Part shown: positions 1 to 64,000 of the stretch, one piece after another
Numbering within the stretch: position 1 is the first letter of the stretch
Layout of the letters: every line of letters starts with the position of its first letter
Assembly (NCBI RefSeq): GCF_000380985.1
Contig: NZ_KB905701.1
Coordinates: forward strand, 1-64,000
Source of the DNA: Proteiniphilum acetatigenes DSM 18083
Lineage (GTDB): Bacteria; Bacteroidota; Bacteroidia; Bacteroidales; Dysgonomonadaceae
DNA length: 64,000 bases
Direction of reading: 5' to 3'
Made by a program: the position numbers and the translations under genes
Notes under the pieces: model-generated
What the model saw: the letters and a program-made list of their open reading frames with translations, nothing else
Told to the model about the DNA's origin: nothing
The model's database searches: none

Positions 1-120
1 AGGACTGACCCCTATGGACTCTGCGATGGTTCGCTGGCTGTCACCATTTTTTATACCTAAATAAATCGCGTACCTTTGTTCTGAAGTTAACTGTTTGTAT
101 TTTTTTCTCATAAGCAACAT
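1..120 (-). CDS. IS30-family transposase, N-terminal fragment cut by the window edge
   Basis: Reading the minus strand from 120 (or the second ATG at 111) gives 40 open codons running off the window, including KQLTSEQRYAIYLGIKNG and SQRTIAESIGVSP. This is the N-terminal helix-turn-helix of IS30-type transposases, where LTxEQRYxI and an SxxTIAxxIGVS helix recognise the element ends. Only the DNA-binding part is visible, so whether the enzyme is intact cannot be judged. It places a mobile element at the left edge of the phage-like cassette. The start at 111 (MRKKYKQL) is the more usual one for the family; no clear ribosome binding site is visible. Confidence 0.72.
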   Translation of the reverse strand, partial: MLLMRKKYKQLTSEQRYAIYLGIKNGDSQRTIAESIGVSP

Positions 121-601
121 AATAGTTAATTTTAGGGAGACTTCGGTCTCCTTTTTCTTTTATGTTGCCGCTTGACTCTCCTCGGGGGCTTCGCGCCCCC
201 GGCCGTTAGGCAAACCCCCGCGGTGTTTTTCATGATTGTTTTGAAGAAATCATTTCAAAAAACAACACCCGGGTGTTGCACTTCTAAGTTGAACTTAGGG
301 GGGCCTCCTCATAAATTGATGAGGAGAATATAAGGGGAATATGAAGAGGAAATGAGGTGGTACAAGCCCCGGACCGGGCTTGCCCCGTGCCAAAGGGGGG
401 TAATGAAAATTTTGTTTCTATAATGAAATAGCCGGAAAATTATTATATTGCAGGTAATTCGTTTAATATCTGTTTCTTAGAGGTGTTTTTAATAATCTGC
501 CATGGGAGCGAAAGAAAACGGATGCCATGTATAGGGCCGTTATGTACGCCCCTTCCCCGCAATGGAAGGGATGATTTTATTTTAATACAAAAGAAGTTGA
601 T
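121..601. other. Gene-free block dense in hairpins
   Basis: No convincing reading frame is seen. The block holds a run of separate inverted repeats: GGGGGC/GCCCCC around 184-200; TTTTGAA/TTCAAAA at 239-245 and 254-260; the perfect palindrome CAACACCCGGGTGTTG at 263-278; CAAGCCC/GGGCTTG at 363-369 and 376-382; and CCCTTCC/GGAAGGG at 550-556 and 564-570, the last followed by a T-rich stretch and so terminator-like. Base composition swings from GC-rich (160-300) to AT-rich (400-480). It may contain the end of the IS element, an RNA, or old integration debris; nothing identifies it. Confidence 0.5.
135..156 (+). terminator. UUCG-capped hairpin with T-run
   Basis: GGAGAC (136-141) and GTCTCC (146-151) pair across a TTCG tetraloop and are followed by TTTTT. 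This is a classic intrinsic terminator shape on the plus strand. No plus-strand gene ends just before it, so it may instead insulate the IS element or belong to its terminal region. Confidence 0.6.
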
Positions 602-811
602 ATGAAGAATATTGATTTAACCGAATGGTTGGACTGGATTGACGGACAGGACGTGCTACTGAAAATGAACGTTGCCCCGCGCACGTTGCAACGGTGGCGT
701 ATCAACGGGCTGCTCCCGTATTCCAGGGTGAGCGGCAAATGCTACTACAAGAAGTCGGATATCATTGCTTTGCTAAATGAGAATTATAATAGGGAGAAAA
801 GTGAAAAGTGA
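602..811 (+). CDS. Small helix-turn-helix protein (excisionase-like fold)
   Basis: This is a 69-residue protein with a MerR/excisionase-like winged helix: LKMNVAPRTLQRWRINGLLPYS is the recognition region and GKCYYKKSDIIALL the wing and following helix. Such HTH_17-type proteins are common in Bacteroidetes mobile elements, where they act as recombination directionality factors or small regulators. The last codons (REKSEK) and the TGA stop lie inside a GTGAAAA heptamer array, so the true C-terminus may have been replaced by repeat sequence. The neighbouring transposase and phage-like genes support a mobile-element role; target and partner are unknown. Confidence 0.75.
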   Translation: MKNIDLTEWLDWIDGQDVLLKMNVAPRTLQRWRINGLLPYSRVSGKCYYKKSDIIALLNENYNREKSEK

Positions 812-849
812 AAAACTAAAAGTGAAAAGTGAGAAACCAAGAGTGAGGA
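801..849 (+). repeat. Heptamer array overlapping the stop codon
   Basis: Seven units in register: GTGAAAA, GTGAAAA, ACTAAAA, GTGAAAA, GTGAGAA, ACCAAGA, GTGAGGA. The stop codon of the upstream helix-turn-helix gene (809-811) is part of unit two. The spacer continues to 1055 as purine-rich degenerate sequence with several ACAAATG copies (around 880-960) and no reading frame. Confidence 0.8.
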
Positions 850-1055
850 TAGGGACGGTAACAGGATAATAGGAGGACAAATGAAGACAAATGGGTAAAA
901 ACAAGGCCAAACAGGGTCAAATGGGGACAGATAAGGAAAAACGAAGACAAATGACGACAAATTGACCGATTATTGCGCGACCCGTAGAGAATGGTGTCCT
1001 TTGCTTCCGGATAAGGCCAAGTCCGATTATGTCAAACTATTAAACAATTACAATT

Positions 1056-1700
1056 ATGGGAACAATTAAAAAAGGTATCCTGGGAGGTTTCTCCGGAAAA
1101 GTAGGGAACGTGGTTGGCGCCTCGTGGAAAGGTATCGACTACATCAGAAGTCTGCCCTCGAGCATCAGGAATCCGAGGACCCGGAAACAGGTCACGCAAC
1201 GGAACAAGTTTTCGTTGATGGGAAAATTTATGAGGGCAATTCTCCCGGTTATCCGGGTGGGATTCAAAAACAGCGCCGGTGCAAGTAACAGTGCTTTCAG
1301 TGCGGCCATGTCGTATAACATCAATAATGCCGTGAAAGGGGAGTATCCCGACTTCGGGATTGATTTCGCGAAAGTGGCTGTTGCAAGAGGTGGTTTGTAT
1401 GTCGCGAATAACGTGATTACCGTTTGTGAAGCCGGAAGGCTGAATTTTACGTGGGACACGGACGTGATCAATAACGCTTCGACTGCAGACCGGGCGATGA
1501 TTCTCGCCTATAACCCGGGCAGCCAGGAAGCAGTGTATGACCTGGAGGCCGGAACAAGAGGGGATGGCTCCGGATCATTGGCTTTGCCGCCTGCGTGGAA
1601 TGGTGAAGAGGTGGAAGCTTTTGTGGCATTCATCTCGGAAGATGGCGAGCTGGTATCTGACTCCGTGTACGCGGGCAGGCATGAAGTGGTGCCCGCATGA
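1056..1700 (+). CDS. DUF6266 family protein
   Basis: 214 residues. The N-terminus MGTIKKGILGGFSGKVGNVV followed by WKGIDYIRSLP and NPRTRKQVTQRNKF is the signature of DUF6266, a Bacteroidetes family of unknown function usually found in several copies near phage-like or repeat-rich loci. There is no signal peptide or membrane segment. The second half (from about 110) looks beta-rich (FTWDTDVINNAS, AMILAYNPGS, VEAFVAFISEDGELVSDSVY). It is followed by a good terminator and then by the small membrane protein and endolysin gene. A virion or tail-associated role is only inference from position. Confidence 0.8.
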   Translation: MGTIKKGILGGFSGKVGNVVGASWKGIDYIRSLPSSIRNPRTRKQVTQRNKFSLMGKFMRAILPVIRVGFKNSAGASNSAFSAAMSYNINNAVKGEYPDFGIDFAKVAVARGGLYVANNVITVCEAGRLNFTWDTDVINNASTADRAMILAYNPGSQEAVYDLEAGTRGDGSGSLALPPAWNGEEVEAFVAFISEDGELVSDSVYAGRHEVVPA

Positions 1701-1719
1701 CGGTGTTGTTATTCATTGG

Positions 1720-1748
1720 GAACCGCCCTGCCTTGGGGCGGTTCTTTT
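1720..1748 (+). terminator. Intrinsic terminator after DUF6266 gene
   Basis: GAACCGCCC (1720-1728) pairs perfectly with GGGCGGTTC (1736-1744), followed by TTTT. It lies 20 bases after the stop codon of the DUF6266 gene and before the next ATG at 1766. Confidence 0.88.
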
Positions 1749-1765
1749 ACTCACATTCTTAAACA

Positions 1766-2152
1766 ATGACAGATATGCTTCAAATAAACAGTGAATTGTT
1801 CCCTTTGCTTAGCTCGTTCATAGGCGGAGGGGCATTGGGGAGCCTGATTTCAACCGTGGTAAACCACAAGGAAAACAGGCGCATCAAGAAAAGCGACGCC
1901 ACCCGGTCGGAAGCGGCCGCCAAACGGGAGGATGCCTCCGCGGCGACGGAGATGATGGGACTGCTGGAACGTACCGTGGCGCTTTTTGAGTTGCTGCAGT
2001 CGCAGCGGACGGAAGATTACAGGAGGATTACCGCCTTGGAGAAAACGATGGAGACAGAGTTGGCGTGGCGGAAAGACGGGGATTACCACTATTGTGAAGT
2101 GGAGGATTGCAAGAATCGCAAACCGCCCATGGGGACGTTTAGGAGAGAGTGA
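1766..2152 (+). CDS. Small membrane/coiled-coil protein, holin-like position
   Basis: 128 residues. One hydrophobic segment (about residues 12-32, LFPLLSSFIGGGALGSLIST) is followed by a basic stretch, an alanine/glutamate-rich predicted coiled coil (about 45-95) and a C-terminal CEVEDCKNRKPP with two cysteines. The family is not recognised. Small one-helix membrane proteins directly before an endolysin gene are often holins or holin-like spacers in phage lysis cassettes; that is the suggestion here, from position and topology only. Its stop codon lies in a GTGAAAA heptamer, and the 24 bases to the next start are pure heptamer repeat. Confidence 0.6.
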   Translation: MTDMLQINSELFPLLSSFIGGGALGSLISTVVNHKENRRIKKSDATRSEAAAKREDASAATEMMGLLERTVALFELLQSQRTEDYRRITALEKTMETELAWRKDGDYHYCEVEDCKNRKPPMGTFRRE

Positions 2153-2176
2153 AAAACTAAAAACTAAAAACTAAAA
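2149..2176 (+). repeat. Heptamer array filling the whole spacer from stop to start
   Basis: Four units, GTGAAAA then ACTAAAA three times, run from the stop codon (TGA 2150-2152) to the base before the endolysin ATG at 2177. Every unit contains TGA or TAA. Confidence 0.85.
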
Positions 2177-3307
2177 ATGGACAAAAGGGTGTTTTTTGAT
2201 ACAATCGGGCGGTCGCTTTTCAATGGGCGACTGTCATTAAGCCGCAGGGACGGTATCGAGACAAAGTTAAGTGCGTTCGATGTTTATGGCATCACGGATG
2301 AGAGATGGCGCGCCTACATGCTTGCCACTTCGTACCACGAGACGGGCGGGACCATGCAGCCGGTGGAGGAGACCGGCAAAGGGAAGGGTAGGCCGTATGG
2401 AGAGAAGCGCAAGCAAGATGGCACGGTGTACACCTACCCCGACCGGTTGTATTTTGGCCGCGGCGATGTGCAACTGACCTGGTACGAGAATTATGAAAGG
2501 ATGGGGAAACTGTTGGGGTATCCTTTGTTGACGCATCCCGAACTCGCTTTAGAACCGGATATCTCGGCAAGGATCCTGGTAGAGGGGATGACGCGGGGAA
2601 GCTCCAACCGGGGAGACTTCACCGGGGTTTCGCTGGAAGATTATTTCAATGACCATACAGATGATCCGGTGAATGCCAGAAGGATTGTGAACGGCTTGGA
2701 CTGCGCGCGCCGGATTGCGGAATATCACAGGAAATTTTTAGAGGCCCTGAAGATAGCCTTTGTGGCCTTCGTCGCCGTCCTGCTGTTGCCGTCGGGATTG
2801 GCGGGATGCAAGCCGGGCCGGGTGGTGACCGAAAGGATTGTTACCCGCACCGACAGTTCCGCCGTGCAGATGTTGTCCGACAGTTTGTACCGGAAAGAGG
2901 CTCAAATTGCCTTCCTCCAAGCCGATGTAAAGCGGGCAAGGGCAGAGAATATCCGTCTCAGGAGCGAGACACGCCGGTACGAGATACAATATGACACAAC
3001 CGCTCCGGTGGACACGGTAACCGGGAAGCAGCGGGTGTTACGGGAAATCATTACATCCACCGGGATCCGCTACGGAAAAGTAACGGAAGAGGCCGAGGAG
3101 CGGCATGAGGAGATGTTCGCGGCACGTGAAAATTTCGCTGTTGAGGACAGGAACCGGGTTCTTACAGTGGATAAACAAACCCGTGAGGACAGGGCGTTGA
3201 AAGAGAAAACGACAACTCTCCGGTTTAATTACAAGCTTTTCCTGGCAGGAGTAGTAGCAGGAATGGTAATAGGTGTCGGAATGATGCGGCTATTGAAAGG
3301 TATTTGA
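2177..3307 (+). CDS. GH19 endolysin fused to a spanin-like lipobox/coiled-coil/membrane tail
   Basis: 376 residues. Residues 1-190 are a glycoside hydrolase family 19 (chitinase-like lysozyme) domain, with the catalytic glutamate in SYHETGG (E55) and the substrate-cleft signature YFGRGDVQLTWYENY (92-106). This family cleaves peptidoglycan in phage endolysins. Residues 193-211 are a hydrophobic segment ending in a lipobox-like LAGC (208-211). Then comes a charged stretch with VVTERIVTRTDS, a predicted coiled coil (about 225-270), another charged helical region to 345, and a C-terminal membrane helix (352-372). The second half resembles the separate lipoprotein/Rz-like proteins encoded after endolysins, here in one frame with the enzyme. 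The C-terminus overlaps the converging ATPase gene by 18 bases. Enzyme assignment is firm; the spanin comparison is inference. Confidence 0.8.
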   Translation: MDKRVFFDTIGRSLFNGRLSLSRRDGIETKLSAFDVYGITDERWRAYMLATSYHETGGTMQPVEETGKGKGRPYGEKRKQDGTVYTYPDRLYFGRGDVQLTWYENYERMGKLLGYPLLTHPELALEPDISARILVEGMTRGSSNRGDFTGVSLEDYFNDHTDDPVNARRIVNGLDCARRIAEYHRKFLEALKIAFVAFVAVLLLPSGLAGCKPGRVVTERIVTRTDSSAVQMLSDSLYRKEAQIAFLQADVKRARAENIRLRSETRRYEIQYDTTAPVDTVTGKQRVLREIITSTGIRYGKVTEEAEERHEEMFAARENFAVEDRNRVLTVDKQTREDRALKEKTTTLRFNYKLFLAGVVAGMVIGVGMMRLLKGI

Positions 3308-4453
3308 AAGTTCCGGCCACGGGAGGACTTCGCCGGATGAAGTGGAAAAACCGCGGTCACCGTTGTATATGACATGACAATCCTCCGGCCTGGTTTGTGA
3401 TAGCCTGGCCCAGACTTTAACGCCCTTGAAGTCATCGGGAGAGTAAGTGGCGCCTGATTTTATCTCGTAGGCTTTTTGTTTGCCTTTGACAGATACCAGG
3501 AGATCTACTTCGTTGCCCGTGCTGTCTCGCCAAAATGTGAGGCGGGGTATTTGTCCCACATGTAATGAGGCTTTTATAAATTCATTGATCACCATGTTCT
3601 CGAACAAGCCTCCCCGTAAAAAATGGGTAGATACCTGTGCTGCCTCCTCAATCTCCAGTAACGAGCATGCTAACCCGGTATCGTAGAAATAGAGTTTGGG
3701 CGATTTGACCAGCCGTTTGGCGTAATTTTGATGATCGGGTTTTAACAGGTAGAGTATATAGCTGGCTTCCAGTGTGGATAGCCAGGATTGAACGGTAGAT
3801 ACAGCGACTCCTGCTTCATTGGCAAGTGAGGAAAGATTAAGCAATTGTCCGATACGGCCGGCACATAGTTTGATGAACCGGATAAATTTACTCAGGTCTT
3901 CAATATTTTTCAACAACCGCAGGTCTTTCTCAACATAGGTTTGAATATAGTTTGGGTAGAAGTCGGCAGGATGAATGCTTTTATCGTAAATTCTTGGGTA
4001 TCCTCCATGAAAAATTTCTTCGTCGCTCGTTGACGGGGCTATGCCGGCTTGCTTTAACTCTTCGTGTGAAAGTGGTAATAACGTGAGGATGGCGGTCCTG
4101 CCCGCGAGCGATTGACTGATGGACTGCATCAGGAGGAAGTTCTGTGATCCGGCCAGGTAATACATTCCTTCCCTGTTCCCGTTGTCGACGTGCGTTTGCA
4201 AATAGGAGAATAAATCGGGTACGCGTTGCACTTCGTCGATGATGGTTTTATCGGAATAGGTGCGAAGAAAGCCCCGCGGATCATCTATCGCGAGCAGCCG
4301 ACTGTCAGGATCTTCCATGGAAACATACTTGTAACCTGCTAATGTCGATTTTAGTAACGTGGATTTTCCTGATTGCCTGGGCCCGGTAAGCGTCACAATA
4401 GGAAATTTGGCCCCCATTGCGATTAGTTTTTCGGATATGGTTCGATGTATCAT
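3290..4453 (-). CDS. AAA ATPase with DUF4143 C-terminal domain
   Basis: 387 residues from the start chosen at 4453 (MIHRTISEKL). Walker A is GPRQSGKST and Walker B TIIDEVQRVP, followed by the sensor-like LAGSQNFLLM. The C-terminal half contains LLNLSSLANEAGVAVSTVQSW (winged helix) and a PD-(D/E)XK-like FWRDSTGNEVDLLV...YEIKSG. This is the AAA_14/DUF4143 architecture, widespread in Bacteroidetes, of uncertain cellular role and sometimes linked to DNA or toxin modules. An upstream in-frame ATG at 4495 is rejected because it lies inside the promoter. The gene converges on the endolysin gene. Confidence 0.88.
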   Translation of the reverse strand: MIHRTISEKLIAMGAKFPIVTLTGPRQSGKSTLLKSTLAGYKYVSMEDPDSRLLAIDDPRGFLRTYSDKTIIDEVQRVPDLFSYLQTHVDNGNREGMYYLAGSQNFLLMQSISQSLAGRTAILTLLPLSHEELKQAGIAPSTSDEEIFHGGYPRIYDKSIHPADFYPNYIQTYVEKDLRLLKNIEDLSKFIRFIKLCAGRIGQLLNLSSLANEAGVAVSTVQSWLSTLEASYILYLLKPDHQNYAKRLVKSPKLYFYDTGLACSLLEIEEAAQVSTHFLRGGLFENMVINEFIKASLHVGQIPRLTFWRDSTGNEVDLLVSVKGKQKAYEIKSGATYSPDDFKGVKVWARLSQTRPEDCHVIYNGDRGFSTSSGEVLPWPELSNTFQ

Positions 4454-4465
4454 CTTTTTTTCTTG

Positions 4466-4496
4466 CAAATTTACGATTTGAAAATAAATCTGCAAA
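4466..4496 (-). promoter_or_regulatory. Bacteroidetes-type promoter for the ATPase gene
   Basis: On the minus strand TTTG (4493-4496), 19 bases, TAAATTTG (4466-4473): a full match to the primary-sigma consensus of Bacteroidetes. Transcription would begin only a few bases before the ATG at 4453, which fixes that start. Confidence 0.75.
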
Positions 4497-4580
4497 TTTT
4501 ATGACGTAAAAACTTAACCATTCCTTATCCGTGACTACTTGCCATATTTTGTATGTGCGGTTCTAAGATGGATATAATTG

Positions 4581-4614
4581 AACAGGAAAAGGTTTCACTC
4601 TTCCTTTTCCTGTT
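4581..4614 (-). terminator. Hairpin overlapping the 3' end of the wzz-like gene
   Basis: AACAGGAAAAGG (4581-4592) pairs with CCTTTTCCTGTT (4603-4614). The last codons of the wzz-like gene and its stop (4595-4597) lie within it. The T-tract after the stem is poor, so termination strength is uncertain. Confidence 0.5.
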
Positions 4615-5752
4615 TAACACCTTGTACCACTTCCGCTATGAAGGGTTTCGTAAATATCCATCCGATGGCGGTTACCAATCCCAGAAAGAGGAAGCCGGCT
4701 ATGATGATGGAACGCCGCGGGGCGCTTTTCTGTACCGGCACAACTACCGGTTCAATCACCGTAAGCACCGGTTTGGATTCCTTTACCGCCAGTTTGGCCT
4801 GCTCCAGTTGTTTGGCCAGTTCATTATAGACCGTAAATGCGATATCGTATTCGCTACGCAAACGCTGTTCGGTGGCGCGCGCCGAAGCGGTGGTCAATCC
4901 GCGGTTGGCGTCCTGGAAGATGGCGAGGCGATCCTGCTTTTGTTGAAAATCCTCTTGCGCTTCATCAAAACTTTGTTGCACGAACGCGAGGTTGTCTTCC
5001 ATTTTCTCCGACTTGAATGCCATCACGTATTGTTCCAATGTTTTGCGCACCTTATCGGTGATCCGCGCTGCCGCTTCGGCTTCGGGAAAAGTATAATCGA
5101 TAGTGATATACCCCTCTTTTGCGTTCAGATTCAGTTGCATCGATCCCTGGATTGCCTGGTATACCCGTTCTTCGTCTTTGTTAAGGGTAGGGAGGGACAG
5201 GCTGTCGGAAGGGTGCGCCTCTTCCTGCATATCGCTTCCGCGGATAGCGTTTATAAGCAGGAAAGGCAACCCGATGGTATATTTTTTGACGCTTCCTATA
5301 AGATTGAACGGCTGGTATTCTTTATTCGTATAGAAGTCGTACAGTGTGATCTCTTTGCCTTCAGACTTTTCCACTTTTATGGGGGTTTGCATGATCTCCC
5401 GGGTAAAAGGCACACTCTTCACGATCTGCGGATAAACGTTAGGAGAGAGGGTCTCCCCTCCGCTGGCCCCGGTACCGATATTGACACCCATCATGGCGGC
5501 AAGTCCGCCCAGGTTGCCCCCCGAGCCATCTTTTCCGCTCTGGGGAACGACCGTGCAATGCGCGGTATATTTTATCGGGGAGAAAAGGGCGACAAAGAGG
5601 CCTATCAGGAGGAAGATGCCGGTGGTCTTCAGGATAAACTTCCGTTTTACCCATAACTTCCGGAGAATCTCGGTTAGATCGATTTCATCGGTTGCCTCCT
5701 GCGATGGAATTAGGTTTCTATTATTATCCTCTGAATATTTTTCTTGTACCAT
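4595..5752 (-). CDS. Wzz-type polysaccharide chain-length determinant / co-polymerase
   Basis: 385 residues. A short cytoplasmic N-terminus with EIDLTEILRKLWVKRKFI leads to the first membrane helix (about 39-60, TTGIFLLIGLFVALFSPIKY). A large periplasmic, mostly helical domain with a long coiled coil follows (about 235-320), then a second membrane helix (about 345-365, IIIAGFLFLGLVTAIGWIF). This is the PCP/Wzz layout without a tyrosine-kinase domain. The protein sets chain length of exported polysaccharide together with the Wza-like protein encoded 17 bases upstream in the same direction. No glycosyltransferases follow; the locus ends here against unrelated genes, so the export pair may serve a remote biosynthetic cluster. 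Confidence 0.88.
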   Translation of the reverse strand: MVQEKYSEDNNRNLIPSQEATDEIDLTEILRKLWVKRKFILKTTGIFLLIGLFVALFSPIKYTAHCTVVPQSGKDGSGGNLGGLAAMMGVNIGTGASGGETLSPNVYPQIVKSVPFTREIMQTPIKVEKSEGKEITLYDFYTNKEYQPFNLIGSVKKYTIGLPFLLINAIRGSDMQEEAHPSDSLSLPTLNKDEERVYQAIQGSMQLNLNAKEGYITIDYTFPEAEAAARITDKVRKTLEQYVMAFKSEKMEDNLAFVQQSFDEAQEDFQQKQDRLAIFQDANRGLTTASARATEQRLRSEYDIAFTVYNELAKQLEQAKLAVKESKPVLTVIEPVVVPVQKSAPRRSIIIAGFLFLGLVTAIGWIFTKPFIAEVVQGVKQEKEE

Positions 5753-5769
5753 CTGTCTGCTTTGTTTGA

Positions 5770-8139
5770 TTATTTAACAAGGTTGCTGATCAACAGGGCG
5801 ATGGAAGCGATGGAAGTGGAGATACCCAGTATTCCCTGTAAAGACATCGGTTCCCTGTCGGGTTTCTCGGGAACCACGATCTCGCAGCCCGGTTCGATCC
5901 TTGCCCAGCGGCCGGTGGCGACCTTGCCGTTGGCGTAAATCACGAAAGGCTTGCTTTTCATTGCCAAACGTGAGTAGCCCCCTGCCTGTCGGATATAGCC
6001 GCCCAGCTTCAGATTTTTCTGGTAGGTGACGGTATTGGGATACATCACCCCCCCGGAGATTTTGACGGTGTTGTTGAACTGGGGAACGGTCAACACATCA
6101 CCCTCACGGAGGATGATATCGTCGGCCCCGCCAGGCCTCTTTAACGCCTTTTCCAGGTCGATCCCCACATACTGCACGGTGAGGTCGAGCTCATCGACAA
6201 AGGTAGAGTCTTTTTCCATCCGGGCGCGGGTCATCAGCGCCTTGCGGCCCCTTTCCATTTCATCGGGGGTAAGCCTGCGCAGCAGCCTGGCGCCTTTGGG
6301 ATAGGCGTATTCGGTCAAACCTCCCGCCCTTTCCACCAGTGAAGAGAGCCGCTCGTTCCGAGCCTTCTTGGCATAGCGGCCGCCGAAGAGTATTTCTCCG
6401 GAAATAGTGACATTTTCCTGGGCTTCGTAGCCGGGTGAGCGGCGCACCACGATCTGGTCGAACGGTTGCAGGACGAAAGTGGGGTCGCTCGAGACGATCT
6501 TCCCTTCCTCCAGGGTAAAGGTATATACTTCGCTCATCGTACGTGGGACGGTGGTGCTGGAGGGATCCTTGATGCGCCGGTAAACGTCGACCCGCGCCGT
6601 GGAGGCTTCTTCGCTCAATCCGCCCGCCCGCAGGAGTGCGTCTTCGATACGCATGTTCAGGGCGAAAGGGTAGTTACCCGGAGCCCGGACAGAGCCGCCG
6701 ACAGATACTGTAACACTATCTTCGAGAGAGAAGATGGAAGGGATATGGAGCCGATCATTCTTACGTAGTGGAATATCTGCGATCCGATTATTGAGTAGGG
6801 CCTCCAGATCGAATGACTCCATACTCTGCCTCAGATCATCCTGCTCACGATAGAGCAATGCACGTTGAAGATAAGCATCTCCTGTAGGTCCCAGGGCGAC
6901 TTCCACCAGATCGCGTACGGTTTTGATGCGGTCTCCCACAGCATACTTTCCGGGGCGTTCTATGGCTCCTGTGATCTCTACCATATTGGAAAATTTTTCA
7001 GAGATGCTGTCAACATCGATCTGATCTCCATCCTGCAGTTTGAAAGTAGCGTATTCAGGTTGATTGACGGTGAAAGCTTCCATCTCATGGATACCTCTTC
7101 TGAGCAGCGAGATATTAGCCCGGTAAGCATTGCCGCTAAATCCGCCGGCAAAGCGAATCAGATCTTCAAGCGTTTCATCTTCTCGCATCTCGTACCACAT
7201 GGGGCGTCTGATTTCTCCTGTGATTTGTGCCAGTGTACTATACGGTTCTACCATCACAATATCACCGTCATGAAGATTAATATCCTGGGTATTGTTACCC
7301 TTCATCAGATATTCGTATAAATCTACAGTTGCAACATTCCTGCCGGCACGGAAGATGCGGATATTACGTAGACTTCCTATCCTGGAAGGCCCTCCCGATA
7401 CATAGAGGGCATGGAATGCCGACGCGAAAGAGGATAGGGTATAGGTACCCGGAGTGGACACTTCGCCCATTACATTCACCTTAATGGTGCGCACATTGCC
7501 TACGGAGATGGCAAGGAATGTGCCGGGAGTGGAGGAGCCGAGATCGGAATAGATGGAAGAGAACTCGTTGCGTATTTTTGATTCGGCCTGTTGTACGTTA
7601 AGGCCGTTCAGCATGATCCTTCCTAAACCGGGTACAACAATATAACCGTCGGGCGTGATGGTATAACGCACGTTTAGTTCGGAATTACCCCACACATCGA
7701 TAATTACTTCATCACCGGGCCCCAGCACGTAGTTGGCCGGGGTGGGCATATTCATGTTGGGGGAGAAAGTGAGGTTGCCAGCGGTGAAAAAGTCCTGACC
7801 GTAAACCCGGTCTTCGGGCGCTGCCTGTACTGTTTGTGCCGTGATGACCGGTATCTCGGACATATCCCGGAAGCTTTTTTCCGAAGGGTCGTAGTTAGAT
7901 TCCACGCCGCCGTCGGTAACATTCTGCCTCTCTTCATACTGCGCACGGAGCCGTTGCAGTTGGGCGGTGGTGACTCCCTTTCTTTGCAGTTCTGTGAGTA
8001 TCTGCTGTTGCGACATGCCCGAGTTTTCGTACTTTCGCAACTCCTGTATGACCTGCTGGTCGCTCATCTGGGCAAACAGCCCGCAGGACAGGAAAAACAA
8101 TAACGTGATCAATACGGTAATCCTGGTCTCTCTATGCAT
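5770..8139 (-). CDS. Wza-like polysaccharide export protein with repeated SLBB domains
   Basis: 789 residues with a signal peptide (1-23). A helical region (about 25-75, DQQVIQELRKYENSGMSQQQ) precedes the polysaccharide export domain (about 130-215; NYVLGPGDEVIIDVWG). About six SLBB beta-grasp repeats follow, recognisable by recurrent G-x-V/I-x-x-P-G-x-Y and a downstream AGG: VNVMGEVSTPGTY, AQITGEIRRPMWY, VEITGAIERPGKY, VSVGGSVRAPGNY, VTISGEILFGGRY and VKISGGVMYPNTV. A hydrophobic C-terminal segment (GILGISTSIASIALLIS) may be the outer-membrane helix. The protein forms the outer-membrane channel for capsule or exopolysaccharide and is longer than E. coli Wza, as is usual in Bacteroidetes. Confidence 0.92.
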   Translation of the reverse strand: MHRETRITVLITLLFFLSCGLFAQMSDQQVIQELRKYENSGMSQQQILTELQRKGVTTAQLQRLRAQYEERQNVTDGGVESNYDPSEKSFRDMSEIPVITAQTVQAAPEDRVYGQDFFTAGNLTFSPNMNMPTPANYVLGPGDEVIIDVWGNSELNVRYTITPDGYIVVPGLGRIMLNGLNVQQAESKIRNEFSSIYSDLGSSTPGTFLAISVGNVRTIKVNVMGEVSTPGTYTLSSFASAFHALYVSGGPSRIGSLRNIRIFRAGRNVATVDLYEYLMKGNNTQDINLHDGDIVMVEPYSTLAQITGEIRRPMWYEMREDETLEDLIRFAGGFSGNAYRANISLLRRGIHEMEAFTVNQPEYATFKLQDGDQIDVDSISEKFSNMVEITGAIERPGKYAVGDRIKTVRDLVEVALGPTGDAYLQRALLYREQDDLRQSMESFDLEALLNNRIADIPLRKNDRLHIPSIFSLEDSVTVSVGGSVRAPGNYPFALNMRIEDALLRAGGLSEEASTARVDVYRRIKDPSSTTVPRTMSEVYTFTLEEGKIVSSDPTFVLQPFDQIVVRRSPGYEAQENVTISGEILFGGRYAKKARNERLSSLVERAGGLTEYAYPKGARLLRRLTPDEMERGRKALMTRARMEKDSTFVDELDLTVQYVGIDLEKALKRPGGADDIILREGDVLTVPQFNNTVKISGGVMYPNTVTYQKNLKLGGYIRQAGGYSRLAMKSKPFVIYANGKVATGRWARIEPGCEIVVPEKPDREPMSLQGILGISTSIASIALLISNLVK

Positions 8140-8177
8140 ATAGTCTTAGTTTTGTCGTTATAAATTTCTGTGGTGGT

Positions 8178-8220
8178 AAAACGATCGTTTTTGGTTGCAC
8201 TTTGTGACTACCTGTCACAA
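8178..8220 (-). promoter_or_regulatory. Two adjacent palindromes in the wza-like leader
   Basis: AAAACGATCGTTTT (8178-8191) is a perfect 14-base palindrome. TTGTGAC, five bases, GTCACAA (8202-8220) is a perfect dyad. Both lie between the likely transcription start near 8246 and the gene start at 8139. They could be protein-binding sites or leader hairpins. TGTGA/TCACA resembles a Crp-type site, but the half-site spacing is seven, not six. Confidence 0.5.
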
Positions 8221-8252
8221 TACATGCAAGCAGTCCCAATCGGAATACCGTG

Positions 8253-8260
8253 CAAAAATA
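8253..8260 (-). promoter_or_regulatory. -7 element upstream of the wza-like gene
   Basis: TATTTTTG on the minus strand matches TAnnTTTG; no clear TTTG is found at the usual distance. It would give a leader of about 105 bases containing both palindromes. Confidence 0.4.
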
Positions 8261-8343
8261 CAATAAAAAAACATATTCCGACCTTTCTGAAATAGGAAAA
8301 GTGAAAAATGGGGATGCGCATGGGAATCGTAGTTGGGTGATAC

Positions 8344-8769
8344 TCAGAAAAACCAACGTTTTTTCTTCTTCGGTTCTGCCATAGGTGATTGGCCTGCCAT
8401 GATCTTTAGCGCATTGGTTCCTTCGGCAGTCGCTTTAACAGCGTTGTAAATGACACCCCAGTCGGGAAGTCCCCCCAGGTTGCGGTCGTCGATAAACATA
8501 TCGACACCCAGTTTGCGTGAAACCTCTTCTCCCAACTCCTTGTTTTCACCCCGGTAGTTCTCATTCTCCGCATAGAAATAGAGTCCCCGTTGGGCGCAGT
8601 AGTCGATGGCCTCCTGGAGGAGGCGGCCGCGGCGTACCGTCCACAGGATCAACCTGTGTCCGTCTTTCTGCATCTGCAGGAGCGTGTCGATGGCGAAAGG
8701 GATGGGTTTGCCGATGTCGGGGTAGGCATGTTCCACAATAGTTCCGTCGAAGTCGATAGCGATGATCAT
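8344..8769 (-). CDS. Small HAD-superfamily hydrolase of polysaccharide loci
   Basis: 141 residues. The N-terminal MIIAIDFDGTIVEH carries the HAD nucleophile motif DFDGT, LILWTVRRG is motif II, and VDMFIDDRNLGG is motif IV with the acidic pair. The length without a large cap fits the small c-type HAD phosphatases found in Bacteroides capsule loci, acting on small sugar or nucleotide phosphates in the cytoplasm; the substrate is unknown. The basic C-terminus (PKKKKRWFF) is unusual. It has its own -7 box immediately upstream, so it is probably not dependent on transcription through the toxin pair. Confidence 0.82.
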   Translation of the reverse strand: MIIAIDFDGTIVEHAYPDIGKPIPFAIDTLLQMQKDGHRLILWTVRRGRLLQEAIDYCAQRGLYFYAENENYRGENKELGEEVSRKLGVDMFIDDRNLGGLPDWGVIYNAVKATAEGTNALKIMAGQSPMAEPKKKKRWFF

Positions 8770-8795
8770 GTTCCTGAATGTTTCAATTTCGACAA

Positions 8796-8803
8796 CAAAG
8801 GTA
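8796..8803 (-). promoter_or_regulatory. -7 element for the HAD gene
   Basis: TACCTTTG on the minus strand, 27 bases before the HAD start codon and just after the toxin gene; no good TTTG partner. Confidence 0.4.
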
Positions 8804-8817
8804 AGAAAAATGCGTGA

Positions 8818-9486
8818 TTACTGCCTTTTATAGGCTGTCTTTACCTTGCGATTCATAAATTCGGCAATTTCCCGTGAGGAAATATCATATTTAGGTTCTA
8901 ATTGCTTAAAGGCTTCATCTTTTGTAAATCGCTCATAATTACCTAATTTACCCAATAGGTTTTTGCTTTTCATTAAATGGCCCGAATATTTGAGGGAATT
9001 GTCGATAATCCGGATTATTTCTTCATCCGATTTTTCTTTGAGAATACAGTAAAGGTCATAATAATCTCGAAAACTGTTTCTGCGCTGCATCGTCTCCATT
9101 TTAAGGGATGCTATCGTATCTATATCCGCCAGATATAAATTATTAAGAAAATGTACTTTATTTATTCGAGGAGCTTTTCTTTCCGGCGCATAAAAGGAAA
9201 GTTTAACTCCACCGTCAATAAAAAACTCCACTTGATTGTTGTCCAAAATATTTATTTTGTCTATGATATGCCCAGACTCTACTTCTTTAGTAATGGATTT
9301 GATGTCTATATCCATCTTTTCACCGTTGTGTTGTTGCCATCTCATAAAATCGAGGTCTTCACTAAGCCTGTTTTTTATTTGTAAAGAGAGGGCTGTACCT
9401 CCGACAAGGATGTAGGGCCTGATCGATTCCATTCCGGATATGGATTCGATAACTTTTTTCGTTTTATCGACTAATGATTTATCCAT
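8818..9486 (-). CDS. AbiEii/AbiGii-type nucleotidyltransferase toxin
   Basis: 222 residues. VGGTALSLQI then RLSEDLDFM is the GG-(T)-x-x-(D/E)xD nucleotidyltransferase core of the AbiEii family; later DIDTIASLKMETM and FRDYYDLYCI are the conserved helical motifs. AbiEii proteins are toxins of type IV-like toxin-antitoxin pairs, some causing abortive infection and some modifying tRNA ends. The gene is visibly AT-rich (AAA, ATA, AAT codons) compared with the upxY and wza genes around it, which suggests recent acquisition. It follows the smaller partner by 8 bases. Family is firm; target and phage protection are not shown here. Confidence 0.88.
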   Translation of the reverse strand: MDKSLVDKTKKVIESISGMESIRPYILVGGTALSLQIKNRLSEDLDFMRWQQHNGEKMDIDIKSITKEVESGHIIDKINILDNNQVEFFIDGGVKLSFYAPERKAPRINKVHFLNNLYLADIDTIASLKMETMQRRNSFRDYYDLYCILKEKSDEEIIRIIDNSLKYSGHLMKSKNLLGKLGNYERFTKDEAFKQLEPKYDISSREIAEFMNRKVKTAYKRQ

Positions 9487-9494
9487 AAACGATT

Positions 9495-9827
9495 TCAGGC
9501 TCTGTTTAAATAATAGGTTTCCATCCTTTTCAGATATTGGACAGGATGTTTGATGTCGAAGTACAGATTGGCTAAACAGATATTCATATTCCTTAAATAA
9601 TTTCCCTGGATAACCGCCTCGTCAAGCCAAACCCGTTTTATTTTCCCTTTGGGAAACACCTTGAATAATAAATCAATTTCGGGAAGATCCAGATGAATAA
9701 GCGCATACTTGATAAGGTTCCAATCACTTATTTTCTGACAAGAACTTTTATCAAAAGACCAGAAAACATTTTCTTTTTGTAATTTGGCCAATAAATACGA
9801 CTTAATTTCATCTTTGTTGCGCATCAT
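9495..9827 (-). CDS. Cognate partner (antitoxin-like) of the AbiEii protein, DUF6922-like
   Basis: 110 residues, no signal peptide. VFWSFDKSSCQKISDWNLIKYALIHL and IDLLFKVFPKGKIKRVWLDE resemble the small DUF6922-type proteins encoded before AbiEii genes in Bacteroidetes, although the match is from memory. The position (8 bases before the toxin, same strand), shared AT-rich codon use and a promoter directly upstream make it the likely antitoxin. It lacks the obvious winged-helix of classical AbiEi, so autoregulation by this protein is uncertain. Confidence 0.65.
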   Translation of the reverse strand: MMRNKDEIKSYLLAKLQKENVFWSFDKSSCQKISDWNLIKYALIHLDLPEIDLLFKVFPKGKIKRVWLDEAVIQGNYLRNMNICLANLYFDIKHPVQYLKRMETYYLNRA

Positions 9828-9838
9828 TTACAAAAATA

Positions 9839-9868
9839 CAAATAAATCTCCGGATATGTCATGGCAAA
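9839..9868 (-). promoter_or_regulatory. Promoter for the AbiEii pair
   Basis: On the minus strand TTTG (9865-9868), 18 bases, TTTATTTG (9839-9846); a second -7-like TATTTTTG follows at 9831-9838. The pair therefore has its own promoter between upxY and its first gene. Confidence 0.5.
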
Positions 9869-10375
9869 CTATAAAATCTTTTCTACCATGGAAGCGTTTA
9901 TCTCTACTTCGGCGCAACCAAGCTGATGGATGCGGATGGCAATTTTGGATTTACCCTCCACCGTGATTAGCTCGCCTTCGAGGCCGGCAAGCGGCCCTTT
10001 GACCACTCGTACCTTCTCGCCCGGTTGCAGGTCGTCGGTGCTGAAACTGACGGCACTGTCAGAATGGTCGAGCATAAAGCGGAAACGTTCCATCTGTTCC
10101 GCAGGTATCTCCGTAGGACTATGTTCGCCGCGTAGTGTCAGATAGCGTAATATTGAAGGGTAAGTAATGACACTACGCTGCTCTTGGGTATCGACACGCA
10201 CGAAAATCATCATGGGGATGAGTACCCGCTCCACCTTCTTCTTACGATCGCTCCACTGCCGCACTTCCTCCTGTACCGGCAGGAAGTTCTCAATACCCAT
10301 TGCCGTGAGGCGGTCGCGTACCCGCTTCTCGTGGTGCATCTTCACATAAGCTGCCAGCCATCTTTTTTCTGCCAT
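9869..10375 (-). CDS. UpxY-family transcription antiterminator (NusG paralogue)
   Basis: 168 residues. The NGN domain (1-105) opens with WLAAYVKMHHEKRVRDRL and contains NFLPVQEEVRQWSDRKKKVE and IFVRVD. A KOW domain (about 115-150) has LQPGEKVRVVKGPLAGLEGEL. UpxY proteins ride on RNA polymerase and prevent premature termination in the leader of their own capsule operon. Here it sits at the head of the minus-strand polysaccharide export genes, but the AbiEii pair now separates it from them. Length is typical. A promoter with a dyad lies about 35 bases upstream. Confidence 0.92.
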   Translation of the reverse strand: MAEKRWLAAYVKMHHEKRVRDRLTAMGIENFLPVQEEVRQWSDRKKKVERVLIPMMIFVRVDTQEQRSVITYPSILRYLTLRGEHSPTEIPAEQMERFRFMLDHSDSAVSFSTDDLQPGEKVRVVKGPLAGLEGELITVEGKSKIAIRIHQLGCAEVEINASMVEKIL

Positions 10376-10409
10376 ACTTAACGGTTTATCATAACATCAA
10401 TTCCTGTCC

Positions 10410-10448
10410 CGAAATTAATGCTTTTTCCATTCATGTACAAGGAATGGA
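10410..10448 (-). promoter_or_regulatory. upxY promoter with overlapping dyad
   Basis: On the minus strand CTTG (10438-10441), 20 bases, TAATTTCG (10410-10417): one mismatch in each box. TCCATTC (10426-10432) and GAATGGA (10442-10448) form an inverted repeat spanning the -33 box, a possible operator. No long flanking inverted repeats of an invertible capsule promoter were found. Confidence 0.5.
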
Positions 10449-10490
10449 GTGGAATGTTAAGCTGCTATCCTTGGACTAACTATTTTCATA

Positions 10491-10522
10491 TTTGTTTTAT
10501 ATATGGAAATTTTGTATTTTTG
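10491..10522 (+). promoter_or_regulatory. Promoter of the VapB-like remnant
   Basis: TTTG (10491-10494), 20 bases, TATTTTTG (10515-10522): a full match to the Bacteroidetes consensus, 45 bases before the ATG at 10567. Confidence 0.7.
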
Positions 10523-10566
10523 TATTGTTCTCATTAGAACATTTCATAGCTAATATTAATTGTATT

Positions 10567-10743
10567 ATGGTCATAGAAATAGATAAACCAATTACCCCCC
10601 CCCAGAAAGTTCAGGATGCGTTGGGGAACATACAAAGTCGCAAGGGTAAGAAATCCCTTCGTGATCATTTCGGAAAATTAAAACGGGGCTTGGATGCCGT
10701 TTCTTATCAAAAAATAACAGATATTTCTATTATCCTTATTTAA
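10567..10743 (+). pseudogene. Truncated VapB-like antitoxin remnant without its toxin
   Basis: 58 residues from ATG 10567. DHFGKLKRGLDAVSYQK matches the tail of the Bacteroidetes VapB-type antitoxins, which normally end xxFGxLKRGxDxxxYQKxxRNEW and are followed by a PIN-domain VapC. Here the reading runs into ITDISIILI and stops, and no PIN gene follows. An uninterrupted run of nine C (10595-10603) near the start would be prone to slippage. A perfect promoter remains. I read it as a decayed toxin-antitoxin locus; the alternative is an intact orphan antitoxin. The upstream in-frame TTG at 10492 is inside the promoter and rejected. Confidence 0.6.
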
Positions 10744-10842
10744 ATCGTTTCTCCTTTAAATAAAAGCCAGGACAGAGTCATTCTATTTAATCCAAAACTG
10801 TTAACATTTTGAAATTGATTGCCAAAACGTCTCTATTTGTGC

Positions 10843-10850
10843 TAATTTTG
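10843..10850 (+). promoter_or_regulatory. -7 element for the GHL10 gene
   Basis: TAATTTTG matches TAnnTTTG, 26 bases before ATG 10876; the -33 box is weak (ATTG at 21 bases). Confidence 0.45.
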
Positions 10851-10875
10851 CATCCGCTTCGCGAAAAGAGAGAGG

Positions 10876-12354
10876 ATGATAACGACGATTGCCAATTCTA
10901 TTATGCACAAAATATTTCCCCTGCTGATTTTGTTTTTGACCGGGACAACAGGGTTGTTTTCGTCCGGGCCCCCGGCGACGGAAGTGAGAGCAGTCTGGCT
11001 GACTACCAATTACGGGCTGGACTGGCCGCATAACCGTACCAGTGTTGAAGTGCAAAAAAGAGAACTGACAGAGATACTGGATAACCTGAAGAAGCACAAT
11101 TTCAATACGGTACTCTTTCAGGTGAGAGGCAGGGGGGAAGTACTCTACAACTCACGTATCGAACCGATGTCTACCCTCATTGCTCCTGTCGGGCCGGGAC
11201 GTCCCGCGTTCGATCCTCTTGCCTTTGTTGTGGAGGAATGCCACAAGCGGGGATTGGCATGCCATGCCTGGATAGTCACTTACCCCCTGGGAAATGACCG
11301 GCATGTGCGCAGCTTAGGAGCAAGGTCTGTAACGAAAAAAAATCCTTCCATCACCAAACAATTTCAGAGGGAGTGGTTTCTCGACCCGGGGAATCCGCGT
11401 ACAGACGATTATCTGCTCTCGATCGTGAAAGAGATCGTCTCCAGTTATGATGTGGATGGGATCCATTTTGATTATATCCGCTATCCGGATAACAGGGGAC
11501 GCTTCCCCGACGATGGAATGTACCGGCTGCATGGCAAAGGGAAGACACGGGATGAATGGCGCAGGGATAATATTACCCGCTTTGTGACGAAAGCGTACGA
11601 CCAGGTGAAGGCGTTAAAGCCGTGGGTGCAGGTGAGTAGCGCCCCGCTGGGACGGTATCGTGCATTGGGTAGTAACGGAGGGGGATGGACTGCGCTGGAG
11701 ACGGTATCGCAGGACGCCGGTAAGTGGATGATGATGGGAAAGCATGATGCGATCTATCCGATGATGTATTATAAGGAGGGACTTTTTTACCCTTTTGTGG
11801 ACGATTGGTTGAAGCATGGCAACGGCCGGATCGTGGTACCGGGGCTGGGGGCGTATCAAATGATCGAATTGGGATGGTCGCACCGTGATATACTGAACCA
11901 GGTGGATTATACCCGCCGGAAGGATACACAGGGACAGGCCTATTTCCGTGCCGATAACGTGCTCTCCAATACGAAAGGTATCTTGCGGGAATTGCAGGAG
12001 TATTACAAATACCCGGCGAAATTGCCGCCTATGACCTGGCTGAGCGATTCCATTCCCGACAGTCCTTATGACCTGCGGGCGGAGAAAAATGAGGACGGTG
12101 TCTTTGAACTTTCATGGGAAGGAAACGGGGATGAGAGAGTAACTTATAACGTCTATCGGAGCGAAGGCGATACACTGAGTCTCGATAATGCGGAAAACCT
12201 GATGGCGGTAGGATTGCGGGAACCACGGTTCCACTACCGGGCGGAAGACAACGATAAGGCTTATTACTACTATATTACCACATCGGATGCGTACCATAAT
12301 GAGAGCGGACCGTGCATTCCGGCTTTCTTCTACCACTCGGAAATGGTGAAGTGA
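10876..12354 (+). CDS. Secreted GHL10-family glycoside hydrolase-like protein
   Basis: 492 residues (483 if the ATG at 10903 is used, which gives a more compact signal peptide, MHKIFPLLILFLTG; the 10876 ATG has AGAGAGAGG before it). EVRAVWLTTNYGLDW opens the (beta/alpha)8 barrel of the GHL10/DUF187 family; NTVLFQVRGRGEVLYNS and VDGIHFDYIRYPD are the family hallmarks, the latter carrying the candidate acid residues. A fibronectin-III-like domain follows (about 400-475; YDLRAEKNEDGVFELSWEG). Such proteins act in the periplasm or at the surface on glycans, perhaps peptidoglycan-derived; the substrate is unknown. A stop-anchored heptamer array follows. Confidence 0.88.
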   Translation: MITTIANSIMHKIFPLLILFLTGTTGLFSSGPPATEVRAVWLTTNYGLDWPHNRTSVEVQKRELTEILDNLKKHNFNTVLFQVRGRGEVLYNSRIEPMSTLIAPVGPGRPAFDPLAFVVEECHKRGLACHAWIVTYPLGNDRHVRSLGARSVTKKNPSITKQFQREWFLDPGNPRTDDYLLSIVKEIVSSYDVDGIHFDYIRYPDNRGRFPDDGMYRLHGKGKTRDEWRRDNITRFVTKAYDQVKALKPWVQVSSAPLGRYRALGSNGGGWTALETVSQDAGKWMMMGKHDAIYPMMYYKEGLFYPFVDDWLKHGNGRIVVPGLGAYQMIELGWSHRDILNQVDYTRRKDTQGQAYFRADNVLSNTKGILRELQEYYKYPAKLPPMTWLSDSIPDSPYDLRAEKNEDGVFELSWEGNGDERVTYNVYRSEGDTLSLDNAENLMAVGLREPRFHYRAEDNDKAYYYYITTSDAYHNESGPCIPAFFYHSEMVK

Positions 12355-12462
12355 GAAATTAAGAATTAAGAATGAAGAATTAAGAGTGAAGAATGAAGAA
12401 TTAAGAGTGAAGAGTGAAGAATGAAGAGTGAAGAGTGAAGAATGAAGAGTGAAGAGTGGAAA
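12351..12462 (+). repeat. Sixteen-unit heptamer array starting on the stop codon
   Basis: From GTGAGAA (12351-12357, containing the TGA stop of the GHL10 gene) the sequence runs in perfect seven-base register through units ATTAAGA, ATGAAGA and GTGAAGA to GTGGAAA (12456-12462). Every unit except the last carries TGA or TAA at positions 2-4, so all three frames are closed many times over. The rest of the spacer to 12570 is purine-rich and without features. Confidence 0.9.
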
Positions 12463-12572
12463 GGAGGGAAGGCGGACAAAGAATATCAGAACCAGGAGGA
12501 AAGTGAAAAGGTGCCTATGTGATTAAGTGAGGTGAAAGAGCAGGTAGTCTGTGGGGAAATGAAATGTGGTCG

Positions 12573-12608
12573 TGATAATTGGTAATTGGTAATTAGTAAT
12601 TGGTAATT
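12573..12608 (+). repeat. GGTAATT heptamer array before fur
   Basis: Five units: GATAATT, GGTAATT, GGTAATT, AGTAATT, GGTAATT. Seven is not a multiple of three, so TAA appears in each frame. Confidence 0.85.
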
Positions 12609-12646
12609 TTCAACTGAAAAAGAGGTGGAAAATCGAAAAAATAGAA

Positions 12647-12654
12647 TAATTTTG
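12647..12654 (+). promoter_or_regulatory. -7 element immediately before fur
   Basis: TAATTTTG ends six bases before the fur ATG at 12661, so the transcript would be leaderless or nearly so. No good -33 box. Confidence 0.45.
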
Positions 12655-12660
12655 TAGCCT

Positions 12661-13185
12661 ATGGATGCCGCTCAAAAATTGAAGCAACAGGTAAGAAGCG
12701 AGTTTATGGAGTATCTGACACTCCATAAGCATAGAAAAACACCCGAACGGTTTGCGATTCTCGATCATATCTATTCTACCCGGGGACATTTTGATATGGA
12801 TTCTCTGTATAACTCTATGATTGAAGTGAACTTCCGGGTGAGTCGTGCTACACTTTATAATACCATTCAACTGTTGCTGGATTGCGGACTGGTAGTGAAA
12901 CATCAGTTCGGAGCGAATATATCGAAATACGAACGTGCTTATGGTAACGAAAACCATGACCATCTTATATGTACAACTTGTGGAGAGGTACGTGAGATGA
13001 CGGGTGATCTGCTGACGCCTGTCCAGCTCAAAAAGATCAGAAAGTTTAAAGTGAGTTACTATAGCACTTATATCTACGGCACATGCAGCAAGTGCATTCA
13101 CGCTAAACGGATGGAACTGAGGAAACTGGCACGTAAGACGGAAACAAAACAGAATAAAAGCAACGGTAAACAAAATAAAAAATGA
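12661..13185 (+). CDS. Fur-family metal-dependent repressor
   Basis: 174 residues. The N-terminal winged helix contains RKTPERFAILDHIYSTRGHFDMDSLY and VSRATLYNTIQLL, the Fur recognition helix. The dimerisation/metal domain has HDHLICTTCGEV and a second CxxC in YGTCSKCIH, giving the structural zinc site. The C-terminal 25 residues are lysine/asparagine-rich. It could be Fur, PerR or Zur type; the sequence does not decide. It overlaps purA by four bases (ATGA), an arrangement frequent in Bacteroidales that makes the two co-transcribed. Confidence 0.9.
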   Translation: MDAAQKLKQQVRSEFMEYLTLHKHRKTPERFAILDHIYSTRGHFDMDSLYNSMIEVNFRVSRATLYNTIQLLLDCGLVVKHQFGANISKYERAYGNENHDHLICTTCGEVREMTGDLLTPVQLKKIRKFKVSYYSTYIYGTCSKCIHAKRMELRKLARKTETKQNKSNGKQNKK

Positions 13186-14441
13186 AAGTTGATGTACTCT
13201 TAGGGCTCCAGTGGGGCGACGAAGGTAAAGGAAAAGTGGTTGATGTGCTTACGCCTCAGTATGAGGTGGTGGCGCGGTTTCAGGGTGGACCTAATGCAGG
13301 ACACACGCTGGAATTCGAAGGAGAGAAATATATTCTGAAATCGATCCCGTCGGGAATTTTTCAGGATGGAAAAATAAATATCATAGGAAATGGGGTGGTG
13401 ATCGATCCGGCACTCTTTAAGCAGGAAGTGGAAGGGTTGGAAACTTCAGGACACACACTCACCGACAGACTTTTTATCTCTAAAAAGGCGCACCTGATCC
13501 TGCCGACGCACCGCCTGTTGGATGCGGCTTCGGAAAAAGCAATGGGTGATGCCAGGATCGGCACGACGGGACGGGGTATAGGCCCTGCTTATACCGATAA
13601 GGTCGGACGCCACGGATTGAGGGTCGGAGACCTGTTTCACAACTTTGAGGAGAAATATCGCAATGCAGTGCTGCGACACAAGGAACTGCTCGACCATTAC
13701 CAGTTGGAATATGACCTGCCTGCCCTCGAAAAGCCGTGGTTCGAGGGAATTGAGAAGATGAAGGAGTTCACAATTATCGACAGCGAACATTTTATTAATA
13801 AACATCTGGCGGAAGGTGGTTCGGTGCTGGCCGAGGGTGCACAAGGGTCGATGCTGGATATAGATTTCGGCTCATATCCTTTCGTAACTTCTTCCAATAC
13901 TATTTGTGCCGGTGCCTGTAGCGGAATGGGAGTAGCTCCCGGACGGATCGGCGAGGTGTACGGCATCTTCAAGGCTTATTGCACACGGGTAGGCAGCGGT
14001 CCTTTCCCTACGGAACTGTCAGATGAGGACGGGCAACGGTTGCGAGATAACGGTAACGAATATGGTTCTGTGACAGGACGGCCGCGCCGTTGTGGATGGA
14101 TCGACCTGGTAGCGCTGCGGTATACCATTATGCTGAATGGAGTTACGAAGTTGGTAATGATGAAGAGTGACGTGTTGGATAGCTTTGAGACAATCAAAGC
14201 CTGTGTTGCCTATAGGGTGAACGGCGAAGAGACCGAAGACCTGCCTTATGACATCTCGGATGGAATTGAACCTGTCTATATTGAGCTTCCCGGCTGGCAG
14301 ACTGATATGACAAAGATGCAGTCGGAAGACGAATTTCCTGAAGAATTCAACAATTACCTGACCTTTTTGGAAACGGAATTGGGAGTGCCGATTGCAATCG
14401 TATCACTCGGACCTGACCGTGCACAGACAATTATAAGATGA
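13182..14441 (+). CDS. purA: Adenylosuccinate synthetase
   Basis: 419 residues, the usual length. LLGLQWGDEGKGKVVD at the N-terminus is the GTP/IMP loop, PNAGHT follows, TTGRGIGPAYTDKVGR is the IMP-binding stretch, and GSYPFVTSSNTICAGACSG and TGRPRRCGWIDLVAL are further signatures. It makes adenylosuccinate from IMP, aspartate and GTP in purine synthesis, in the cytoplasm. It is translationally coupled to the Fur gene by a four-base overlap and followed by a terminator. Confidence 0.98.
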   Translation: MKVDVLLGLQWGDEGKGKVVDVLTPQYEVVARFQGGPNAGHTLEFEGEKYILKSIPSGIFQDGKINIIGNGVVIDPALFKQEVEGLETSGHTLTDRLFISKKAHLILPTHRLLDAASEKAMGDARIGTTGRGIGPAYTDKVGRHGLRVGDLFHNFEEKYRNAVLRHKELLDHYQLEYDLPALEKPWFEGIEKMKEFTIIDSEHFINKHLAEGGSVLAEGAQGSMLDIDFGSYPFVTSSNTICAGACSGMGVAPGRIGEVYGIFKAYCTRVGSGPFPTELSDEDGQRLRDNGNEYGSVTGRPRRCGWIDLVALRYTIMLNGVTKLVMMKSDVLDSFETIKACVAYRVNGEETEDLPYDISDGIEPVYIELPGWQTDMTKMQSEDEFPEEFNNYLTFLETELGVPIAIVSLGPDRAQTIIR

Positions 14442-14470
14442 TCCCTACTTTTTTATATGGAATTTCATAA

Positions 14471-14497
14471 GGGCGCCCCTATCAGGCGCTCTTTTTT
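14471..14497 (+). terminator. Intrinsic terminator after purA
   Basis: GGGCGCC (14471-14477) pairs with GGCGCTC (14485-14491), followed by TTTTTT. It lies 30 bases after the purA stop. Confidence 0.85.
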
Positions 14498-14499
14498 AA

Positions 14500-14636
14500 C
14501 TCACTTATAACTCACTTCTCATTTATGTTCCTCACTTATAACTCATAATTTATCATTCATCACTCCTCTTGACTCACTTATAACTCATTTCATGCCTTGA
14601 AAACTCATTTATAACTCACTTTTATGATTTTGGCTA
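14500..14636. repeat. Degenerate ACTCACTTATA repeat spacer
   Basis: The purA-to-YugP gap (14442-14782) holds the terminator and then irregular copies of ACTCACTTATA and ACTCATTTATA. No reading frame is seen; 14640-14780 is AT-rich without a recognisable promoter. Confidence 0.7.
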
Positions 14637-14782
14637 ATTTAGGCATGGTTTTTGTTCTGTTAGAGTGAGAATCCTGTTCGTGGATGAGGCGAAGGCTATG
14701 AACTTTTGCCGTCTCTGAGATGTTTTAAAAATTGAAAGTTTAAAAATTAAAATTGAAAAATATTTTCTTAACTATATAATTA

Positions 14783-15460
14783 ATGGCAACAATCTGGATT
14801 ATATTTATTGCAATTGCGGTGGCCGGCTGGATCGTACAAGGTACGCTGCAGAGCCGATTCAAAAAGTATTCAAAAATTCCCTTACGTAACGGAATGACGG
14901 GGAAAGAGGTGGCGGAAAAGATGCTGCATGACAACGGGATATACGATGTACAGGTGATCTCGGTAAGAGGGCAGTTAACCGACCATTATAACCCGTTGAA
15001 TAAAACCATCAATTTGAGTGAGCCGGTATATGGATCTTATAGCGTGGCGGCTGCCGCGGTGGCAGCTCACGAAACGGGACACGCCGTCCAGCACGCGAAA
15101 GGATATGCACCCTTGAAAATGCGTTCGGCACTGGTGCCGGTGATTTCGTCTACCTCCAAATGGGTCATGTGGGTGATCCTGGCTGGTATTATCCTGATCC
15201 AGACCTTCCCTATGCTTCTCTGGTTCGGAATTGCAATGTTTGCACTTTCCACACTCTTTAGTTTTATCACACTGCCGGTGGAAAAGAATGCTACCAACCG
15301 TGCTCTCCGTTGGCTCAGCAGCGCCGGTATTACCGATGCAGGTAACCACAATCAGGCGGTAGATGCCCTTCGCTGGGCCGGATACACTTATGTGGTGGCA
15401 GCACTCAGTTCCCTTGCTACATTGCTCTATTATATCATGATTGCTATGAGCAGAAGATGA
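14783..15460 (+). CDS. YugP-type membrane zinc metallopeptidase
   Basis: 225 residues. An N-terminal membrane helix (1-20) is followed by YDVQVISVRGQLTDHYNP and the catalytic AAHETGHAVQH (H96, E97, H100). Two or three further hydrophobic helices lie around 125-165 and 198-220. This matches the Zn_peptidase_2/YugP family of integral-membrane peptidases, thought to act in membrane protein quality control; the substrate is unknown. It stands alone between the repeat spacer and the converging pirin gene. Confidence 0.92.
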   Translation: MATIWIIFIAIAVAGWIVQGTLQSRFKKYSKIPLRNGMTGKEVAEKMLHDNGIYDVQVISVRGQLTDHYNPLNKTINLSEPVYGSYSVAAAAVAAHETGHAVQHAKGYAPLKMRSALVPVISSTSKWVMWVILAGIILIQTFPMLLWFGIAMFALSTLFSFITLPVEKNATNRALRWLSSAGITDAGNHNQAVDALRWAGYTYVVAALSSLATLLYYIMIAMSRR

Positions 15461-15477
15461 TCTGTGGTTAAATAATT

Positions 15478-16197
15478 TTATTTCGGTAGTTCTATAGGAA
15501 CTTCCATCAGAAGAATTTCTGAATTCTCCAATGCTTCAAGAGGGAAATGGTCGGTATCCCAAATACCATAACCATCCCTCTTGTTCAGTATTTGATCACC
15601 AACTTTGGCTTTTCCCCGAATGGCGAAAATATAGACGCCGTTTCCCGTTTTTTTGAGGTTGTATTCTTTCGACACACCACTCTCGAAATGAGCCAGGTGA
15701 AACCATGCGTCCTGATGGATCCACAATCCTTCATCTTCTTTGTAGGGAGAGATGATCTGTTGGAAATCATTGGGTTTTGCAGAATCGGCGATATGCATTT
15801 GCTCGTATCTTGGCGTGATGCCTTTCTCACGAGGGAAGATCCATATCTGTAACAGTTCCACAGGCCGGTCGCTGTTCGCATTGAACTCGCTGTGGGTTAC
15901 TCCTGTACCGGCAGACATCACCTGTATATCCCCATTGCGGATCACACCGCCGTTACCCATGCTGTCCCTATGTTCCAAATCGCCTTCCAGGGGTATAGTA
16001 ATAATTTCCATGTCGTTGTGAGGATGGGTGCCGAAACCTCCTCCCCCTTCTATATAGTCGTCATTGATTACCCGAAGCACACCGAAATGCATCCTCGCAC
16101 GATTGTAGTAATTGGAAAAACTAAATGTATGAGCAGATTTTAGCCAGCCGTGATTGGCATACCCCCGGGAGGTAGCCGGATGATAAATAGTTTTCAT
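15478..16197 (-). CDS. Pirin-family protein (bicupin)
   Basis: 239 residues. MKTIYHPATSRGYANHGWLKSAHTFSF and the metal-binding GFGTHPHNDMEIITI, with EHRDSMGN and GVTHSEFN, form the N-terminal cupin of pirins; the iron-binding His/Glu set (HPHxDxE...H) is complete. The C-terminal cupin is degenerate, as usual. Some bacterial pirins have quercetinase activity or modulate pyruvate metabolism; the role here is unknown. It is monocistronic and divergent from the TIGR01777 gene, with GTTATTT/AAATAAC (16219-16235) in the intergenic region. Confidence 0.93.
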   Translation of the reverse strand: MKTIYHPATSRGYANHGWLKSAHTFSFSNYYNRARMHFGVLRVINDDYIEGGGGFGTHPHNDMEIITIPLEGDLEHRDSMGNGGVIRNGDIQVMSAGTGVTHSEFNANSDRPVELLQIWIFPREKGITPRYEQMHIADSAKPNDFQQIISPYKEDEGLWIHQDAWFHLAHFESGVSKEYNLKKTGNGVYIFAIRGKAKVGDQILNKRDGYGIWDTDHFPLEALENSEILLMEVPIELPK

Positions 16198-16290
16198 AAT
16201 TAATTCTGGTTGATTGGTGTTATTTATGAAATAACAGCTGTTCTGTATGAATTGTTTAATGTGCCGTGAAATATGATATTATATAGTGAA

Positions 16291-16316
16291 GAGGGCAACA
16301 ATTGCGCTCTTTTTTT
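16291..16316 (+). terminator. Terminator-like hairpin without an upstream gene
   Basis: GAGGGCAA (16291-16298) pairs with TTGCGCTC (16302-16309) with one mismatch, followed by seven T. On the plus strand nothing ends before it; the preceding gene on this strand stops at 15460. It may end a short leader RNA or attenuate the TIGR01777 gene that starts at 16372. Confidence 0.55.
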
Positions 16317-16371
16317 GTTTATCTGATGGAGCGTCTAAGAAACTGTTTCTAACTTTATTAAAGGATTACAA

Positions 16372-17316
16372 ATGAAGACGATTTTGATTACAGGCGGATC
16401 GGGAATGGTGGGCAAAAGGCTATCGGAACTGCTCATCGGGAAAGGATACAAGGTGATCTGGTTAAGTCGTGAACGGTATGTGAAGGCGCAGATTCCGCGC
16501 TATCGCTGGGATTACCGGAAAGGAGAGATCGACAGGGAGGCTGTGGAACAGGCCGACGTGATCGTTCATCTGGCCGGATCAAACTTAGGTGATGGCTCCT
16601 GGACGCGGTTGAAGAAACAGAAGATTGTAGAGAGCCGTGTGCAGACGGCAAAATTGTTGCTGGAGACAGTGAAAAAGATGGATAAAAAGCCCGAGGCATT
16701 TATCTCTGCTTCGGCGGTCGGTTTTTACGGACAGGAGACGGGAGAGAAGATATTCACTGAGGAGGATAATCCCGCAGATAGTGATTTTCTGAGTCGTACC
16801 TGCCGGAAATGGGAAGCCGAGGCTTTCAGGTTCAGGGATGAACTGGATGTACGTACGGTGGCGTTGCGAACGGCCTTTGTGATATCCAAAGATAGTGAAG
16901 CTTTCGGAAAGATGGTGCTGCCGACACGGTTCGGATTAGGAGCACCACTGGGTTCGGGCAGACAATATCTGAGTTGGATCCATATTGAGGATATTTGCCG
17001 CCTCTATTTGAAAGCGATAGAAGATAGTGCGATGCAGGGCGTTTATAATGCGGTCGCACCGGAATTTATCACCAATGCCGGGTTTATGAAGACGCTGGCC
17101 AAAGAGATGAAGCGTCCTTTTCTTATGCCGCCGATACCGGCTTTTCTGCTGCGGCTCTTTATGGGACAGGCAGCCGATATGGTACTGTATGGCAGTCGCA
17201 TCTCATCACAAAAGGTGATCGATGCAGGATATGAATTTACTTATCCTTCAGTAAAAGAAGCCATAGAGGCTACTCTCTTGAGAATGAAAGAAAAGGATGA
17301 GAATCCGAAAAAGTGA
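16372..17316 (+). CDS. TIGR01777-family NAD(P)-dependent epimerase-like protein
   Basis: 314 residues. ILITGGSGMVGKRLSELL is the Rossmann nucleotide-binding loop; DVIVHLAGSNLGDGSW, FISASAVGFYG and YLSWIHIEDICRLYLKAIED are signatures of the TIGR01777 (YfcH-like) branch of extended short-chain dehydrogenases. The C-terminal DUF1731 segment (about 245-295, AKEMKRPFLMPPIPAFLLRL) is present. The function is unknown; no membrane segments. It overlaps the Crp/Fnr gene by four bases, so they share a transcript. Confidence 0.92.
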   Translation: MKTILITGGSGMVGKRLSELLIGKGYKVIWLSRERYVKAQIPRYRWDYRKGEIDREAVEQADVIVHLAGSNLGDGSWTRLKKQKIVESRVQTAKLLLETVKKMDKKPEAFISASAVGFYGQETGEKIFTEEDNPADSDFLSRTCRKWEAEAFRFRDELDVRTVALRTAFVISKDSEAFGKMVLPTRFGLGAPLGSGRQYLSWIHIEDICRLYLKAIEDSAMQGVYNAVAPEFITNAGFMKTLAKEMKRPFLMPPIPAFLLRLFMGQAADMVLYGSRISSQKVIDAGYEFTYPSVKEAIEATLLRMKEKDENPKK

Positions 17317-17936
17317 AAGATGGCCCTGTTACTGAAAAAGCATCGATGACCAAGATGGATAAGGAGAAAACTTTGAGAGAGGTATACCGGCATCCGTTAC
17401 TGACGGAAGAGGATCTTACGGTGATTAGGGATGTACATACCGAAGTGATGTTCAATAAAGGAGATTTCTTCCTGAAACGAGGTGAGAGATCAGACAGTTA
17501 CCTGATCCTTGAGAACGGGCTGATGCGGTCTTTTGTCTATGATTACGACGGAAATGAGATTACCACCAGTTTTTTCTCCAACCATGAGGTTGTTATTGAA
17601 GTATTGTCACTGTTTCAACAAACCCTTTCGGATGAATATATTCAGGCGCTGACCGACTGTATTTGCTGGAAGATCGATCTGGACAGGTTTGAAATGTTAT
17701 ATCACTCTATCCAGGGACTGAATGAATGGGGCAGGGCATGGATGTCGGAACAGCTTTTCCAGTCAAAACAACGCTCGGTAGAGATGATCACCCAAACAGC
17801 GACAGAACGGTATCTGAAGTTGATCAAAGAAAAGCCTCAAGTAATCAGGCAGGCTCCATTGAAGCAGATCGCGACCTATCTTGGCATCACTGATACCTCT
17901 TTAAGCCGTATCCGCAAAGAATTAACTTTTCATTAG
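17313..17936 (+). CDS. Crp/Fnr-family transcriptional regulator
   Basis: 207 residues from the GTG at 17313, which overlaps the previous stop; ATGs at 17346 and 17355 are alternatives that would trim 11-14 residues. The cyclic-nucleotide-binding jelly roll (about 25-140) includes FNKGDFFLKRGERSDSYLIL and MRSFVYDYDGNEITTSFF. The C-terminal helix-turn-helix is LKQIATYLGITDTSLSRIRKEL. There is no Fnr-type cysteine cluster. This subgroup in Bacteroidetes often controls neighbouring genes; here that is the epimerase-like gene and possibly the downstream VOC gene. Confidence 0.88.
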   Translation: MKDGPVTEKASMTKMDKEKTLREVYRHPLLTEEDLTVIRDVHTEVMFNKGDFFLKRGERSDSYLILENGLMRSFVYDYDGNEITTSFFSNHEVVIEVLSLFQQTLSDEYIQALTDCICWKIDLDRFEMLYHSIQGLNEWGRAWMSEQLFQSKQRSVEMITQTATERYLKLIKEKPQVIRQAPLKQIATYLGITDTSLSRIRKELTFH

Positions 17937-18131
17937 CCATTTGGCTTTTCTTGTCATAAGATAAGTGTTTTAAAAAGTCGGTACCCTATTTTTGTAATAT
18001 CTAATTATTCAGAACATCGATCTAAAACAATAAAATCATGGCACAAAAAGATCATCAACCTATTTACCCTGTTGAAAATGAGTAAGATGGGTATCAGCAA
18101 ACTGAAGGAAGCAGCGGAATCGCCCGAATAA
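17937..18131 (+). other. Promoter and frameshifted short-ORF remnant
   Basis: TATTTTTG at 17987-17994 is a -7 box. ATG 18038 opens 15 codons (MAQKDHQPIYPVENE). The +1 frame then reads IINLFTLLKMSKMGISKLKEAAESPE to a stop just before 18131; joined by a one-base shift they would make one small protein. It may be a decayed small gene or a genuine 17-residue peptide from the ATG within (MSKMGISKL). No family is recognised. The gap then continues as the stem-loop repeat. Confidence 0.35.
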
Positions 18132-18214
18132 TTTCAATTACATTAGACTATTTTTCGCTATGGCATAGCTCAAGCAAGCTTGGCTCTGCTCATTTAGCTT
18201 AACGAAATAGTTCA
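18132..18214 (+). repeat. Covarying stem-loop repeat, copy 1
   Basis: It starts TTCAATTACATTAG. It contains the nested palindromes GCTATGGCATAGC and CAAGCAAGCTTG, and outer arms ACTATTTTTCG and CGAAATAGT. The same layout recurs at 28002-28151 with different arm sequences that still pair, and a partial form lies at 32327-32363. Confidence 0.7.
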
Positions 18215-18245
18215 TTATATATAATCACTTAAACATTTAAAAATC

Positions 18246-18677
18246 ATGCTTAAATTAGATCCGTACCTCAATTTTGACGGTACATGCGAAGAGGCTTTCA
18301 ATTTCTACAGATCCGTATTTGGCGGAGAGTTTAAAGGTGGAATCATGAGAATGAAAGATGTGGAGGGAATGGACCTGCCCCAGGCTTTTAAAGACCGTGT
18401 AATGCATGTCTCATTGCCTGTCGGTAACGATCTGCTGATGGGGTCGGATACGATACCCGGTATGGGCAATCCTTTTCAAGCGGGGAATAATAACTATATC
18501 AGCATCACAGCCGACAGTCGTGAGGAAGCTGACAGGCTGTTCAACGAACTGTCGGTCGGAGGTGAGGTCGAGATGCCGATGGAGGATATGTTCTGGGGCG
18601 ATTACTTCGGCAGTTTCAAAGACCGGTTCGGGGTAATGTGGATGATCTCCAGCCCATCAGGGCAACAGATGATGTAA
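18246..18677 (+). CDS. VOC-superfamily protein, PhnB-like
   Basis: 143 residues. LDPYLNFDGTCEEAFNFYRSVFGGEF is the PhnB-type opening; MHVSLPVGNDLLMGSD, ADSREEADRLFNELSVGGEVEMPM and WGDYFGSFKDRFGVMWM complete the two beta-alpha-beta-beta-beta modules. These small cytoplasmic proteins are often called 3-demethylubiquinone-9 methyltransferase-like or glyoxalase-like but lack an assigned activity. The gene stands alone after the repeat element. Confidence 0.9.
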   Translation: MLKLDPYLNFDGTCEEAFNFYRSVFGGEFKGGIMRMKDVEGMDLPQAFKDRVMHVSLPVGNDLLMGSDTIPGMGNPFQAGNNNYISITADSREEADRLFNELSVGGEVEMPMEDMFWGDYFGSFKDRFGVMWMISSPSGQQMM

Positions 18678-18688
18678 TTTCCCCAACT

Positions 18689-19924
18689 TTACTTTTTACT
18701 TATCTTATATAATCGTCCTTCATCCGTTACGGCATAGAGTGCACCGTCGTTACCGTCGGCCACATCACGGAAGCGTTGCCCTTCATTGGCGAGCAGGCGT
18801 TCCTCGCCTGTTACTTTGTTATCTTTGATCACAAGCCGGACAATATGCTTAGTATTGAGTCCGCCAATGAAGAGGTTATTTTCCCATTCGGGGATAGCGT
18901 TGGAGCTATAGAAAGCCATACCACTGGGTGAGAAGACAGGATCCCAGTAGTAAACAGGTTGCTCCATACCTTCTTTTTGTGTAATTCCTTCACCGATGAT
19001 ATTGCCGCTGTACTCGATGCCATAGGTGATGGTAGGCCATCCATAGTTTTTACCCGGTTTGATAAGATTGACTTCATCACCGCCGCGCGGGCCCATCTCA
19101 CTGAGCCAGAGTTCACCTGTAACAGGATGGATATCCAGGCCCTGCGGATTACGGTGTCCGTAGCTGTATATCTCCGGCAGTGCTCCTTCGGTACCGATAA
19201 ACGGGTTGCCCGGGACAGGTTCACCTTCTGTGGTGATGTATATTACTTTACCGTGACCGGTATTGAGCTTTTGGGCGTTGGGACGGGTGGCGAGATCAGA
19301 CCGTTCACCGGTAGTAGCGAAGATATGTCCGTTTTTATCAAACAGCAGACGGCTGCCGAAATGCATGCTGTTATCGTAGTAGGGGATGGCGCGGTAGATG
19401 ATTTGAAAATCCTCTATTTTTGTTTCATCATCGGAGAGTTTTCCTTTGCCCACTGCTGTGAGGGAGCCTTGCGCAGCCCGTTCGGCAAAAGTGAAATAGA
19501 GCATCCTGCTACTACTGAAATCGGGTGCCGGTGCCACATCCAGCAATCCTCCCTGACTCCGGTCGTCTACTTCAGGAAATCCTGTAATGGGAGCACTTAC
19601 ATTGCCGTCGGTGGTGGCGATACGCATGGTACCGCCCTTTTCTGTGATGGCCAGCCGGCCGTCAGGCAGTGGTGTGACCGCCCATGGCTTCACTAATCCG
19701 TCGGCGATAACAGTCGCTTCGTAAGGAGTTGTCGTTTTCACGCCTGCAACGCGGGTTTGTCCCTCGAAAGCGGGTTTAAAATCGGGATTATTGGGTTTTT
19801 CAGTCTCTACCGGGGGCAGAGTCTCCTCTTTCGGTTCTTCTTCGTTTGTTTTCGATGCTTCGCATGAAGCCGAGAGCAACACGAAGGCTGATAAAAAAAG
19901 TGCTGTAATCTTTAAATAGTTCAT
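18689..19924 (-). CDS. PQQ-dependent aldose sugar dehydrogenase-like lipoprotein
   Basis: 411 residues. A lipoprotein signal (MNYLKITALFLSAFVLLSASC) has its lipid cysteine at about 21 and is followed by a proline/glutamate-rich linker. The six-bladed propeller of the YliI/GdhB family follows, with GLVKPWAVTPLPDGRLAITEKGG, GHGKVIYI, YGHRNPQGLDIHP and LWLSEMGPRGGDEVNLI. These enzymes oxidise aldoses in the periplasm with PQQ as cofactor; whether this organism makes or obtains PQQ cannot be seen. It converges with the VOC gene 11 bases away. Confidence 0.9.
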   Translation of the reverse strand: MNYLKITALFLSAFVLLSASCEASKTNEEEPKEETLPPVETEKPNNPDFKPAFEGQTRVAGVKTTTPYEATVIADGLVKPWAVTPLPDGRLAITEKGGTMRIATTDGNVSAPITGFPEVDDRSQGGLLDVAPAPDFSSSRMLYFTFAERAAQGSLTAVGKGKLSDDETKIEDFQIIYRAIPYYDNSMHFGSRLLFDKNGHIFATTGERSDLATRPNAQKLNTGHGKVIYITTEGEPVPGNPFIGTEGALPEIYSYGHRNPQGLDIHPVTGELWLSEMGPRGGDEVNLIKPGKNYGWPTITYGIEYSGNIIGEGITQKEGMEQPVYYWDPVFSPSGMAFYSSNAIPEWENNLFIGGLNTKHIVRLVIKDNKVTGEERLLANEGQRFRDVADGNDGALYAVTDEGRLYKISKK

Positions 19925-20071
19925 AGGACTGTGATTTATTGTAATCTGATTGTTTTGAATAGAAAGTTATCCGGAACATGTCACCACCCTTATGTGGATT
20001 GTAATCCGAATAACTCATTTTATTTAACAACGCGTAAATCGCAATTGTTCAATAATATAATTGACTATAAA

Positions 20072-23000
20072 CTATTTTATCTCTACCTCAATCCATTGGG
20101 AACGGTTAGGTGGTGCGGGTGCAGTGACCTGAGGACGGGGATTGGCTTTGAGTTCTTCAAGCAGTACCTCTACCGCTTTCTCGATGGAGGGATCATTTCC
20201 TTTGGCCAGTTCTTCGGGGCGGTCAATCACCTCTATGTCGGGATAAACGCCGATACCTTCGATAATCCATTCACCGGTTTGATCGTAGATACCGAAGCGG
20301 GGAACGGAGATATAGCCGCCGTCCACTAAGCGGGCGTTACCGGAGATGCCGACCAATCCTCCCCAGGTACGGGTGCCGATCAACTTGCCTTCTCCGGTTT
20401 TACGGAAGAAGTAAGGGAAAGCGTCACCGCCGGAAGAGGAATAGCCATTGATAAGCATTGCCTTGGGACCGTCGTGCGCGATACCGGGCGTTTTCATCGG
20501 TTGTGGTAATCCGTTACGGTGCCAGTAAACCAGGGTGCGACGGTTAAGCAGGTCGATCATCCTGTCGGGGATAAAGCCACCGCCATTGTACCGGTCATCG
20601 ATGATAAGCGCCTCTTTATGATGGTAGGCATACATCCCCCTGAAAAGTTCGCGGTTGCCTTCGACAGCTGTATTGGGTACATGAATGTAGCCGATCTTAC
20701 CGCCGGAAAGACGGTCGACCATTTCCCTGCGTTGATTCACCCAGTCCATATATCTTAGTTCCTGTTCGCTTGTAATGGTTTTAACGTTATAGCTTTTTGC
20801 CCCCGAAGCCGAGGGGCTGTTGTTGACTGTCAGTTCGATATACCGGTCGCCCGTATTCTCGAGCAGTTCATAAGGATTTTGGGCGGTAGTCAGCTCCTGC
20901 CCGTTGATGCGGATGATATAGTCGCCTTCTTTTACATTAATGCCACTTTCCGTAAGAGGGGATCGACGGTTTTCGTTCCAGTTTTCGCCGGGATATATTT
21001 TCCGTATCTTGTATCGGCCGGCGGAAAGGTCAGCCTCTAATTCCGCACCCAATAATCCTCCATTGATACGGTCTACCCGTGCGATATCACCCCAGTCGAC
21101 ATATGCATGCCCGGTATTGGTTTCGCTCACTATTTCGTTGAGGATATAGTCGAGATCGAATCGGCTGGGTACGTAAGGAAGCAGTGCTCCGTAACTTTTC
21201 TGAATACTTTTCCAGTCCACACCATGCAGATTATTCACGTAAAAGTAGTCGCGGAAGATACGGAATGCATCGGCATAGATCTGGTTCCATTCGGCACGGG
21301 GATCGATCTTCATATTGAGGTTGTCAAGATTGATCGTACCTGTGCCGGCAGCTTGTCCTGTCTGGTTTTTTGCTACACCGTAGTTATTACCCCGGCGATA
21401 GATAAACGATTTTCCATCTGCCGCAAGGATGCCGTAACCAGTCTCGTCAAGAATATCTTCGGCTTTTTCTTCGTTGATATTGTAACGCATGATCTTATTT
21501 CCGGTGGCATAGAGGAGTCCCTCTTCTACAACACCAATGATGCGATAGTTGCCGGGTTGCAGGGGTAACGCCTGTATCCGGTTTCGTGCGTTATCTGTAT
21601 CTATCTTTACTTTTATCTCTCCCGACAATTTACTATCACTCCCTCTATCTTTTTCTTTTGCAGTACTTTTTTTCCCGTTTTTCTCCGCATTATCGTCTTT
21701 CTCCTCACCATAGGGTTCCTTGTCTTCCTTGTAGGGAGTGAGGGTTGTGCCATCGTCACGCAGTGGAAGGGCGTAGATACGGGTAGCGTTGTTGTAAAGA
21801 TAATCGAACTCGAAACTACTGAAAGCGAGGTTGAAGTCGCGATTGGAGAGGAAAAAGAGGAATTTTCCATCGCGGCTGAATACCGGGTTACTGTCGGAAA
21901 AAGTGGCATCGGTAAGCTGATACTTACGGCCGCTGGAAAGCTGGTACACCCAGAGGGCGGATTGGTAGTTGGGAGACGATTTGCTGTAGGCTATCCAGTC
22001 GCCGTCGGGAGAGAAGGAGTAATCTCTGATCTCTTCTGCAGTCGCTTCGTCAATAGCGGTCTGTCTGCCCGTGGCGACATCCACCAGCCATAGCTTCATA
22101 GTGCGGTCGCTATAGACGAGGTGTGTGCTGCGTGGTGACCATTCGGCCGTATGTTTCCATGCTGCGGAGCCGTGGGTGATTTGTCGTGGGGTTGCTCCCT
22201 CCTTATTTTCAAGTATGTAGAGTTCGTACTCTCCGGTCGCATCGGAGCAGTAGGCGATCTGTTTGCCGTCGGGCGACCATACGGGAGAGATTTCACGGAC
22301 ACCTTGAGTATTGGTGAGATTTCGTATTTCTCCTTTTTCTACCGGTACGCTGTAGATATCGCCGCGAGCCTCGAAAAGTGCCCGTTTACCGGAGGGCGAG
22401 AGACTATAACTGCCGATAAATTCCTTCACATTTCTGAAATAGGGTTGCAGATTGGGATTGTCGTAATGGATGGATACGGTTATCTTACGGCTGCTGCCGG
22501 ATGCAAGATCGAGCACATGGAGGTAACCTCCGTTTTCATAGACCAACTTGCCATTACGGCCGGAGGGCCACATCACATCAAAGTCGCTATGGCGTGTAAT
22601 TTGCTCATTTTCGCCGGTAGTCACGTTATAGCGCCATATATTAAGGCGCGCGTCGCGGTCGGATGCATAAAAGATATTATTGCCGTGCCATACGGGCCAC
22701 TGGTCGGAACCGGCCCATTGAGTGACCTGTCGTGAACGGTTGTTTGCCAGGTCGTATGTCCACAGGTCAGTGGCGCGTCCTCCCTTATAACGTTTCCAGG
22801 TGCGGAATTCGCGGTCGACCGGGGTGAAGCAGAGTTGTGATCCGTCGGGCGAGAAGGTGGCGAACCCGCCGTTGACGATGGGAAGCGGTTCCTCGAATCC
22901 GCCGTCGATACCCACGGTGAAGTAACGTCCGTTACGGTCGCCGAAACTCGTGCGATTGGCCCGGAAGAGGATACGCTTGCTGTCGGGTGTCCAGTCGAGC

Positions 23001-23359
23001 ACAACGTTGTCGAATCCACCCCTCGGCGGCATTTCTCCTATGGGGTTGTAGAAGGTGAGTTGCCGTGCGGTACCTCCCCCGGATGGCATTACCCATATCT
23101 GGCGGCTGCCGGAATACTCGGCTGAGAAGGCGATCCATTTGCCATCGGGTGATATCTTGGGGAACAACTCGATACCGCGGTGTGAGGTAATTCTTTTTGC
23201 GGAACCACCGTTGGCATTTACTGTCCAGATATCACCTGCATAAACGAATGCGATCAGGTTTCCGTTGATATCGGGATAACGCATCATACGTGCGTCGTCC
23301 ATTGCCGAAGCCTGTAGGAAAAAGAGGCTTGACAGGATCAGAGTAGTGAGTTCTCTCAT
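20072..23359 (-). CDS. Tricorn-like S41 protease, secreted
   Basis: 1095 residues with a signal peptide (1-19). The first two thirds are PD40/WD40-like beta-propeller repeats (many FSPDG and SPDGKWIA segments: LFPKISPDGKWIAFSAEY, ATFSPDGSQLCF, EISPVWSPDGKQIAYCSD). A charged linker lies near 555-590, a helical tricorn C1 domain near 685-745, a PDZ domain near 750-850 and the S41 core near 870-1060, with the nucleophile in GYSSSGGDAFPYFFR. Archaeal tricorn is a cytosolic peptide-degrading hexamer; this exported form is common in Bacteroidetes and probably degrades peptides in the periplasm. The PDZ and catalytic parts look complete. Confidence 0.93.
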   Translation of the reverse strand: MRELTTLILSSLFFLQASAMDDARMMRYPDINGNLIAFVYAGDIWTVNANGGSAKRITSHRGIELFPKISPDGKWIAFSAEYSGSRQIWVMPSGGGTARQLTFYNPIGEMPPRGGFDNVVLDWTPDSKRILFRANRTSFGDRNGRYFTVGIDGGFEEPLPIVNGGFATFSPDGSQLCFTPVDREFRTWKRYKGGRATDLWTYDLANNRSRQVTQWAGSDQWPVWHGNNIFYASDRDARLNIWRYNVTTGENEQITRHSDFDVMWPSGRNGKLVYENGGYLHVLDLASGSSRKITVSIHYDNPNLQPYFRNVKEFIGSYSLSPSGKRALFEARGDIYSVPVEKGEIRNLTNTQGVREISPVWSPDGKQIAYCSDATGEYELYILENKEGATPRQITHGSAAWKHTAEWSPRSTHLVYSDRTMKLWLVDVATGRQTAIDEATAEEIRDYSFSPDGDWIAYSKSSPNYQSALWVYQLSSGRKYQLTDATFSDSNPVFSRDGKFLFFLSNRDFNLAFSSFEFDYLYNNATRIYALPLRDDGTTLTPYKEDKEPYGEEKDDNAEKNGKKSTAKEKDRGSDSKLSGEIKVKIDTDNARNRIQALPLQPGNYRIIGVVEEGLLYATGNKIMRYNINEEKAEDILDETGYGILAADGKSFIYRRGNNYGVAKNQTGQAAGTGTINLDNLNMKIDPRAEWNQIYADAFRIFRDYFYVNNLHGVDWKSIQKSYGALLPYVPSRFDLDYILNEIVSETNTGHAYVDWGDIARVDRINGGLLGAELEADLSAGRYKIRKIYPGENWNENRRSPLTESGINVKEGDYIIRINGQELTTAQNPYELLENTGDRYIELTVNNSPSASGAKSYNVKTITSEQELRYMDWVNQRREMVDRLSGGKIGYIHVPNTAVEGNRELFRGMYAYHHKEALIIDDRYNGGGFIPDRMIDLLNRRTLVYWHRNGLPQPMKTPGIAHDGPKAMLINGYSSSGGDAFPYFFRKTGEGKLIGTRTWGGLVGISGNARLVDGGYISVPRFGIYDQTGEWIIEGIGVYPDIEVIDRPEELAKGNDPSIEKAVEVLLEELKANPRPQVTAPAPPNRSQWIEVEIK

Positions 23360-23435
23360 AAATATAAATTTGTTATTTTGAGGTCAAAATTACAGTTTTT
23401 TTTCGAGAAATTCCTTGTTTTCAGTTATTCGATCA

Positions 23436-23459
23436 AATTATGGAATTTTTTCCATAATT
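23436..23459. promoter_or_regulatory. Perfect inverted repeat between divergent genes
   Basis: AATTATGGAA (23436-23445), TTTT, TTCCATAATT (23450-23459). It lies between the tricorn-like gene and the carboxyltransferase gene, which diverge, and may be an operator for one or both. Confidence 0.5.
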
Positions 23460-23486
23460 AAAATAGGAAGTGAGTTATTATTGTTA

Positions 23487-23494
23487 TACTTTTG
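23487..23494 (+). promoter_or_regulatory. -7 element for the carboxyltransferase gene
   Basis: TACTTTTG matches TAnnTTTG; the ATG at 23531 is 36 bases away. No -33 TTTG at the right distance. Confidence 0.45.
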
Positions 23495-23530
23495 CAGTGT
23501 ATAACCTGTTTAATTGAAAAAACCACTATT

Positions 23531-25495
23531 ATGACACAAAAACTTTTAATCAGAGATCTCACGTTACGTGACGGTCAGCAATCGGCTTTTGCTACGCGAA
23601 TGAACCAATCACAAGTCGACAGAGTATTACCCTATTACAAGGATGCCAATTTTTATGCCATGGAAGTATGGGGAGGTGCTGTGCCCGACTCGGTAATGCG
23701 TTTTTTGAATGAGAACCCCTGGGACAGGCTGGAGAAGATCCATCGGGTTGTTGGAGGGGTGTCTAAATTGACCGCGCTATCCCGTGGCCGGAACCTGTAT
23801 GGTTATGCTCCCTATCCCGATGAAATCATCGACGGTTTTTTTAGGAATGCTGTAGCTTCGGGGTTGGATATCATGCGTATTTTTGATGCCTTGAATGATG
23901 TGGACAATATCAAATCGAGTGTCACGTCGATCAGGAAATATGGAGGGATGGCGGATTGTGCCGTATGTTACACCATAGACCCGAAATATGATGAGACTCC
24001 TTCTCCCGAAAAGAAAAAAAGAGGATTGTTTGGTTTCCTTTCCCGGAAGCAAGAAACCGGGCATTCCCTCCATACACCCATTTTTACGGATGAATACTTT
24101 TTGAATAAGGCAAAAGAGATGCTTGCCCTCGGTGCCGATATGATTACCATAAAAGACATGAGCGGGTTGATCCCGCCTTCACGGGTAGCTACACTGATAC
24201 CTTTGTTTAAGGAGCAACTGAAGGTGCCGGTCGATTTCCATACCCACTGTACGCCGGGATTCGGGTTGGGAGCCGTGCTCACTGCCATTATCCACGGGGC
24301 GGATATCGTGGATACCGTTATCTGGAATTTTGCAGGTGGTCCGGCAGCCCCGGCTATTGAGTTGATTTATATCTTCTGCAAGAAGCTGGGAATTGAGCTG
24401 GATGTGAATATGGAGGCTGTGGCAAAGATCAATGAAAAACTGTTTGATATCCGGAAGGAACTGGAAGCATACGATGCCGTTAAACAGTTCCCGAAACCGT
24501 TTAATCCTTTGACGGACAGTATCCCGGTTGAAATAGATAAACAGTTCGAGCTGGCTATTGAAGCAGTCGAACGTAATGATGAAACGGCATTGCTGGATGC
24601 CTGCCATGCTATTGAAGCCTATTTCAATTTTCCAAAACCTGACGAACGTGTCAAAGAGGCGGAGATTCCCGGGGGGATGTACACTAACATGGTCGCCCAG
24701 TTGAAACAGGTCAATTCGCTCGATATCCTTCCTGAGGCGATGAAGCTGATCCCCAGTGTCCGTCTTGACGCGGGACTGCCACCCCTGGTAACACCAACCA
24801 GCCAGATCGTGGGGGTACAGGCTGTGAGTTCGGCATTGAACCTGAAGAACGTCCGTCCGAAATATGCCAACCCCTCCAATCAGTTTGTATCACTTGTAAA
24901 AGGTGAATACGGAAAAACACCTGTTCCGGTAGATCCGGAATTCCGGTTACAGATTGCCGGTACACGGGAAGAAGTCCCTTATGATACTTCTACTTATAAA
25001 CGTCAGGAAAACCCCGTTTTGGAAGGGTATGGGGGTGTTCTTCTTGCAAAAGATGAGAAAGAAGAACTTCTGCTGGAATTATTTCCCACTGTTGCCGCAA
25101 ATTATCTGAAAGGACAACGGCAAAAAGAGTGGGAGAATGTGCAAGATGAAAATCACATGCCGGAACAAGAGGGAGAAGCACTTCTTGGACAGGCTATCCC
25201 GAATATGCCCGAAAATGAGGATGCGCAGGTGCAGAGAGTCGATGATACTCAAGTGAAAGAAGAACGTAAAGAATCTCCAAAAGGATATTGCGTAATGTGT
25301 CCGATGCCGGGTAATATCTTGCATATTTCTGTAAAAGAGGGAGATATTGTAAAAAGAGGTGATAACATCCTTGTGCTCGAAGCCATGAAAATGGAGAACG
25401 ATATTGCATCGGAAGTCTCAGGAACTGTGCACCGTATTTTTGTTCACCAAGGGGATACAGTAATGGAAGGGGCGCCAATGGTAGAGATCATCTGA
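23531..25495 (+). CDS. Biotin-dependent carboxyltransferase (oxaloacetate decarboxylase alpha / pyruvate carboxylase subunit B type)
   Basis: 654 residues from ATG 23531 (MTQKLLIRDLTLRDGQQS); an in-frame TTG at 23492 is too close to the -7 box. The carboxyltransferase barrel (1-270) has RDLTLRDGQQS, the metal-binding DFHTHC and ADMITIKDMSGL. The PYC/OADA domain follows (to about 480). A variable acidic/glutamine-rich linker (about 525-580) leads to the biotinyl domain with EAMKMEND. It moves CO2 between biotin and pyruvate/oxaloacetate, either as part of a Na+ pump or of an anaplerotic carboxylase; no beta or gamma pump subunit genes adjoin, so the partner is encoded elsewhere. Confidence 0.93.
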   Translation: MTQKLLIRDLTLRDGQQSAFATRMNQSQVDRVLPYYKDANFYAMEVWGGAVPDSVMRFLNENPWDRLEKIHRVVGGVSKLTALSRGRNLYGYAPYPDEIIDGFFRNAVASGLDIMRIFDALNDVDNIKSSVTSIRKYGGMADCAVCYTIDPKYDETPSPEKKKRGLFGFLSRKQETGHSLHTPIFTDEYFLNKAKEMLALGADMITIKDMSGLIPPSRVATLIPLFKEQLKVPVDFHTHCTPGFGLGAVLTAIIHGADIVDTVIWNFAGGPAAPAIELIYIFCKKLGIELDVNMEAVAKINEKLFDIRKELEAYDAVKQFPKPFNPLTDSIPVEIDKQFELAIEAVERNDETALLDACHAIEAYFNFPKPDERVKEAEIPGGMYTNMVAQLKQVNSLDILPEAMKLIPSVRLDAGLPPLVTPTSQIVGVQAVSSALNLKNVRPKYANPSNQFVSLVKGEYGKTPVPVDPEFRLQIAGTREEVPYDTSTYKRQENPVLEGYGGVLLAKDEKEELLLELFPTVAANYLKGQRQKEWENVQDENHMPEQEGEALLGQAIPNMPENEDAQVQRVDDTQVKEERKESPKGYCVMCPMPGNILHISVKEGDIVKRGDNILVLEAMKMENDIASEVSGTVHRIFVHQGDTVMEGAPMVEII

Positions 25496-25525
25496 TCAGG
25501 GGTAATAAAAACCGGTTATGCTGAA

Positions 25526-25564
25526 AATATATTTGCTGTTCATTTTGAGAGCAGCAAATATATT
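25526..25564 (+). promoter_or_regulatory. Perfect 13-base-pair hairpin in the lemA promoter region
   Basis: AATATATTTGCTG (25526-25538) pairs with CAGCAAATATATT (25552-25564). A promoter TTTG (25544-25547), 18 bases, TATCTTTA (25566-25573) overlaps it. The T-tract after it is poor, so it is either a weak terminator for the upstream gene or an operator for lemA. Confidence 0.45.
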
Positions 25565-25605
25565 GTATCTTTATGCCGTTTTCAATTCAATTAAAAGGTA
25601 TAGAT

Positions 25606-26160
25606 ATGGGAATTTTATTGGTTATTCTTGCACTGGTTGTCATAGCGCTGCTTTGGGGCGTATCTATCTACAACAAACTGGTGAAATTGCGTACAATAGT
25701 GGAGGAGGCATGGAGTGGTATCAACGTGCAGTTGAAGAAACGGCATGACCTTATTCCCAACCTGGTGGAAACAGTGAAAGGGTATGCTACCCACGAGAAA
25801 GATACCTTTGAACGGGTTACGCAGGCGCGTGCAAACGCTATGCAGGCCGGTGATATAAAATCGCAGGAAGCAGCGGAAAACAACCTGAATGCCGCGCTGA
25901 TCCGGCTGTTGGCTGTCGCAGAACAATATCCCGAACTGAAAGCCAACCAGAACTTCCTGCAGCTACAGGATCAGTTGAGCGTGATTGAGTCGGATATCGA
26001 GAAATCGAGACGATATTATAACGGGACGGTGCGGGAGAAGAATATCGTGATCGATTCATTCCCGAGCAATATCATAGCCGGTATGTTTAATTTTACCAAA
26101 TCACTCTTTTTCGAACTTGATAACGAGGCAGAAAAAGAGGTTCCCCGGATACAATTCTGA
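25606..26160 (+). CDS. LemA-family membrane-anchored protein
   Basis: 184 residues from ATG 25606 (MGILLVILALVVIALLWG); the ATG at 25573 overlaps the promoter and is rejected. One N-terminal membrane helix is followed by an antiparallel helical domain with YNKLVKLRTIVEEAWSGINVQLKKRHDLIPNLVETVKGYA and ending YYNGTVREKNIVIDSFPSNIIA. LemA proteins sit in the cytoplasmic membrane and are of uncertain function, often paired with the TPM or DUF2207 proteins. Here the stop overlaps the start of the DUF2207 gene (TGATG), so the two are coupled. Confidence 0.94.
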   Translation: MGILLVILALVVIALLWGVSIYNKLVKLRTIVEEAWSGINVQLKKRHDLIPNLVETVKGYATHEKDTFERVTQARANAMQAGDIKSQEAAENNLNAALIRLLAVAEQYPELKANQNFLQLQDQLSVIESDIEKSRRYYNGTVREKNIVIDSFPSNIIAGMFNFTKSLFFELDNEAEKEVPRIQF

Positions 26161-27923
26161 TGCGGTCACTTATCTCCTCTCTTTTGCTGCTCTTTTCCTT
26201 TACTGTATTGGTAGCACAGGAGGAAAAGGTGTACACGTTCCATTCCGATATCAACGTGGATAGTTCGGGTGTTATCACTGTGCGTGAACATATCCGTATC
26301 TACGCCCGGGGAGATATCTTTAAACGGGGTATCACCCGTTCGCTGCCGCTGACAAGGCGAGACAGGGAAGGAAACCGGATAAAGATGGAGTATGAGGTCA
26401 CCGAAGTACGGCAGGATGGCAATCCCGTCGGGTTTTTTACCGAGACCGGAGGTGGAGACATAACCATTTATGTGGGTGAAAGAGATGTATTGCTACAGCC
26501 CGGATTTTACTCCTATGAAATTGTATATGAAGCAGCGGGACAGGTCGGCTTCTTTGACGAGTATGATGAACTGAGCTGGAACGTGAACGGTGAATCTGAT
26601 CGCACCATCGATTCAGTGAGTGCTGTAGTGCATTTGCCGGAAAAGGCAGAAATACTGAGCTACCGGTGTTATACCGGTGCTTACGGGTCTACTGAAAGTA
26701 ATTGTGTGGCGGAAAACAGGGCGGATGGTTCGCTCTTTATCAGCGTTGTCGATTTGCCGCCACAGGAAATGCTGACCCTCTCGGTCGGATTCATGAAAGG
26801 AGCGGTGCGGCAACCCCCGTCCGTCCAACCGCGGAAGCTGACCTTCTTCGATAAAAATGGACTGGCAGTAGTCAGTATCATTACTGTCATATTACTTTTC
26901 TTCTACTATATCCATACCTGGCGCCGATTTGGCATCGATCCGCCCAAGCCGGTCATTATTCCACAATTTACACCTCCGGACGGGCTCTCGCCCGCAAGTG
27001 TGGGGATGCTGTACAAAGGGTGGTATCTGGACGATCTTATTACCACTTCCATCGTAAATCTTTCTGTGAAGGGCTATATCTTTATAGAAGAAGTGATCAG
27101 GAAGAAGGGGTTGTTCGGTATACGGCAAGATAGATGTTATTCGCTTACTAGATTGAAAAACAGCGATGCAACGCTTCCACCTGAAGAGCAGGTGGTGATG
27201 CAGTACCTGTTCTCCTCACGCGATAATTTCTATCTGGACGGGAAGTATAATAAAAGTATTGAAGATATGATGCAGGCCTATCGAAAAAGTCTGAATCATC
27301 AATTTGGGGCGGTCCTAAGAGAGGGACGCAATCTGAAATTCCATATTGTTCCCTGGCTCGTGATGATCGCCTATCTGTTTATCCTTCTCTATTTCGCGAA
27401 TGAAGACCTTATTGGTTTCCGGGCGAATAAGCTGGCGCTTTATATAACACTCCCTCTGATAGTGGTTGCATATCCGGTATATGCCTGGCTGATCGTGCGT
27501 CCCGGGGAGCGGAAACTACACTATCGCTCTTCGATAGAGGGATTGAAGATGTACCTTGATTTTGCCGAAGAAAAACGATTGCAGTTTTTTAATCCTCCGT
27601 CAGTGACACCAGCCGTTTTTGAGAAATTGCTCCCTTATGCGATTGCCCTGGATATGGAGAAAGTGTGGGGTGAGAAGTTTGAGAAAACTTTCCTTTCCTC
27701 TTCTATGCAACCTGACTCTTACCGTCCTGCATGGTATGGCGGTACATACATTAACCCTGCGGCTTTTGGTCATGCACTCAACAGTACGCTTTCCAATACG
27801 GTGAATCATGCGGCTACACCACCGAAATCTTCTTCATCGGGAGGTGGAAACTGGAGCAGCGGTTCATTTGGTGGCGGCTTCTCCGGTATGGGTGGCGGTG
27901 GCGGCCGTGTTGGCGGCTGGTGA
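26160..27923 (+). CDS. DUF2207 membrane protein with glycine-rich tail
   Basis: 587 residues. Signal peptide (1-20). An extracytoplasmic DUF2207 domain (about 21-235) contains VITVREHIRIYARGDIFKRGITRSLP. A membrane helix near 240-262 (VVSIITVILLFFYYIHTW) and two more near 395-440 precede a cytoplasmic/C-terminal region that ends in a serine/glycine-rich tail (GGGNWSSGSFGGGFSGMGGG). The lemA-DUF2207 pair is a conserved module in many bacteria, without a settled role. The stop codon is followed by irregular 8-9-base GTGGRAAA units. Confidence 0.92.
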   Translation: MRSLISSLLLLFSFTVLVAQEEKVYTFHSDINVDSSGVITVREHIRIYARGDIFKRGITRSLPLTRRDREGNRIKMEYEVTEVRQDGNPVGFFTETGGGDITIYVGERDVLLQPGFYSYEIVYEAAGQVGFFDEYDELSWNVNGESDRTIDSVSAVVHLPEKAEILSYRCYTGAYGSTESNCVAENRADGSLFISVVDLPPQEMLTLSVGFMKGAVRQPPSVQPRKLTFFDKNGLAVVSIITVILLFFYYIHTWRRFGIDPPKPVIIPQFTPPDGLSPASVGMLYKGWYLDDLITTSIVNLSVKGYIFIEEVIRKKGLFGIRQDRCYSLTRLKNSDATLPPEEQVVMQYLFSSRDNFYLDGKYNKSIEDMMQAYRKSLNHQFGAVLREGRNLKFHIVPWLVMIAYLFILLYFANEDLIGFRANKLALYITLPLIVVAYPVYAWLIVRPGERKLHYRSSIEGLKMYLDFAEEKRLQFFNPPSVTPAVFEKLLPYAIALDMEKVWGEKFEKTFLSSSMQPDSYRPAWYGGTYINPAAFGHALNSTLSNTVNHAATPPKSSSSGGGNWSSGSFGGGFSGMGGGGGRVGGW

Positions 27924-28001
27924 GAAAAGTGGAAAAGTGGGAAGGTGGGAAAGTGCCGCCAATTTTTGAACATCCCTTATTTTAATTTGTTGAATAATAA
28001 A

Positions 28002-28151
28002 GTTCAATTACATTAGGCGTTTTCTCGCTATGATATAGCCCGAACAAGTTCGGCCTCTATTCATTTAAATAAATAACTCTCGCTCGGCAATGTTCAAGCG
28101 AGCTTGACACTGCCCTCGCTTATGCGTTATTTTAGCTTAACGAAAACGTTC
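28002..28151 (+). repeat. Covarying stem-loop repeat, copy 2 (nested double unit)
   Basis: It begins GTTCAATTACATTAG as copy 1 does. Unit a has GCTATGATATAGC and CCGAACAAGTTCGG. An inserted second hairpin (28069-28133) has arms AATAAC...CGCTCGGCA and TGCCCTCGC...GTTATT around TCAAGCGAGCTTGA. Then AGCTTAACGAAAACG closes the outer stem with GCGTTTTC. Compared with copy 1 the arm bases differ but remain complementary, indicating selection on structure. It occupies most of the 27924-28191 gap. Confidence 0.75.
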
Positions 28152-28191
28152 CCTGCGATGTTGATCGTGGGATTATCCGTATGAAGGAAAA

Positions 28192-28749
28192 ATGGAAGAT
28201 GTGAAAGAGGCGGTCAGAATTTGTCGATTGGATACACTCAATTATTCCGAGTTCAGAAGCAAGCTGATAGAGCTTTACCTGCATGCTTTTACTACAGGTG
28301 AGTATGCCCAGTTTATCGCTCCGGAAACCGTAGAGGTTACCCTGGATAATATATTGCAGGACGGAGCGGGTTGTATGGCGTTTGTCGGCGACCGGCTTGT
28401 GGGATTGCTCGCAGCTTTTCCTTTGAAGAGAGATCCGGATTTCCCTGCCGATGGGTGTCCCGATATTCCGGTCGGTCAAGCGGTTTATATCTCAGAGGTA
28501 ATGGTACATGCGGATTACCGGGGTAGGGGGATTGCATCGCAGATGCTGAATAACTACCTGCAAAAGGCGTCGGAGAATTATTCCTATGCTGTGATCCGGG
28601 TGTGGGAAAAGAATAAGCCCGCATTGGAACTTTACAAAAAGTTGGGATTCGTACCTGTTGCCGGAATTTCACAGAGGAAATTAAGTACCGGGGGAGAGGA
28701 ATTTGAAATGAAGAAAGTCTATTTGGCGGTTAAGATAATTGACAATTGA
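28192..28749 (+). CDS. GNAT-family N-acetyltransferase
   Basis: 185 residues. VYISEVMVHADYRGRGIASQMLNNYL contains the acetyl-CoA-binding RGRGIA loop, and YAVIRVWEKNKPALELYKKLGFVP is the classic C-terminal motif B (N-x-x-A-x-x-x-Y-x-x-x-G-F). Substrate is unknown. The last codons (IIDN) and the stop are supplied by a GACAATT heptamer array, so the C-terminus may have been reshaped by the repeat. Confidence 0.9.
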   Translation: MEDVKEAVRICRLDTLNYSEFRSKLIELYLHAFTTGEYAQFIAPETVEVTLDNILQDGAGCMAFVGDRLVGLLAAFPLKRDPDFPADGCPDIPVGQAVYISEVMVHADYRGRGIASQMLNNYLQKASENYSYAVIRVWEKNKPALELYKKLGFVPVAGISQRKLSTGGEEFEMKKVYLAVKIIDN

Positions 28750-28771
28750 TAATTGACAATTGACAATTAAA
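28737..28771 (+). repeat. GACAATT heptamer array overlapping the acetyltransferase stop
   Basis: TAATTGA-type heptamers, read as AATTGAC, AATTGAT, AATTGAC, AATTGAC. The gene's TGA (28747-28749) is one of the TGAs in the array. The following spacer keeps a loose seven-base rhythm (AAATCCG, AGATCCC, AAATCAT, TAAATCT, TGAATTG) until about 28845. Confidence 0.85.
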
Positions 28772-28896
28772 AATGGATATGGAAAGTTGAAAATGGATAA
28801 TTCCCAAATCCGAGATCCCAAATCATTAAATCTTGAATTGAAACAACGTTCGGCGGAGCCAACATCAGCGGAGCTAAATTGTGAAATTAAAAAAAT

Positions 28897-31002
28897 ATGA
28901 AAGAATTAATTACTAAAACAATTGATTTGCGATCCGGTTCGCCGGAAGAAAAACGGCAGGAGATCCGGGATTATTTTCTGAAGACCTGGGCAATTGACGA
29001 GTTACTATATACACAGTTGAAGTCAGATGATGTGTTTTATATGCGTGGTGATCCGTTACGCCATATCATTCTCTTTTATCTGGGGCATACGGCTGTCTTT
29101 TTTATCAATAAGCTATATCTGGCAAAGATCATCGACCGGCGCATCAATCCTAAATTTGAGTCGACCTTCGCCATTGGGGTAGATGAAATGAGTTGGGACG
29201 ATCTGGATAACAACCATTACGACTGGCCGCCGGTGTCGGAGGTGCGGGTTTACCGCGATAAGGCGAAAGAGTTGATCCTGAATGTGATTGACAATACTCC
29301 GCTTGAATTACCGATCGATTGGGAGAGTCCTTTCTGGATTGTGATGATGGGGATTGAACATGAACGGATTCACTTAGAGACTTCGTCGGTATTGATCCGC
29401 CAGTTGCCATTGAATCAGGTGGCAAAGGGTCGATTCGGCGAACGATGCAGTGTGAGCGGTGAGGCGCCGGAAAACGAATTGATACCTGTGGCAGGTGCTA
29501 CGATGAAATTAGGAAAGCCCGCAGATTATCCGCTTTATGGTTGGGATAATGAATACGGCGCCTATGAGGAAGAGGTAGCTGATTTCTCTGTGTCGAAATA
29601 CCTGGTTTCCAATAAGGAATTTCTGGAATTCATAGAAGATAAAGGATACGAAACAGAGAACTACTGGACAGAAGAGGGATGGAACTGGCGTAACTATACA
29701 CAGGCACAGATGCCGCTCTTCTGGAGGAAAGATGAAGATGGCTACCAGTTGAGATTGGTAGCCGAAGAGATACCCATGCCGTGGAACTGGCCGGTGGAGG
29801 TGAACTATCTGGAAGCAAAAGCCTTCTGTAACTGGAAGAGTGCGAAGACGGGACGTAACTTCAGATTGCCCACTGAAGCGGAATGGTACCGTCTGCATAA
29901 GGCAGCAGGCCTGACGGAGGTGACGGAGTGGGAGCAGGCACCGGGCAATATTAATCTGGAATATTTCACATCGCCGTCTCCTGTGGATATGTTCGAACAG
30001 GGAGATTTCTTTGATGTAATCGGGAATGTGTGGCAGTGGACCGAGACGCCTATCACAGGTTTTCCCGGCTTTAAAGTGCATCCGATGTATGACGATTTCT
30101 CTACGCCGACCTTCGACGGAAAGCATAATCTCATCAAGGGAGGTTCCTGGATATCGACCGGCAACGAAGCGACAATTCACTCGCGATACGCTTTCAGGCG
30201 GCATTTCTATCAACATGCCGGATTCAGGTATGTGGAATCAGACAGGCCGCTGGTGATACAGCAGGCGGATTATGAAACAGATGAGGAAGTGACGCTCTCC
30301 TGCGAGAACAGCTGGGGTGATGCCTGGGGTAATAACCCTGTATTCACTATCCGGCTGGCAGAACTGGCGGATGACTTGCTAAAAGGTAATGCCACAGCAC
30401 GTATTCTGGATCTGAATGCCGACACGGGACGACTTGCCTTTGAACTGGCGCGGAAGTATAAAGATGTGATGGCACTCGACTTTACCGCCCGAATGATAAG
30501 GATTCCCATCCAACTGCAGGAGCAGGGTTATGTGCGCTATACGACAAAAGACGAGGGTGAACTGGTATTCTACCGCGATATTGTGCTGGCTGATTTTGAT
30601 CTGTCGGAAGCAAAGGTAAATATTCTGTTTATGCAGGCTGACGCAATGAATCTGAAACCTAACTACTCGGGATACGATCTGATTATTGTCCCTGCATTGC
30701 TGGAAGAGTTAAGCGATCCACTGCTTTTCCTGTCGCACATTCACGAACGATTGAACGACAATGGTTATTTAATATTGGCGTCGGACTACGAGTGGGATAC
30801 GGCCAGGACACCGAGGGATAAATGGCCGGGTGGGTTTAAGAAGGATGGTGAACCGGTGACATCTCTCGATGGTATAAAAGCGACGTTGGCACCACAGTTC
30901 GAGCTCATATCCGATCCACAGGAGATCAAGAGGACGATAAAAAGATCGTCGCGTTTGATGGAAAACCGGACGTTGCAGGTTACAATCTGGAAGAAGAAAT
31001 AA
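28897..31002 (+). CDS. ovoA: OvoA: 5-histidylcysteine sulfoxide synthase with methyltransferase domain
   Basis: 701 residues. The N-terminal DinB-like domain carries the iron-binding HX3HXE motif in EHERIHLETS (H155, H159, E161), with a further candidate His at 64. The FGE-sulfatase domain (about 185-450) has GWDNEYGAYEEEV, FCNWKSAKTGRNFRLPTEAEWYRL, GNVWQWTETP, GGSWISTGNEA and RYAFRRHFYQHAGFRYV. The C-terminal Rossmann region (about 465-701) is the N-methyltransferase of OvoA; its SAM loop ILDLNADTGRLAFEL lacks the usual GxGxG, as in other divergent OvoAs. The enzyme joins cysteine to histidine with O2 and methylates the thiolhistidine in ovothiol A synthesis. An O2-using enzyme in a Bacteroidales member is notable. 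Confidence 0.9.
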   Translation: MKELITKTIDLRSGSPEEKRQEIRDYFLKTWAIDELLYTQLKSDDVFYMRGDPLRHIILFYLGHTAVFFINKLYLAKIIDRRINPKFESTFAIGVDEMSWDDLDNNHYDWPPVSEVRVYRDKAKELILNVIDNTPLELPIDWESPFWIVMMGIEHERIHLETSSVLIRQLPLNQVAKGRFGERCSVSGEAPENELIPVAGATMKLGKPADYPLYGWDNEYGAYEEEVADFSVSKYLVSNKEFLEFIEDKGYETENYWTEEGWNWRNYTQAQMPLFWRKDEDGYQLRLVAEEIPMPWNWPVEVNYLEAKAFCNWKSAKTGRNFRLPTEAEWYRLHKAAGLTEVTEWEQAPGNINLEYFTSPSPVDMFEQGDFFDVIGNVWQWTETPITGFPGFKVHPMYDDFSTPTFDGKHNLIKGGSWISTGNEATIHSRYAFRRHFYQHAGFRYVESDRPLVIQQADYETDEEVTLSCENSWGDAWGNNPVFTIRLAELADDLLKGNATARILDLNADTGRLAFELARKYKDVMALDFTARMIRIPIQLQEQGYVRYTTKDEGELVFYRDIVLADFDLSEAKVNILFMQADAMNLKPNYSGYDLIIVPALLEELSDPLLFLSHIHERLNDNGYLILASDYEWDTARTPRDKWPGGFKKDGEPVTSLDGIKATLAPQFELISDPQEIKRTIKRSSRLMENRTLQVTIWKKK

Positions 31003-31010
31003 TTGTTTGA

Positions 31011-31170
31011 TTGCAACTAAAGCGGAGACCTTTAGATATTTTGCGGGGTACCCATAACTCGCAAGAAGCGTGAAAAGAGTAGCTGTCCGAAGCGAAGCGA
31101 GTTCTACTCTTTTAGCAAATGAGAGTTAAGATGGGTCGCAAAATATCGTCAGACGATGATTTAGTTGCAA
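31011..31170. repeat. 160-base imperfect fold-back element
   Basis: Outer arms TTGCAACTAAA (31011-31021) and TTTAGTTGCAA (31160-31170) are perfect inverted repeats. Inside them GATATTTTGCG (31035-31045) pairs with CGCAAAATATC (31137-31147), ACCCATAACTC (31050-31060) with GAGTTA-aga-TGGGT (31123-31136), and AAAAGAGTAG (31073-31082) with CTACTCTTTT (31104-31113). The whole stretch therefore folds into one long hairpin with a 21-base tip. It lies between the converging ovoA and lipid kinase genes. It could be a MITE-like non-autonomous element, a bidirectional terminator or a structured RNA. Confidence 0.8.
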
Positions 31171-31188
31171 TAGTGCTACTATAAAAGT

Positions 31189-32139
31189 CTAATTAAACCA
31201 GCGGGTAAGAGAGTTGAAGATATTTTCACTCTCTTTCCGTTTTTTTTCGTGCGTGCTGTTTTCCGGGGCAAGCACTTTCAGCCCTTTATGGATAGTTTCT
31301 ACCTTGATTTCGTTACCTGTACTCACCGGTTCTCCGTCCACGTGCATCACTCCGGCACGGGAACGTTTGATCAGCAGATTGCGGGTGACTAACGAGGTCA
31401 TCTTACTGTTCTTATCGATATTATTGGTAAAGAGCTGAAGGGTAGTTTGAGGTATTTCGATGGCATTCAGAGGTTTCAGAATGGATACATTCATCATGCC
31501 GTCATCCATACTGGCACCTGGTGCGATATGCGCGTCGTTGCCATACTGCGACGCGTTAGCACAGGTGAGGATGAAAGCGCGCTCGGTAATGGTTCCGTGG
31601 TCGGTGGTAATCTCATACTTTTCCGAGCGGAAATCGACCACACTCTCCAGAATATTGCGTACATAACCCAGTGGGCCCCGTTTTTTACTTTCGGCAAACC
31701 GGTCGCTGATAAAAGCATCAAAGCCAAAACCGCAGGTGCAGAAAAAAATGTGTCCGTTGGCTACGCCGTAATCGATGGTGCGTATATGTGCCCGAAGGAT
31801 GATGTCAATGGCTTTTTCCGTATCCAGGGGAATACCCAGTTCCCTGGCCAGTCCGTTTCCCGAACCGGATGGAATGATACCCAGCGTGGTATTGGTATGC
31901 ACCAGCGACTTGGCTACTTCGTTTACCGTGCCGTCCCCACCGGCCACAAGTACGTATTTGTAATTCTTCTTTGCTGCTTTGTGGGCTATCTCCGTGGCAT
32001 GATCGGGATAACCGGTGATGCGGATAAAGATATCATATTTTCGCTGATCAAATGCAGCCGCCACTTCCTCAGGAATGTTTTTCTTGGATTCTGTACCCGA
32101 AATAGGGTTGATAATGAGGCATATCTTTTCTTTTGGCAT
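31189..32139 (-). CDS. YegS/BmrU-type lipid kinase (diacylglycerol kinase catalytic domain)
   Basis: 316 residues from ATG 32139 (MPKEKICLIINPISG). An upstream ATG at 32202 would add 21 residues that read like spacer, so it is not used. NPISGTESKK, VLVAGGDGTVNEVAKSL (the GGDGT ATP-binding motif) and LGIIPSGSGNGLARELGIP are the DAGK_cat signatures; the C-terminal beta-sandwich includes GVMHVDGEPVSTG. The protein phosphorylates diacylglycerol or a related lipid at the inner membrane. It converges with ovoA across the fold-back element. Confidence 0.92.
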   Translation of the reverse strand: MPKEKICLIINPISGTESKKNIPEEVAAAFDQRKYDIFIRITGYPDHATEIAHKAAKKNYKYVLVAGGDGTVNEVAKSLVHTNTTLGIIPSGSGNGLARELGIPLDTEKAIDIILRAHIRTIDYGVANGHIFFCTCGFGFDAFISDRFAESKKRGPLGYVRNILESVVDFRSEKYEITTDHGTITERAFILTCANASQYGNDAHIAPGASMDDGMMNVSILKPLNAIEIPQTTLQLFTNNIDKNSKMTSLVTRNLLIKRSRAGVMHVDGEPVSTGNEIKVETIHKGLKVLAPENSTHEKKRKESENIFNSLTRWFN

Positions 32140-32326
32140 ACTATTTCTTGCGTTTTTTATTTCGTCTTCCGCCTGTCGTCTGTCATTCAACTCACAACTC
32201 ATCTTTTCTTTCGATGAACCGCAGGCCGTAATATATAATTAACAACCGATGTCCTATTTTGTTTTAACCCTTTTTATTTGCCTCTTCGCGCTTTGTTTTT
32301 TTACATTTCCATAATATAGGATGTAC

Positions 32327-32363
32327 CTCGGACATACTCAAACAAGTTTGGTTTGTCTCTCGG
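32327..32363 (+). repeat. Covarying stem-loop repeat, partial copy 3
   Basis: CTCGGACATACTCAAACAAG then TTTGGTTTGTCTCTCGG. The core CAAAC-AA-GTTTG corresponds to CAAGC-AA-GCTTG and CGAAC-AA-GTTCG in the other copies. The TTTG of the next gene's promoter lies inside it. Confidence 0.6.
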
Positions 32364-32378
32364 CTTTCACTATATTTG
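32347..32378 (+). promoter_or_regulatory. Promoter of the solute symporter gene
   Basis: TTTG (32347-32350), 20 bases, TATATTTG (32371-32378): perfect consensus. Start codon use at 32400 follows from it, because an in-frame TTG at 32376 is inside the -7 box. Confidence 0.8.
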
Positions 32379-32399
32379 CACCCAAAACACACACTTGTT

Positions 32400-33896
32400 A
32401 TGCAATCTACTTTTATCCTGATCGTAATTGTTGTCTATTTTGGCCTGTTGATGCTGATTTCCTATCTTACCAGTCGAAAAGGTTCGGGTAACGATACTTT
32501 TTTTCGTGCCAATAAATCATCCAAATGGTATGTCGTGGCTGTAGCAATGGTCGGCACATCTATCTCAGGGGTAACATTCGTTTCCGTCCCGGGAATGGTG
32601 CGAAACCTCGATATGACCTACATGCAGATGGTGTTTGGCTTTTTCTTTGGCTACCTGGTGATTGCTTATATACTCTTACCTCTCTACTACCGCCTGAACC
32701 TGACCACTATTTATGGTTATCTGGATCAGCGGTACGGACCGAAATCCTATAAAACGGGTGCCTGGTTTTTCCTGATCTCGAAAATCGTGGGTGCGGCAGC
32801 ACGGCTCTATCTGGTGGCTTTTATCCTGCAAACACTGGTATTCGATACCTGGGGGGTACCTTTCGTAGTGACGGTGATGGGGATTATTTTGGTGATCTGG
32901 CTCTACAGCCACAAGAGTGGCATCAAGACGATTATCTGGACAGACTGGCTGCAGACGATCCTGTTTATCACTGCGCTCGTATTGATTGTGTGGCAGGTAG
33001 CCATGCGATTGAATCTGGATTTTGGCGGGGTAGTGACGACAATTGCAAACAGTTCGCATTCCCGCATTTTTGTCTTTGACGACTGGGCAAGTACACAAAA
33101 TTTCTTCAAGCAGTTCTTTAGCGGAATGTTTATCACGATTGTGATGACGGGGCTGGATCAGGACCAGATGCAGAAGAACCTGACAATCCGTACACTGAAG
33201 GATGCACAAAAGAATGTGGTATCCTACGGGTTGGCGTTTGCTCCCATTAACTTTCTCTTTCTCTCCCTGGGAGTATTGCTGATTGCCTTTGCAGAACAGA
33301 ATGGTGTTATATTACCGGAAATATCCGACAATATCCTACCCGTAATTGCAAGCGAATACCTTGGACAGACGGTGTTGGGAATTTTTATTGTGGGAATTGT
33401 TGCGGCAGCCTTTTCGAGTGCAGACTCTGCCTTGACGGCGCTGACGACTTCATTTTGTGTGGATATTCTGAATATGAAAGCAGTTTCTCAGACAAAAGCA
33501 CAGGAACAGAAGGATATCCGTACCAGGAGGATGGTGCATATGGGAGTCAGCGCAGCATTTGTGCTGATTATCCTGCTGATTGAAGCGATTGGATCGGACA
33601 GTATCATCACCGCTATCTACAAGTTGGCTTCTTACACTTACGGGCCGTTGCTGGGCCTTTATGTCTTCGGGCTTTACAGTAAAGTGAAGCCGACGGATAA
33701 ATGGGTACCCTACGTGGCTATTGCCGCACCCGTACTCTGTTTTATTATTGAAATAGTGATGCAACAGCTATTCGGTTACCGGGTAGGATATGAACTGCTG
33801 CTGATGAACGGTCTGTTCACCGGAATAGGACTCTGGGCACTCAGTGGTAAGAATGATAATGTGCTTCGTACGATAGTGGAAAAGGAGACGAGGTGA
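32400..33896 (+). CDS. Sodium:solute symporter (SSS family)
   Basis: 498 residues from ATG 32400. About 13 hydrophobic helices, beginning STFILIVIVVYFGLLMLISYL. SSKWYVVAVAMVGTSISGVTFVSVPGMV and IVGIVAAAFSSADSALTALTTSF are SSS signatures, the latter giving the Na2-site serines in AFSSADSAL. It would import a small organic solute with Na+; the Bacteroidetes subgroup is not specific enough to name the solute. It is monocistronic, with its own promoter. After the stop the spacer is purine-rich and ends in a heptamer array. Confidence 0.92.
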   Translation: MQSTFILIVIVVYFGLLMLISYLTSRKGSGNDTFFRANKSSKWYVVAVAMVGTSISGVTFVSVPGMVRNLDMTYMQMVFGFFFGYLVIAYILLPLYYRLNLTTIYGYLDQRYGPKSYKTGAWFFLISKIVGAAARLYLVAFILQTLVFDTWGVPFVVTVMGIILVIWLYSHKSGIKTIIWTDWLQTILFITALVLIVWQVAMRLNLDFGGVVTTIANSSHSRIFVFDDWASTQNFFKQFFSGMFITIVMTGLDQDQMQKNLTIRTLKDAQKNVVSYGLAFAPINFLFLSLGVLLIAFAEQNGVILPEISDNILPVIASEYLGQTVLGIFIVGIVAAAFSSADSALTALTTSFCVDILNMKAVSQTKAQEQKDIRTRRMVHMGVSAAFVLIILLIEAIGSDSIITAIYKLASYTYGPLLGLYVFGLYSKVKPTDKWVPYVAIAAPVLCFIIEIVMQQLFGYRVGYELLLMNGLFTGIGLWALSGKNDNVLRTIVEKETR

Positions 33897-33975
33897 CTGG
33901 GGAGATTGGGAAAGGGGGAGGCTGGGGAGAAATAAGAAGTTAGAACTCTGAGTTGAAAATCGACGTTAGTCAAAT

Positions 33976-34010
33976 CTTGAATCTTGAATTTGAAATCTGA
34001 AATTTGAAAA
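33976..34010 (+). repeat. CTTGAAT heptamer array before engB
   Basis: Five units: CTTGAAT, CTTGAAT, TTGAAAT, CTGAAAT, TTGAAAA, each with TGA, ending three bases before the engB ATG. Confidence 0.8.
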
Positions 34011-34013
34011 ATT

Positions 34014-34613
34014 ATGATCATAAAAAAAGCAGAATTCGTGATAAGTAACAGCGACTACCGGAAGTGCCCGCAGGATGGGAAACCGGAGTATGCGTTTATT
34101 GGCCGGTCGAATGTGGGGAAATCGTCGCTTATCAATATGCTGACTAACCGGAAAGGGTTGGCCATGACCTCTTCCACGCCGGGGAAGACGATGCTTATCA
34201 ACCATTTTCTGATCAATGACGAATGGTATCTGGTGGACTTGCCGGGATATGGCTATGCACGCCGCGGGAAAGAGGGTCGGGATAAACTCCGTAAGATCAT
34301 CGAGGATTATGTCCTGGAACGGGAAGCGATGACCAACCTGTTTGTGCTGGTGGATTCGCGCCATGAGGCGCAGAAGATAGACCTGGAGTTTATGGAGTGG
34401 CTGGGTGAGAATGGTGTTCCGTTTGCCATCGTCTTTACCAAAGCCGATAAATTAGGTTCCGGCCGGTTACAGTTAAATATCGATGCCTACAAAGAAAAAC
34501 TGCTGGAGACCTGGGAAGAACTGCCGCCTGTCTTTGTTACTTCATCCGAGAAAGGGCAGGGCAGGGAAGAATTGCTCAGCTATATCGACAGTATCAATAA
34601 AACAATTCTGTAG
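34014..34613 (+). CDS. engB: Ribosome biogenesis GTPase EngB/YsxC
   Basis: 199 residues. [17 protein letters not shown] is the G1 loop, TPGKT G2, [15 protein letters not shown]3, FTKADKLG G4 and [14 protein letters not shown]5. The essential GTPase assists 50S subunit assembly in the cytoplasm. Length and motifs are standard. It converges with atpG, 7 bases apart. Confidence 0.96.
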
Positions 34614-34620
34614 CGATAGT

Positions 34621-35487
34621 TTAATGGCTGTCGAATGAACCGCCGACCAGATCGAGTAGTTCGTTGGTGATGGATTGTTGTCGCAATTTGTTGTATTCCA
34701 GCGTAAGTTCTTCACTGAGATCATCCGCATTGTCGGTAGCTATGCGCATGGCCGTCATACGGGCGGCGTGCTCCGAAGTGACCGAATCGAGATGTGCAGT
34801 ATAGAATTTTACTTTCAGTATCTTAGGAATAAGTTGCGTGAGAATAGTTTTCCTGTCCGGTTCCACTATATAGCTTGGAGCAAATTTTTCTCCATCGGGT
34901 ATTTTCGGTTCGATAGGGAGAAGCGGTTCGTTGATTATCACTTGCGAACCTTTAGTGAGGAAGTGATGATAGATCAACTCTACATGGTCTATCTCCCCTT
35001 TCTGATACATCTCCATCAGTTTTTCGGCAATTTGTTGCGCATTATAATAAAGGGGACTTTCACTGATCGCATTATAATCTCCTTGTAGTTTGAACCCCAT
35101 ATTCCGTACCGCTTTTGCCACTTTCTCCCCAATAGGATAAAGAAGAATATTTTCTTTTCCCAGCGGCATATAGTTTGCCACTATTCTTTTCAGTTTTTCA
35201 GCAATATCGTCGTTGAACCTGCCGGCCAATCCGGTATTGGAGGAAAATGCCACGATAGCGACCCGTTTGACGGTACGTGTTTGCAGGAAAGGAGAATCGA
35301 TACTCTCTTCCTGGTCTGCAAGCAACTGTAACATCCGGTACAGAGTCTGCTCATAGGGATAGAGGTTCTGGATGAGGCGTTGAGTCTTCACCAACCGGGC
35401 AGAAGAGATCATCATCATGGCTGATGTGATCTTTTGTGTGGATCGCACCGACTGTATCCGGCTTTTTATCTCTTTCAACTGTGCCAT
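34621..35487 (-). CDS. atpG: ATP synthase F1 gamma subunit
   Basis: 288 residues. MAQLKEIKSRIQSVRSTQKITSAMMMISSARL is the N-terminal rotor helix and the C-terminal helix contains ARMTAMRIATDNADDL...YNKLRQQSITNELLDLVGG. It forms the central stalk that turns inside alpha3beta3. Last gene of the minus-strand atp cluster, four bases after atpA. Confidence 0.98.
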   Translation of the reverse strand: MAQLKEIKSRIQSVRSTQKITSAMMMISSARLVKTQRLIQNLYPYEQTLYRMLQLLADQEESIDSPFLQTRTVKRVAIVAFSSNTGLAGRFNDDIAEKLKRIVANYMPLGKENILLYPIGEKVAKAVRNMGFKLQGDYNAISESPLYYNAQQIAEKLMEMYQKGEIDHVELIYHHFLTKGSQVIINEPLLPIEPKIPDGEKFAPSYIVEPDRKTILTQLIPKILKVKFYTAHLDSVTSEHAARMTAMRIATDNADDLSEELTLEYNKLRQQSITNELLDLVGGSFDSH

Positions 35488-35491
35488 CGTT

Positions 35492-37081
35492 TCAGGAATT
35501 TATTATTTTTATGGTATCTGCCGCTACTTCTTCAATAATTTTACCGATCTCATCATTTATTTTACCTTCTTTCAACGGATCGAGTACATCGTGTCGATGG
35601 CTTGCCTCCAGCGTAGCGAGAAACTCTTTTTCGAATTTCGCCACTTTCTCGAGAGGAATATCTTTGAGTAGTCCGTGGGTACCGCAGTAGAGGATGGCAA
35701 TCTGTTGCTCTACAGTCATGGGACTGTGCACAGGCTGAACAAGCAACTGTTCATTTTTTTGTCCCTTATCAATGGTCATGGCCGTTACGGCATCCATATC
35801 ACCACCGAATTTGGTAAAGGCTGCCAGTTCCTGATACTGTGCCTGATCTATCTTCAGCGTACCGGCTACTTTCTTCATCGCCTTGATCTGAGCGTTACCG
35901 CCGACACGTGAGACCGAGATACCCACGTTGATGGCGGGACGGATCCCCCTGTGGTAGAGATCGGCTTCCAGAAATATCTGGCCGTCGGTAATGGAGATGA
36001 CATTGGTAGGGATATAGGCCGACACGTCGCCCGCCTGTGTTTCGATAATCGGCAGGGCGGTAAGAGAACCGCCGCCTTTGACTTTTCCTTCGAGGCTGGG
36101 AGGAAGATCGTTCATCCGGACTGCTACATCCTGCTGGGAAATGATGTTTGCCGCTCTTTCCAACAGGCGGGAGTGAAGGTAGAAGATATCACCGGGATAG
36201 GCTTCACGCCCCGAGGGGCGGCGCAGGATTAACGACACCTCCCGGTAAGCTACCGCCTGTTTGGAGAGGTCGTCATAAACCACCAGTGCATGCCTGCCCG
36301 TATCGCGGAAATATTCACCTATGGCAGCACCGGCAAAGGGAGCGATATACCGCATGGCGGCGGGATCAGACCCACTGGAGGAGACCACCACGGTGTAATC
36401 CATGGCACCTCCGTCGGTGAATGTCTTTACAATAGAAGCCACCGAAGAGCCTTTTTGACCTACTGCCACATAGATACAATAGACCGGATCGCCGTTCTCG
36501 AAATTCTCCCGCTGGTTGAGGATGGTATCGATGGCGATACTGGTCTTGCCGGTCTGCCGGTCACCGATGATCAGTTCACGCTGGCCCCGCCCAATGGGAA
36601 TCATGGCATCGACTGCCTTCAGCCCGGTCTGTAACGGAGTATTGACAGGCTGGCGGAAAACTACCCCGGGCGCTTTCCGCTCCATGGGCATCTCTATCAG
36701 TTCACCTATCAGCGGGCCTTTGCCGTCGACCGGTTCGCCGGTAGGAGAGATCACACGACCGAGCATACCTTCCCCGGCAAAGATGGAAGCTACCCGTCCG
36801 GTACGCTTCACGGTAAATCCTTCTTTGATCTCACTGGAGCTACCCAACAGAATGGCTCCTACATTGTCTTCCTCAAGGTTCATCACGATGGCCCGCATGC
36901 CGTTATCGAATTCCAACAACTCGTTCGCTTCTGCATTGCGTAGGCCGAAAATCCGTACGACGCCATCACTCACAGTGATAATCGTACCTGTCTCATTGAA
37001 TTGAATGCCGGTGTCGATTCCTTCGAGTTGCATCAGTAGCACCTCGGAGACCTCGCTTACCCTGATATTATTATTGGACAT
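35492..37081 (-). CDS. atpA: ATP synthase F1 alpha subunit
   Basis: 529 residues. The non-catalytic nucleotide site has GDRQTGKTSIAIDTI, and RPAINVGISVSRVGG carries the arginine finger region. The N-terminal beta barrel (1-95) and C-terminal helical domain are complete. It alternates with beta in the catalytic hexamer. Usual place between delta and gamma; the atpH-atpA gap is a heptamer array. Confidence 0.98.
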   Translation of the reverse strand: MSNNNIRVSEVSEVLLMQLEGIDTGIQFNETGTIITVSDGVVRIFGLRNAEANELLEFDNGMRAIVMNLEEDNVGAILLGSSSEIKEGFTVKRTGRVASIFAGEGMLGRVISPTGEPVDGKGPLIGELIEMPMERKAPGVVFRQPVNTPLQTGLKAVDAMIPIGRGQRELIIGDRQTGKTSIAIDTILNQRENFENGDPVYCIYVAVGQKGSSVASIVKTFTDGGAMDYTVVVSSSGSDPAAMRYIAPFAGAAIGEYFRDTGRHALVVYDDLSKQAVAYREVSLILRRPSGREAYPGDIFYLHSRLLERAANIISQQDVAVRMNDLPPSLEGKVKGGGSLTALPIIETQAGDVSAYIPTNVISITDGQIFLEADLYHRGIRPAINVGISVSRVGGNAQIKAMKKVAGTLKIDQAQYQELAAFTKFGGDMDAVTAMTIDKGQKNEQLLVQPVHSPMTVEQQIAILYCGTHGLLKDIPLEKVAKFEKEFLATLEASHRHDVLDPLKEGKINDEIGKIIEEVAADTIKIINS

Positions 37082-37090
37082 GTATGTTAA

Positions 37091-37118
37091 ATTGAAAATT
37101 GAAAGTTGAAAGTTGAAA
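37091..37118 (+). repeat. Heptamer array in the atpH-atpA gap
   Basis: Four units: ATTGAAA, ATTGAAA, GTTGAAA, GTTGAAA, written on the plus strand although the genes run on the minus strand. On the coding strand the units lack stops, so this array breaks the orientation seen elsewhere. Confidence 0.8.
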
Positions 37119-37135
37119 ATGAATGAAGTGAAAAA

Positions 37136-37681
37136 TTACAGTAGCCCTTTCCGGAACTTATTCCTTATACGGGCCAGTTCACCCGATATACTTGCATCCC
37201 ACCTGAAATCCCCTAAAGTGAGTATGAAACCGCCAATAATCCCGGGATCGGTCACAGATTCCATTTCTACATTCGTTTTCACCATTTTTTGTATCCGGGT
37301 AACAAGTTGTTGTTCCGTTTCGTGGTCGATAGAGATGGCGGTGACCAGCCTGCCGCTCTGGATATCAAACTTCTCCCTGTAAAGGTCGATGAAGCGAAGG
37401 GCGATGTACTGAAGAGCCTCTTCCCTTTCGTTCTTCAGGATAAGGTCGATCATCTTGGAGAGTGACGACGGCATACCGCCACCACAAGCTGTCACGAGAA
37501 TTTTCTTCTTCTCCCGACCTGGCAGGGATGGGTTTATGATGGCACTGCGCAGTCGGGGCATTTTCATGAACATCTCCGAAAGCAGTTTCATCTTGTCATA
37601 TACCTCTTCCTGTTGTCCCAGGCTGACGGCATATTGCAGCAAAGAATCCGCATAACGTGAAGAAATGAGTCCGGTGTTCAT
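37136..37681 (-). CDS. atpH: ATP synthase F1 delta subunit
   Basis: 181 residues. ISSRYADSLLQYAVSLGQQEEVYDKM is the N-terminal six-helix domain opening and TDPGIIGGFILTLGDFRWDASI the conserved C-terminal OSCP motif. It joins the peripheral stalk to F1. Starts eight bases after atpF ends. Confidence 0.96.
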   Translation of the reverse strand: MNTGLISSRYADSLLQYAVSLGQQEEVYDKMKLLSEMFMKMPRLRSAIINPSLPGREKKKILVTACGGGMPSSLSKMIDLILKNEREEALQYIALRFIDLYREKFDIQSGRLVTAISIDHETEQQLVTRIQKMVKTNVEMESVTDPGIIGGFILTLGDFRWDASISGELARIRNKFRKGLL

Positions 37682-37688
37682 ACACTGT

Positions 37689-38189
37689 TTACGATTTTGA
37701 GATATCCATTTCGTTGAACAGGCGGTCGATCATCTTCTTCTGTTCCTGTTCAGTTCCCAGTTTTTCCCGTAATATCCTTTCGGCAAGGGTCAATGATAGT
37801 GTGGCAGCCTCATTCCGGATTGAACGGAGGGCTTCCTCTTTTTCCGCACCGATCTGCCTGCGGGCCGAAGCGACCAGTTTCTCCGATTCCAGGCGGGCCT
37901 CTTCACGGGCCTTTTCCATCATCATTTCCCGTTTCAGAGCAGCTTCCTTCAGGATATCCGCCTGTTCTTTTCGGGCCTGTGCCAATATGGCTTCACCGGT
38001 CTCCTTGATGCCGGCCAGCTCCTCGTGCGCTTTACGGGCAGCGAGGAGCGATTCTTCGATATAGTTTTTCCGCTTTTCAACCGATTTCAGTATCGCGGGA
38101 AATCCGAATTTTGCCAGCACAAACACAGTGATGCCGAAAGAAATCAGCATCCAGAACAGGAGGCCGGGTTCAGGCGTAAGTAATGACAT
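37689..38189 (-). CDS. atpF: ATP synthase F0 b subunit
   Basis: 166 residues. One N-terminal membrane helix (PGLLFWMLISFGITVFVLAKF) is followed by a long alanine/glutamate-rich coiled coil to the C-terminus, the peripheral stalk. Standard length and position between c and delta. Confidence 0.95.
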   Translation of the reverse strand: MSLLTPEPGLLFWMLISFGITVFVLAKFGFPAILKSVEKRKNYIEESLLAARKAHEELAGIKETGEAILAQARKEQADILKEAALKREMMMEKAREEARLESEKLVASARRQIGAEKEEALRSIRNEAATLSLTLAERILREKLGTEQEQKKMIDRLFNEMDISKS

Positions 38190-38204
38190 ATCTTATCATA
38201 TTGG

Positions 38205-38474
38205 TTAGAGAATAAAACCACAGACGACCACAGCAAACAGTGCTACCCCTTCGATAAGTGCCGCCGCAATGATCATGTTCATCCTGATATCGGAGGTCGA
38301 CTCCGGCTGACGGGAAATCCCTTCCATGGCGGATGCGCCGATCTTCCCGATTCCGTATCCGGCTCCGATTGCAGCAAGGCCTATACCTATGGCTGCCCCT
38401 AAAGATCCTAAACCATCGGCGCTTACCTGTAGCAGCGTGCCGGCTGTCTGTAATAAAACTGTAAGTAGTACCAT
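38205..38474 (-). CDS. atpE: ATP synthase F0 c subunit
   Basis: 89 residues, two membrane helices. Helix 1 has AIGIGLAAIGAGYGIGKIG, and helix 2 carries the ion-binding glutamate in AALIEGVALF (E75). The residues after E75 are Gly-Val instead of the Ser/Thr pair of Na+-binding c subunits, so proton coupling is the better reading. A leading hydrophobic stretch (MVLLTVLLQTAGTLLQ) extends the N-terminus slightly. The 274-base gap upstream shows no clear promoter. Confidence 0.96.
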   Translation of the reverse strand: MVLLTVLLQTAGTLLQVSADGLGSLGAAIGIGLAAIGAGYGIGKIGASAMEGISRQPESTSDIRMNMIIAAALIEGVALFAVVVCGFIL

Positions 38475-38748
38475 ATTATACTTTTTTTAATTAAATGATG
38501 ATTAAATTTTGAAGAGTAACTGCATCTGTGTAAAGAAACGGCCAGCACAGCATACCCCAACCTCATGTATGGCGGAAAACTATTTATGTATTACTTGCTA
38601 ACCCTTCTGCACATAGTTATATACGTTTTATGGCAGAGCGATAGTAAGTAAAGAAAGAAAAGTCTTTATATGAAAAAAATAATGAACTAAGAACCGGCTG
38701 TGATCTTATTAGTAACAACGCCCATCCTTAAAATGTTTTCCGGTGATT

Positions 38749-39219
38749 TTAGTAGAAGTTGTGGAAAGGATATATGATCTTTGCAATGGGAAGTCCTATT
38801 TGGATATTTCTAAAAAAAGATGCATAAAAGTGTACAAAATTACTGATCTTTTCTTCAATAACAATTAAATCGATGTTATTCTTTATATAGAGAAAAGAGA
38901 AAGTTGTGAAAATATGGGTTGTTTCATTCGGACAATTGGAAGGAGAAAAAAGATGCTCCATAACCGAATCACGTACAAATTTCAAATTGCCTGTATTATC
39001 ATCTTCCGGAGCTTGATTTTCATGGGTATCTTGTAGATCCCTTTCCGACACCTCCATTACATGGCCTTGACCGGTTTCGGTTCTATCTGAGAAAAGGGAG
39101 ATACCCGAAGTCAACACTCCAAAAGGACCTGTCGTATGATCCAACAACAGGAACTGTCCGAGCATCGACTGCAAAGTAATGGAAAGACAAAACAAATATA
39201 TAATAATTCGCTTCACCAT
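38749..39219 (-). CDS. Hypothetical secreted protein inside the atp cluster
   Basis: 156 residues of no recognised family. The N-terminus MVKRIIIYLFCLSITLQSMLG is a signal peptide. The mature part is polar with DHTTGPFGVL, an acidic middle (HENQAPEDDNTGN) and an aromatic, beta-prone C-terminus (FSFLYIKNNIDLIVIEEKISNFVHFYASFF). It lies between atpB and atpE in the same direction, with a 274-base gap after it. A -7 box at 39302-39309 suggests its own promoter. It may be an F0 assembly factor or an unrelated passenger; nothing in the sequence decides. Moderately AT-rich, like an accessory gene. Confidence 0.6.
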   Translation of the reverse strand: MVKRIIIYLFCLSITLQSMLGQFLLLDHTTGPFGVLTSGISLFSDRTETGQGHVMEVSERDLQDTHENQAPEDDNTGNLKFVRDSVMEHLFSPSNCPNETTHIFTTFSFLYIKNNIDLIVIEEKISNFVHFYASFFRNIQIGLPIAKIIYPFHNFY

Positions 39220-39301
39220 GAATAACTTATTTATCTGAAAAATAACCTTATCACCGTTGAATAACTTCCTGCCCGGTTCACAAAACAGGAATCGACCCCG
39301 G

Positions 39302-39309
39302 CAAAGTTA
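39302..39309 (-). promoter_or_regulatory. -7 element between atpB and the hypothetical gene
   Basis: TAACTTTG on the minus strand; no good TTTG at 19-21 bases. It would give a leader of about 75 bases and split the atp cluster into two transcription units. Confidence 0.45.
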
Positions 39310-39400
39310 ATGAAACTATTTGTGGAAAATCGTTGTATTTCGAATTATTTAACATCACTTTGTTTCTAAATAACAAACATTTTACCGCTGATGCCGAAAC

Positions 39401-40501
39401 TTATGCGACCTTCTCTGTTTCAACCGCTTTCTTCTTTTCGAAATAGGATTCTATTCGTGCCAGGCCAATGAAAACAGCCGAAAGCAACGTGAAGACATAT
39501 GCCTGGATATAAGCGATAAATAACTCCACCAGATCGATAAAGACGGTGAAGATAACCGATAGGACGGTCATGGAGGTGTTGATGGCCATCCCCATGCTTG
39601 CCGTGATGAAAATAAGCATCGTCAGTCCTAATACGATGGAGTGTCCGGCCATCATATTTGCAAAAAGACGGATCATTAATGCAAAAGGCTTGGTGAGCGT
39701 TCCCACAATCTCCACTATCGGCATTAAAGGGATGGGCACCTTAAGCCAGGTAGGTACATCGGGCCATAAGATCTCCTTGTAATATTCTTTAGTTCCGGTC
39801 AGGTTGACTATCAGGAATGTAGCAACAGCAAGTATCAGTGTTACAGCTATGTTTCCCGTCACATTCGCGCCTCCCGGAAAAACAGGAATTAATCCCAACA
39901 GATTATTTGTGAAAATAAAGAAAAAGACGGTAAGCAGATAGGGAGCATATCTTTGATAATCTTTGCCGATAGAAGGTTTTATCACCTCATCATTGATAGA
40001 CAGGACGAGCATCTCGATCAATCCCGTGAAACCTTTCCTGGGTTTCATCGGGTCTCGCTTCATTGAGCGGGCCACCCCCATAATTATCAGTATGATCAGC
40101 AGAGAAGCAAACAGCAGTGAGGCGGCATTTTTGGTGAGTGAGAGATCGAGCGGGCGGGAGATATTTCCTTTGACATCCGTTTCTACGATCTTCCCCTTGT
40201 ATTCTCCTTCGGATGCAATCTTAAATCCTTTATAAGAGTTTGCTCCGTGATGAAAATGTGAAGATGGAAATATATGCCATCCGGTGGATTTACTATGTAA
40301 TATTACCGGAAGAGGAATCGCGATGTGCTTAGTGCCGTCACTCACAATCTGCCATTCATAAGAGTCGGCCAAATGTTCCGTGATAAACTCTTTTGCATTC
40401 AGTTCCTCCTTTGTGTCATCCTGAGTTGCTGACCACACCGGAGAAACCATAAGAAAAAGAATCAGTGACAGACCTGATATATATAATGCTCGTTTCATCA
40501 T
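39401..40501 (-). CDS. atpB: ATP synthase F0 a subunit
   Basis: 366 residues, longer than the E. coli protein because of an N-terminal signal-like helix and about 90 extracytoplasmic residues (to ~115), a feature of Bacteroidetes AtpB. The five or six membrane helices follow, with the essential arginine in LMIRLFANMMAGHS and the C-terminal AYIQAYVFTLLSAVFIGLARIE. It forms the proton half-channels against the c ring. Its start overlaps the end of the AtpI-like gene by four bases. Confidence 0.96.
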   Translation of the reverse strand: MMKRALYISGLSLILFLMVSPVWSATQDDTKEELNAKEFITEHLADSYEWQIVSDGTKHIAIPLPVILHSKSTGWHIFPSSHFHHGANSYKGFKIASEGEYKGKIVETDVKGNISRPLDLSLTKNAASLLFASLLIILIIMGVARSMKRDPMKPRKGFTGLIEMLVLSINDEVIKPSIGKDYQRYAPYLLTVFFFIFTNNLLGLIPVFPGGANVTGNIAVTLILAVATFLIVNLTGTKEYYKEILWPDVPTWLKVPIPLMPIVEIVGTLTKPFALMIRLFANMMAGHSIVLGLTMLIFITASMGMAINTSMTVLSVIFTVFIDLVELFIAYIQAYVFTLLSAVFIGLARIESYFEKKKAVETEKVA

Positions 40502-40935
40502 AACTCAATATCCTTTCGGGAGTTTTTTTGCTGTTTATCCTTATATTTAAAATAGAGTTCCATTCTCATATAGATATATGTTTCCCAAATCAGGTTGATG
40601 AGATAGAAAATGACAAAAATAATTGCGAAATTACGAATATGGGGTTTATCTAAGAACCAATATATGAGAATGATGATTACCGACATGAATATCTTGATCA
40701 TGCGCATAAGCATATAGAAGTTGACCATCTTTTTGGGTTCGTTGACGGGAGTGCGTTTGAACTGAAAAATGAAAATAAGTCCCATCAGGTAGAAAAAGAG
40801 AGGAACAATGAAGTAATAGTCAACCATCGTTTCCGGAAAGAACTTATTCAGGATAAACCAAAAGCCGAATCCCGTGATGAGTAGCATGATTGTATGAACG
40901 ATAAGAAAATATGTTGTGAGTTTTTTCATTCTCAA
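40498..40935 (-). CDS. AtpI-like small membrane protein of the ATP synthase cluster
   Basis: 145 residues with four hydrophobic helices (about 6-30, 40-58, 80-95, 100-120) and a lysine-rich C-terminus. No sequence motif of classical AtpI is obvious, but the position between atpC and atpB, four-base overlaps on both sides and topology match the AtpI-type c-ring assembly proteins found here in Bacteroidales. Confidence 0.7.
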   Translation of the reverse strand: MRMKKLTTYFLIVHTIMLLITGFGFWFILNKFFPETMVDYYFIVPLFFYLMGLIFIFQFKRTPVNEPKKMVNFYMLMRMIKIFMSVIIILIYWFLDKPHIRNFAIIFVIFYLINLIWETYIYMRMELYFKYKDKQQKNSRKDIEL

Positions 40936-41174
40936 TGAATTTCATCAATACAAACCGTTACTTTATTGTTGTGCATTTCCATTACCCCGTCTGAAACTTC
41001 GATCTGCCGGATCTCACCGTTTACCGTGAAGGAAAGTACTCCTTTTGTCAACGATGAAATAATAGGAGCATGGTTGTTCAGTATCTGGAATGATCCTAAC
41101 GTACCTGGTAGGGTGACGGAGTCTGCATCACCTCTATAAAAAACAGATTCGGGTGTAAGAATTTCCAGTGTCAT
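40932..41174 (-). CDS. atpC: ATP synthase F1 epsilon subunit (short form)
   Basis: 80 residues: MTLEILTPESVFYRGDADSVTLPGTLGSFQILNNHAPIISSL is the N-terminal beta sandwich. The C-terminal helical hairpin of the E. coli protein is absent, as in other Bacteroidetes, so the inhibitory arm is missing. Overlaps the AtpI-like gene by four bases. Confidence 0.95.
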   Translation of the reverse strand: MTLEILTPESVFYRGDADSVTLPGTLGSFQILNNHAPIISSLTKGVLSFTVNGEIRQIEVSDGVMEMHNNKVTVCIDEIH

Positions 41175-41183
41175 ATTTCTAAA

Positions 41184-41252
41184 TTACCAATTACCAATTA
41201 CCAATTACCAGTTACTAATTGTCAATTGTCAATTATCAATTGTCAATTATCC
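41184..41252 (-). repeat. Heptamer array between atpD and atpC
   Basis: On the plus strand TTACCAA-type units (4) change to TTGTCAA/TTATCAA-type units (4-5). Read on the coding (minus) strand these are GACAATT/GATAATT then GGTAATT, the same family and relative orientation as the arrays at 12573, 28737 and 60648. Confidence 0.88.
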
Positions 41253-41269
41253 ATAGTCTTATCAGCAAA

Positions 41270-42817
<1,548 letters not shown>

Positions 42818-42834
42818 TCAGTGATGGCTATGGG

Positions 42835-42864
42835 CAAAGGTACAAAATAAAACGATTGTGCAAA
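42835..42864 (-). promoter_or_regulatory. Promoter of the ATP synthase operon
   Basis: On the minus strand TTTG (42861-42864), 18 bases, TACCTTTG (42835-42842). The -33 box is inside the left arm of the 40-base palindrome. Confidence 0.7.
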
Positions 42865-42891
42865 TAATTTTAAAATTATTTGCACAATCGT
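42852..42891 (-). terminator. Perfect 40-base palindrome: tRNA terminator overlapping the atpD promoter
   Basis: ACGATTGTGCAAATAATTTT (42852-42871) is followed at once by its exact reverse complement (42872-42891). On the minus strand, seven bases after the tRNA, it is followed by TTTTATTTT and so fits an intrinsic terminator for the tRNA transcript. It also contains the atpD -33 box. Confidence 0.75.
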
Positions 42892-42897
42892 CTGAAG

Positions 42898-42970
42898 AGC
42901 CACAAGCGAGACTTGAACTCGCGACCCACGCGTTACGAATGCGTTACTCTACCGACTGAGCTATTGTGGC
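42898..42970 (-). tRNA. tRNA-Thr (anticodon CGT)
   Basis: Acceptor GCCACAA at 42964-42970 (minus strand) pairs with TTGTGGC at 42899-42905, discriminator T at 42898. The D loop has AGCTCAGTCGGTAGAG and the T arm GCGAGTTCAAGTCTCGC. The anticodon loop is TTCGTAA, anticodon CGT (42935-42937), reading ACG. CCA is not encoded. The anticodon stem has one A-C mismatch next to the loop. Confidence 0.93.
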
Positions 42971-43044
42971 TTGTAATGAGAGTGCAAAAGTATAAAAAAA
43001 ATTGATACGTGTCAATCTCTTCTATTTTTTATATACTATAAAAA

Positions 43045-43070
43045 AACAGGTAGCCAAATGACTACCCGTT
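43045..43070 (-). terminator. Intrinsic terminator after secDF
   Basis: On the minus strand AACGGGTAG pairs with CTACCTGTT (43045-43053 with 43062-43070), followed by TTTTTT. It lies 32 bases after the secDF stop. Confidence 0.85.
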
Positions 43071-43101
43071 TTCCTGTTAGATATAAAGAGCCAAAGAACT
43101 G

Positions 43102-46050
43102 TTATTTTTCCAGTTTCTTTTTGTCTTGCTGGTTCAGCATAAGCTTGTAGGCGATAGGAGAGGCCACGAACAAACTGGTAACCGTTCCTACTACCACACC
43201 TATAAGCATGGCGAACACGAAACTTCTTACTGCGTCACCACCGAAAATAAGAATACAGATAATCACAAGGATAGTACTCAAACCGGTGTTGATGGTACGT
43301 GCCAGTGTAGCGTTCATAGAATCGTTGAAGAGCTCCCTCAATCCCCGTTTTGGATAGAGTTGCCTGTATTCACGCACACGGTCGAACACCACCACCTTGT
43401 CGTTAATGGAATACCCTACGATGGTGAGGATAGCCGCCACGAACGTCTGGTCCATTTCCATGGAGAAAGGCATGACTTTCCAAAGCAATGAATACAATCC
43501 TATCACAGCGAAGGCGTCTACTGCCAGGGCTGCGACTGTACCCAGAGAAAATCCCCAATTGCGGAAACGTGAAAGGATATAGATACCCATACAGACGAGA
43601 GCTATGAAGAGTGCCAGGAATGCATTCCGGATCATATCTTCAGCAATACTTGGTCCTACTTTCTGAGAACTTTGTATATGGTCGTCGATCGTTTTTCCGG
43701 GGGTCATGAATTCCTGTAATCCCTGTCCCAGCAGATCACGCAATTGATCTTCCACGCCTGCACCTTCCTCTTCGATCATATAGTTTGTGGAGATACGCAC
43801 CTGGTTGCTGGAACCGATAGTGATAGCGCGAACCGATTCGTTGAGATAGGGGTTAAGGGCATTTTCCACATCACTCACACGGACGGGCTGATCGAAACGA
43901 ACAATATAGTTGCGTCCCCCCGTGAAGTCGATACCTGAATTCAATCCAAGCGTAAAGAGTGAGACAATGCTGACTACTACAAAAATTCCGATCGCTATGA
44001 GTACCTTCTTGCTGTTATGAATAAAATCGAAACTATACTCCTTGAAGATGGCCCTTGAGAATCCCGTATTGAAAGTGAGGTGTAACCATTTGTCTTTGGA
44101 TAACCGGTTTTCGTATACCAGACGGGTAATGAATACGGCTGTAAGGAACGAAACGGCAATACCGATGATCAGGGTAATAGCAAATCCCCTGATAGCTCCT
44201 ACACCGAAAATGGCGAGGATGATACCGGTGATAATGGTCGTGAGGTTGGAGTCGAAAATGGCTGAGAAAGCGTTCCTGTAACCGTCTTCCAATGCTCTTC
44301 GCAGGGTTTTTCCAGCCGCAAGTTCTTCCTTGATACGCTCATTGATAAGTACGTTGGCATCGACCGCCATCGCGAGCGAGAGGATCATACCGGCAATACC
44401 GGGAAGGGTAAGCACGGCCTGGAATGCCGCGAGCGCTCCCAATGTAAAGAAGAAGTTGAGAAGCAGTGCCCCGTTGATTACCATACCCGGGATGATACCG
44501 TAGAGCATACAGGTGAAGATAAAGAGCACCACCAGGGCAATTACAAAGGAGATAAATCCGTCACGGATGGCTTCCTGTCCCAACGAAGGACCTACCACGT
44601 CTTCCTGTACGATACGGACACCGGCCTGCATCTTACCCGATTTAAGTACGTTCTCCAAGTCCTGTGCTTCCTGTGGCGTGAAATTACCGGTGATGGAGGA
44701 ACGTCCTCCGTCGATACGCCCGTTCACTGTGGGGGCTGAATATACGTATCCGTCGAGTACGATAGCAATTGATTTTCCGATCTCAGCACCGGTGATGGTC
44801 GCCCAGCGGCTGGCACCACTCGAGTTCATCGTCATGGTTACTTCCCAGGCCGATCCCTGTTGTCCCTGGTCGGCACGGGCATTGGTTACCACGTCTCCAT
44901 CCAATGCAGGGCCGCGCTTGCTTCCATCACCTTTAAGGGCGAATAACTGGAAGTAAGTTTCACGCTGATCGATGGGTTTGAATCCCCATTTAAACCGCAC
45001 GTCGGCGGGGAATATATCTTTGTATCTGTTCAGGAGGAAATTCACCTCAGCTGTATCGAGCTTCGACACGGTTCCTACTACCGGTCCCACAGCTCCGCCC
45101 ATTGCGAAGTAGGGTTCATTGAAATACTCCACAAAGCTTCTGTTGATGACGATTTTTTCCCCTTCCTCTTCGAATAGAGGTAATGAAAGTGAATCACCCT
45201 GCAGAAGTGAATCTCCGGCTATGGCGTCCTCTTCGGCTTCTGCTTCAGCAGTAGTGGTATCAGTGGTAGCCTGACCTGATCTTTGCGCCATGGCATATTC
45301 GCTCGACCGTGCATTCATTTCGTTGAAGTAGGCCGCCAGTTCGCTCACATTGTATGTTTTCCAGAATTCGAGGTTGGCACTTCCTTGCAAAAGGTTACGT
45401 ACACGTTCCGGTTCTGTAATTCCGGGGAGCTCCACTAAAATGCGTTCTGCGCGATCCAGTTTCTGTATGTTGGGAGCAACTACCCCGAAACGGTCGATAC
45501 GTGTAGCCAATACATTGAATGAATTATTAGCTACACTGGTCAACTCATTGCGCAATATAGTGATTACCTCATCGTTGGTAGCGGTAGGACGTACCCTGTC
45601 ACCCATCGTAATGCTGTAGATATTGGCCAGTCTGCCTTCGGGCGCTATCCGTTCATAGTTCTGCCGGAATAGTGTGATGAAGTCTGATGAACTGCCACGG
45701 CGGTTTTGTGCGACCGCCTCTCTCAATGCCTGATTGAATTGAGGGTCATCGGTATTGGCCAGTGATGCGATCACTTGTGCCGCATCGATTTCGAGGATAA
45801 CGTTCATCCCCCCTTTCAGGTCGAGTCCCAGTCCTATCTCCTTGGCGCGAACCTGCTTAAGCGTATAATTCAGATATACTTTCTCAGTAGATAGGGAATC
45901 AAGATACTGATTCTTCAGGGCTAAGTCTCCATTGGCGTATTGATCCGCTTTCTTGTTGTATTGTCTCCCCACTACAGTAAAAGAGAGATAAAACAAACTG
46001 ATAAGTGTCAGGATAATACTGAAAACTTTAATGAATCCTTTGTTTTGCAT
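43102..46050 (-). CDS. secDF: Fused protein translocase subunit SecDF
   Basis: 982 residues. The SecD half has an N-terminal helix, EIGLGLDLKGGMNVILEID, a large periplasmic region with an acidic/Thr-rich insert (about 245-300) and LAMAVDANVLINERIKEELAAGKT in the membrane part. The SecF half starts near 650 with FDFIHNSKKVLIAIGIF and has GIDFTGGRNYIVRF and GYSINDKVVVFDRVRE. Twelve membrane helices in total. It uses the proton gradient to pull exported proteins through SecYEG. The SecD-SecF fusion is normal for Bacteroidetes. Confidence 0.97.
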   Translation of the reverse strand: MQNKGFIKVFSIILTLISLFYLSFTVVGRQYNKKADQYANGDLALKNQYLDSLSTEKVYLNYTLKQVRAKEIGLGLDLKGGMNVILEIDAAQVIASLANTDDPQFNQALREAVAQNRRGSSSDFITLFRQNYERIAPEGRLANIYSITMGDRVRPTATNDEVITILRNELTSVANNSFNVLATRIDRFGVVAPNIQKLDRAERILVELPGITEPERVRNLLQGSANLEFWKTYNVSELAAYFNEMNARSSEYAMAQRSGQATTDTTTAEAEAEEDAIAGDSLLQGDSLSLPLFEEEGEKIVINRSFVEYFNEPYFAMGGAVGPVVGTVSKLDTAEVNFLLNRYKDIFPADVRFKWGFKPIDQRETYFQLFALKGDGSKRGPALDGDVVTNARADQGQQGSAWEVTMTMNSSGASRWATITGAEIGKSIAIVLDGYVYSAPTVNGRIDGGRSSITGNFTPQEAQDLENVLKSGKMQAGVRIVQEDVVGPSLGQEAIRDGFISFVIALVVLFIFTCMLYGIIPGMVINGALLLNFFFTLGALAAFQAVLTLPGIAGMILSLAMAVDANVLINERIKEELAAGKTLRRALEDGYRNAFSAIFDSNLTTIITGIILAIFGVGAIRGFAITLIIGIAVSFLTAVFITRLVYENRLSKDKWLHLTFNTGFSRAIFKEYSFDFIHNSKKVLIAIGIFVVVSIVSLFTLGLNSGIDFTGGRNYIVRFDQPVRVSDVENALNPYLNESVRAITIGSSNQVRISTNYMIEEEGAGVEDQLRDLLGQGLQEFMTPGKTIDDHIQSSQKVGPSIAEDMIRNAFLALFIALVCMGIYILSRFRNWGFSLGTVAALAVDAFAVIGLYSLLWKVMPFSMEMDQTFVAAILTIVGYSINDKVVVFDRVREYRQLYPKRGLRELFNDSMNATLARTINTGLSTILVIICILIFGGDAVRSFVFAMLIGVVVGTVTSLFVASPIAYKLMLNQQDKKKLEK

Positions 46051-46113
46051 TTCAATATTACTTTTTGTTTACTATTTATTTTCAGGTTACGAACTCCGTA
46101 TATACGTAAAAAT

Positions 46114-46134
46114 AAAGGCATGTTCGATGCCTTT
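46114..46134 (-). promoter_or_regulatory. Leader hairpin with U-rich tail ahead of secDF
   Basis: AAAGGCAT pairs with ATGCCTTT (46127-46134 with 46114-46121) around a five-base loop. On the minus strand ATTTTT follows. It starts about eight bases after the expected transcription start, so it looks like an attenuator in the roughly 90-base leader. The palindrome CGTATATACG lies just downstream. Confidence 0.5.
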
Positions 46135-46148
46135 CTATTTTGAGCGTG

Positions 46149-46156
46149 CAAATATA
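46149..46156 (-). promoter_or_regulatory. -7 element of secDF
   Basis: TATATTTG on the minus strand; the -33 region is A-rich without TTTG. Confidence 0.5.
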
Positions 46157-46182
46157 CGTTTTTTTTATCTTTTTAAGAACAA

Positions 46183-46221
46183 TATCACCGGATAATTTTT
46201 CTCGAAAATTATCCGGTGATA
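46183..46221 (-). terminator. 17-base-pair hairpin after the M3 peptidase gene
   Basis: TATCACCGGATAATTTT (46183-46199) pairs perfectly with AAAATTATCCGGTGATA (46205-46221), loop of five. It lies 37 bases downstream of the peptidase stop; the following T-tract is short (TTGTTCTT). Confidence 0.7.
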
Positions 46222-46258
46222 AAACAAGGTGGAGGATATACGGGATGCAGGCAATAAT

Positions 46259-48379
46259 TTATTCGATAAATCCTCTGTTTTTTAGCAGATATACCGGATT
46301 GGGTTCTGCACCGCGGAATCTTTTATAGAGTTCCATCGGATCGTCGGAATTACCTTTCGACAAGACGTTATCCCTGAATTTCGCAGCTGTGGTTTTATCG
46401 AAAATCCCATTCTCTACAAATGCCTGGAAAGCATCAGCATCGAGCACCTCTGCCCAGAGGTATGCGTAATATCCGGCAGAGTATCCACCACTGAAGATAT
46501 GTGAGAAATAGGTACTACGATAACGGGGTATAATTTCATCAATCAGCCCGATCTTCTCCATCGATTTTTTCTCGAATTCACGTACATCGAAAGACTTTAC
46601 TGTATTCTGGGTATGATAATCCATATCGAGTAACGCTGCTGCGACAAATTCGGTAGTGATAAATCCCATATTGAATTTGGACGCAGCATCGATTTTTGCA
46701 ATCAGTTCATCGGGGATTACTTCGCCTGTTTGATAATGTTTAGCGTAAAGTTTCAATACTTCGGGGTGAAATGCCCAATGTTCCATGATCTGTGACGGAA
46801 GTTCCACAAAGTCGCGCGAAACACTTGTGCCGGCTACACTGCTATAGGTGACGTTCGACATCATGCCATGCAAGGCGTGTCCGAACTCATGAAAGAGTGT
46901 TTCTACTTCGTCGAGAGTGAGTAAAGATGGCATTGTTCCCGTAGGGCGGGTAAAGTTACCTACATTGTAAATAAGGGGACGGATATTTTCATCTTCGATT
47001 ACCTGCTGTCCGCGGAAGCTGCTCATCCATGCACCGGCGTTTTTACCTGTACGAGGGAAGTAGTCAGTATAAAATACCGCTAAATGGGAGCCATCGGCAT
47101 CGAGTACCTCGTAGGCTTCTACCTCGGGGTGATATACCGGAATGTTTTCTAATTTCCTGAAGTTTAATCCGTATAAACGGTTGGCTACTTCGAACACCCC
47201 TTCGCGTACATTCTCCATCTTGAAGTAAGGCTTGATCTCTTCCTCGTTGAGTGAATATTTCTGCTGGCGGAGTTTTTCGGTATAATACCACCAGTCCCAG
47301 GATGCCAGCTTAAAGTTGCCTCCTTCGGCATCGATCAGTTTTTGGAGTTCTGCTGCTTCTTTTTTTGCCTGCGGCAGCGCATATGCCCAAACATCATTGA
47401 GCAGTTTGTAAACGTTCTCCGGCGTTTTTGCCATACTTTCTTCAAGCACAAAATCGGCATGTGTCTTATAGCCCAGCATTTGTGCTTTTTCAATACGCAG
47501 GTTTGCTATATCGTTGATGATCTGTTTATTATCATTCTCGTTATCATTGTCGCCACGCATATACATGGCTTTGTATAGTTTTTCACGCAGGTCACGTTTT
47601 TCTGAATATTGCAGGAAGGGGAGCCAGCTTGGCTTTTGTAGGCTGAATACCCATTTTCCTTCTTCACCGGCAGCGTTGGCAGCCTCTGCTGCAGCAGCAA
47701 TAACACCTTCCGGAAGTCCTGCAAGATCTTCCTCATTATCGATCACTAATTTGAAATCGTTGGTTTCATTCAACAGGTTATTTCCAAACGCAAGGGTGAG
47801 TGAGGATAATTCCTTGTTGATCTCACGCAATCTTGACTTTTCTGTTTCACTTAAGAGTATACCTGAGCGTACAAAATTCTTGTAATAATTGTCCAACACC
47901 CGGTATTGTTCGGTATTGAGATTCATGCCCGTGGTGTCGTCGTGCAGCGTTTTGATGCGGTTGAACAACTTTTCGTTCAAATTGATATTGTCACGATGTT
48001 CCGACAAAAGAGGAGAGAGTTCTACGGCCAACGCTTGAATGGAGTCGTTGGTTTCAGCGCTTCTCAAACCGTAAAATACGCGGGAGACACGGGTCAGTAT
48101 CCTTCCGCTGTTTTCCATTGCCACAATGGTGTTTTCGAAAGTGGGAGCTTCGGAATTATTTGCAATGGCATCAATCTCCTTAGCTTCTTCTTCCATCCCT
48201 TTCAGGAAAGCCGGTTTGTAATCTTCAAAAGAGATCCGGTCGAAAGGAGGCATACCGAACGGTGTATCGTATTCGGTGTAAAAAATGGCACCGGGCTCAC
48301 CACCGGTTTTACCGGTATTGGCGTTATTGCAGGCAAGTAATGTCATAACTGCTAATGAAATAAAAAGAAATTTTCTCAT
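46259..48379 (-). CDS. dcp: M3-family metallopeptidase (dipeptidyl carboxypeptidase type), lipoprotein
   Basis: 706 residues from ATG 48379, which gives the lipoprotein signal MRKFLFISLAVMTLLACNN. An open frame upstream to 48535 crosses the promoter and is not used. The zinc site is LFHEFGHALHGMM with the downstream glutamate; FNMGFITTEFVAAALLDMDYH and YYAYLWAEVLDADAF are Dcp/oligopeptidase A motifs. The helical N-terminal domain covers the active-site channel. It trims peptides in the periplasm, tethered by lipid. Confidence 0.93.
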   Translation of the reverse strand: MRKFLFISLAVMTLLACNNANTGKTGGEPGAIFYTEYDTPFGMPPFDRISFEDYKPAFLKGMEEEAKEIDAIANNSEAPTFENTIVAMENSGRILTRVSRVFYGLRSAETNDSIQALAVELSPLLSEHRDNINLNEKLFNRIKTLHDDTTGMNLNTEQYRVLDNYYKNFVRSGILLSETEKSRLREINKELSSLTLAFGNNLLNETNDFKLVIDNEEDLAGLPEGVIAAAAEAANAAGEEGKWVFSLQKPSWLPFLQYSEKRDLREKLYKAMYMRGDNDNENDNKQIINDIANLRIEKAQMLGYKTHADFVLEESMAKTPENVYKLLNDVWAYALPQAKKEAAELQKLIDAEGGNFKLASWDWWYYTEKLRQQKYSLNEEEIKPYFKMENVREGVFEVANRLYGLNFRKLENIPVYHPEVEAYEVLDADGSHLAVFYTDYFPRTGKNAGAWMSSFRGQQVIEDENIRPLIYNVGNFTRPTGTMPSLLTLDEVETLFHEFGHALHGMMSNVTYSSVAGTSVSRDFVELPSQIMEHWAFHPEVLKLYAKHYQTGEVIPDELIAKIDAASKFNMGFITTEFVAAALLDMDYHTQNTVKSFDVREFEKKSMEKIGLIDEIIPRYRSTYFSHIFSGGYSAGYYAYLWAEVLDADAFQAFVENGIFDKTTAAKFRDNVLSKGNSDDPMELYKRFRGAEPNPVYLLKNRGFIE

Positions 48380-48450
48380 TCGACTTCTAATTAAATATGA
48401 TTTAAACAATTGAAAAAAACCTGGGTAATCGGTTTCATATAAAATAAGTG

Positions 48451-48458
48451 CAAAGTTA
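48451..48458 (-). promoter_or_regulatory. -7 element of the M3 peptidase gene
   Basis: TAACTTTG on the minus strand with a weak TTTT/TTTC about 19-20 bases upstream. Its position rules out the upstream start at 48535. Confidence 0.55.
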
Positions 48459-48552
48459 CAATTTTTACTTAAATATCGAAAAGTATCCATTGATTGTTTG
48501 CCCTTTACCCTGTTTTTTACATTATTGAAGGTCAATATTTTTCTGTCAGATA

Positions 48553-50427
48553 CTAAAGTGGAAACAGTAGTGGTAAAACGAAGATCATAATAATGCCCAC
48601 GATAAGCTGCAATGGCAATCCCACTCTTATGTAATCTATAAATTTATATCGTCCGGCAGACATTACCAATGCATTGGGCGGTGTTGCGAAGGGGCTGGCA
48701 AAGCACATGCTGGCAGCCACCGTCACGGCAAACAGAAACGGGTAGGGACTGACGCCTATGGTTACGGCAGATTGTAGGGCAATGGGTGCAAACAACACGG
48801 CAGTCGCCGTATTACTGATGAACATTGTCAATATGGATGTGGCAAGATAGATACCGGCCAATACCGATACGGGGCCGAATTGGCTCAACCCGTTCACGAT
48901 CGCATCGGCAATCAAGCTGGAAGCACCGGTTTTCTCCATGGCAATCGCTAAAGGAAACATACCCGCAAACAGAAAAGTACTTTCCCAGTTAATGCTTTTA
49001 TAGGCCGATTCCACGTTGCGGAAACATCCCAGTATGATCATCAATAGTGCTGCTATCATTGTGGCAATCACAGTAGGTACTATATTGAATACCATGGCCA
49101 CGATCATCAACACCATAATGACTGCAGCGACCGGTGCTTTGTGGTCACGTGGAATTTTCAACGCATTTTCCATAGGTTGCCCGACCACCACCCATTCGGA
49201 GGTTTCCTGATTCAATTTTTCAATATCCGACCATTTTCCCTGTACCAGCAATACGTCACCCGAAAGCATCCTCTCATCCTTTACATCCTGAAGGATATAT
49301 CCGTCTTTACGTTGTATCCCCAGTATATTTACATTATAGAGTTGACGGAAATTGGATTCCTTTACATACTTATTGATCAGTTTCGATGTAGACATCAAAA
49401 CCACTTCTGCAATACCGATTTCACTGAATTCCAATCCCCCTGCCCTGGAAATGGATAATGCATTGTCAGTGCCTTCCGTTTTATGTGTGTCGATCAATTT
49501 CAAGCCATTTCCACTGACGAGCGACGCCACATCATTGAAATTCCCGAACACATATAATATATCGTCTTCTTTGAAAGTACTCGACGGCCCGGCCATCTTC
49601 ATATCCACAGTTTTATGAAAACGGTTTCGTGAGTGGATCCTTCGGATCTCGAGTATACTTACATTATAAGTCTGGGTGATATTTAATTCCTGAAGAGTTT
49701 TATTGATAAAGGGCGAATTTTTTTCTATCTGTACCCTATAGAGATTGTCAGCCAATTGATACTCCGACGCCAGTTGGTTTAAAGATTTGTTTTTCTTTAC
49801 GGTCGATTTTTCCTTATCCCTGCCTGCGACTAATAGTTTGCTGAGAGGCCAGAGTAACAGGATACCAAGTGTGAGTGTAATCAACCCGACAGGCAAAAAT
49901 GAGAAGAAAGATAATCCTTCGAATCCCCCGCTGACTAGTGCGTCGTTGATAATCAGGTTGGGAGGAGTGCTGATCAGCGTGAGCAGCCCCAGGCTGCTGG
50001 CAAAAGCCATCGGCATCAGAAACCGTCGTGAGTCGGTATTGGCTTCCGACGCCAGACTCATCACGATAGGGAGCATCAGTGCTACTGTCCCGGTATTGCT
50101 TACAAATCCGCCGATACCACCGGTCACTAACATTACCAGTATGAAAAGTTTAAATTGATTGCCCCCTGCCAGAGTAAGGATCTTTGTACTGATCATTTTG
50201 GCAAGCCCTGTCTGAAAAATTCCACCTCCCACAATGAACAGGCACACGATCATGATAACCACGGAATTGGAAAATCCCGATAATCCTTCTTCGGGTGTGA
50301 GTATTCCGGATAATACCAATAAGACGAGAGAGGATAGGGCTACAATATCCGACCGAATTTTACCCCAGACAAAAAAAATGACCGTCAGAAGTATGATTCC
50401 GAAAACAATAAGAACGTTTATGTCCAT
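48553..50427 (-). CDS. SLC13/DASS-type permease with two TrkA-C domains
   Basis: 624 residues. The N-terminal membrane block (1-195) has SNTGTVALMLPIVMSLA and STPPNLIINDALV, which match the SNTATxxxxxP and NPPN transporter loops. Two cytoplasmic RCK_C (TrkA-C) domains follow (about 210-300 and 315-395; NKTLQELNITQTYNVSILEI, VLLVQGKWSDIEKL). A second membrane block (about 430-624) has SNTATAVLFAPIAL and FATPPNALVM. This is the Na+/dicarboxylate or sulfate (SLC13-like) architecture with regulatory TrkA-C inserts; the substrate is open. Confidence 0.92.
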   Translation of the reverse strand: MDINVLIVFGIILLTVIFFVWGKIRSDIVALSSLVLLVLSGILTPEEGLSGFSNSVVIMIVCLFIVGGGIFQTGLAKMISTKILTLAGGNQFKLFILVMLVTGGIGGFVSNTGTVALMLPIVMSLASEANTDSRRFLMPMAFASSLGLLTLISTPPNLIINDALVSGGFEGLSFFSFLPVGLITLTLGILLLWPLSKLLVAGRDKEKSTVKKNKSLNQLASEYQLADNLYRVQIEKNSPFINKTLQELNITQTYNVSILEIRRIHSRNRFHKTVDMKMAGPSSTFKEDDILYVFGNFNDVASLVSGNGLKLIDTHKTEGTDNALSISRAGGLEFSEIGIAEVVLMSTSKLINKYVKESNFRQLYNVNILGIQRKDGYILQDVKDERMLSGDVLLVQGKWSDIEKLNQETSEWVVVGQPMENALKIPRDHKAPVAAVIMVLMIVAMVFNIVPTVIATMIAALLMIILGCFRNVESAYKSINWESTFLFAGMFPLAIAMEKTGASSLIADAIVNGLSQFGPVSVLAGIYLATSILTMFISNTATAVLFAPIALQSAVTIGVSPYPFLFAVTVAASMCFASPFATPPNALVMSAGRYKFIDYIRVGLPLQLIVGIIMIFVLPLLFPL

Positions 50428-50605
50428 ACGTATTGAGTATAGTTGAATGTGAACCGGAAAAATGATAAGAATATTGTGAGAACAGCAAAAATAACAGGAT
50501 TATTGTCAATGTTGTGGCTTTAATAACCCGGAGTGTTAAATGAGAACCTGCTCATCACAATGGACGCAAAGATAATATTTTTTTATTTATTTAATGAAGA
50601 AAAAG

Positions 50606-50637
50606 TTTGGGTAATTGGAAATTACTTAATATATTTG
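50606..50637 (+). promoter_or_regulatory. Promoter of the SPFH gene with internal dyads
   Basis: TTTG (50606-50609), 20 bases, TATATTTG (50630-50637): perfect consensus. GTAATT-GGA-AATTAC (50611-50625) sits in the spacer, and GATATTA-AAA-TAATATC (50639-50655) lies just after the -7 box. Both may bind a repressor; the Arc-like protein encoded downstream is a candidate. Confidence 0.7.
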
Positions 50638-50673
50638 TGATATTAAAATAATATCATTTTAAATTATAAATTT

Positions 50674-51618
50674 ATGGAAACAAAAGAATTCAATTTCAAG
50701 GGTTTTAAGACAAACGGCTTCCTGATGCTTTTTTTGATGTTGATCCTATTGGCGGGAATTGTATGGCTTTATTCTTCGCTGGAGGTCTGGGGAATCATTA
50801 CAGGTATTGTTATGACTATTATTTGGATTATCCTGTTTCCCGGATACACTAAACTGGAACCCAATGAGGCGATAGTGATGATCTTTTTCGGAAAATACAA
50901 AGGAGTGTTGAAAGAAACAGGTTTTTTTTGGGTAAATCCTTTTATGACGAAGAAAAAGTTGTCCATGCGGGCCCGGAACCTGAATGCGGATCCGATCAAA
51001 GTGAACGACAAAGTAGGGAATCCGGTACTGATAGGGTTGGTACTGGTCTGGAAACTGAAGGATACCTACAAGGCGATGTTCGAAATAGACGCGCAGACAA
51101 TGGCCGCTTCAAGGCCTGGAAAGGATGGTGCGATTACCTATACGGTAAGCAAGCAGATGGATGCCTTTGAGAATTTTGTGGCCATACAAAGCGATGCTGC
51201 ATTGCGGCAGGTTGCCGGGTTGTACGCTTACGACAATAATGTGGTTTCCGACACCGAACTGACATTGCGGTCGGGCGGGGAAGAGATTAATGACAATTTG
51301 TTGCAGGAGTTAAATATTCGTTTGGAAATGGCCGGAATTGAAGTGGTGGAAGCACGTATCAATTATCTGGCCTATGCACCCGAAATTGCGGCCGTGATGC
51401 TTCGCCGCCAGCAGGCAGAGGCCATTATATCTGCCCGTGAGAAGATTGTGGAAGGTGCGGTGACAATGGTGAAGATGGCATTGGATAGGATAGAGGATGA
51501 GAATATAGTCGACCTCGATGTGGATAAGAAGGCTGCTATGGTGAGTAACCTGCTGGTAGTGCTTTGCGCTGACGAATCGGCACAGCCGGTGCTGAATACG
51601 GGTACGTTGTATCAGTGA
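50674..51618 (+). CDS. SPFH/band-7 domain membrane protein
   Basis: 314 residues. Two closely spaced N-terminal membrane helices (about 14-35 and 38-56) are followed by a linker with YTKLEPNEAIVMIFFGKYKGVLKETGFFWVNPF, the SPFH domain (about 60-240; ALRQVAGLYAYD, EINDNLLQELNIRLEMAGIEVVEARINYLAYAPEIAAVMLRRQQAEAIISAREKIVEGAV) and a short helical tail. SPFH proteins form membrane-attached cages or lipid microdomains. The next gene encodes an Arc-type ribbon-helix-helix protein, a pairing seen in other Bacteroidetes. Stop codon sits in a GTGAAAA array. Confidence 0.92.
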   Translation: METKEFNFKGFKTNGFLMLFLMLILLAGIVWLYSSLEVWGIITGIVMTIIWIILFPGYTKLEPNEAIVMIFFGKYKGVLKETGFFWVNPFMTKKKLSMRARNLNADPIKVNDKVGNPVLIGLVLVWKLKDTYKAMFEIDAQTMAASRPGKDGAITYTVSKQMDAFENFVAIQSDAALRQVAGLYAYDNNVVSDTELTLRSGGEEINDNLLQELNIRLEMAGIEVVEARINYLAYAPEIAAVMLRRQQAEAIISAREKIVEGAVTMVKMALDRIEDENIVDLDVDKKAAMVSNLLVVLCADESAQPVLNTGTLYQ

Positions 51619-51649
51619 AAAGTGAAAAACTAAAAGTGAAAGAGAGAAA
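51615..51649 (+). repeat. Heptamer array on the SPFH stop codon
   Basis: GTGAAAA (51615-51621, containing TGA 51616-51618), GTGAAAA, ACTAAAA, GTGAAAG, AGAGAAA. Confidence 0.85.
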
Positions 51650-51738
51650 TTGGGAATTTGAGTGTGTTGATGGGGTATGTGGAACAGTGGTAAGATAGTA
51701 GGTATTGATGAAACCTGATAAGATGGAGCGGATGAAAG

Positions 51739-51900
51739 ATGGCTAAGAAAGAGAAAACGACCAGGAATTTCGCGTTACGGTTGGATGCGGATACCATGGA
51801 TGCGATAGAAAAATGGGCGGCCGACGAATTTCGCAGCGTGAACGGTCAGATTCAATGGATACTGGATCAGGCGCTCAGGAAGAACGGGCGATTGAAGTAA
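51739..51900 (+). CDS. Arc-type ribbon-helix-helix DNA-binding protein
   Basis: 53 residues: FALRLDADTMDAIEKWAADE then SVNGQIQWILDQALRKNGRLK. A beta strand, two helices and the SxNxxIxxxLxxAL pattern are typical of Arc/MetJ repressors, which bind DNA as paired dimers. It is 120 bases after the SPFH gene in the same direction and probably shares its transcript. It may repress the SPFH promoter, which carries dyads; that is inference. Confidence 0.82.
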   Translation: MAKKEKTTRNFALRLDADTMDAIEKWAADEFRSVNGQIQWILDQALRKNGRLK

Positions 51901-51929
51901 AGTAAAATGATTTCGCATTAATGTTAAAT

Positions 51930-51960
51930 TTTTACCCTTACAATAAATATGTTATCTTTG
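51930..51960 (+). promoter_or_regulatory. Promoter of the DUF7718/DUF5647-like pair
   Basis: TTTT (51930-51933), 19 bases, TATCTTTG (51953-51960), 11 bases before the ATG at 51972. Confidence 0.6.
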
Positions 51961-51971
51961 TGTGAGTAGAA

Positions 51972-52298
51972 ATGAAAACAGTTGAGTTTACATCTTATTT
52001 GGACTTCCAAAAATTGAACCGGTTGAGAGTTCGATTGGTTATAGATAATGGAATATTGTTAGATGTAATGTATCAATACGAAGCGTTTTTGCAAGGAGAA
52101 TGGTTGGCGATAGTTCGATATGATTGCGCTCACGGGTTTTTCCATAGAGATATTATGCTGCCAAATGGAGATAAAGAGAAGAAAGCGATTGAAATGGATA
52201 ATCTAAAAGCTGCCTCGAGATATGCCGAACAAGATTTGAAAGATCGTTGGCAATGGTATAAAGAGAGTTATATTAAAAAAATGAACAGAAGAAAATAA
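51972..52298 (+). CDS. DUF7718-like small protein, first gene of a two-gene unit
   Basis: 108 residues, soluble, no signal peptide. LNRLRVRLVIDNGILLDVMYQYEAFLQGEWLAIVRYDCAHGFFHRDIMLPNGDK holds a conserved-looking core (VRYDxAHGxxHRDxxxPxG) of a family I recall as DUF7718; the C-terminal third is lysine-rich and helical. The VRYD...HG..HRD residues could form an active site, but no activity is known to me. It overlaps the next gene (TAATG) and the pair has its own promoter and terminator, the build of a toxin-antitoxin or small two-part module. AT-rich compared with neighbours. Confidence 0.62.
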   Translation: MKTVEFTSYLDFQKLNRLRVRLVIDNGILLDVMYQYEAFLQGEWLAIVRYDCAHGFFHRDIMLPNGDKEKKAIEMDNLKAASRYAEQDLKDRWQWYKESYIKKMNRRK

Positions 52299-52528
52299 TG
52301 ACCCGAAAAGAGATAATTGAACGTAATATCAGTTTGACTTTTGACTTTGTACATCATCTTATTGACAATAAAGATGAATTAAATGAATTGCCGGACAATT
52401 TTGATATTGAGTTTGTCGATAAAGACTTTCCAAAAATTGAAATGAGAGCCGATACGATTCATACGTTATCGGAACCCGAAATTCCGAAAAAGTATGTACG
52501 CGTTAAAAGAACTTTTTCGTTAAACTAA
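52298..52528 (+). CDS. DUF5647-like small acidic protein, second gene of the unit
   Basis: 76 residues. MTRKEIIERNISLTFDFVHHLIDNKDELNELPDNFDIEFVDKDFP has an N-terminal helix and an acidic stretch; the C-terminus is basic (KKYVRVKRTFSLN). It resembles small proteins labelled DUF5647, of unknown function. It starts on the last base of the upstream stop codon. A terminator follows 53 bases later. A partner or antitoxin role is inference from size, acidity and coupling. Confidence 0.6.
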   Translation: MTRKEIIERNISLTFDFVHHLIDNKDELNELPDNFDIEFVDKDFPKIEMRADTIHTLSEPEIPKKYVRVKRTFSLN

Positions 52529-52581
52529 AGTGACGAAAGACAAAGTTAATTGAAATTTTTTCAAGAATATATAAAGAGGTA

Positions 52582-52612
52582 AACCGGTTGATTATCAATC
52601 GGTTTTTCTTTT
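52582..52612 (+). terminator. Intrinsic terminator after the DUF5647-like gene
   Basis: AACCGGTTG (52582-52590) pairs with CAATCGGTT (52596-52604, one G-T pair), then TTTCTTTT. Confidence 0.8.
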
Positions 52613-52623
52613 CGATAAATTTT

Positions 52624-52690
52624 AACTAATTAATATAGTTTATTTAACTAAATAAATTCGTTGGTAAACGAAAAGTTTTAGTTATATTTG
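52624..52690 (+). promoter_or_regulatory. blaI-type promoter and candidate operator
   Basis: GTTG (52660-52663), 19 bases, TATATTTG (52683-52690) is the promoter. Upstream TTTATTT-AACT-AAATAAA (52639-52656) is a perfect dyad, and ACTAA/TTAGT half sites recur at about 52625, 52636, 52647 and 52679, the spacing expected for a BlaI/MecI-type repressor acting on its own operon. The leader to 52831 ends with heptamers TTGTGTC, CTGATTC, TTGACTC, TTGTGTC, TAAATTT (52789-52823). Confidence 0.6.
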
Positions 52691-52831
52691 CGGCGTGATT
52701 CATTCAGAACCGCAAAGAAAAAATATAATAATCGTATAAAACTTTGATGAGAGGCAAACTCTCACACGAAGGCATGATTAAAAATGTCTTGTGTCCTGAT
52801 TCTTGACTCTTGTGTCTAAATTTTTAATTGT

Positions 52832-53200
52832 ATGAGGGAATTAACAGCAAGGGAAGAAGAGGTGATGCGTTTTTTTTGGGATGAAGGACCACTCTTTGTG
52901 AAGCAATTGGTGGAGAAGTACCCTGATCCGAAACCGCATTTCAATACATTATCTACTTACGCCCGGATGCTCGAAGAGAAGGGCTTTCTCTCGCACGAAG
53001 CATTTGGTACCACCTATCGTTATTTCGCGATCATCAGTGAAGAGGAATACCGCAACGGGACATTGAGGAGTGTGGTGAAGAAATATTTCGATAACTCCTA
53101 CCTGAGTGTGGTTTCGTCGCTTATAAAAGAACAGGATATCTCTGTAGAAGAGATTCGGAATTTACTGGACGAAGTGGAAAAGTCTGATTCTAAAAAATAA
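52832..53200 (+). CDS. BlaI/MecI-type repressor
   Basis: 122 residues. LTAREEEVMRFFWDEGPLFVKQLVEKYPDPKPHFNTLSTYARMLEEKGFL is the winged helix of the BlaI/MecI/CopY family; the C-terminal helices form the dimer. In the family the repressor is cleaved or released when the co-encoded BlaR1-like membrane peptidase senses its signal. The partner gene follows five bases later. No beta-lactamase is adjacent. Confidence 0.93.
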   Translation: MRELTAREEEVMRFFWDEGPLFVKQLVEKYPDPKPHFNTLSTYARMLEEKGFLSHEAFGTTYRYFAIISEEEYRNGTLRSVVKKYFDNSYLSVVSSLIKEQDISVEEIRNLLDEVEKSDSKK

Positions 53201-53205
53201 CTGGT

Positions 53206-55071
53206 ATGGAACTCTTTCTCTATTGGCTGCTTCGGGCATCCGTTTTAATGGCATTATTTTACGGCTTATACAAGTTTTTTTTCGCCAATAATACGTTTCA
53301 TAATGTCAACCGTTGTTCGTTGATATTCATATTACTGGTGATATCAGTGCTTCCCCTTTTCCGTTTCAACTTTATTCCTGAGAAAAAGACGGAACCGGTT
53401 ACCGGAACGTTTTCGATGGATCTTTCTTCCATCCCCGTCACTGAATTTGTGGAAACGCAACCGCGGGTAGAAATTCCATGGATGCATATCCTGATAATTT
53501 TGTTTGCCATAGGATTTCTTTTCACGTTTATCCGTTACCTGATAGGGTTGAGCCAGATCGCCGTTATCATCCGGAATTCAGAAAAACAAATGCTGCCTGA
53601 TCATACTGTTTTGTGTGTGACCGATAAGAATATTTCGCCGTTCAGTTGGATGAAATATATTGTCCTTTCCCGCAGGGAATTATCGGCAGATAACCAGGCA
53701 GTGATCCGCCATGAGAGGGCGCACATTCATTTACGGCATTCGGTCGATATGATCTTTTTCGATCTTTTTACCTGCATCTTCTGGTTCAATCCGTTCTCAT
53801 GGTTGTTGCGTCGGGAAATTCAGTCTGTCCATGAATATCAGGCAGACGAAAAGGTGCTCAGTCAGGGGATCGATTCTAAACAATACCAACTTCTATTAAT
53901 CCGCAAAAGCGTGGGTGAATATAAATTTGCTTTGGCAAATAATTTCCGGCAACGCGACCTGCACAAACGAATTACTATGATGAAGAAAAATAAAACAAAC
54001 AGACACGTGAAATGGAACTATACAATGGTATTTCCCGTATTGTTCCTGGCAATGATCGCACTTTCGGTACCGAAGCTGAATGCGAAAGCAATAGAAGATA
54101 TACCTGAAACAAAAGAATATTTTCAAAATAGGAAGGCTAATATTTTTATAGGGACAAGTGATAGCGCGAAATCGGAAGGCGGAAAAATAATGGGGAGTGA
54201 ACTGATAGATTTGATATCCGGAAAAAATGAAAACTTAAAAATGAAATTAGGAGAAGGGAACAATCCTTTAGTAATTTACAACGGAAAAGAAATTTCATTG
54301 GCAGAATTATCAAGATTATCTGCACAAGATATTGCACACTACCAACTTTTTTGGAGCAGAACTGCTACTGAAAGATATGGAGATAAGGGTAAAGATGGTG
54401 CGGTAATCATCACAAAAAAACTGACAGTTCCGGAAAAGACAAAAAATGTTCCGAAAGACTCAACATTGACCGGTTCCAAAAGAAATATCAAATTTGCCAT
54501 AAACGGTTTAGAAGATATAAATAAACCCCTGATAATAGTAGATGGGAAGAAAGTGTCTTCCGTTGAATTGCAGGAACTTAATCCGGAGGATATAGAAGCG
54601 ATCTCTATCTTAAAAGGTAAAACAGGTATCGATATATACGGAGATGAGGGAAAAGACGGAGTGGTGCTGATCACGACTAAAAATGCAATAAAAGAAGGAC
54701 CGTCGATACGTTATAAGGCTGATTCCCTTATTATTTCCTCTTTGAACAATAAGGCTGAAACAATTCCTACTATGTCTATTTCCACTGAATCGAATCCTTC
54801 CCTTACCTATAAGCGATCTAATAATCCAAACCTTAAAGAATTTTTAAACAATGAAGTGATATTTAGAGTGGAAAACCCAGACGGAACCTCCCCGTTGATT
54901 ATTCTCGATGGTGAAAAAATGCCGAAAGATTTTGAACTGAATTCCATTGATGTCAAAGAAATTGAATCCATGTCGGTGTTGAAAGATAAAAACGCAACGG
55001 AAATCTATGGCGACGAGGGAAAGAATGGTGTAATCATTATTACGAAAAAGATTCCGGATCAAAACCCGTAG
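53206..55071 (+). CDS. BlaR1-like M56 peptidase with three TonB-plug-like repeats
   Basis: 621 residues. Four membrane helices (about 5-25, 35-50, 95-115 and 280-300) surround the M56 zinc site HERAHIHLRHSVD with the downstream EYQADEKV. In place of a penicillin-binding sensor domain, the extracytoplasmic C-terminus carries three repeats (about 345-404, 430-490, 555-616), each with a PL-I-x-GK/E start, a D-I/V-x-x-x-x-x-x-x-K segment and YGD(K/E)GK(D/N)GVVIIT. This block is the plug-domain motif of TonB-dependent receptors (xxAxIYGxxGxxGVIIITTK). The repeats suggest a sensing or partner-binding module. The 3' end overlaps the hydrolase gene by 13 bases. Confidence 0.9.
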   Translation: MELFLYWLLRASVLMALFYGLYKFFFANNTFHNVNRCSLIFILLVISVLPLFRFNFIPEKKTEPVTGTFSMDLSSIPVTEFVETQPRVEIPWMHILIILFAIGFLFTFIRYLIGLSQIAVIIRNSEKQMLPDHTVLCVTDKNISPFSWMKYIVLSRRELSADNQAVIRHERAHIHLRHSVDMIFFDLFTCIFWFNPFSWLLRREIQSVHEYQADEKVLSQGIDSKQYQLLLIRKSVGEYKFALANNFRQRDLHKRITMMKKNKTNRHVKWNYTMVFPVLFLAMIALSVPKLNAKAIEDIPETKEYFQNRKANIFIGTSDSAKSEGGKIMGSELIDLISGKNENLKMKLGEGNNPLVIYNGKEISLAELSRLSAQDIAHYQLFWSRTATERYGDKGKDGAVIITKKLTVPEKTKNVPKDSTLTGSKRNIKFAINGLEDINKPLIIVDGKKVSSVELQELNPEDIEAISILKGKTGIDIYGDEGKDGVVLITTKNAIKEGPSIRYKADSLIISSLNNKAETIPTMSISTESNPSLTYKRSNNPNLKEFLNNEVIFRVENPDGTSPLIILDGEKMPKDFELNSIDVKEIESMSVLKDKNATEIYGDEGKNGVIIITKKIPDQNP

Positions 55072-56141
55072 GCTGCGCGGCGCATCTCTTTTTGCGATGC
55101 GAACGGATGCGGCGGTTTCAGGTAGCGTTCCAGAAATTTGTGTACCGTGAAACGGATATCAGTGGCTTCCTTACTGTCGATCCGATCGAAACCGTGACCG
55201 CCGGAGGCATCCTGAAAGACTTTGTATTCGAACTCTTTGCCATGCTTTTTGAGCGTATTGATCATCAGTTGTACCTCTTCCACATACACATCGTTATCGT
55301 TGGTATTGGTATAGATGAGTAGCGGCTTGTCGAGATTTTGTGCATAGTGCGTGGGTGAACGGCGGACGTATTCTTCGGGATTCTCTTCAATGGATTCGCC
55401 GATATGATAGGGTGTGGTAAAGTAGGCGGTATAACTCTCATCATGTGATGCCAGACGGTTCTCCAGGTCGCTGACCGGAACTCCGGCGAACGCGCATTGG
55501 TATTTGTCGCCATGTTGAAGTATCTGCATCAGGGCAATCATGCCACCGTGACTCCACCCGATTACGCCTACTCGTGAAGGGTCGACAATACTATAATTTT
55601 CAATCATATAATTACGGCTTTCCAGTACATCGTCGTTTTCCCGTCCGCCGTAATCGATATTTTCGTATGTCGCTTTCCCGTAACCTGTGCTGCCCCGGTA
55701 TTCGGCTGATACCACAATATATCCCTGGGCAATAAGTTCACGCACAATATGAGAATAATAAGTGGAGAAATTGGCATGTATTCCACTGTGAGGAAGTACG
55801 ATAAGGGGATACGTTTTCTTAGGATTGACATTTTTCGGGATGAAAACATAACTGTAAAATTGCAGTTTATTGCCGGCAAAACGGTCTTCCGGGTCTTTGG
55901 GTTTCCAACGGGGTGTGCTTGTGAGCCGCACTTTATCTACATGGGCTATATCTTCCAGCCGGCGAAGCCACATCAGGTCGTCAATTTGTTTCTCCAATAT
56001 ATCGAACCGGTGTTGGTAATCCGAAAGTTTTTGTTCCAGCGATTTTAACTGTAATAGCAGGGAGTCTTCTTTCTGTGGGAACGCGGAAAAAATGTTGAGA
56101 ACAGCAATAATAGCCGATAAAAAGAGAACGTTCGTTTTCAT
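55059..56141 (-). CDS. Secreted alpha/beta hydrolase, S9/dienelactone-hydrolase-like
   Basis: 360 residues. Signal peptide (1-22), then a coiled-coil segment (about 25-55, LLLQLKSLEQKLSDYQHRFDILEKQ), then the hydrolase fold. The nucleophile serine is in VGVIGWSHGGMIALM, the acid near NTNDNDVYVEE and the histidine in GGHGFDRID. VVSAEYRGSTGYGKATYE is a prolyl-oligopeptidase-like motif. It acts in the periplasm on a peptide or ester; the substrate is unknown. The N-terminal coiled coil is an unusual addition. Confidence 0.88.
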   Translation of the reverse strand: MKTNVLFLSAIIAVLNIFSAFPQKEDSLLLQLKSLEQKLSDYQHRFDILEKQIDDLMWLRRLEDIAHVDKVRLTSTPRWKPKDPEDRFAGNKLQFYSYVFIPKNVNPKKTYPLIVLPHSGIHANFSTYYSHIVRELIAQGYIVVSAEYRGSTGYGKATYENIDYGGRENDDVLESRNYMIENYSIVDPSRVGVIGWSHGGMIALMQILQHGDKYQCAFAGVPVSDLENRLASHDESYTAYFTTPYHIGESIEENPEEYVRRSPTHYAQNLDKPLLIYTNTNDNDVYVEEVQLMINTLKKHGKEFEYKVFQDASGGHGFDRIDSKEATDIRFTVHKFLERYLKPPHPFASQKEMRRAAYGF

Positions 56142-56210
56142 AAGCGTTATAATTTTATATTTTCAGGTTCTTAAGACATTCTTTGCCATATGCCTCCCCG
56201 GTGGAATTTT

Positions 56211-56993
56211 TTATAATTTGGAGGAAACAGTATAGGCATCGTGATAAAAGATAAGCGTACGTTTATCTTTTATTGCTTTGTCCATAAAACGTTTTTTTTC
56301 TTCCATAGCTATGACCACGCTGTTGTCATAGGCAGAAAGCCAGCTTAGTGACAGGTTGAGTGAAGTGGGTACCACGTCGCCCGGAAAGGCGTAATTACCT
56401 TCTTCCGTATCGAAAAGCACGGCGATCTGTCCCGGAGTATGTCCGTCATACAATTCCAACCGGATATGTTCGTCGAGTTGCATATCTTCCAGTACAAATT
56501 GTAACTGTCCCGCATCATATACCGGTTCAATATTGTCCGGGAAAAAGGAGCCTTTTTCGAAAAGTGAAGGGTTTCTGTAATTCTTCCATTGGGCGAGGCT
56601 CAGATGATAAGTGGCGTTAGGATAGGCAGGAACCGCTTCTTTATTGCTGTTAAATACTGTGCAACCGCCACAGTGATCGAAATGGAGATGGGTAATGATC
56701 ACGTCGGTCACCTCTTCCGGCGCATATCCGATTTTCCGGATCTCTCCGGCAATATCCTTCTGATTGAAAGGTTGAAAGAATTTCAACCGGGAGTTGTGTT
56801 TGTCGCCTATTCCCGCATCCACAAGGATACGTCTTTTATCTGTCTCGATAAAGAGGCAGCGGAGCGCCATCACACACATATTCTTTTCATCTACCTTATA
56901 TTTTGCCGACCAGTATTTTTTTGGTACGGGGCCGAACATGACTCCGCCATCGCCGAGGAAATATCCCGATTCAATGATATGGAACTTGATCAT
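56211..56993 (-). CDS. Metallo-beta-lactamase-fold hydrolase
   Basis: 260 residues, cytoplasmic. DVIITHLHFDHCGGCTVF is the HxHxDH metal motif; RRILVDAGIGDK, LELYDGHTPGQIAVLF and ILVDAG give the remaining ligands. The layout matches AHL-lactonase/quinoprotein-like MBL hydrolases, but the substrate is not determinable. Monocistronic, minus strand. Confidence 0.92.
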   Translation of the reverse strand: MIKFHIIESGYFLGDGGVMFGPVPKKYWSAKYKVDEKNMCVMALRCLFIETDKRRILVDAGIGDKHNSRLKFFQPFNQKDIAGEIRKIGYAPEEVTDVIITHLHFDHCGGCTVFNSNKEAVPAYPNATYHLSLAQWKNYRNPSLFEKGSFFPDNIEPVYDAGQLQFVLEDMQLDEHIRLELYDGHTPGQIAVLFDTEEGNYAFPGDVVPTSLNLSLSWLSAYDNSVVIAMEEKKRFMDKAIKDKRTLIFYHDAYTVSSKL

Positions 56994-57112
56994 ACTCTAT
57001 AAATATTTATACAAAATTACCTCTTTTTGTCGTATTCTATACTGAATACAACGAATTTCATTAAACAACCATGATCCCCGATCGGTTTTTATACAGATCC
57101 AATTATTTAAAA

Positions 57113-57152
57113 ACCGGGATCGTATCTCTTTTTTAAAAGATACAATCCCGGT
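57113..57152 (-). terminator. Strong terminator of the sigma-factor operon
   Basis: ACCGGGAT, one mismatch, GTATCT pairs with AGATAC and ATCCCGGT (57113-57127 with 57138-57152). On the minus strand TTTTT follows. It lies 46 bases after the outer-membrane protein gene. Confidence 0.85.
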
Positions 57153-57197
57153 CTGTTTATTGTGAAGTTTTGTGCTGTGTAAGAATCTTTTCCTGCG

Positions 57198-58112
57198 TCA
57201 GAAGTAAAGTTGTACTCCAATAGTTGCCTGATTGGCTTCAGGTCCTTTATTGTTTCTGAAGAGGTTGAACGGTGAATATGAAATAAAGAAACCCAGATCA
57301 TTGACCCCTCCCTGGGCCAGTAAATCCAGTGTAACGGGACGAATATTCAGTTCTCCGGGAAGTTTTGTCTTCTCTTTTTTCCCGTTTTCATTATTCCTCC
57401 AAACTGCGGATGATGATGCGGTCTTTACTTTGGCGACTACACCTGCATTCAGAAAAAAATGCGATCGACGTCCCAAATCCCAATTGGTTTCTATGAGGAA
57501 AGGAAAGGTGAGATAGGTGTAGTGCAGGCGGGAGTCTCTGTATTCATTGCCCGGTTCTGTGGTGGTAACAACCGATTTGTAATCCTCTACTTCGATGGCT
57601 TTGTTGTTTTGCCAGTGGATGGAATTGAACTGGATACCCATACCGACAATTCCGGTGAAATTGCTGTTTCCTATGCGCCACGAACCTTCAATGGGATTCA
57701 GGTTATACTGCAATGAACGACTCAGGTTGACAATGGATGCCAATTCCCCATCGAAATCAAGGCCCTGGGGCAGATTGGAGAATCCCACGCCGAAACCGGC
57801 CCAGTGCGAACGGCTTGGGCGACGCTTGCTTTTCGGTTTGAAAATATCAGGCACGGAGATCTCAAAACTATTTGCATATATCCGTTCAATACTCCTTCCT
57901 TCTGTAAAGATGCCTTCGTAGACCTTCCGGCTCTCTATAGTATCTCCCTGTTCATTCCGATGATATACCGAGATATTTATCTCATTATCGTTTTCTGAAA
58001 TGACCACTTTCCGGTTGTTATAATGAAAAGTGGTGTCGGCAGGAAACGTTGAGGAAGCTGCCATATACAAGGCTAGCGACAAAAAAATGATGGTAAATGT
58101 AGTTTTCTTCAT
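57198..58112 (-). CDS. Outer-membrane beta-barrel protein (PorT-like)
   Basis: 304 residues. Signal peptide (1-24). A short N-terminal beta region (30-100) is followed by alternating amphipathic strands: HWAGFGVGFSNL, WRIGNSNFTGIVGMGIQF, LHYTYLTFPFLIETNWDLG, HFFLNAGVVAKVKT and ATIGVQLYF ending in phenylalanine, as outer-membrane barrels do. It belongs to the broad PorT/OMP_b-brl_2 group. Last gene of the ECF sigma operon, so it may be its target; the role is unknown. Confidence 0.83.
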   Translation of the reverse strand: MKKTTFTIIFLSLALYMAASSTFPADTTFHYNNRKVVISENDNEINISVYHRNEQGDTIESRKVYEGIFTEGRSIERIYANSFEISVPDIFKPKSKRRPSRSHWAGFGVGFSNLPQGLDFDGELASIVNLSRSLQYNLNPIEGSWRIGNSNFTGIVGMGIQFNSIHWQNNKAIEVEDYKSVVTTTEPGNEYRDSRLHYTYLTFPFLIETNWDLGRRSHFFLNAGVVAKVKTASSSAVWRNNENGKKEKTKLPGELNIRPVTLDLLAQGGVNDLGFFISYSPFNLFRNNKGPEANQATIGVQLYF

Positions 58113-58240
58113 TGTTTTATATTGTTTGATGATTTTATTTCAATTCAAAATTCCGAATTCAAGATTTAAGAGTCCAGCATCCCGGACTTCTTCTAATTTC
58201 TAATTTCAGTCTTCCGACTTCTCCACTTCTAACTTTTCAT

Positions 58241-58699
58241 TTACTCCTTTTTAATAAATAGCCGGTTGATCAGTTCTTCGGAATCCTTTCCACCTTCCAT
58301 ATAAATGAGTGTGGCAGTACCGTCGTCTCCGATTTTGAACAAGATATACCGGTTGGTTTGGTTTTCCTCTTCCGGTAGCTGATAATAACCTGAAGAGATA
58401 ATACCGTTGCTGATGACTTCTTTTATCTGGTGCGCCTGTTTTTTATCTGTTTCAAGGCACTGTTGTATTTCATCCAGAATGGTCCGGTTATATTGCAGGG
58501 TAATGCTGCGGTATTTATCGAGTCGATAATTATGGAGCGCCTTGCCGGAGAGGACTACCATTGTAGCGCCTTTTTGCTTGCCATATTTTTCGAAAACAGT
58601 ATTGATCCTCAGGTTTTCCTGTGCTTGTACCGTCACTCCGGAGGTTACCAGCAACAGGAAAAGGATAAGCAGGCGTGGAAATGTTCTTTTTATCTTCAT
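58241..58699 (-). CDS. Small secreted protein, DUF6108-like
   Basis: 152 residues. Signal peptide (1-26, RTFPRLLILFLLLVTSGVTVQAQ). ENLRINTVFEKYGKQKGATMVVLSGKALHNYRLDKYRSITLQYN resembles a family I recall as DUF6108 in Bacteroidales sigma/anti-sigma operons; no motif suggests an enzyme. Gap to the next gene (58113-58240) carries seven-base units (ATTCAAG, ATTTAAG; TTCTAAT twice). Confidence 0.65.
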   Translation of the reverse strand: MKIKRTFPRLLILFLLLVTSGVTVQAQENLRINTVFEKYGKQKGATMVVLSGKALHNYRLDKYRSITLQYNRTILDEIQQCLETDKKQAHQIKEVISNGIISSGYYQLPEEENQTNRYILFKIGDDGTATLIYMEGGKDSEELINRLFIKKE

Positions 58700-58762
58700 T
58701 GTGATATCATGTTGATGTTCAAATAGTAAACAGGCTTTATAAGAAGATTCACCATAATTGAT

Positions 58763-59215
58763 TTATTCCAGAATAAAGCGGAGCTGATCTTCTATGATGT
58801 CACTCTCGGACTGTACTTTTCCGAAAGATGCTTCAGCATATTTACGGACTGTAGCCGGATCTGTAATTTGTTTGCCGTCCACCCACACATAGCTTTCGTT
58901 CAGTGACGATTGTCGATCGGGACGTGTCAGTAATAGGATTGCGATCAGCAGTGAGGCTGCCACGGCAGCAATTGTCAGTAATTTTCTTAAAAACACGGGT
59001 CTGCGGCGAGCAGGAACATTGTTTTCGCTACGGATCTCATTCAATACGGCCAGTGCTGCTGCTTCGTCGTCGAGAAAACAGAATATGGATGCGTATACTT
59101 TCAGGTCTTCAGGCAGATTGTCCTGCGCAAAATAACGACGTAATATCTTCTCTTCTTCGGCAGAGCTGTCTCCTTCAAAATATTTGTCTAATAGATGTCT
59201 GATATCTGTTGTCAT
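58763..59215 (-). CDS. Putative anti-sigma factor
   Basis: 150 residues. The N-terminal cytoplasmic helices (MTTDIRHLLDKYFEGDSSAEEEKILRRYFAQ) look like the sigma-binding end of Bacteroidetes anti-sigma proteins. A membrane helix (about 75-95, LLTIAAVAASLLIAILLL) precedes a short periplasmic tail. It overlaps the sigma gene by four bases, which is the strongest argument. No FecR domain is present. Confidence 0.75.
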   Translation of the reverse strand: MTTDIRHLLDKYFEGDSSAEEEKILRRYFAQDNLPEDLKVYASIFCFLDDEAAALAVLNEIRSENNVPARRRPVFLRKLLTIAAVAASLLIAILLLTRPDRQSSLNESYVWVDGKQITDPATVRKYAEASFGKVQSESDIIEDQLRFILE

Positions 59216-59733
59216 TTTGTTGATTGTTGGGTTTGATAATACATCAGGTACAATTCGCGTATCCGTTTGCGTGCCCGTGAGAGGTTATTGCGTACGGCTT
59301 CGGCTGCAATACCTGTCATCTCGCTGATTTCGACGGTTTCAAATCCTTCGAGATCTTTCATTTGCAAGATACGTTGTTGTAATGGCGGCAGCATCTCAAT
59401 GATCCTGCGAATGGCATTACGTTCTTCTTTTTCTTCAAGCAATGAATCAGGGAGTTGTTCTCCCGTTTCTTTGCCGAGTAACTCCAGTTCATCGGAGAAT
59501 GGCTTCCGGCTCCGGATCTTGTCAATACTCAGGTTCTTCACCATTGTTGTGCTGTATGCTTCCATATTTTCATATTGATCGATCCGGTCACGGAAATGCC
59601 AGATCTTCAGACATACATCCTGCACCACATCTTCCGCATCCTCGGTATTCCCTGTGATGCGGCGGGCGACTGCGAGTAACGACGGGCGCAGTGCAACGAC
59701 TATTCTTTTGTATTCAACAATGTCCATACTCAT
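59212..59733 (-). CDS. ECF-type RNA polymerase sigma factor
   Basis: 173 residues. Region 2 has ITGNTEDAEDVVQDVCLKIWHFRDRIDQYENMEAYSTTMVKNLSIDKIR; region 4 has MLPPLQQRILQMKDLEGFETVEISEMTGIAAEAVRNNLSRARKRIREL. A linker with SLLEEKEERNA joins them. It redirects RNA polymerase to envelope-related promoters under control of the co-encoded anti-sigma protein. Upstream, GTATCAAAAC and GTATCATCAAAAC (59751-59773, plus strand) form a direct repeat that may be its own promoter. Confidence 0.93.
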   Translation of the reverse strand: MSMDIVEYKRIVVALRPSLLAVARRITGNTEDAEDVVQDVCLKIWHFRDRIDQYENMEAYSTTMVKNLSIDKIRSRKPFSDELELLGKETGEQLPDSLLEEKEERNAIRRIIEMLPPLQQRILQMKDLEGFETVEISEMTGIAAEAVRNNLSRARKRIRELYLMYYQTQQSTK

Positions 59734-59949
59734 TTATCCGACGAGAAAGGGTATCAAAACGTATCATCAAAACATAATTTTTTTTTCAGTTAACCGGAGA
59801 TTAGTGTTTTTTTAATGGAAGGCAGGTGTTATTGGCTTTTTTGCTCCGGAATTGATTTGATCCCTACAATCAGGACGAGTGAATGTGCCATAATGGTACA
59901 ATAGTAGAAAATATCCCGGGTCTATGGTGTAAAACTTGATCATAAGTTG

Positions 59950-59957
59950 TAATTTTG
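59950..59957 (+). promoter_or_regulatory. -7 element of the DUF4924 gene
   Basis: TAATTTTG, 14 bases before ATG 59972; this rules out the in-frame upstream start at 59936. Confidence 0.5.
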
Positions 59958-59971
59958 TGCAAAATTACGTT

Positions 59972-60502
59972 ATGTTGATAGCCCGGCAAAAAAAACAAGA
60001 GAATATTGCAGAATATTTGCTGTACATGTGGCAACTGGAAGATATCTTGCGATCATATGAATTGGATATCGACAAGGTACAGCAATCGCTGATTGACCCC
60101 GTGTATCATACGGAAGAAGAAAAGAAAGAAGCACGTGACTGGTATGAAGGACTGATCTTGATGATGAAATCGGAGGGTGTACAGAAAGAGGGACATCTGC
60201 AAATCAACAAGAACCTGATCATAGACCTTACCGATCTTCACCTACGGTTATTGAAAGACCCTAAGGAGTCGGCATATATTGGTGTTTACCACAATACACT
60301 GCCTCATATTGTGGCTTTAAGGGCAAAGTCGGGGAACAAGGATGTATCTGAACTGGAAACCTGCTTTACGGCTTTGTACGGGTACTTGTTGCTGAAATTG
60401 CAGAAACGGGAAATCTCCGCTGAGACACAGGCTGCTATTGCTCAAATTACCGGCCTGTTACGGCTTCTTTCCCCAAAATATCAAGCTGTTGAGGAAGAGT
60501 AA
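59972..60502 (+). CDS. DUF4924 family protein
   Basis: 176 residues from ATG 59972 (MLIARQKKQENIAEYLLYMWQLEDILRS). Wholly helical and charged, soluble. LRLLKDPKESAYIGVYHNTLPHIVALRAKSG is the recognisable core of DUF4924, a Bacteroidales-specific family of unknown role that usually precedes rfbD and prfC as it does here. Confidence 0.88.
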   Translation: MLIARQKKQENIAEYLLYMWQLEDILRSYELDIDKVQQSLIDPVYHTEEEKKEARDWYEGLILMMKSEGVQKEGHLQINKNLIIDLTDLHLRLLKDPKESAYIGVYHNTLPHIVALRAKSGNKDVSELETCFTALYGYLLLKLQKREISAETQAAIAQITGLLRLLSPKYQAVEEE

Positions 60503-60647
60503 ATTGATCCCGACAAGTCGGGACAGGTAGTGATGATTTGATAATTTACTGATGTGATGATTAGTTAATAAGCCAATAAGACTAATGTGATGATTTGAGA
60601 ATGTGTTGATGTGGTAATTGATAATTGTGCCAATGTGCCAATAAGTT

Positions 60648-60675
60648 GGTAATTGGTAATTGGTAATTGGTAATT
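60648..60675 (+). repeat. GGTAATT heptamer array before rfbD
   Basis: Four GGTAATT units (60648-60675). The gap 60503-60647 before it has further GGTAATT/GATAATT units (from about 60612), CCAATAAG and GTGATGATT near-repeats and no reading frame. Confidence 0.88.
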
Positions 60676-60687
60676 AAAAAAAAAGCG

Positions 60688-61641
60688 ATGCCCATATTTA
60701 CAGGTATAATCAAACATCTGGGGGGGACAGAAAAGGATACCCCAGGACAACAATATTTTTACGGGCTGGTACAGAAAAATGTGCTGGTGACCGGAGCCAA
60801 CGGGCAATTGGGGAACGAGTTGAAAAAATTGACGGATCGGTTGAATTTGCCCTTTAAATTCCTATTTACCGACATGAGTGACCTTGATGTGACGGACGGG
60901 GATCAGGTAGCGGATTTTGTAAGGGATTACCGGATACTCTATATTGTCAATTGCGCTGCTTATACCGCTGTGGACAAAGCAGAAACAGACGTTGAGAAGG
61001 TATATCTTGTAAATGAAAAAGCGGTAGAGAATATAGCGATTGCTGCAAAGCAAGAAGGAGCAAAGGTTATCCATATTTCTACCGATTTTGTATTTGACGG
61101 CCGGTCGGAAATTCCTTATACCGAGAATATGGAACCGCATCCACTTTCGGTTTACGGCCAGTCGAAGTTGAAAGGTGAAGAAACCCTGCAAGCTGTCGGA
61201 GGTGAGTGGATGATTATACGTACTTCTTGGTTGTATTCGGAATTCGGTAATAATTTTGTAAAGACAATGATCCGGCTGATGAATGAGCGTGATAGATTGA
61301 CTATCGTGGAAGATCAGCGGGGAACGCCCACTTATGCGGCAGATCTGGCAGAGATGATCGTCCATATCCTGCAGTTCTCGGAAGAGACTGAATGGAAAAC
61401 GGGCATTTATCACTTTTCGAACAGGGGAGAAACTACTTGGTTTGGCTTTGCAGAAGAGATCAAAAGGCTTGCAGGAATTGATCGCTGTGAACTGGTTCCT
61501 GTTAAAACAGAGGAATATGGTTCACCAGCTCCTCGTCCGGCATATAGCGTAATGGATCTGTCCAAAATATGTGCTGCTTTTCATGTGGAGATTCCGGGAT
61601 GGAAAGAGGCTTTAAAAAGATGTATGGGTTTGATAAAATGA
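60688..61641 (+). CDS. rfbD: dTDP-4-dehydrorhamnose reductase
   Basis: 317 residues from ATG 60688. KNVLVTGANGQLGNELKKL is the NAD(P) loop where this enzyme normally begins; VNCAAYTAVDKAETD, IHISTDFVFDG, YGQSKLKGEE (Tyr-x3-Lys catalytic pair) and WLYSEFGNNFVKTM follow. It makes dTDP-rhamnose for surface polysaccharide. The first 31 residues before KNVLVTG are unusual and include a run of seven G (60720-60726); the codon where the family's start would be is CAG, so the true start is uncertain. The in-frame TTG at 60667 is within the repeat and rejected. Confidence 0.9.
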   Translation: MPIFTGIIKHLGGTEKDTPGQQYFYGLVQKNVLVTGANGQLGNELKKLTDRLNLPFKFLFTDMSDLDVTDGDQVADFVRDYRILYIVNCAAYTAVDKAETDVEKVYLVNEKAVENIAIAAKQEGAKVIHISTDFVFDGRSEIPYTENMEPHPLSVYGQSKLKGEETLQAVGGEWMIIRTSWLYSEFGNNFVKTMIRLMNERDRLTIVEDQRGTPTYAADLAEMIVHILQFSEETEWKTGIYHFSNRGETTWFGFAEEIKRLAGIDRCELVPVKTEEYGSPAPRPAYSVMDLSKICAAFHVEIPGWKEALKRCMGLIK

Positions 61642-61702
61642 TATATGCTTCGCTTGATAAATGATAGTGTGTTTCACACAATAAAGAGATAAAAATCAAA
61701 AA

Positions 61703-63277
61703 ATGACATTAAAAGAAGAGATACAGCGCCGGCGTACGTTCGCCGTGATCAGTCACCCCGACGCGGGAAAAACCACACTTACGGAAAAATTACTGCTCTT
61801 TGGAGGAGCCATTCATGTGGCAGGAGCAGTGAAATCGAACAAAATAAAAAAAACAGCTACCTCGGACTGGATGGAGATAGAGAAACAACGTGGAATTTCT
61901 GTCGCCACTTCAGTCATGGGATTTGAATATGGGTATCATAAGATCAATATTTTGGATACACCGGGCCACCAGGATTTTGCTGAAGACACGTACCGTACGC
62001 TTACGGCGGTGGACAGCGTAATCGTGGTGGTGGACGTCGCGAAAGGGGTAGAAGCCCAGACACGCAAGCTGATGGAGGTCTGTCGTATGCGGCATACACC
62101 GGTGATGATCTTTGTCAATAAACTAGACCGTGAAGGGAGGGATCCGTTCGAAATTCTCGACGAACTGGAGGAAGAACTGAAAGTCAGCGTCCGTCCGTTG
62201 AGTTGGCCCATAGATATGGGAGAACGGTTCCGCGGAGTATATAACCTTTACAAGAATAGTCTGGATCTTTATAAACCCAGTAAGCAGATGGTGACGGAAT
62301 CGCTGAGGCTCGATATCCAGTCACCGGAACTGGAAAATCATATTGGTGATCGCTTATCGAAGAAGTTATGTGACGATGTGGAACTGATCACAGAAGTCTA
62401 CCCGGCATTCGACCGGGACGAATACCTTGCAGGAACCCTGGCACCTGTGTTTTTCGGATCCGCACTGAATAATTTTGGAGTGAAAGAATTGCTGGATTGT
62501 TTTGTGGATATAGCACCCTCACCCCGTGAGGTGCAGGCCGAAGAACGTATAGTAGATCCATATGAGGAAAGTTTCTCGGGATTTGTTTTCAAAATCCATG
62601 CCAATATGGATCCGAACCACCGTTCTTGTATTGCTTTTGTAAAAGTCTGCTCAGGAAAATTCGAGCGGAATGTGAACTACAAGCATGTCCGTTTTAACCG
62701 GATGATGAAATTTTCATCGCCGACCGCTTTTATGGCGCAGAAAAAAGAGATTATGGACGAGGCCTATGCCGGTGATATCGTTGGATTACCCGATAACGGC
62801 AACTTCAAGATCGGCGATACACTCACTTCGGGTGAGGAGTTGCATTTCAAAGGACTGCCGAGTTTCTCTCCCGAGATGTTCAAATATATCGAGAATGCTG
62901 ATCCGATGAAATCGAAACAACTCCAGAAAGGGATTGAACAACTGATGGACGAAGGGGTAGCACAGCTCTTTACCAATCAGTTTAACGGACGGAAGATCAT
63001 CGGGACGGTGGGGCAGCTTCAGTTCGAAGTGATACAGTATCGGCTGCTCCATGAATATGGAGCGCAGTGTCGCTGGGAGCCCATCAGCCTATACAAGGCC
63101 TGCTGGATCGAGAGCGATGATGCCGCGCAACTGGCGGATTTCAGGAAGCGGAAATATCAATACATGGCGCACGACAAAGAGGGCAGGGATGTCTTTCTGG
63201 CCGAGTCGAACTATATCTTAATGATGGCACAGCAGGATTTTAAAAATATCCGCTTCCACTTTAGCTCAGAGTATTAA
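61703..63277 (+). CDS. prfC: Peptide chain release factor 3
   Basis: 524 residues, the normal length. AVISHPDAGKTTLTEKLLLFGG is G1, KQRGISVATSVM the switch I region, ILDTPGHQDFAEDTYRTL G3 and FVNKLDREGRDPFEILDE G4; RF3-specific domains follow. It releases RF1/RF2 from the ribosome using GTP. It follows rfbD by 61 bases and converges with the MscS gene one base apart. Confidence 0.97.
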   Translation: MTLKEEIQRRRTFAVISHPDAGKTTLTEKLLLFGGAIHVAGAVKSNKIKKTATSDWMEIEKQRGISVATSVMGFEYGYHKINILDTPGHQDFAEDTYRTLTAVDSVIVVVDVAKGVEAQTRKLMEVCRMRHTPVMIFVNKLDREGRDPFEILDELEEELKVSVRPLSWPIDMGERFRGVYNLYKNSLDLYKPSKQMVTESLRLDIQSPELENHIGDRLSKKLCDDVELITEVYPAFDRDEYLAGTLAPVFFGSALNNFGVKELLDCFVDIAPSPREVQAEERIVDPYEESFSGFVFKIHANMDPNHRSCIAFVKVCSGKFERNVNYKHVRFNRMMKFSSPTAFMAQKKEIMDEAYAGDIVGLPDNGNFKIGDTLTSGEELHFKGLPSFSPEMFKYIENADPMKSKQLQKGIEQLMDEGVAQLFTNQFNGRKIIGTVGQLQFEVIQYRLLHEYGAQCRWEPISLYKACWIESDDAAQLADFRKRKYQYMAHDKEGRDVFLAESNYILMMAQQDFKNIRFHFSSEY

Positions 63278-63278
63278 A

Positions 63279-64000
63279 CTATACAGGCTTTTCCTCCTCT
63301 TTTGTAAGATAGACCGACATACGCTGTGTCGAACTGATCAGGCCCCTTTCGTAAAGTTGTTTGTAAACAGTTTCACTCAGATCGTGGTTCACATCGGCCA
63401 GATTTCCTTTCTTTGCCCATACCCTGAAAACGAATTCAAGGGACGTGGGGTTAATCTTGGACATCCTTGCAAAAGGTGCGGGTTGTTTCAATACCTTTGG
63501 ATGACGGGCGGCGATTTGTAACAGTAATTCTTTTACTTCATCCACATTGCAGCCGTAATCCACATTGACGATAATTTCCGTGCGAAGGGTTCCATCGAGG
63601 CTGTTATTGTTGATAATGTTTCCGGTCGACAGCGGTCCGTTGGGTATGTAAATCGTTTTGTTATCACCGGTCCTCAATATGGTATGCATAATACCGATCC
63701 TCTCGACCGTTCCCTCCAGGTTCAGTGCCCTGATGTAATCGCCGCTTCTGAAAGGTTTACTCAGGAGAATCATTACTCCGCCCGCAAAATTGGAGAGATT
63801 GTCTTTCATGGCAAGCCCTATGGCCAATCCCACCGTACCGATAATAGCGGCGATGGAGATGGTTTTTACTCCCACGGAATTAATGATGATCATGAACAAG
63901 ACAATAAAAAGGAACGTCTGCAATACGCTGCTTATAAATCCTTTCAGCGTGTTGTCGATCGAGCTCTTCCGCATGATCTTTGCCACAAAATTGTCAATCT
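63279..64000 (-). CDS. MscS-family mechanosensitive channel, N-terminus outside the window
   Basis: The frame stays open to the window edge (IDNFVAKIMRKSS before the GTG at 63986), so this is the C-terminal part of a longer protein. The pore helix region is TISIAAIIGTVGLAIGLAMKDNLSNFAGGVMIL, followed by the beta domain SKPFRSGDYIRALNLEGTVERIGIMHTILRTGDNKTIYIPNGPLSTG and the C-terminal cage domain. It opens under membrane tension to release solutes. The GTG at 63986 is not the true start. Confidence 0.94.
   Translation of the reverse strand, partial: IDNFVAKIMRKSSIDNTLKGFISSVLQTFLFIVLFMIIINSVGVKTISIAAIIGTVGLAIGLAMKDNLSNFAGGVMILLSKPFRSGDYIRALNLEGTVERIGIMHTILRTGDNKTIYIPNGPLSTGNIINNNSLDGTLRTEIIVNVDYGCNVDEVKELLLQIAARHPKVLKQPAPFARMSKINPTSLEFVFRVWAKKGNLADVNHDLSETVYKQLYERGLISSTQRMSVYLTKEEEKPV

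Follow-up and report, generated by a model that had tools for sequence, protein, structure and literature searches.

The short tandem arrays between the genes of this locus raise the question of what sets their direction, and why one of them, inside the atp operon, changes its unit part-way along. The window, by which is meant the whole stretch of 64,000 nucleotides from Proteiniphilum acetatigenes DSM 18083 that was analysed, contains four arrays that an earlier note had described as one family of units oriented with the flanking genes, from which it proposed a role in the transcript. These arrays are real, and Tandem Repeats Finder (TRF) places them at 12576-12608, 28737-28768, 41182-41249 and 60646-60675, at most 3 bases from where that note had put them. 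From the sequence and the gene calls, the units at 12576 and 60646 read GGTAATT on the plus strand, both adjoining plus-strand genes, and the array at 28737 reads AATTGAC on the plus strand. The units at 41182-41249 are indeed reversed inside the minus-strand atp operon, and the change of variant within this array was also confirmed, the plus strand passing from AATTACC/AATTACT to AATTGTC near 41214-41221. The idea of a single family needs division. GGTAATT arrays precede the starts of a Fur-family gene, an RmlD-family gene and the gene for the epsilon subunit, and AATTGAC arrays follow the stops of a GNAT-family gene and the beta-subunit gene; since the array at 28737 and the right half of that at 41184 thus lie at the stop of the upstream gene and the GGTAATT arrays before starts, two position classes are present. 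Phase-variable simple repeats lie at surface or variable genes, whose expression they switch through repeat number; among the ten proteins adjoining the four arrays are members of the Fur, F1-ATPase, GNAT and RmlD families, and none is an evident surface antigen.

Heptamer arrays between genes

The source genome (G000; 4.78 Mb in 37 contigs) was sampled first as the window plus 20 stretches, giving 464 kb with 308 gaps and 46.7 kb between genes, and the sample was then enlarged by 20 further stretches to 864 kb, 588 gaps and 94 kb of intergenic DNA. Among the named genomes matched, the AtpB protein of the window is nearest to that of a Porphyromonadaceae MAG (72% identity), followed by a Bacteroidetes MAG (67%) and Dysgonomonas sp. 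PH5-45 (59%), which most likely places it in the Bacteroidales. Array scores and gene calls came from our own scripts, in which gene starts are approximate, and periods 2-21 were scanned with a score threshold of 14. At this threshold the 464 kb contain 32 intergenic arrays of period 7, none of periods 2-6 or 9-13, and two of period 8; the harmonics 14 and 21 account for 19 and 11 arrays, and periods 15-17 for one each. Ten Markov-1 shuffles of the same 464 kb gave a period-7 expectation of 0.0, and no period-7 array lay inside called genes, which were scanned up to 30 bases from each end. The enlarged sample contains 46 arrays of period 7, six of period 8 and none of periods 1-6 or 9-13. At its lowest score TRF also reports weak repeats of other periods, with 40 entries in the window.

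Two congeners gave a similar picture at a score of at least 14. G053 (400 kb) has 22 arrays of period 7 and 1, 2, 6 and 2 of periods 2, 8, 10 and 11, and G063 (399 kb) has 27 of period 7, seven of period 8 and one each of periods 9, 12 and 13. Within called genes, scanned to the same distance from their ends, no period-7 array was found in the samples of any of the three genomes. At a score of at least 11, arrays occupy 58/588 gaps in G000, 26/281 in G053 and 25/280 in G063. A unit of exactly 7 bases and a concentration between genes, the features of the repeats described in PMC4692102, are therefore found in all three genomes. Many heptamer words are used, including GGTAATT, AATTGAC, TTCAAGA, AGTGAAG, GTGAAAA, TTGAAAG, ACTAAGA and GGGATTT. 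The exact GGTAATT pattern is rare, being present in 7/101 genomes of the family and 5/395 of the phylum.

Other repeated sequence occurs as well. Between called ORFs at 874-953 of the window TRF reports tandem copies of a degenerate 30-base unit with many GACAAATG-like words. At 60503-60560, and in the syntenic gaps, CCCGACAAGTCGGGA-like palindromes are followed by GTGATGATTT-type words, the same gap being recognized in G000, G053 and G060. Among 14-mers recurring outside arrays none was frequent enough to be reported in G053 or G063; in G000 there are sense-only modules, and those around GAATTGAAAATCGAGGAGCGAAGGCGACTC occur in sense in 4-6 co-directional gaps and in antisense in none, with similar words at 28800-28890 and 33940-34010 of the window.

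Direction relative to gene ends

Within the window, arrays read outward from the gene end beside them. The GAAAAGT-type array at 796-832 (plus strand) extends over the end of the called ORF upstream of it (602-811, plus) and runs outward from its stop. An AATTAAG/AGTGAAG array at 12357-12458 (plus) begins 2 bases past the stop of a GHL10-family gene and is the left partner of the GGTAATT array at 12576-12608, which lies 52 bases ahead of the Fur-family gene and reads outward from its start as AATTACC on the minus strand. The AATTGAC/AATTGAT array at 28737-28768 (plus) overlaps the stop codon of the GNAT-family gene (28192-28749) and runs outward from it. The AATCTTG array at 33973-34009 (TTCAAGA on the minus strand) lies 4 bases ahead of a gene starting at 34014, and the GGTAATT array at 60646-60675 (AATTACC on the minus strand) lies 12 bases ahead of the RmlD-family gene; both read outward from the start. 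The earlier note had singled out the ATTGAAA array at 37091 as a counter-example because it runs the other way. This ATTGAAA/GTTGAAA array, placed by TRF at 37089-37118 (plus), stands 7 bases ahead of the start of a minus-strand gene (37081) and so fits the outward rule. In total, eight of the nine arrays with a score of at least 11 agree with the rule, and the ninth is an AAAAACT array at 2152-2177 (plus) that fills the whole 24-base gap between two plus-strand genes, which makes its position class ambiguous. A weak GAAATTA array at 58191-58207 (minus), 33 bases past the stop of a minus-strand gene (58241-58699), also runs outward by eye; its score of 10 is below the threshold for the polarity counts.

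For these counts each array was labelled by the nearest gene end, and its direction was predicted from the 6-mers of the arrays of the other two genomes with orthologous gaps excluded. Five arrays identical to others were dropped beforehand, and 42 more were dropped to leave those clearly placed, which means not more than 40 bases away from one gene end and clearly nearer to it than to the other. The outward rule agrees with 113 of the 130 arrays in the three genomes, with 16 disagreements and one tie, and with 83 of the 88 clearly placed arrays (4 disagreements, 1 tie), with little difference between stops and starts in any of the genomes. The corresponding figures for a rule based on the direction of transcription are 85 agreements, 40 disagreements and 5 ties for all arrays, and 58, 27 and 3 for those clearly placed. 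The gene end is thus the best predictor of array direction in the genus, beyond transcription.

Because the words read outward, the sense words before starts are the reverse complements of those after stops. The GGTAATT family has the sense form GGTAATT in 24/25 start-side arrays and the reversed form AATTACC in 9/12 stop-side arrays of the three genomes; TTCAAGA is reversed in 9/9 start-side and forward in 8/9 stop-side arrays, and GTGAAGA-type words are forward in 16/18 stop-side and reversed in 6/8 start-side arrays. AATTGAC is forward in 11/12 stop-side arrays, and its eight start-side arrays divide into five forward, against the rule, versus three reversed, the exceptions including composites such as that at 41182. 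The rule is weak in divergent gaps (4 agree, 3 disagree) and agrees in 4/5 convergent gaps; arrays that fill or nearly fill a gap carry the post-stop type in sense in 4/13 cases. In terms of composition, A exceeds T on the outward strand in 77/88 clearly placed arrays and T exceeds A in 10/88. Start-side arrays in co-directional gaps are accordingly T-rich in sense (38/44) and stop-side arrays A-rich (41/45). Array-free leaders in gaps of at least 70 bases are more often A-rich: 147 A-rich, 90 T-rich and 13 ties in G000 (n = 250), 59, 42 and 5 in G053 (n = 106), and 73, 33 and 9 in G063 (n = 115). The start-side arrays therefore oppose the composition of ordinary leaders.

The bias towards the direction of transcription is real for the exact GGTAATT unit. 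Genome-wide there are 12 distinct exact AATTGGTAATTGGTAATT arrays, 11 between co-directional genes and one between convergent genes, and the tabulation of their orientation shows a strand bias rather than an equal split: 10 of the 11 in co-directional gaps run with transcription, and the sole one that runs against it (1/11) is gap-filling. Orientation is non-random, as had been claimed, and for the genus as a whole the gene end predicts it better.

Arms that each read away from their own gene end will converge when two of them share a gap. Segments were labelled on the basis of arrays that were clearly placed and lay in other gaps of the three genomes. Of 44 pairs of neighbouring segments within one gap, 34 are convergent, two are divergent and eight have the same direction, one identical orthologous gap being counted twice. 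The two arms of a gap frequently differ in word, and many arms occur singly. The switch within an array is therefore the meeting point of two arms. The array at 41182-41249 fills most of the 95-base gap on the minus strand between an F1 alpha/beta-family gene (41270-42793), which is the beta subunit by operon position, and the epsilon-subunit gene (40932-41174). Its AATTACC/AATTACT arm at 41182-41216 (plus) reads outward from the start of the epsilon-subunit gene (41174) and is GGTAATT in the sense of the operon, and its AATTGAC/AATTGAT arm at 41217-41249 (minus) reads outward from the stop of the alpha/beta-family gene (41270) and meets the other at the switch. The switch at 41184 is thus the junction of the beta-subunit-stop arm with the epsilon-subunit-start arm.

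Convergent arms, as in these 34 of 44 pairs, are also what would be seen if the two arms had been selected to pair in RNA or DNA, forming terminators, stabilizers or cruciforms. This is most improbable. When own and swapped arms were paired in 34 gaps, the own arms paired worse on average (mean -9.5 versus -11.3 kcal/mol), and 1685 of 2000 permutations were at least as stable, which tells against a selected hairpin. Different words are common between the two arms, and termination inside the atp operon would probably be harmful.

The AtpC protein was found in 36 of 39 genomes of the genus, and 30 of the regions were read. By eye, the gap before AtpC is filled by arrays in 3/30 (G000, G088 and G053); no placement was possible for G065, and the remaining 26 gaps span -4 to 64 bases and show no sign of an array. 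All three array-bearing genomes have GGTAATT as the right arm and differ in the left arm, which is AATTGAC, AGTGAAG or, in G053, a 10-base unit, ATTGAATAAG. The tandem array of period 10 formed by ATTGAATAAG in this G053 gap (L147) is an exception to period 7. In 32 comparisons of array-bearing gaps with those of the array-poor genomes G060 and G087, of which 28 are left once three that repeat the same gap and one based on flanking proteins 24-25% identical are set aside, the gap of the relative was always shorter and had no array at a score of 10. G060 is not wholly array-free, since two of its gaps score 12 and 13, and its gap matching that at 60503 contains a short GGTAATT run. In the 12355-12660 gap the part shared with G060 is the 3' portion, which lies downstream of both arrays and looks like a promoter. 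From these sequence comparisons the arrays look to have been gained recently, even inside the atp operon. Turnover between orthologous gaps was also followed by fifths. Of 27 pairs in which both gaps have arrays, three near-identical ones were dropped, and the other 24 gave mean matched fractions of 0.80, 0.73, 0.78, 0.72 and 0.80, with no clear concentration of turnover in mid-gap.

Other lineages and known repeats

Outside the genus the picture is mixed. A set of 80 named loci surrounding atpB, mostly of Prevotella type and 814 kb in all, contains 35 intergenic arrays of period 7, 11 of period 8 and two within genes; arrays occur in 24 of the 80 loci. Among 47 arrays the sense polarity fits 39 and the outward rule 28, the latter divided into 11/14 at the stop side, 3/9 at the start side (six disagreeing, as against three at the stop side), 13/22 gap-filling and 1/2 others. 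The outward polarity that holds in the genus (83/88; 4/7 in divergent gaps) is therefore absent before the starts of the named loci (3/9). In 21/22 gap-filling arrays the post-stop class of word lies in sense. Operon gaps of approximately 30-45 bases in L065-L144 are filled end to end by AACATTAA, ACATTGA or AATTGAC (e.g. L144 4288-4324 and L105 4238-4269). Related species probably contribute corresponding atp-operon gaps to many of these loci, which are therefore not independent. The named loci favour a link with transcription in this mostly Prevotella lineage.

G270 belongs to a different family of the class; there the rule trained on the genus gave eight agreements and one tie among nine arrays, several by narrow margins. 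G262, also from another family of the class, has one weak array in 159 kb. The GGTAATT loci of other genera and families are few and mixed: L057 and L236 are outward, L058 is a convergent composite, and L060, L062, L235, L237 and L238 are against the outward rule or ambiguous. The reversed word used as a control, TTAATGG in tandem, matches at many places in a few other Bacteroidota genomes from which GGTAATT is absent (G262, G270, G271 and others), with none in the 159 kb of G262 read; these genomes suggest that lineages may use different heptamers.

Tandem heptanucleotides are also known from heterocystous cyanobacteria, where they are termed short tandemly repeated repetitive (STRR) sequences. 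Others, in Xanthomonas and Nostoc, were reported by Rehm et al. in 2015. The words GGGAATC of Xanthomonas and GGGGA(T/C)T of Nostoc PCC 7120 are mostly intergenic; the largest group lies within 0-50 bp of a gene end, on the coding strand past stops and on the non-coding strand ahead of starts (PMC4692102). That paper also records 70 and 75 convergent pairs in two Xanthomonas genomes and few inverted pairs in Nostoc, reports no common functional class of genes, discusses the geometry through G-quadruplexes, cites the idea that heptamers reflect the segment of DNA held by the polymerase, and states that an excess of heptamers in bacterial spacers had been noted earlier, its cause not being established (PMC4692102). 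The arrays of the genus are alike in having period 7, in lying between genes and in reading outward at both gene ends, and as in Xanthomonas convergent pairs share one gap, here in 34/44 adjacent pairs. Unlike the G-rich words of that paper, 117 of the 130 genus arrays have no GGG on either strand. As G-runs able to form quadruplexes are generally lacking (GGG in 13/130 arrays on either strand), the likeness is one of geometry only and the arrays are not members of the G-rich family; and as the geometry is kept in the 117 arrays without GGG, quadruplexes cannot be its general cause.

Direct repeats of TAACTGA have been described from Beggiatoaceae, Cyanobacteria and five Bacteroidetes and interpreted as a translational binding site (MacGregor, 2015; PMC4679880). 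In F. litoralis 12/14 sets are forward before starts and one set is reversed directly past a stop, and for some arrays close relatives have shorter gaps without repeats (PMC4679880). Nearness to start codons, a fixed orientation and such shorter gaps are shared with the genus arrays. TAACTGA differs from them in being one word only, and from the outward rule in that 13/14 BOGUAY sets overlapping the end of the upstream ORF are forward to the downstream ORF (PMC4679880). Two adjacent copies of TAACTGA occur on neither strand in any of the 130 genus arrays. Within the Bacteroidales, the BrickBuilt MITE/minisatellite of Porphyromonas gingivalis also consists of intergenic tandem repeats and differs in its 23-base unit, its leader and tail subunits and its small inverted-repeat ends (PMC4596501). 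In the literature searched, which covered few subscription journals, no paper was found that states the outward rule for Bacteroidota and AT-rich heptamers. Added here are the rule for many words in one Bacteroidota genus, the frequent difference between arms, and the gain inside an essential operon.

Possible origin of the arrays

The features of the arrays hint at an unexplained process at the level of DNA that advances in seven-base steps. We tentatively regard the genus arrays as outward, one- or two-armed intergenic insertions of mutational origin, by-products of repair rather than transcript signals, and give this reading a probability of roughly 35%. In each arm the A-rich strand leads outward, 5' to 3', from the gene end beside it, be that a start or a stop. 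Where a gap is broken or stalled, a slip-prone polymerase may lengthen the 3' ends by copying their last seven bases anew, with drift, and the ends would then be joined; this polymerase, the joining step and the cause of the A-rich strands are parts that we infer. Gaps would tolerate such insertions and genes would not, so that selection need do no more than clear arrays from genes, and the by-products would be tolerated in operons. The symmetry between starts and stops is hard to obtain from an RNA signal and easy from strand growth out of genes, which favours a mutational origin. End extension alone would not predict that some composite modules recur in several gaps, and this view leaves the Prevotella-type loci unexplained. 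The forward start-side AATTGAC arrays, the weak fit in divergent gaps and the spread of turnover along the gap likewise count against it. Joining by Ku is not supported, as the distribution of PF02735 does not track the array pattern counts: Ku is above the cut-off in 11/39 genomes of the genus, absent from the closed, array-rich G053, and present in G054, G061 and G087, which match neither test pattern.

A role in the transcript, as first proposed, would have mRNA leaders or intercistronic spacers bound by S1, Csp or Csr-like proteins with direction kept. The bias of exact GGTAATT (10/11), the sense polarity of the named loci (39/47, and 21/22 gap-filling), a sense rule above chance even in the genus (58/88) and the translational role proposed for TAACTGA of Beggiatoaceae (PMC4679880) all speak for it. 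Within the genus, however, GGTAATT and TTCAAGA words are mostly reversed at the other side of the gene, the sense rule fails in 27/88 arrays versus 4/88 for the outward rule, start-side arrays are T-rich where array-free leaders are more often A-rich, and the promoter-like part of the 12355-12660 gap lies downstream of both arrays. Given also that the arms of one gap pair no better than swapped arms, a transcript role is not favoured in the genus and is rather unlikely overall. Replication slippage of the ordinary kind, in steps of seven set by the polymerase footprint and followed by selection against the wrong orientation, would draw on the over-representation of heptamers in bacteria and the footprint idea, both reported from earlier work in PMC4692102, and on a by-eye reading in which units within an array differ mainly by base substitutions. 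Slippage as such, though, carries no polarity relative to gene ends, and no selective rule that would explain it was found. Stop codons in the unit do not track polarity when the words are read by eye; stop codons in all frames were dropped as a reason for the words, since several outward words (AATTACC, TTCAAGA) contain none. We consider this explanation unlikely.

Dispersed mobile or foldback (MITE-like) elements, with heptamer arrays as their ends and inserted as units, would make the convergent arms resemble terminal inverted repeats. Recurrence points the same way: the same module, a GTGAAGA block, GGGATTTGTTGATTTAA and a TTGAATC block, occurs in two sampled G053 gaps with a third similar module seen, sense-only modules recur in G000, and the MITE of P. 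gingivalis has tandem repeats (PMC4596501). Yet the arms combine many different words and many stand alone, no common body was seen across two-armed gaps, the left arms of the atp gap differ among three congeners that have the right arm in common, and the P. gingivalis unit is of 23 bases. Such elements are accordingly a distinctly improbable source. To return to the mutational reading, a speculative and distinctly improbable extension of it is that bacteria of several phyla share an undescribed reaction at DNA ends, in which 3' ends receive self-templated, A-rich strands of heptamer periodicity before they are joined, the intergenic arrays being its footprints; by analogy it might be likened to telomere-like extension without a fixed template.

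The existence of one polarity rule across unrelated words and at both gene ends argues against quadruplexes and simple translation signals as a general explanation in the genus, and points to how the DNA is made. The rule predicts convergent arms, seven-base steps and words that are independent of gene function, all of which can be checked in any genome, and the mismatch in Prevotella provides a ready contrast to the genus. If a shared DNA-end reaction does exist, outward polarity would be its signature across words, a mid-array switch would mark the joint, and lineages such as Prevotella, in which one arm fills the gap, would differ in the end that is extended. For the atp operon, the arrays mean that sequence gained a few bases from the start codons of essential genes need not be regulatory.
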